From Deltaproteobacteria bacterium (GTDB taxonomy: Bacteria; Desulfobacterota; GWC2-55-46; UBA9637), in the NCBI GenBank assembly GCA_016234985.1, contig JACRNK010000095.1, positions 1-12,430 of the forward strand: 12,430 nt of DNA. Reading direction: 5' to 3'. Under the pieces are notes generated by a model. The model ran no database searches and was not told the origin of the DNA. It saw only the letters and a program-made list of their open reading frames with translations. Each line of letters starts with the position of its first letter. Within the stretch, counting starts at the first letter, position 1. Below, piece after piece: positions 1 through 12,430 of the stretch. A program made the position numbers and the translations under genes.

Positions 1-2
1 GG

Positions 3-98
3 TCGACATTTGAAAGTTTTCTAAAAGACTATCCTGACCATGAACTGACGGCAGACGCAAAGGCAGGCATTGAGCTTCTTAAAGGGGAGAATAAATAA
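3..98 (+). CDS. 3' end of a probable TPR-type protein (partial)
   Basis: The frame starting at base 3 is open from the window edge to a TAA at 96-98 and gives 31 residues ending FLKDYPDHELTADAKAGIEL plus a short charged tail. The pattern of an aromatic residue, a K-D-Y-P turn, then an Ala-rich amphipathic helix is typical of the last TPR-like helix pair of BamD/YbgF-type periplasmic proteins. The gene begins outside the window, so neither its full length nor its function can be judged. It converges on the minus-strand YtxH gene. Confidence 0.5.
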   Translation, partial: STFESFLKDYPDHELTADAKAGIELLKGENK

Positions 99-102
99 TC
101 CG

Positions 103-227
103 GGAAACCGGCGATTTGCCCGCCATACTTTGTTATCAGCCAATTTCGCTCCTCACCGTATCGGTGAACATACGGCTCGTCGCAAAATTGGCTGCTGCCT
201 CGTCTGTCAGGCAACTTGCCGGCTTCC
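103..227. repeat. Nested inverted-repeat element
   Basis: Outer arms 103-120 and 210-227 are complementary at 15 of 18 positions. Inner arms 137-149 and 182-194 match at 12 of 13 (core CAGCCAATTT). The centre holds the small hairpin TCACCG-TAT-CGGTGA at 153-167. The element fills most of the 163-base gap between two convergent genes and has no T-run, so it is not a standard terminator. It may be a dispersed palindromic or MITE-like element, or a structured RNA. Copies elsewhere in the genome cannot be tested here. Confidence 0.5.
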
Positions 228-261
228 TAAAAAAGCGATGCCTATTTTGTAGCAAGAGAAT

Positions 262-576
262 TCATGCAGTTTCTTTTGTGTGCCTTGCCTTCTCTCTCTG
301 ATATGCATCTTTGCCGGCCTGGTAAGCGGTTGCAACCTCATTTTTTCTATCTTCAATAATCTCCTTAACCTTGCCAACCCCTTCTTCTACCGTATCCACA
401 GCCGTCTCATAACGTTGTTTTAGTTCGTCGCCTTTCTGCGCCGCCTGCTCCCGTAACCGCCTTCTTGTCTCTTCCCCTGACGCAGGGGCATAAAGCAGGG
501 CAAGGCCTGCGCCGATAAGCCCCCCAACCAAAAAAGCAAACATCATACCCATTGTGTTGCCGTTATTTTCTGACAT
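262..576 (-). CDS. YtxH domain membrane-anchored small protein
   Basis: The product is 104 residues: a short polar start, one glycine-rich membrane helix at about residues 10-29, then the family signature APASGEETRRRLRE just after the membrane. The rest is a long charged helix likely to form a coiled coil. This matches the YtxH family, often called general-stress proteins, whose molecular role is poorly known. I chose the ATG at 576 because AAGGAGGG at 585-592 lies nine bases upstream of it. An in-frame GTG at 585 is also open but overlaps that ribosome binding site. The gene overlaps the end of the DUF948 gene by 14 bases, so the two are very probably translationally coupled. Confidence 0.85.
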   Translation of the reverse strand: MSENNGNTMGMMFAFLVGGLIGAGLALLYAPASGEETRRRLREQAAQKGDELKQRYETAVDTVEEGVGKVKEIIEDRKNEVATAYQAGKDAYQREKARHTKETA

Positions 577-940
577 CTTTATCACCCTCCTTTTTCTTGA
601 AATGCTTTAAGCCGAATTCAATGCCTGCTATGATGCTGGTAACCGTTATTATAGGCCCCTTCAACTGATTCACCACTATATCAGCCAGATGCGCTGCCTT
701 AAGCCCTACATCTGTAACCTTTTTTACCACGCCGCCTATATCTTCAGCCTGACCGTTCAATTTTTTGACCAGCGAGCTTATATCTTCCATTGCCTCTTTC
801 CCTCTTTGCGAAAGATCTTCCACTGCCTTTGCCGTATTTCGTAGTTGAATAATGGCTGGAATAAGATATATTACCAGTATAAAAAATGCTATGGCAGCAA
901 GGAAAATGGAGAGTTCAGCGATGGTAACGGTAAATGTCAT
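563..940 (-). CDS. DUF948 (YtxG-like) membrane-anchored protein
   Basis: The product is 125 residues: an N-terminal membrane helix at about residues 8-30, then a long amphipathic helix with repeated Val/Ile/Leu heptads (residues 35-95), a second weakly hydrophobic stretch (about 92-108) and a basic tail. Architecture and residue pattern fit DUF948. Proteins of this family are often encoded next to YtxH, as here, and may form a membrane coiled-coil pair. The function is unknown. The start at 940 is supported by AGGAGG five bases upstream. The gene is first in a two-gene operon read from the promoter at 958-986. Confidence 0.85.
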   Translation of the reverse strand: MTFTVTIAELSIFLAAIAFFILVIYLIPAIIQLRNTAKAVEDLSQRGKEAMEDISSLVKKLNGQAEDIGGVVKKVTDVGLKAAHLADIVVNQLKGPIITVTSIIAGIEFGLKHFKKKEGDKDVRK

Positions 941-957
941 ATGACCTCCTGAAACAA

Positions 958-986
958 AGTATAGCCTACCAAGAGGGTTGTGTCAA
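958..986 (-). promoter_or_regulatory. Sigma70-type promoter of the DUF948-ytxH operon
   Basis: On the minus strand a perfect TTGACA (986-981) and TATACT (963-958) are separated by exactly 17 bases. The inferred transcription start is near 951, leaving a leader of about 10 bases carrying the AGGAGG ribosome binding site of the DUF948 gene. This is one of the closest matches to the vegetative consensus in the window. Confidence 0.8.
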
Positions 987-988
987 AC

Positions 989-1030
989 ATGATTTAAGTC
1001 ATAGATAAGCCGGCTCTTTATCCTTAAAAT
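989..1030 (+). promoter_or_regulatory. FNR/CRP-like operator and -10 of the cytochrome b fusion gene
   Basis: ATGATTTAAGTCAT at 989-1002 is a near-perfect 14-base palindrome with the TGA-N6-TCA core of CRP/FNR-family sites. TAAAAT at 1025-1030 is a fair -10. With a start near 1037, the palindrome centre (995.5) falls at -41.5, the standard class II activator position. No good -35 is seen at the matching spacing, consistent with activator dependence. The site also sits just upstream of the -35 of the divergent operon. Spacing and motif are seen; the regulator's identity is inferred. Confidence 0.45.
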
Positions 1031-1053
1031 AATCAGGAAAAGGAGAGTTTGAA

Positions 1054-3126
1054 GTGTATCAAAATATTCTCATGTACGGGGGAAAAGGGGTTCTGGCAAT
1101 AGAGGGCTGGGCAGACCGTATATTCACCCCGCGGTATAATCCTTTTTATTACCTTGGGGCAATAGCCATATTTTTCCTTTGGCTGCTTTTGATAAGCGGT
1201 ATATATCTTTTTCTTTTTTACGAGATCGGCGCCCCTTATAAATCAATCCAATATATTACAGAAGAGCAGTGGTATCTCGGCGGCATTATGAGAAGCATCC
1301 ACCGTTATGCCGCAGACGGCATGGTTATCGCTTCAATACTGCATCTTGCTCAAGTGTATCTTACGGACAGATACCGGCGCTGGCGGTGGGTTGCATGGGT
1401 TTCAGGCATTGTCCTGCTTGGCGCCGTGTGGGTAACAGGGATTGTGGGTTACTGGATGGTCTGGGACCAGAGGGCTCAGATGATAGCTGAATTAACAGCC
1501 GGCTTTCTGGATTACATGCCGATATTCGGCGATTCGCTTTCCATGTCATTTACAAGCAATACCCTTATTACAAACCTCTTTTTCTTTGTGGCGCTTTTTG
1601 TGCATATTATGGTGCCTGTTCTCCTTTTCATTGCCCTCTGGATTCATGTTGTCCGGATATCCAAGCCTGTTATCAATCCGCCTAAGATAATTGCAGCGAT
1701 TCTCATATGTGTCATTCTGGCTCTTTCTCTTATAAAACCTGCAACAAGCCTGCTGGCGGCGGACGCAGACAGGTTTATCTCTATAATAGGTCTGGATTGG
1801 TTTTACCTCTTTCCGTATCCGATGCTTAATGCATTGCCGGCATGGGCTTCCTGGGCGGTCGCGGCAAGCGCAACAATAATCATTACCATGCTTCCGTGGC
1901 TTGTAAGGGCAAAGCAGCTTGCGACAGCGGAGATTGTCAAAGATAAATGCACAGGATGCTCGCAGTGTTTTGAGGACTGCCCTTACGAGGCCATACACAT
2001 GATGCCGAGGACAGATGGCAAACCCTACGACCTTGAAGCCATCGTCATATCAAAAAGGTGCGCAAGCTGCGGCATATGCGTGGGCTCGTGCAGTTTTAAT
2101 GCCGTCAATTTCCCTGACAAGACCGAAACGGATATTCTGAATGAAATCAAAGGCGCGCTGGCAGCGGTTAAAAACAGCGACGAGCCTGTCATTTTGGGGC
2201 TGGTATGTTCATACAGCATAGACCTTGCTAAAATTATTGACCCTGCAGCCGCTGCTGTCAAAGGCATGCCCAATGTAAAACTTATAACCCTTCCATGCGC
2301 AGGCATGATTCAGCCTTCATGGATTGAGGCTGCCTTAAATGCAGGCGCAGACGGCGTATTCATATGCGGCTGTCAAACGCGCGACTGCCACTTCAGGCTT
2401 GGAAATAAATGGCTTGAAGAGCGGCTAACCGGTCAGAGGCTCCCCATATTAAGGCAAACTATAGATAGGTCTCTGCTCAGGGTCTATTGGCATTCTGCAT
2501 TGCAGACAGTGGATTTATTGGCTGAGGTTAAGGCATTTCAGGAGGATATTAAAGCCAAAAGGCGGAAAAATTATATGCCGGAGCAGGTTCGCATGAAAAA
2601 AAGCCGCCTTGCAATTTCATCAATTGCGCTGTCAATCCCTGCGGCGCTTGTCTTTTATTTCTCGGATGCGAGATATATGTTTTTAAATCCTAATGATTCA
2701 GCGCTGAAATTAAGCATTAAACATGCAGGGAAGAGATTGGTTGAATGCGACGAAGCTGCCATGCTGGCAGAAGAGGCAAAGAAATACAGCAAGCAATTGA
2801 GAGAAACCGGCATGGCGCAAATGGATGTTACAACAGTTGGGAGTTGCAGCAGGGAAAGGCATCCGGTCTATCTGGAACTCTCTATAGATAACAAGAAAGA
2901 GGTGATGAAAAGCTATCAGCCGGGAGGATGGAAAAAGGACGGCGCATCATTTGTATATGAGAAATTTATCCTCAAGCCCGGCAGCCACAGCCTGCTTATA
3001 AAAATGAGGGATGGCAAAAATGGCGAGCGGTTTGATTATGTTTTTGAAGGCAGTATTGAATCCAAGTCCGGACAGATAATGGCTATAGATTTTGACGAAC
3101 GCAGCAAAAGGTTTCTCATCAGATAA
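1054..3126 (+). CDS. Cytochrome b / 2x[4Fe-4S] ferredoxin / MvhD-like fusion protein
   Basis: This 690-residue membrane redox protein starts with GTG, preceded by AAGGAGA at good spacing. Residues 1-285 form a bc-type cytochrome b with six helices. Heme ligands are H83/H97 and H184/H198, both 14 apart. In the loop before helix F, LDWF (247-250) occupies the place of the Qo-site PEWY motif. Residues 295-355 hold two complete ferredoxin clusters (C299, C302, C305, C309 and C336, C339, C342, C346). Residues 378-465 resemble the MvhD/FlpD hydrogenase delta subunit (C385, C415, C438, C440, C445), but the first Cys of its usual CxxC is Gly382. A helix at about 517-536 then leads to a beta-rich tail (540-690). 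Positive-inside topology puts the iron-sulfur part in the cytoplasm and the tail in the periplasm. It probably moves electrons between quinones and a cytoplasmic partner such as an Hdr-like enzyme. No partner gene is adjacent. Confidence 0.85.
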   Translation: MYQNILMYGGKGVLAIEGWADRIFTPRYNPFYYLGAIAIFFLWLLLISGIYLFLFYEIGAPYKSIQYITEEQWYLGGIMRSIHRYAADGMVIASILHLAQVYLTDRYRRWRWVAWVSGIVLLGAVWVTGIVGYWMVWDQRAQMIAELTAGFLDYMPIFGDSLSMSFTSNTLITNLFFFVALFVHIMVPVLLFIALWIHVVRISKPVINPPKIIAAILICVILALSLIKPATSLLAADADRFISIIGLDWFYLFPYPMLNALPAWASWAVAASATIIITMLPWLVRAKQLATAEIVKDKCTGCSQCFEDCPYEAIHMMPRTDGKPYDLEAIVISKRCASCGICVGSCSFNAVNFPDKTETDILNEIKGALAAVKNSDEPVILGLVCSYSIDLAKIIDPAAAAVKGMPNVKLITLPCAGMIQPSWIEAALNAGADGVFICGCQTRDCHFRLGNKWLEERLTGQRLPILRQTIDRSLLRVYWHSALQTVDLLAEVKAFQEDIKAKRRKNYMPEQVRMKKSRLAISSIALSIPAALVFYFSDARYMFLNPNDSALKLSIKHAGKRLVECDEAAMLAEEAKKYSKQLRETGMAQMDVTTVGSCSRERHPVYLELSIDNKKEVMKSYQPGGWKKDGASFVYEKFILKPGSHSLLIKMRDGKNGERFDYVFEGSIESKSGQIMAIDFDERSKRFLIR

Positions 3127-3222
3127 TTTTTGTGCCTGAAAATATCGCTGTATTGCCGGGTCAATCATAAGCATCCCTGAACCCCTTGATCCCCCCTTAA
3201 AATGGAAGACTTCATAATGGGA

Positions 3223-3251
3223 TTTACATAAGCCCAAAATTCTGGTAGTAT
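3223..3251 (+). promoter_or_regulatory. Promoter of the toxin-antitoxin operon
   Basis: TTTACA at 3223-3228 and TAGTAT at 3246-3251 are separated by 17 bases, giving a start near 3258 and a leader of about 20 bases with AAGGAGGT ahead of the antitoxin ATG. GGTA (3244-3247) and TACC (3259-3262) form a weak dyad over the -10, where an autorepressing antitoxin could bind. The dyad is too short to be convincing alone. Confidence 0.55.
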
Positions 3252-3277
3252 TTTTTCATACCAAGGAGGTAAAAGAG

Positions 3278-3514
3278 ATGGCAACAGCAATTAAGAAAAC
3301 CATATCCCTTCCACCGGAACTTGCAAAAGAGGCCGAGAATATCGCACGAGAGGAAAAGAAGCCCCTGAGCGCCGTCATTCAAGATGCATTGAGATATTTC
3401 AGAAGGGCAAGGCTCAAGGATGAATTTTTTCAAACACAGAATTACTGGAGCCGCATAGCTAAGGAGAAAGGAATTCTCACAGAAGATGATCTAAAGCGGT
3501 ATCTTAAAAAATGA
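3278..3514 (+). CDS. Ribbon-helix-helix antitoxin
   Basis: The product is 78 residues. The first 45 have the CopG/ParD-like ribbon-helix-helix pattern: a beta strand (TAIKKTISLPPEL), helix A (AKEAENIAREEK), the turn KPLSA and helix B (VIQDALRYF). The charged C-terminal part (46-78) probably wraps the toxin. AAGGAGGT eight bases upstream supports the ATG. Its last four bases overlap the start of the PIN-domain gene in an ATGA arrangement, the usual layout of a toxin-antitoxin pair. It likely neutralises the toxin and represses its own promoter. Confidence 0.85.
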   Translation: MATAIKKTISLPPELAKEAENIAREEKKPLSAVIQDALRYFRRARLKDEFFQTQNYWSRIAKEKGILTEDDLKRYLKK

Positions 3515-3903
3515 GGGTAGTATTTGACACCAATATCTTTATATCTGCACTTATCCTGCCAGGCAGTTCTGCTGAAAAGGCAATTTTGAAGGTTATTAAA
3601 GGGTCTGATGAACTGATAATATCCCATGACATTATTGATGAGGCGTTAACCGTTCTTTCAAATAAGTTCAGCCGGAATAGAGAAGCGCTGAGCAGGACTG
3701 CTGTCAATCTTGCCGAGATCGGCATAATCGTTAAACCGAGGGAGCGCATAAGCGTATTTCAGGATGAACCTGACAACAGAATCCTTGAATGTGCTACAGC
3801 CGGAAAGGCCGATGCCATTGTTACCGGCGATAAGGAGATGCTTAGATTGGGGAAGTATAAAGAGATAAAGATTATAAGTTTGAAGGATTATCTGGTTATT
3901 TGA
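3511..3903 (+). CDS. PIN-domain toxin (putative toxin component, COG1569-like)
   Basis: The product is 130 residues and is a single PIN domain, a Mg-dependent RNase fold. It opens with the hallmark VVFDTNIFISAL (catalytic D6). E44 follows in HDIIDEAL, then D85/D88 in QDEPDNRILECA, D101, and D107 in IVTGDKEML, so the acidic active-site set is intact. Length and motif order match the PIN family described as a putative toxin-antitoxin toxin component, a VapC relative, whose likely substrate is cellular RNA. Translation is coupled to the antitoxin by the four-base overlap. No frameshift or missing catalytic residue is seen, so the pair is probably functional. Confidence 0.87.
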   Translation: MRVVFDTNIFISALILPGSSAEKAILKVIKGSDELIISHDIIDEALTVLSNKFSRNREALSRTAVNLAEIGIIVKPRERISVFQDEPDNRILECATAGKADAIVTGDKEMLRLGKYKEIKIISLKDYLVI

Positions 3904-3912
3904 TAGAGAATC

Positions 3913-3943
3913 AGGAAATATGGGGAATGTCCCTCCATTTCCT
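3913..3943. repeat. Imperfect hairpin after the toxin-antitoxin operon
   Basis: AGGAAAT (3913-3919) and ATTTCCT (3937-3943) pair perfectly. Inside them are three mismatches, then three more G-C pairs. No T-run follows on the plus strand, so termination is possible but weakly supported. Confidence 0.3.
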
Positions 3944-3995
3944 CAAAAATAACGGTTAAAAACCCGGTAGTGTGGCTAATGGAGGTATTGAAGAA

Positions 3996-4199
3996 ATGAA
4001 TATACAAACTGTAGATCCAACTATTGTAAGAAAAATTGGCTTGGAAGCCTTGACTAAGGCGCTGGGGCCGGTGGGGATGGTGCGTTTCCTTCAGCAATTT
4101 GAAGCGGGAACAGGAAACTACACCAAAGAAAGAGAACACTGGCTCAAGGGTTTAGATGTTAAGGCAATCATTAGAGAAATAAAGGCCATGAGGAAGTGA
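3996..4199 (+). CDS. Conserved hypothetical 67-residue protein
   Basis: The ATG at 3996 has GGAGGT nine bases upstream. A longer in-frame GTG start at 3972 lies ahead of that ribosome binding site and is unlikely. The protein is mostly helical, with a central LTKALGPVGMVRFLQQF and GNYTKEREHWLKGLD. I recall this type of short protein recurring in many environmental genomes, sometimes beside toxin-like genes, but I cannot assign a function. It lies just after a toxin-antitoxin operon, so an antitoxin-like role is possible. No partner follows it: the next gene is on the other strand and begins 15 bases beyond its stop. Confidence 0.65.
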   Translation: MNIQTVDPTIVRKIGLEALTKALGPVGMVRFLQQFEAGTGNYTKEREHWLKGLDVKAIIREIKAMRK

Positions 4200-4214
4200 C
4201 GGCTGGCATTCCGC

Positions 4215-4652
4215 TTAGCAGCAATGCTTCTCATATATCGGATATATCACTTTTTCCTCGCTTGCAACCCTCTTCAGGATATCTTCATAGAACATTTGGA
4301 AATCGTAATGAAACTCTGTCATCTGCCCCGCTATTTCATCTTTATGCGAATATTTAGTGAAAAAGTCAAAAATCCTGTTTTCCATTCCCTTCATTGCGCC
4401 GGAAAATGCGCTGACGGTCAGTTCCGCCAGTTTTATATCCTTATCCTTGACTGCATTGAGCAGTTCTCCATATATCTTATCTCCTTCTTTTTTAAAATGG
4501 GCAAGAAGGCTTTCTTTGAGCACATCCAGATGAATGGATATATCTTGGATATTCCTTGTTTGAATAAAACCTTTAATCTCTTCCAAACGTCGGCCTATTG
4601 TCCTATGCTCGCTTTTTAGCTCGACGAGGTAATTTGTATTGACCGCATCCAT
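4215..4652 (-). CDS. Hemerythrin-like four-helix domain protein
   Basis: The product is 145 residues and all-helical, with hemerythrin/HHE-type spacing: H16 in SEHRTIG, the HxxxE pair H52/E56 in LAHFKKEGDKIY, H115 in EFHYDFQMFY, and EE at 132-133 before VIYPIYEKH. In the usual HxxxEE of the last helix the His position holds Arg128, so one canonical di-iron ligand seems absent, although H103 or H143 might compensate. It could be a modified oxygen/NO/iron sensor or an Rsd-like binding protein with the same fold. A purine-rich AAGGGGG lies about eight bases ahead of the ATG. It is downstream of, and probably cotranscribed with, the receiver-domain gene. It ends CC, unusual but of unknown meaning. 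Confidence 0.6.
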   Translation of the reverse strand: MDAVNTNYLVELKSEHRTIGRRLEEIKGFIQTRNIQDISIHLDVLKESLLAHFKKEGDKIYGELLNAVKDKDIKLAELTVSAFSGAMKGMENRIFDFFTKYSHKDEIAGQMTEFHYDFQMFYEDILKRVASEEKVIYPIYEKHCC

Positions 4653-4700
4653 TTTATCCGCCCCCTTCCATTAAAATTTTGCTTTGCGCTTCTTGCCCTG

Positions 4701-4808
4701 AATCTTTATGCAATCCGCGCTCCCTTCTTTTTTCAAGTGTTATCAAATTGATCAAAGTGGAAGCGAAGCAAATCTTTATGCAATCCGTAGCCCCTTCTTT
4801 TTTCCAAG
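4701..4808. repeat. Pair of direct repeats spanning the 3' end of the receiver gene
   Basis: Bases 4701-4737 and 4771-4808 are near-identical copies 70 bases apart, with the first 17 bases identical (AATCTTTATGCAATCCG). They then differ at four adjacent positions and one indel. On the minus strand both encode EKRR..GLHKD in phase with the repeat, but 70 is not a multiple of three, so the second copy is out of frame with the receiver gene. Confidence 0.75.
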
Positions 4809-5161
4809 AGAGCCTTAATCTTTAATAAGAGTTCCTTGAGCTCTACAGGTCTTGTTACACAGGCGTCTGCTTCAAGCTCTAATTCCTTAAATCTCTCTGC
4901 GTGCATATCCTGGCTGGCAAGGATAATTATCCGGCGATCCGCTTTATGCTCTTTTATATATCTGCAGATCATCAGGCAATCCGCCTCTTTAATATTTGCG
5001 TCAAGAATGACAACCTCAGGGTTAAACTCCTTTAACTTCGGGAATACATGAATGCCGTCCCATGAGCAGGCTGTGTTATAACCATTCCCTGTCAGGTGAT
5101 AATCTAAAAAGCAGAGTATTGTCCAGTTAGCCGCAGCAATTAAAATCTTTTTTCTTTTCAT
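4733..5161 (-). CDS. Atypical response-regulator receiver domain protein
   Basis: The product is 142 residues and a stand-alone CheY-like receiver. The strand KKILIAA starts it, and EVVILDANI holds the phosphoacceptor-like D54. Ser83 replaces or equals the conserved Thr/Ser, and CVTRP has Arg104 where Lys is standard. The two acidic residues that bind Mg after strand 1 are missing (A10-A11-N12), so normal phosphorylation is doubtful and D54 may act in another way. No output domain follows. AGGAG lies six bases before the ATG. The tail LLRFHFDQFDNT comes after the first copy of a direct repeat and may be a secondary C-terminus. The neighbours are the large regulator upstream and the hemerythrin-like gene downstream. 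Confidence 0.8.
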   Translation of the reverse strand: MKRKKILIAAANWTILCFLDYHLTGNGYNTACSWDGIHVFPKLKEFNPEVVILDANIKEADCLMICRYIKEHKADRRIIILASQDMHAERFKELELEADACVTRPVELKELLLKIKALLEKRRGYGLHKDLLRFHFDQFDNT

Positions 5162-5191
5162 GGCATCTCCTGTTGCTTTTTAAAACTGAAC

Positions 5192-5226
5192 ATTTTTAAC
5201 ACGGCGAAGGTAACAAATCGGTAACA
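5192..5226 (-). promoter_or_regulatory. Candidate SARP-type activator box and -10 of the receiver gene
   Basis: On the minus strand TGTTACC occurs at 5226-5220 and again at 5215-5209, an exact heptamer direct repeat with an 11-base period (one helical turn). Eight to nine bases later comes TTAAAAAT (5199-5192), a possible -10. No normally spaced -35 is visible. This matches the known layout of SARP and OmpR-type activator sites. The adjacent upstream gene encodes a regulator with exactly this class of DNA-binding domain, so regulation by it is a reasonable inference. Confidence 0.4.
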
Positions 5227-5264
5227 GATGAAAAGTTTTTTTGGATTGCAGATTTTAGGGAGAG

Positions 5265-5289
5265 ATAAAAATATTTCCCCGGTAGGGGG
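5265..5289 (-). terminator. Weak possible terminator after the STAND regulator
   Basis: On the minus strand CCCC-TACC-GGGG (5288-5277) is followed by AAATATTTTTATC, an interrupted T-rich stretch. The stem is only four G-C pairs, so strength is uncertain. A larger pairing with the GTAGGGG repeat beside it could compete. Confidence 0.3.
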
Positions 5290-5331
5290 CTTGTCCCTTC
5301 CCTCAGCGGGCAGGTTTAAACCCGCCCCTAC
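5282..5331. repeat. REP-like palindromic element carrying the regulator's stop codon
   Basis: The ends are GTAGGGGG (5282-5289) and CCCCTAC (5325-5331), a terminal inverted repeat. Inside lies GGGCAGG-TTTAAA-CCCGCCC (5308-5327), a second hairpin with one G-T pair. The format, GTAGG at one end and CCTAC at the other around GC-rich hairpins, resembles the separate element at 11260-11311. The TAG stop of the large regulator gene lies within the element's last bases. Confidence 0.55.
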
Positions 5332-8126
5332 TTTTTCGCCAACGCATCCACCCAGACCATGCGCGGATTCAGGGACACCATGCCGCCGTTCATTTCTATG
5401 CACCGGTCACAGAGCAGTTTGCGCAGGCGGGACAAGGTCATCTTGAAGTTATTGTGCGCCATATCGCCGTCAACATCAGGCCAGAGCTTGTCCGCTATTT
5501 TTTCCACAGGCACATCCTCACCGCCGAATGCAATAATCGCCTTGAGCATCTCCAGCGGTTTTTTCTGAACCTTTCCTGAAAACTCTACAGGCTTGCCGTC
5601 TATCCATATCTCGAATTTTCCGAGGGTGTAAATCTTGACGGGATAAGGCCAGTTTTCCAAATGTGGTGCGGATTGATGCGGCGTCAGCTTTCTCTTGCGG
5701 ATAAGCATTTTGACATATTCCGTCTCAACCCCATGCTCCAGAGCCTTTGCGCAAAGCTCTGACATAGCCGCGGGCTGCCACCACATGAAATGCAGATAAC
5801 CCCGTTTCCTTCCTATGACCATCGCGTGTTTGAGCGATTTTATGCCTGCTTTTTCATTTCCGGCATAAAAAGAAAACCGGGCTTCAGCCAGCATACAGGA
5901 AAATTTTAAGATATCGCTGTTCATTTGTCCGGCGGTCTTGCAGGCCTTTTCCAGATACGTTCCGGCAAGATTGAGCTCGCTTTGCATGAACATGATCTCT
6001 ACCATACCGAGATGCCATATTGCCTCATGGTAGCTGAGAGACAGCCTCTTTACAGCAGAGGAGGCTGTTTCCATGTGGCTTAAGGCGAGAGGGAGGTTGC
6101 TTGTAATCATCGCATGCCATGCCGAAAGCTCGTGGAAATAAATAATATCAAGCGATTTTGCTCCCTTCATAGAGGCTGCCGCCTGTTGAAGCATTGTTTT
6201 CGCTGCCGCTGTATCGCCTGCTGCCATAGCCCCTTCTATGCCGTAGTTAAGCAGCATGTTGTCCCATACATGCACGCCGTTTTTTTCGCCTGTCTGCAAT
6301 CCTTCATGTACGGCTTTTTTGCAGCTTTCCGGCTGAACGGTAAGCCAGCAGTGCAGAGCCTCAAGCAGCTTTATGGTGATTATGAGAAGGGGAGAGGTAT
6401 TAGAAGAAGCAATCTCTTTCCTCAGCTCTTCAATCAAAATCCCGTTTTTTTGAAAATCGCCTGTCCATACATTATGAACGGCTGTATAAAAGCCTGTGTT
6501 TACCCGAAGGCTTATGTCGCTGCTCTCCTTTGCAATCGCCCATGCCCGCTCCGCCCATCTATATGTCTCAGGCCGCCCTGTCTGCCAGAGAACCAGAGAG
6601 ACAAACATGCTGAAAGTTACTCTGGCCTCTATTTCCTTTGAAGGAAATGACGGATACTGCTTCATAAGCTCATTCAATATGGGTATCCAATGTTCAAGGG
6701 GAGTCAGGTTCTCTCTTTCGTAGGGGAAGGTGTTTACAATGCTGCACCAGGTCAGAAACAATCCCGCCGCATCCTTTTGCCGCTTAAACAGACCGAATGC
6801 CTGTTCGGAATATGAGCGGCTTTCTTCCTGATTAAACGGCAGACGGCAGACGCCGAGCCAATAGAGAAGCCACGGGGCGCTGCTCAACAGGTCTTTTGGA
6901 AGGTTCATTATCCATTCCTCAATGACTTTGTATCTTCCCTGCATTGAAAGAAATTTGGCGTGCTTCAGGACGAGATTGACAAGCCCGTCCCAGTCTCCGG
7001 CGTCTTTGAATAACTCAAAGGCGTCTTCATGCTTTTCAGACTCAGACAGGATTTGCGCTGCCTTTATCTGCAAGTCCTTCTTTTCAGGCTGAGTGAGTAA
7101 ATCTTTTATTCTGGACAGGAGAAACTCGCGGAAAAGCGGATGATACTGATATGTTGGGTTTAAAAGATTGCGTTTTTCGGTAAAACAGTTTCCGCGGCTC
7201 ATGTCCGATAGAAGTTGCCCGGCATTGTTTAATCCTGTCAACCTTTCAGCCGTTGAGGAATCTATGCTCGGCAATATTGATGTTTTGAGGAGAAACCCTT
7301 TTGCGCCGTCATCAAGTTTTTTTAATATTTCCGAATCAAAATAATCAAAGACCGTATCCATGGTAATATTTTTTATTGAGACAGCAGCGTCAATTTTTCC
7401 TTTTCTAATCGGCTCAAGCATAAGATGCACGCCCGCTGCCCATCCGTTTGTCTTGCGGTAAATCTCATCGCATGCCTCTTCCGAGTATTTCCCCATGATG
7501 CCGTAAAGCCGCATTATGCCCAAGGTCTCGTCAGGAGTCAGATAAAGTTTCTCCTGATCCAATATTTCCATCAGATTATTTGCCCTCAGCCGCGCGAATG
7601 CGGGAGGCGGCGTATTTCTGCTCAAAAATACAATACTTACGCCCTCCGGGAGCATCTCAAGACTGCCAAGGATTATCTCGTGGAGTTGTGAGTTGACAGA
7701 CGCCTCGTGATAATCATCAAATACAAGACAGGCTGGGCGCTTTAATCTGCCGTAAACCTCTTCAAAATATCGGCGTGTAAAAGCAGAGACGCCTTGTCTG
7801 TATTCAGGGGTTAAGCACGGCATGGGCTTTTTCTTGAGAGGCGCCGCCTTTTTAACGGCAAGGCCCATGTAATAGAAAAAAGTGGCTATATCATCATCGC
7901 CGCTGTCTACCGAATACCACAAACAGGGCAGGTTGCGCGCATGAAGATAGCTTGACAGCAATGTGGTCTTGCCTGAACCGGCCGACGCCGATAGATAGAG
8001 GACAGAATGGCGGCTGCGGCTCTTGTCTAAAACGGCAAAGAGCCTCTTTCGTGTTAAGATTTTAAAGTATAGCGGACGGGTTATTTTAGCAAAAGAAGAG
8101 AGAAGCTGCTTCACAGATTGTCCCAT
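5328..8126 (-). CDS. MalT-like STAND ATPase transcriptional regulator with SARP/OmpR-type DNA-binding domain
   Basis: The product is 932 residues. The N-terminal ATPase has Walker A SASAGSGKTTLL (46-57, K53, T54) and a Walker B with the MalT-type VFDDYH (135-140, D137/D138). A winged-helix/arm region follows to about 340. Helical TPR-like repeats, probably ligand sensing, fill about 340-780. A C-terminal winged helix of the Trans_reg_C/SARP type (about 827-925) includes TLGKFEIWIDGKPVEF and SRLRKLL. Such proteins bind ATP and an inducer, oligomerise and activate transcription. Relatives usually continue after the VWVD stretch into a BTAD domain. This one stops seven residues past VWV, at a stop inside a palindromic repeat, so it may be truncated. 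The ATG has no clear ribosome binding site. It starts 24 bases after the SCO stop and so may be the last gene of the oxidase operon. Confidence 0.88.
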   Translation of the reverse strand: MGQSVKQLLSSFAKITRPLYFKILTRKRLFAVLDKSRSRHSVLYLSASAGSGKTTLLSSYLHARNLPCLWYSVDSGDDDIATFFYYMGLAVKKAAPLKKKPMPCLTPEYRQGVSAFTRRYFEEVYGRLKRPACLVFDDYHEASVNSQLHEIILGSLEMLPEGVSIVFLSRNTPPPAFARLRANNLMEILDQEKLYLTPDETLGIMRLYGIMGKYSEEACDEIYRKTNGWAAGVHLMLEPIRKGKIDAAVSIKNITMDTVFDYFDSEILKKLDDGAKGFLLKTSILPSIDSSTAERLTGLNNAGQLLSDMSRGNCFTEKRNLLNPTYQYHPLFREFLLSRIKDLLTQPEKKDLQIKAAQILSESEKHEDAFELFKDAGDWDGLVNLVLKHAKFLSMQGRYKVIEEWIMNLPKDLLSSAPWLLYWLGVCRLPFNQEESRSYSEQAFGLFKRQKDAAGLFLTWCSIVNTFPYERENLTPLEHWIPILNELMKQYPSFPSKEIEARVTFSMFVSLVLWQTGRPETYRWAERAWAIAKESSDISLRVNTGFYTAVHNVWTGDFQKNGILIEELRKEIASSNTSPLLIITIKLLEALHCWLTVQPESCKKAVHEGLQTGEKNGVHVWDNMLLNYGIEGAMAAGDTAAAKTMLQQAAASMKGAKSLDIIYFHELSAWHAMITSNLPLALSHMETASSAVKRLSLSYHEAIWHLGMVEIMFMQSELNLAGTYLEKACKTAGQMNSDILKFSCMLAEARFSFYAGNEKAGIKSLKHAMVIGRKRGYLHFMWWQPAAMSELCAKALEHGVETEYVKMLIRKRKLTPHQSAPHLENWPYPVKIYTLGKFEIWIDGKPVEFSGKVQKKPLEMLKAIIAFGGEDVPVEKIADKLWPDVDGDMAHNNFKMTLSRLRKLLCDRCIEMNGGMVSLNPRMVWVDALAKK

Positions 8127-8150
8127 AGTGAGAGAAAATTTAATGGTGAG

Positions 8151-8996
8151 TTACAGGCATATATGCCCTGACCGTTTTACGAAGAACGATTTTATGTCAC
8201 TTCCCCAAACAAAAAAGATTGCTGAAAAAATGACTATTGCCTCAAGCATGGTTCCTATTAAGAACGGATAATCAAGTTTATACTGCCCTGTCTTTTCATC
8301 ATACTTGTAACAGAAAAGCACTATCCTGTCTATAATGCCCCTGTCTGCATGGCCGGAAGATTTGGCGTAATACGGCTTTCCTGCCTCTGCCTGATAAACC
8401 GGCGACAGTATCTCCTCCGGCTTAAAATCAATGCCATAGACATGCCCGTATATCATGCCGTTTGCATCAATAATGCTTACCACATTCAGATGGTCAAATC
8501 CGCCGTCTGTTTTCTTATAATAGAACCCAATATCCTTTGCTAATTTTTCAATTGTTTCTTTATCTGCGGCGGCAAACTTCCAGTTCTTAAAATTATCCGT
8601 AAAATTTCCTCCATATTCTCTCATCCTCTGGGGTGTATCGCTCTCAGCATCAAATCCGATGGTTATTGCATTAAATTTTGAGCCGAAATCCTTGCCAGCC
8701 TCTTTAACGGCATTTTTAAAATTCATTGTTATGGCTGGGCAGATGTGGCCGCACTTTGTGTATATAAGGCTTATTATGAATGGCTTGCCTGAAGCAAACT
8801 CCTTAAGCTTGAATCTCTTGCCATCCTGATCTATGAAGGAATAGTCGCCTATCGCTTTTCCAATGGCATTGTTTGATAGATTGAAGGCTGCTTGCTCTTC
8901 TTGCGGGGATAGAGAGGCGTGGGATTGTAAGCAGTAAGCAGTAAGCAGTAAGCAGAAGAGCAGGGTAAATAAGAAAGTTTTTTGAAAAGTATTCAT
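8151..8996 (-). CDS. SCO1/SenC/PrrC-family copper chaperone
   Basis: The product is 281 residues. A signal peptide or N-terminal anchor (1-27) leads into a thioredoxin-like domain. The copper-binding CxxxC is C82/C86 in YTKCGHICP, and the third ligand is H169 in FDHLNVVSIID. A C-terminal membrane helix (about 250-268) ends in a basic tail, an arrangement seen in several bacterial SCO proteins. SCO proteins deliver copper to, or reduce, the CuA centre of cytochrome oxidase, acting on the outer face of the membrane. I chose the ATG at 8996, which gives a proper signal peptide and lies 16 bases after ctaB. A TTG at 9026 would overlap ctaB. No strong ribosome binding site is seen. Four heptamer copies encode part of the signal peptide. 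Confidence 0.88.
   Translation of the reverse strand: MNTFQKTFLFTLLFCLLLTAYCLQSHASLSPQEEQAAFNLSNNAIGKAIGDYSFIDQDGKRFKLKEFASGKPFIISLIYTKCGHICPAITMNFKNAVKEAGKDFGSKFNAITIGFDAESDTPQRMREYGGNFTDNFKNWKFAAADKETIEKLAKDIGFYYKKTDGGFDHLNVVSIIDANGMIYGHVYGIDFKPEEILSPVYQAEAGKPYYAKSSGHADRGIIDRIVLFCYKYDEKTGQYKLDYPFLIGTMLEAIVIFSAIFFVWGSDIKSFFVKRSGHICL
8927..8954. repeat. Four tandem heptamers (GTAAGCA)x4 in the SCO signal peptide
   Basis: GTAAGCA repeats four times without a mismatch. On the coding strand it reads TGCTTAC, which in any frame cycles Cys-Leu-Leu-Leu-Thr-Ala-Tyr, so every phase is open and hydrophobic. Loss or gain of one unit would shift the downstream frame. Confidence 0.9.
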
Positions 8997-9012
8997 ACTA
9001 TTTGCAGGCAAA

Positions 9013-9765
9013 CTACCTAATGGCAATATCTATAATAACAGCCAAAAACAGCGCTCCAAGATAGACCATGGATGCCTTAAAGTTTTTATATGCAATCTCT
9101 TTTGTAGTGCTTTTTATAAGCTGGATGTTTCTGATGATAAAGAATTTGGAATCTCCTATTACAACAGGGAGCATGGGAATGCCTGCCTTTGCGTATTCCT
9201 CTTTATGGACTATGGCAAAACTCCAGAAATGGGACGGCGTCCAGAAAAACATTGTTATAGCCAGCAGGACAGGCAGCATACAAAGTTCCGGGGCGGCAGA
9301 CGCCCCTCCGGCAAGCACGGCGAAACTGCCGGCCAATCCTCCTATTATTATGTTTAGCCAACTCTTTCTCTTAAGCCATGCAGTATAAATTACCGCATAT
9401 ACCAAAGCCCCAAGAAACAGGTGCAGGCTTACCATGTAATTAAGGGCATTAAATGAGACAAGGATGGCGGCGATAAAAAGAACGGCTGCTATGAGCAGGG
9501 TCTTTTTTGAGCTATCTATGCTGCCTGAAGGTATGGGTCTTTTTTGCGTCCGTTTCATGACTGCGTCTATGTCCATGTCAAAATAGTGGTTAAAGGCGCT
9601 TGCGCTTGCAGAGGCCGTCATTGTGGCAATAATTAAAAAGAGAATGTTCGTTATTGAGATATTTGCCGACGCTGTGGAGATTAGCCCGACAACGGCGCTG
9701 AATGTAATCAGCGAGCATATCCTGATTTTAAAGAGAGGAAGATAATCTTTTAGAGCTGTCTGCAT
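9013..9765 (-). CDS. ctaB: Protoheme IX farnesyltransferase (heme O synthase), short form
   Basis: The product is 250 residues of the UbiA prenyltransferase family, converting heme B to heme O in the membrane for heme-copper oxidases. The prenyl-diphosphate/Mg site is N59-x3-D63-x3-D67, followed by KRTQKRPIPSG. SHFWSFAI and YAKAGIPMLPVV are typical CtaB/CyoE stretches. The usual family length is about 280-300. Here PVVIG (to 204) is followed by only about 22 residues before the C-terminal NFKASMVYLGALF, where CyoE has about 70. About two membrane helices therefore appear deleted in frame. AAGGAG seven bases before the ATG supports the start. It lies 14 bases downstream of the oxidase paralog and 16 upstream of SCO, clearly one operon. 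Confidence 0.87.
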   Translation of the reverse strand: MQTALKDYLPLFKIRICSLITFSAVVGLISTASANISITNILFLIIATMTASASASAFNHYFDMDIDAVMKRTQKRPIPSGSIDSSKKTLLIAAVLFIAAILVSFNALNYMVSLHLFLGALVYAVIYTAWLKRKSWLNIIIGGLAGSFAVLAGGASAAPELCMLPVLLAITMFFWTPSHFWSFAIVHKEEYAKAGIPMLPVVIGDSKFFIIRNIQLIKSTTKEIAYKNFKASMVYLGALFLAVIIDIAIR

Positions 9766-9779
9766 AAAATTTCTCCTTT

Positions 9780-11249
9780 TTAGCTATTGGATTCGGTTCC
9801 TATATTTCCAACATCAACAAGTTGAAGGATTTTCTTTGGCCCTGCAAGAGACAAGATAGAATTTACAACAAATATAATGCCGCCTGTAATGGCTATAAGT
9901 CCGCCGACGCCTACGACGACCATGCCTATAATTTTTGTAATATCATCAAGGTTCTGGGCGGCGCCGAAGGTCTTTCGCTGCACGCCGTGCGAGCCTGCCA
10001 GAAACATTCCTATGACAAAAAGCGTCTGCCCTGCGCCGTAAATATACGGCTGAACCCTTGCCAATCTTAAACTGTAAATATCCCTCTTCAGGAGATAAAG
10101 AATATGATTTGTAAGTCCCATGAATGCAAGCGTAACCCCCCCTATCACCCCGTGATAATGCGACGGGATCTTTGTGTTGGAGCCGTGTATCATCAAGGCT
10201 ATAAAACCGCCGAATGCAAAAACCGCCATTGATATGACCAGTGATGAAAACAAGGGGTCATTCCATGGAAGTTTGCCATTGTCTTTTGAATCCTCCCCCT
10301 GTCCCCCTCCAGAGGGGGATAGGGGGAGGATAGCAAATAAAACAGTTATTGCAAAAATCCCTGTAGACGGCCCGAGGCCGTATTGCATAAGTGATGTAAA
10401 TGCATCTTTATATTGCTGGCTTGCAGTATCATAAATAAAATAGATGAACGGGGCAGGCAGTATGAAGAGGAGATAAATTACATAAAGAACCTTTGCATAA
10501 CTCTCTTTTATGGGAAATTTTTTAAATATAACACTGGATAGAAAGAGCCATGCAGTAACCATTGCGATAGTATTCGCAAATTGTAGTATGTGTCCGCCTC
10601 CCCAGAAAAGCGTTTCAAAATCCAATAATATCTTGGCGGATGGCGCCAACGTTTGAAAATAGTAAGAAAGCGCAAAGCATATTATCGCAGTTAAAACGGC
10701 TATGCCTGATATAAGCATGCCGAATGTCAATAAGGGAAAACGGCCTGTATATGTCTTCTCCTTCCGCGCCTTCCACACTGTCAAAAATGTATTTATCAAA
10801 GTAATAAAAATACCGGCAGCCAGGACAATAAGCGCCATGTAGAATACCGGGTGGGTCAGCACAGGCACATAGTTTATAAATAGAGGAATGCCGAGGGCAA
10901 AGAGCGCGGCAATTATTACAAGCAACGTGCCGCTTACAGAAAGCCAGAAGCCCAGCCATGAGAGAGACATGCTAAAAGGTTTTGCATTTAAAAATTTAGT
11001 TGTTGAAAGCGTCCACAAAACACCCTGAAATGCCAGAAACCATATTACGACAGACAAAATAACATGCCCCACAAGGGCGACACGGATGTAATCATGTGTC
11101 GGGAAAATATTCTGGATGCCGGGAGTCCGGGACATGGCCACAAGGAATGCGAATATGCCTGCAAAAATAAGCGACGATACGGCAAAGGAGAGCCATGCAT
11201 AAACAAGTTTTTCGCTATCCCTGTCAAGTTTTTGATTGATAAAATCCAT
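9780..11249 (-). CDS. Heme-copper oxidase subunit I-like paralog lacking the His-His copper pair
   Basis: The product is 489 residues with about 12 membrane helices. Heme and copper landmarks of subunit I are partly present: H52/H62 in the helix II region, H220 in FWGGGHILQ (helix VI copper His position), and the H-x-H pair H364/H366 in PSHYHGVIGGVTLAFMG. LPWNDPLF and GVQRKTFG align with the B-type oxidase next door. Where that protein has EHHILVDP, this one has LPAPFIYFIYD, so the two helix VII copper ligands are missing. It may carry hemes but no CuB, acting as an electron-transfer or structural partner rather than an oxygen-reducing subunit. A 40-base palindrome adds a Gly/Pro/Ser-rich loop (about 308-321). 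The ATG lacks a ribosome binding site. A REPIN-like repeat lies just upstream. Confidence 0.75.
   Translation of the reverse strand: MDFINQKLDRDSEKLVYAWLSFAVSSLIFAGIFAFLVAMSRTPGIQNIFPTHDYIRVALVGHVILSVVIWFLAFQGVLWTLSTTKFLNAKPFSMSLSWLGFWLSVSGTLLVIIAALFALGIPLFINYVPVLTHPVFYMALIVLAAGIFITLINTFLTVWKARKEKTYTGRFPLLTFGMLISGIAVLTAIICFALSYYFQTLAPSAKILLDFETLFWGGGHILQFANTIAMVTAWLFLSSVIFKKFPIKESYAKVLYVIYLLFILPAPFIYFIYDTASQQYKDAFTSLMQYGLGPSTGIFAITVLFAILPLSPSGGGQGEDSKDNGKLPWNDPLFSSLVISMAVFAFGGFIALMIHGSNTKIPSHYHGVIGGVTLAFMGLTNHILYLLKRDIYSLRLARVQPYIYGAGQTLFVIGMFLAGSHGVQRKTFGAAQNLDDITKIIGMVVVGVGGLIAITGGIIFVVNSILSLAGPKKILQLVDVGNIGTESNS
10291..10330. repeat. 40-base palindrome inside a coding sequence
   Basis: Bases 10291-10310 (TCCTCCCCCTGTCCCCCTCC) and 10311-10330 are inverted copies, matching at 18 of 20 positions. 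The palindrome lies in frame in the oxidase paralog and encodes a low-complexity loop, LPLSPSGGGQGED, between predicted membrane helices. It is strongly biased to C on one strand and G on the other, unlike the surrounding gene. Confidence 0.85.
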
Positions 11250-11253
11250 AAAA

Positions 11254-11315
11254 ATGAGCGGTAGGAGCCATCTCCTGATGGCGATTATCGCCGACAGAGT
11301 CGGCTCCTACCTCAT
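11254..11315. repeat. REPIN-like palindromic doublet
   Basis: Outer arms GTAGGAGCC (11261-11269) and GGCTCCTAC (11302-11310) are perfect inverted copies, extended by ATGAG (11254-11258) and CTCAT (11311-11315) with a two-base bulge. Each half holds its own hairpin: CCATC-TCCT-GATGG (11268-11281) and GCCGAC-AGA-GTCGGC (11290-11304). The centre GCGATTATCGC is also a dyad. This inverted pair of GTAGGAG-type hairpins is the layout of REP doublets (REPINs) known from other bacteria. Confidence 0.85.
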
Positions 11316-11334
11316 CGCCTCTTGCCTGTATTTG

Positions 11335-11366
11335 CCCCGTTAGAAAAACGTGACTTTCTAACGGGG
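11335..11366. terminator. Strong hairpin, possible intra-operon terminator or processing site
   Basis: CCCCGTTAGAAA (11335-11346) and TTTCTAACGGGG (11355-11366) form a perfect 12-base stem with the loop AACGTGAC. It starts two bases after the stop of the subunit IIa-like gene and lies ahead of the oxidase paralog. Neither flank has a long T-run, so it may be a partial terminator, an mRNA-stabilising end or another repeat family. Confidence 0.55.
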
Positions 11367-11367
11367 T

Positions 11368-11496
11368 TTACCTAAGCTCCCACAAACTTGCTAAATATTT
11401 GTAATTTAAAAAGTAGATTATAATAAATGTAGCCAGGAATATGATGGCAATGGCAAATGTGCCAGGCGCCCCAAATCCTTCATTGTTGTCTGACAT
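11368..11496 (-). CDS. Small subunit IIa-like membrane peptide of a B-type oxidase
   Basis: This 42-residue open frame begins ATG at 11496 with AAGGAGGG about eight bases upstream. It reads MSDNNEGFGAPGTFAIAI, then a single membrane helix (about 14-30) rich in Ile/Phe/Leu, and ends in a short basic-aromatic tail (NYKYLASLWELR). Ba3-type oxidases carry a tiny one-helix subunit IIa, often with a Pro/Gly-Thr just before the helix. Size, topology, motif and location 23 bases after a B-type subunit I gene all fit. It would pack against subunit I in the membrane. The assignment is structural; the sequence is too short to be certain. Confidence 0.7.
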   Translation of the reverse strand: MSDNNEGFGAPGTFAIAIIFLATFIIIYFLNYKYLASLWELR

Positions 11497-11519
11497 GATT
11501 TTAACCCTCCTTATTTAAG

Positions 11520-12430
11520 TTATGCAAGCTTTTTTCCAAAAAATATGGTCAGCACTGTAACCAGAACATATATAGCGCCGCCAAGGATCGCTAAAAGGGC
11601 GCCGATGCCAAATACGCCGAGCCACATATAGACAGTCGGATCCCATGCAAAGGCGAACGGGGAGCCGCCGAAGTTTACTATGTCCCAGTGCCTTCTCGGG
11701 ACGCCGTAAGCGCCTGCGAGCATCATGCCGCCTGAGGTTAACAGCATACCGATGCCAAAGAGCCATGGTTGAAGTTTGGCAAACCCCATGCCAAGCACCT
11801 CTCTCCTGAATATAAGAGGCAGCACATAATAGGTTACACCCATAAATGCAAGTGTTGTCCCAAAGACAACAGTTCCGTGGAAGTGGCCTGTAATTCTCCA
11901 TGTGTTATGCGCTGTGATATTTACCTGCTCTGACCCAAATATAACGCCTGTTATGCCGCCCAGAAAGCCGAAGCCAAATATGGACAGCATAAGGGCTGAG
12001 AATGCCGGGTTTGACCACGGCGCTTTTTTAAGCCATTCAAAAAGACCGCTTGTGAACCCCTTCTTTCTCAAGGCAACCTCTATGCCCGCAGGCACTGCAA
12101 GGGCATGTATCATGCTGGCAAGAACAGCCAGATGCATGACATAGCCTGTATTCCATATCTTGTGGGCATTGCTGAATACCGGGTCAACCAGTATATGATG
12201 CTCGGACGCCACATTTATAAACAACACATAAAGCACAAAGGCTGTCCTGCAAAGCTTCTGGTTGATTGGCTTCATTCCAACTGTCAAAGTGCCGAGCAGA
12301 TACCAGACAGATATCATTGCAGCAACATTTATCTGCTGTGATGGGTGGCCGAGCCCCCACCATACAAGCCTGTATGTTGACTCATCCATGCCAATCAAAC
12401 CCAATGACCACAAAAGGGCTGGGACATAGA
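11520..12430 (-). CDS. B-type heme-copper oxidoreductase subunit I (C-terminal part), Tyr replaced by Gln
   Basis: The frame is open to the window edge, and about 302 residues are visible. It resembles ba3-type subunit I in several stretches: GLFEWLKKAPWSNPAF, AHNTWRITGHFHG, GVPRRHW. Copper/active-site His are present: WWGLGHPSQQ (helix VI), EHHILVDP (helix VII, with the B-type HHxxxDP), and H-F-H for the heme pair. In B-type oxygen reductases the helix VI motif is GHPxxY, with the Tyr cross-linked to His. Here that position is Gln. Loss of this Tyr is typical of nitric oxide reductase-like members of the superfamily, so substrate O2 versus NO is open. It is first of the visible oxidase operon; subunit II would be expected just outside the window. 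Confidence 0.85.
   Translation of the reverse strand, partial: YVPALLWSLGLIGMDESTYRLVWWGLGHPSQQINVAAMISVWYLLGTLTVGMKPINQKLCRTAFVLYVLFINVASEHHILVDPVFSNAHKIWNTGYVMHLAVLASMIHALAVPAGIEVALRKKGFTSGLFEWLKKAPWSNPAFSALMLSIFGFGFLGGITGVIFGSEQVNITAHNTWRITGHFHGTVVFGTTLAFMGVTYYVLPLIFRREVLGMGFAKLQPWLFGIGMLLTSGGMMLAGAYGVPRRHWDIVNFGGSPFAFAWDPTVYMWLGVFGIGALLAILGGAIYVLVTVLTIFFGKKLA

Follow-up and report, generated by a model that had tools for sequence, protein, structure and literature searches.

Heme-copper enzymes of the ba3-a1 type are described in the text of PMC6431628 as being without the catalytic tyrosine of subunit I and as having an SCO gene in the operon. According to the text of PMC8879329, the ba3-a1 enzyme was found to be an NO reductase with reduced cytochrome c as the donor and was renamed eNOR. 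A glutamine at the position of the cross-linked tyrosine is the criterion for eNOR in the available part of PMC8756737. eNOR has been reported to reduce NO and is thus a source of the greenhouse gas N2O.

The window, i.e. the whole stretch of DNA analysed here, comprises 12,430 nucleotides of contig JACRNK010000095.1 from a Deltaproteobacteria bacterium and contains a gene in which cytochrome b, ferredoxin and MvhD domains are fused. We consider it moderately probable that this fusion is a dedicated, Rieske-free membrane electron-transfer partner of CuA-type heme-copper reductases, here of an eNOR-type NO reductase, an enzyme little studied so far. No description of the fusion as an eNOR partner was found in the literature searched, a collection that lacked most subscription papers. 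A comparative eNOR study from 2024 may mention it.

The fusion gene and its neighbours in the window

The fusion gene is genuine and complete. An uninterrupted reading frame from a GTG start at 1054 to a stop at 3124-3126 encodes a membrane protein of 690 residues with sites for two hemes and three iron-sulfur clusters. The single intact frame agrees with an earlier, sequence-only reading of the window, in which the protein was described as an electron wire encoded by a gene standing alone. The following features were identified:

1054..3126, plus strand: fusion gene, 690 aa, cytochrome b / 2x[4Fe-4S] ferredoxin / MvhD / TM helix / periplasmic beta domain
1129..1671, plus strand: cytochrome b N-terminal domain, residues 26-206, with heme His 83, 97, 184 and 198
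1684..1902, plus strand: helices E-F and Qo-like LDWF loop, residues 211-283 (helices in the model 211-227 and 263-283)
1921..2109, plus strand: ferredoxin domain, residues 290-352, with Cys 299, 302, 305, 309, 336, 339, 342 and 346
2182..2556, plus strand: MvhD/FlpD domain, residues 377-501; C385, C415, C440 and C445 kept, S388 in place of the second CxxC Cys
2599..3123, plus strand: TM7 and predicted periplasmic beta tail, residues 516-690, with Cys565 and Cys598; the tail is a separate gene in many relatives
4215..4652, minus strand: hemerythrin-domain protein (PF01814)
8151..9026, minus strand: SCO1/SenC copper chaperone (PF02630)
9013..9765, minus strand: ctaB heme-o synthase (TIGR01473, 217.9 bits, cut-off 210.3)
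9780..11249, minus strand: heme-copper subunit I paralogue without the CuB His-His pair (PF00115)
11520..12428, minus strand: eNOR-type heme-copper subunit I (HPSQQ), truncated by the contig end

The anatomy of the fusion is supported by both sequence and model. Cytochrome_B (residues 26-203), Fer4_7 (298-350) and FlpD/MvhD (380-500; PF02662, 71.5 bits against a cut-off of 22.3) all matched above cut-off in a domain search of the kind suggested in the earlier reading. A lack of the cytochrome b fold or of heme pairing, given there as grounds for rejection, is not what is seen; as in bc-type cytochrome b, the fold is present together with two bis-His heme pairs at a spacing of 14 residues. The PEWY motif of bc-type cytochrome b is absent and LDWF is found in its place (residues 247-250), in agreement with that reading. 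PF00032 gave weak matches (20.7-21 bits) to the helix E-F region of sister fusions. Solved MvhD chains have the motif CCNWC and the fusion has VCSYS, i.e. C385 is kept and the second cysteine of the CxxC motif is serine (C385-S-Y-S388). The motif has accordingly lost a cysteine, as had been claimed, although it is the second and not the first; the remaining conserved cysteines are kept. The predicted structure (pLDDT 87.6, pTM 0.84) contains the anticipated extra helix, in two pieces (516-536), and beta-rich tail, and the predicted topology places the cluster-bearing domains on the cytoplasmic side. A fold search of the tail gave no confident fold, and no Pfam family was found for the two stand-alone tails scanned; seven stand-alone tail relatives were present in the protein search. 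Fusion proteins at present bear database names such as 'hydrogenase iron-sulfur subunit' or 'cytochrome b N-terminal domain-containing protein'.

A protein search with the fusion resulted in 673 matches, of which the best 120 were aligned with the window ORF in 121 rows (the window protein stands twice, as P0001 and P0002). In this alignment of the best 120 of 673 and the window ORF, the four heme histidines (H83, H97, H184, H198) were found in 120 of 121 rows, the remaining row having a gap, and the eight ferredoxin cysteines in all 121, which bears out the sites named in the sequence-only reading. D248 and C385 were likewise present in all 121 rows, W249, C415 and C440 in 119 and C445 in 118. 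Within the best 120 of 339 Chloroflexi-type matches, the Qo-like motif kept the aspartate and had the tryptophan replaced in all 120 rows. The cytochrome b and FlpD Pfam entries both occurred on at least 117 of the best 120 of 673 matches, the other three (P0025, P0033, P0082) being short; an assembly fusion, considered in the same reading, is therefore unlikely. The tail is either fused to the protein or encoded by a separate gene immediately behind, and its two cysteines were invariant in 27 of 27 aligned tails. Broken fusion genes, spread over two or three frames and being pseudogenes or the result of sequencing errors, were seen at loci L007, L043 (= L098) and L044 (= L101).

The wire-like anatomy thus stands, but the setting had been misjudged: the gene does not stand alone and is tied to a CuA-type heme-copper NO reductase (eNOR). 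SCO1, heme-o synthase and two heme-copper subunit I genes are located at 8151-12428, with SCO1 on the strand opposite to the fusion and about 5 kb away. As the reading stated, no Rieske gene was recognised among the scanned genes of the window, nor was a cytochrome c1 gene. In the subunit I gene cut by the contig end, the motif reads HPSQQ: the fourth residue after the His is Gln, in oxygen reductases Tyr, and the protein was assigned to the eNOR type because of this replacement of the catalytic Tyr. The neighbouring subunit I paralogue (9780-11249) has kept three heme-ligand histidines and one CuB histidine. Paralogues of this CuB-less kind occur in many eNOR-bearing loci, and the CuB His-His pair was absent in 24 of 24 rows (duplicates kept), mostly being I/V/L followed by Y. 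Compared with the L007 copy, the window ctaB lacks 38 internal residues; a frameshift was ruled out, the alignment of the two showing an in-frame gap. The minus-strand region 4733-8126, between the fusion and the SCO1/eNOR genes, encodes a response regulator and a 932-residue ORF with weak AAA and MalT-type matches below cut-off. In the loci of 22 relatives a hemerythrin gene comes after the fusion or the tail gene; a profile of these hemerythrins did not match the one in the window, whose membership in the cluster is therefore only suggested. In the genome of the window organism (G000), PF02662 was found in the two fusions and, on another contig, in a third ORF (L003) with Cys motifs like those of ferredoxins. 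Three places with an eNOR-type subunit I, one of them cut, were observed in this genome (contigs C15, C64 and C76), and the organism may run several eNOR-type enzymes.

Association of the fusion with eNOR genes

Gene order was studied in 80 loci, found through the fusion itself; the count excludes ten duplicate regions as well as the loci L001-L003 and L052-L081, which are short. Subunit I was located within 10 kb of the fusion in 59 of the 80 loci, the Tyr-type L046 included. In 17 of the other 21, the sequence on one side is shorter than 4.5 kb; the four to which this does not apply are L011, L044, L048 and L109. Gammaproteobacteria and Alphaproteobacteria repeatedly show the commonest order, CuA subunit / eNOR I / ctaB / SCO1 / fusion / tail. 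A shorter version that lacks ctaB predominates in another family of the class to which the window belongs. The genes are arranged differently in the window's own family and, still close together, in records from archaea and Chloroflexi. An SCO gene precedes the fusion on the same strand in 51 of the 80 loci, its end being less than 700 bp away; the window differs in this respect. A gene resembling heme-a synthase was found near fusion loci (25 bits against a cut-off of 550). Nitrogen-oxide genes were also present. One neighbour cluster comprises six loci, and cd1 nitrite reductase (nirS) was found in all four that were scanned (L014, L022, L026, L035); L023 has nnrS and napA.

Gln replaced Tyr in 47 of 48 readable subunit I rows, the one Tyr being in an Anaerolineae record; seven further rows were partial and duplicates were kept. 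All 40 distinct subunit II sequences of 260 aa or less carry the CuA ligand motif; these are from relatives, as the window contig ends in subunit I. Among solved structures, 7deg and the ba3-type oxidases were the nearest to the L010 subunit I. A Haloarcula heme-copper gene was dropped as an eNOR candidate on account of its HPVVY motif. Of 72,556 plasmid records, one alone carried the fusion (search at E 1e-20). The Defluviimonas plasmid NZ_CP156080.1, given as complete, holds the operon described above, followed by a hemerythrin gene. Gln-type, eNOR-like genes on Thermus and Thermomicrobium plasmids have no fusion nearby on those plasmids, and the fusion is therefore not universally needed by eNOR.

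Further genes were observed around these clusters. A protein of 136 residues that matches no more than the end of COX1 (PF00115) recurs near these clusters, at 17360-17770 in L007 and 17318-17728 in L111, and its gene is followed by a small gene of cupin-like appearance. In L064, L082, L117 and their kin, mainly in one family of the window's class, the tail gene has a further gene of some 730 residues behind it, and the start of this gene matches the Tll0287-like PF11845 in L064. The eNOR/fusion operon of L092 and L110 is directly adjoined by a further COX1-type gene (478 aa; scanned in the L092 copy) and a second gene for a cupredoxin-like subunit, at 12090-14061 and 14264-16235, respectively.

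Co-occurrence was studied by searching two taxonomic samples with profiles of the fusion and of subunit I, namely a phylum (297 genomes) and the order of a gammaproteobacterium (53 genomes), each picked because its centre carries the fusion. In the phylum sample, at a 500-bit line set after the scores were seen, the fusion was found in 11 genomes and subunit I in nine, all nine being among the 11. One contig carried both genes in six of the nine; in G020, G117 and G135 they are on separate contigs. Weaker heme-copper matches, of 150 and 190 bits, came from G002 and G151, the two fusion genomes in which no full subunit I was found. Heme-copper matches of 223-237 bits, a range in which Tyr-type oxidases score with a related profile, were obtained from the fusion-free genomes G202, G271 and G312. 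In the order sample, subunit I was present in 15 genomes and the fusion (E 1e-30 or better) in 16, i.e. the same 15 and a partial match in G383; the two genes were 887-1917 bp apart in all 15. Across both samples, the fusion was observed in 24 of 24 genomes with subunit I above 500 bits, and subunit I at that score in none of the 323 fusion-free genomes. Fisher values were 1.3e-15 and 2.6e-12, with relatedness and the choice of centre ignored. The association of the fusion with eNOR is near certain.

Proposed electron route and competing explanations

As a donor to the reductase, the fusion would pass electrons from the MvhD [2Fe-2S] cluster through the two [4Fe-4S] clusters in the cytoplasm to heme bn, heme bp and the periplasmic side, a chain that follows naturally from the anatomy. 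From this outer face they could be handed to a cytochrome c or straight to the CuA site of subunit II, which would feed the reduction of NO to N2O. Quinone exchange in the cytochrome b part is to be expected, we infer, because direct transfer from NADH to CuA would cost membrane potential. The fusion would thereby act like a complex III without the Rieske protein and cytochrome c1, and MvhD would provide an extra cytoplasmic socket that soluble dehydrogenases, for instance a NuoF-like protein, could use. Maturation of the reductase would be the task of SCO1 and the heme synthases encoded nearby.

Candidates for both ends of this route were found in relatives. Two genomes (G006, G007) encode a NuoF-like protein of 437 residues between two fusion genes, downstream of the CuA subunit and subunit I; in L111 its gene is 5 and 12 nt from the two fusion genes. 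The protein matches PF01512, PF10531 and PF10589, and gave 463 bits with the NCBIfam model nuoF_fam, below the cut-off of 558.65. The linkage is limited to these two related genomes, no match (E 1e-5) being found in other genomes among loci L001-L121 and the window. A cytoplasmic partner, as proposed in the sequence-only reading, receives some support from this subunit, but HdrA was found neither among the scanned genes of the window nor in the annotated Defluviimonas operon. At the other end, seven of the best 120 of 339 Chloroflexi-type relatives carry a C-terminal cytochrome c beyond the tail, and these seven have no other tail cysteine. Of the other 113 listed among the best 120 of 339, 70 are without tail cysteines and 36 have two. 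Twenty-six Chloroflexi loci comprised eight with a cytochrome c fusion; subunit I was Tyr-type in 12, Gln-type in seven and neither in seven. All seven cytochrome c fusions whose contig reaches far enough adjoin a Tyr-type subunit I. The module thus occurs next to heme-copper members of O2 and of NO type, and some copies have a periplasmic heme site of their own. The NuoF-like protein may mark the entry and the C-terminal cytochrome c the exit of the electrons. The final transfer to CuA is hypothetical, since a scan of the last quarter of the window protein and its 119 closest listed relatives gave no C-terminal CxxCH (0 of 120). A CxxCH in an Anaerolineae fusion was a false lead, being CTGCH inside the ferredoxin.

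The fusion as a general replacement for a missing bc complex was rejected. Several fusion genomes hold both Rieske and the cytochrome b C-terminal domain (PF00032), and given this co-occurrence the fusion cannot just be a substitute for a bc complex that was lost. Such replacement is possible in G117 (95% complete, with no Rieske or PF00032 match), G135, G151 and the archaeal G346 and G347, for both of which no completeness is given. NrfD-type proteins were found in nine of nine genomes tested, two of these being repeats, which leaves room for alternative complex III.

The main rival to a role as electron donor is that of an assembly factor, a transmembrane reductase sending cytoplasmic electrons to the periplasm in order to reduce Cu(II) or the cysteines of SCO1 and CuA, a function putatively fulfilled for other heme-copper oxidases by CcoG or CrpH. 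We regard this as unlikely, although several observations fit it. The TM / ferredoxin / TM / periplasmic beta domain layout of the fusion resembles that of CcoG. SCO is the steadiest close neighbour, its gene being placed immediately before the fusion, with the same orientation, in 51 of 80 loci, heme-o synthase and the heme-a-synthase-like gene are nearby, the tail cysteines are invariant in all 27 aligned tails, and the closest relatives have no periplasmic redox centre. An NADH input would suit such a reductase equally well, and heme-bearing and other membrane metal reductases that support heme-copper enzymes are discussed in the available part of PMC13038864. Against this, the cytochrome c at the end of some Chloroflexi relatives would be needless for copper reduction, and the seven tails ending in it among the best 120 of 339 carry no other cysteine. 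The presence of two hemes, of three cluster sites and of a Qo-like loop that is conserved would be in keeping with a sustained flux. FixG/CcoG-type families were absent from the 14 Pfam matches of the window scan, though NCBIfam models of NapH type match the ferredoxin part below cut-off, and the fold search of the tail gave no confident match. Some relatives, a minority in either case, have a cytochrome c at one end or an NADH-type flavoprotein at the other, and electron transfer is therefore likelier than a copper-reductase role. The two cysteines in 36 of 113 listed Chloroflexi tails weigh very slightly against the electron-donor role, as does the scope of the HdrA scan, which covered the window and the Defluviimonas operon.

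Electrons could also flow inward, from quinol to a low-potential acceptor in the cytoplasm, the adjacency to eNOR then reflecting shared regulation or bifurcation. MvhD- and NuoF-like domains handle low-potential pairs in known systems, and the predicted cytoplasmic position of the cluster-bearing domains and the Qo-like D248-W249 are compatible with this direction. The cytochrome c fusions point outward instead, and a low-potential enzyme was not recognised beside the fusion in the window or the Defluviimonas operon; inward flow was judged quite improbable. Ranked lower again, and doubtful, is a bifurcating quinol oxidase module without Rieske. Here the two electrons of a quinol in the Qo-like pocket would part: one would leave outward for cytochrome c or CuA and finally NO or O2, and its partner would travel inward by way of heme bp, heme bn, the two [4Fe-4S] clusters and MvhD and end on a NuoF-like protein that reduces NAD+. 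If true, NO respiration would directly drive reverse electron flow. A chance neighbourhood or assembly artefact is hardly credible: the window contig does end inside subunit I and some relatives have split copies, but both domains are present in at least 117 of the 120 listed relatives and the linkage recurs in two genome samples and on a plasmid labelled complete.

The electron-donor role, if true, would add a further route from quinone or NADH to heme-copper reductases beside bc complexes and alternative complex III. The fusion is also a marker gene for finding eNOR operons.

Comparison with known systems

The cytochrome b of bc1/b6f complexes and the fusion have the fold, the four heme histidines and helices E-F with a Qo-type loop in common. 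The fusion differs in having DW(F) instead of PEWY and in the attached cytoplasmic Fe-S domains, and the Rieske protein and cytochrome c1/f encoded with cytochrome b in those complexes were absent from the scanned genes of the window. Residues 279-501 match positions 560-770 of the 777 of HdrA2, i.e. its C-terminal ferredoxin and MvhD part. In contrast to HdrA2, the flavin-site part is missing, cytochrome b is placed in front instead and the second CxxC cysteine is Ser; the HdrA2 model gave 126.6 bits on the whole fusion protein against a cut-off of 1100, so that the protein is no full-length HdrA. The best named cytochrome b model was ExtP, a b-type cytochrome of selenite/tellurite reduction operons (NF040969). 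Its 100.3 bits are far under the cut-off of 290, and the model, with 205 positions, is without Fe-S or MvhD domains. The putative copper reductases CcoG/FixG and CrpH are also membrane redox proteins serving heme-copper enzymes, as described in the available part of PMC13038864; the fusion has no FixG-type domain among its Pfam matches.

A protein with related domains, RME88945.1, is listed in the appendix table of PMC8756737 with PRK03735 cytochrome b6, DMSOR_beta-like and FlpD. The table is taken to give domains sharing an ORF with the cytochrome C1 domain, and in that row neither a function nor a link to eNOR is drawn. The available parts of the text of the eNOR (ba3-a1) papers PMC6431628 and PMC8879329 make no mention of a cytochrome b fusion. 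With the eNOR (ba3-a1) operons described in the text of PMC6431628, the fusion loci share the missing tyrosine of subunit I and the SCO gene of the operon.
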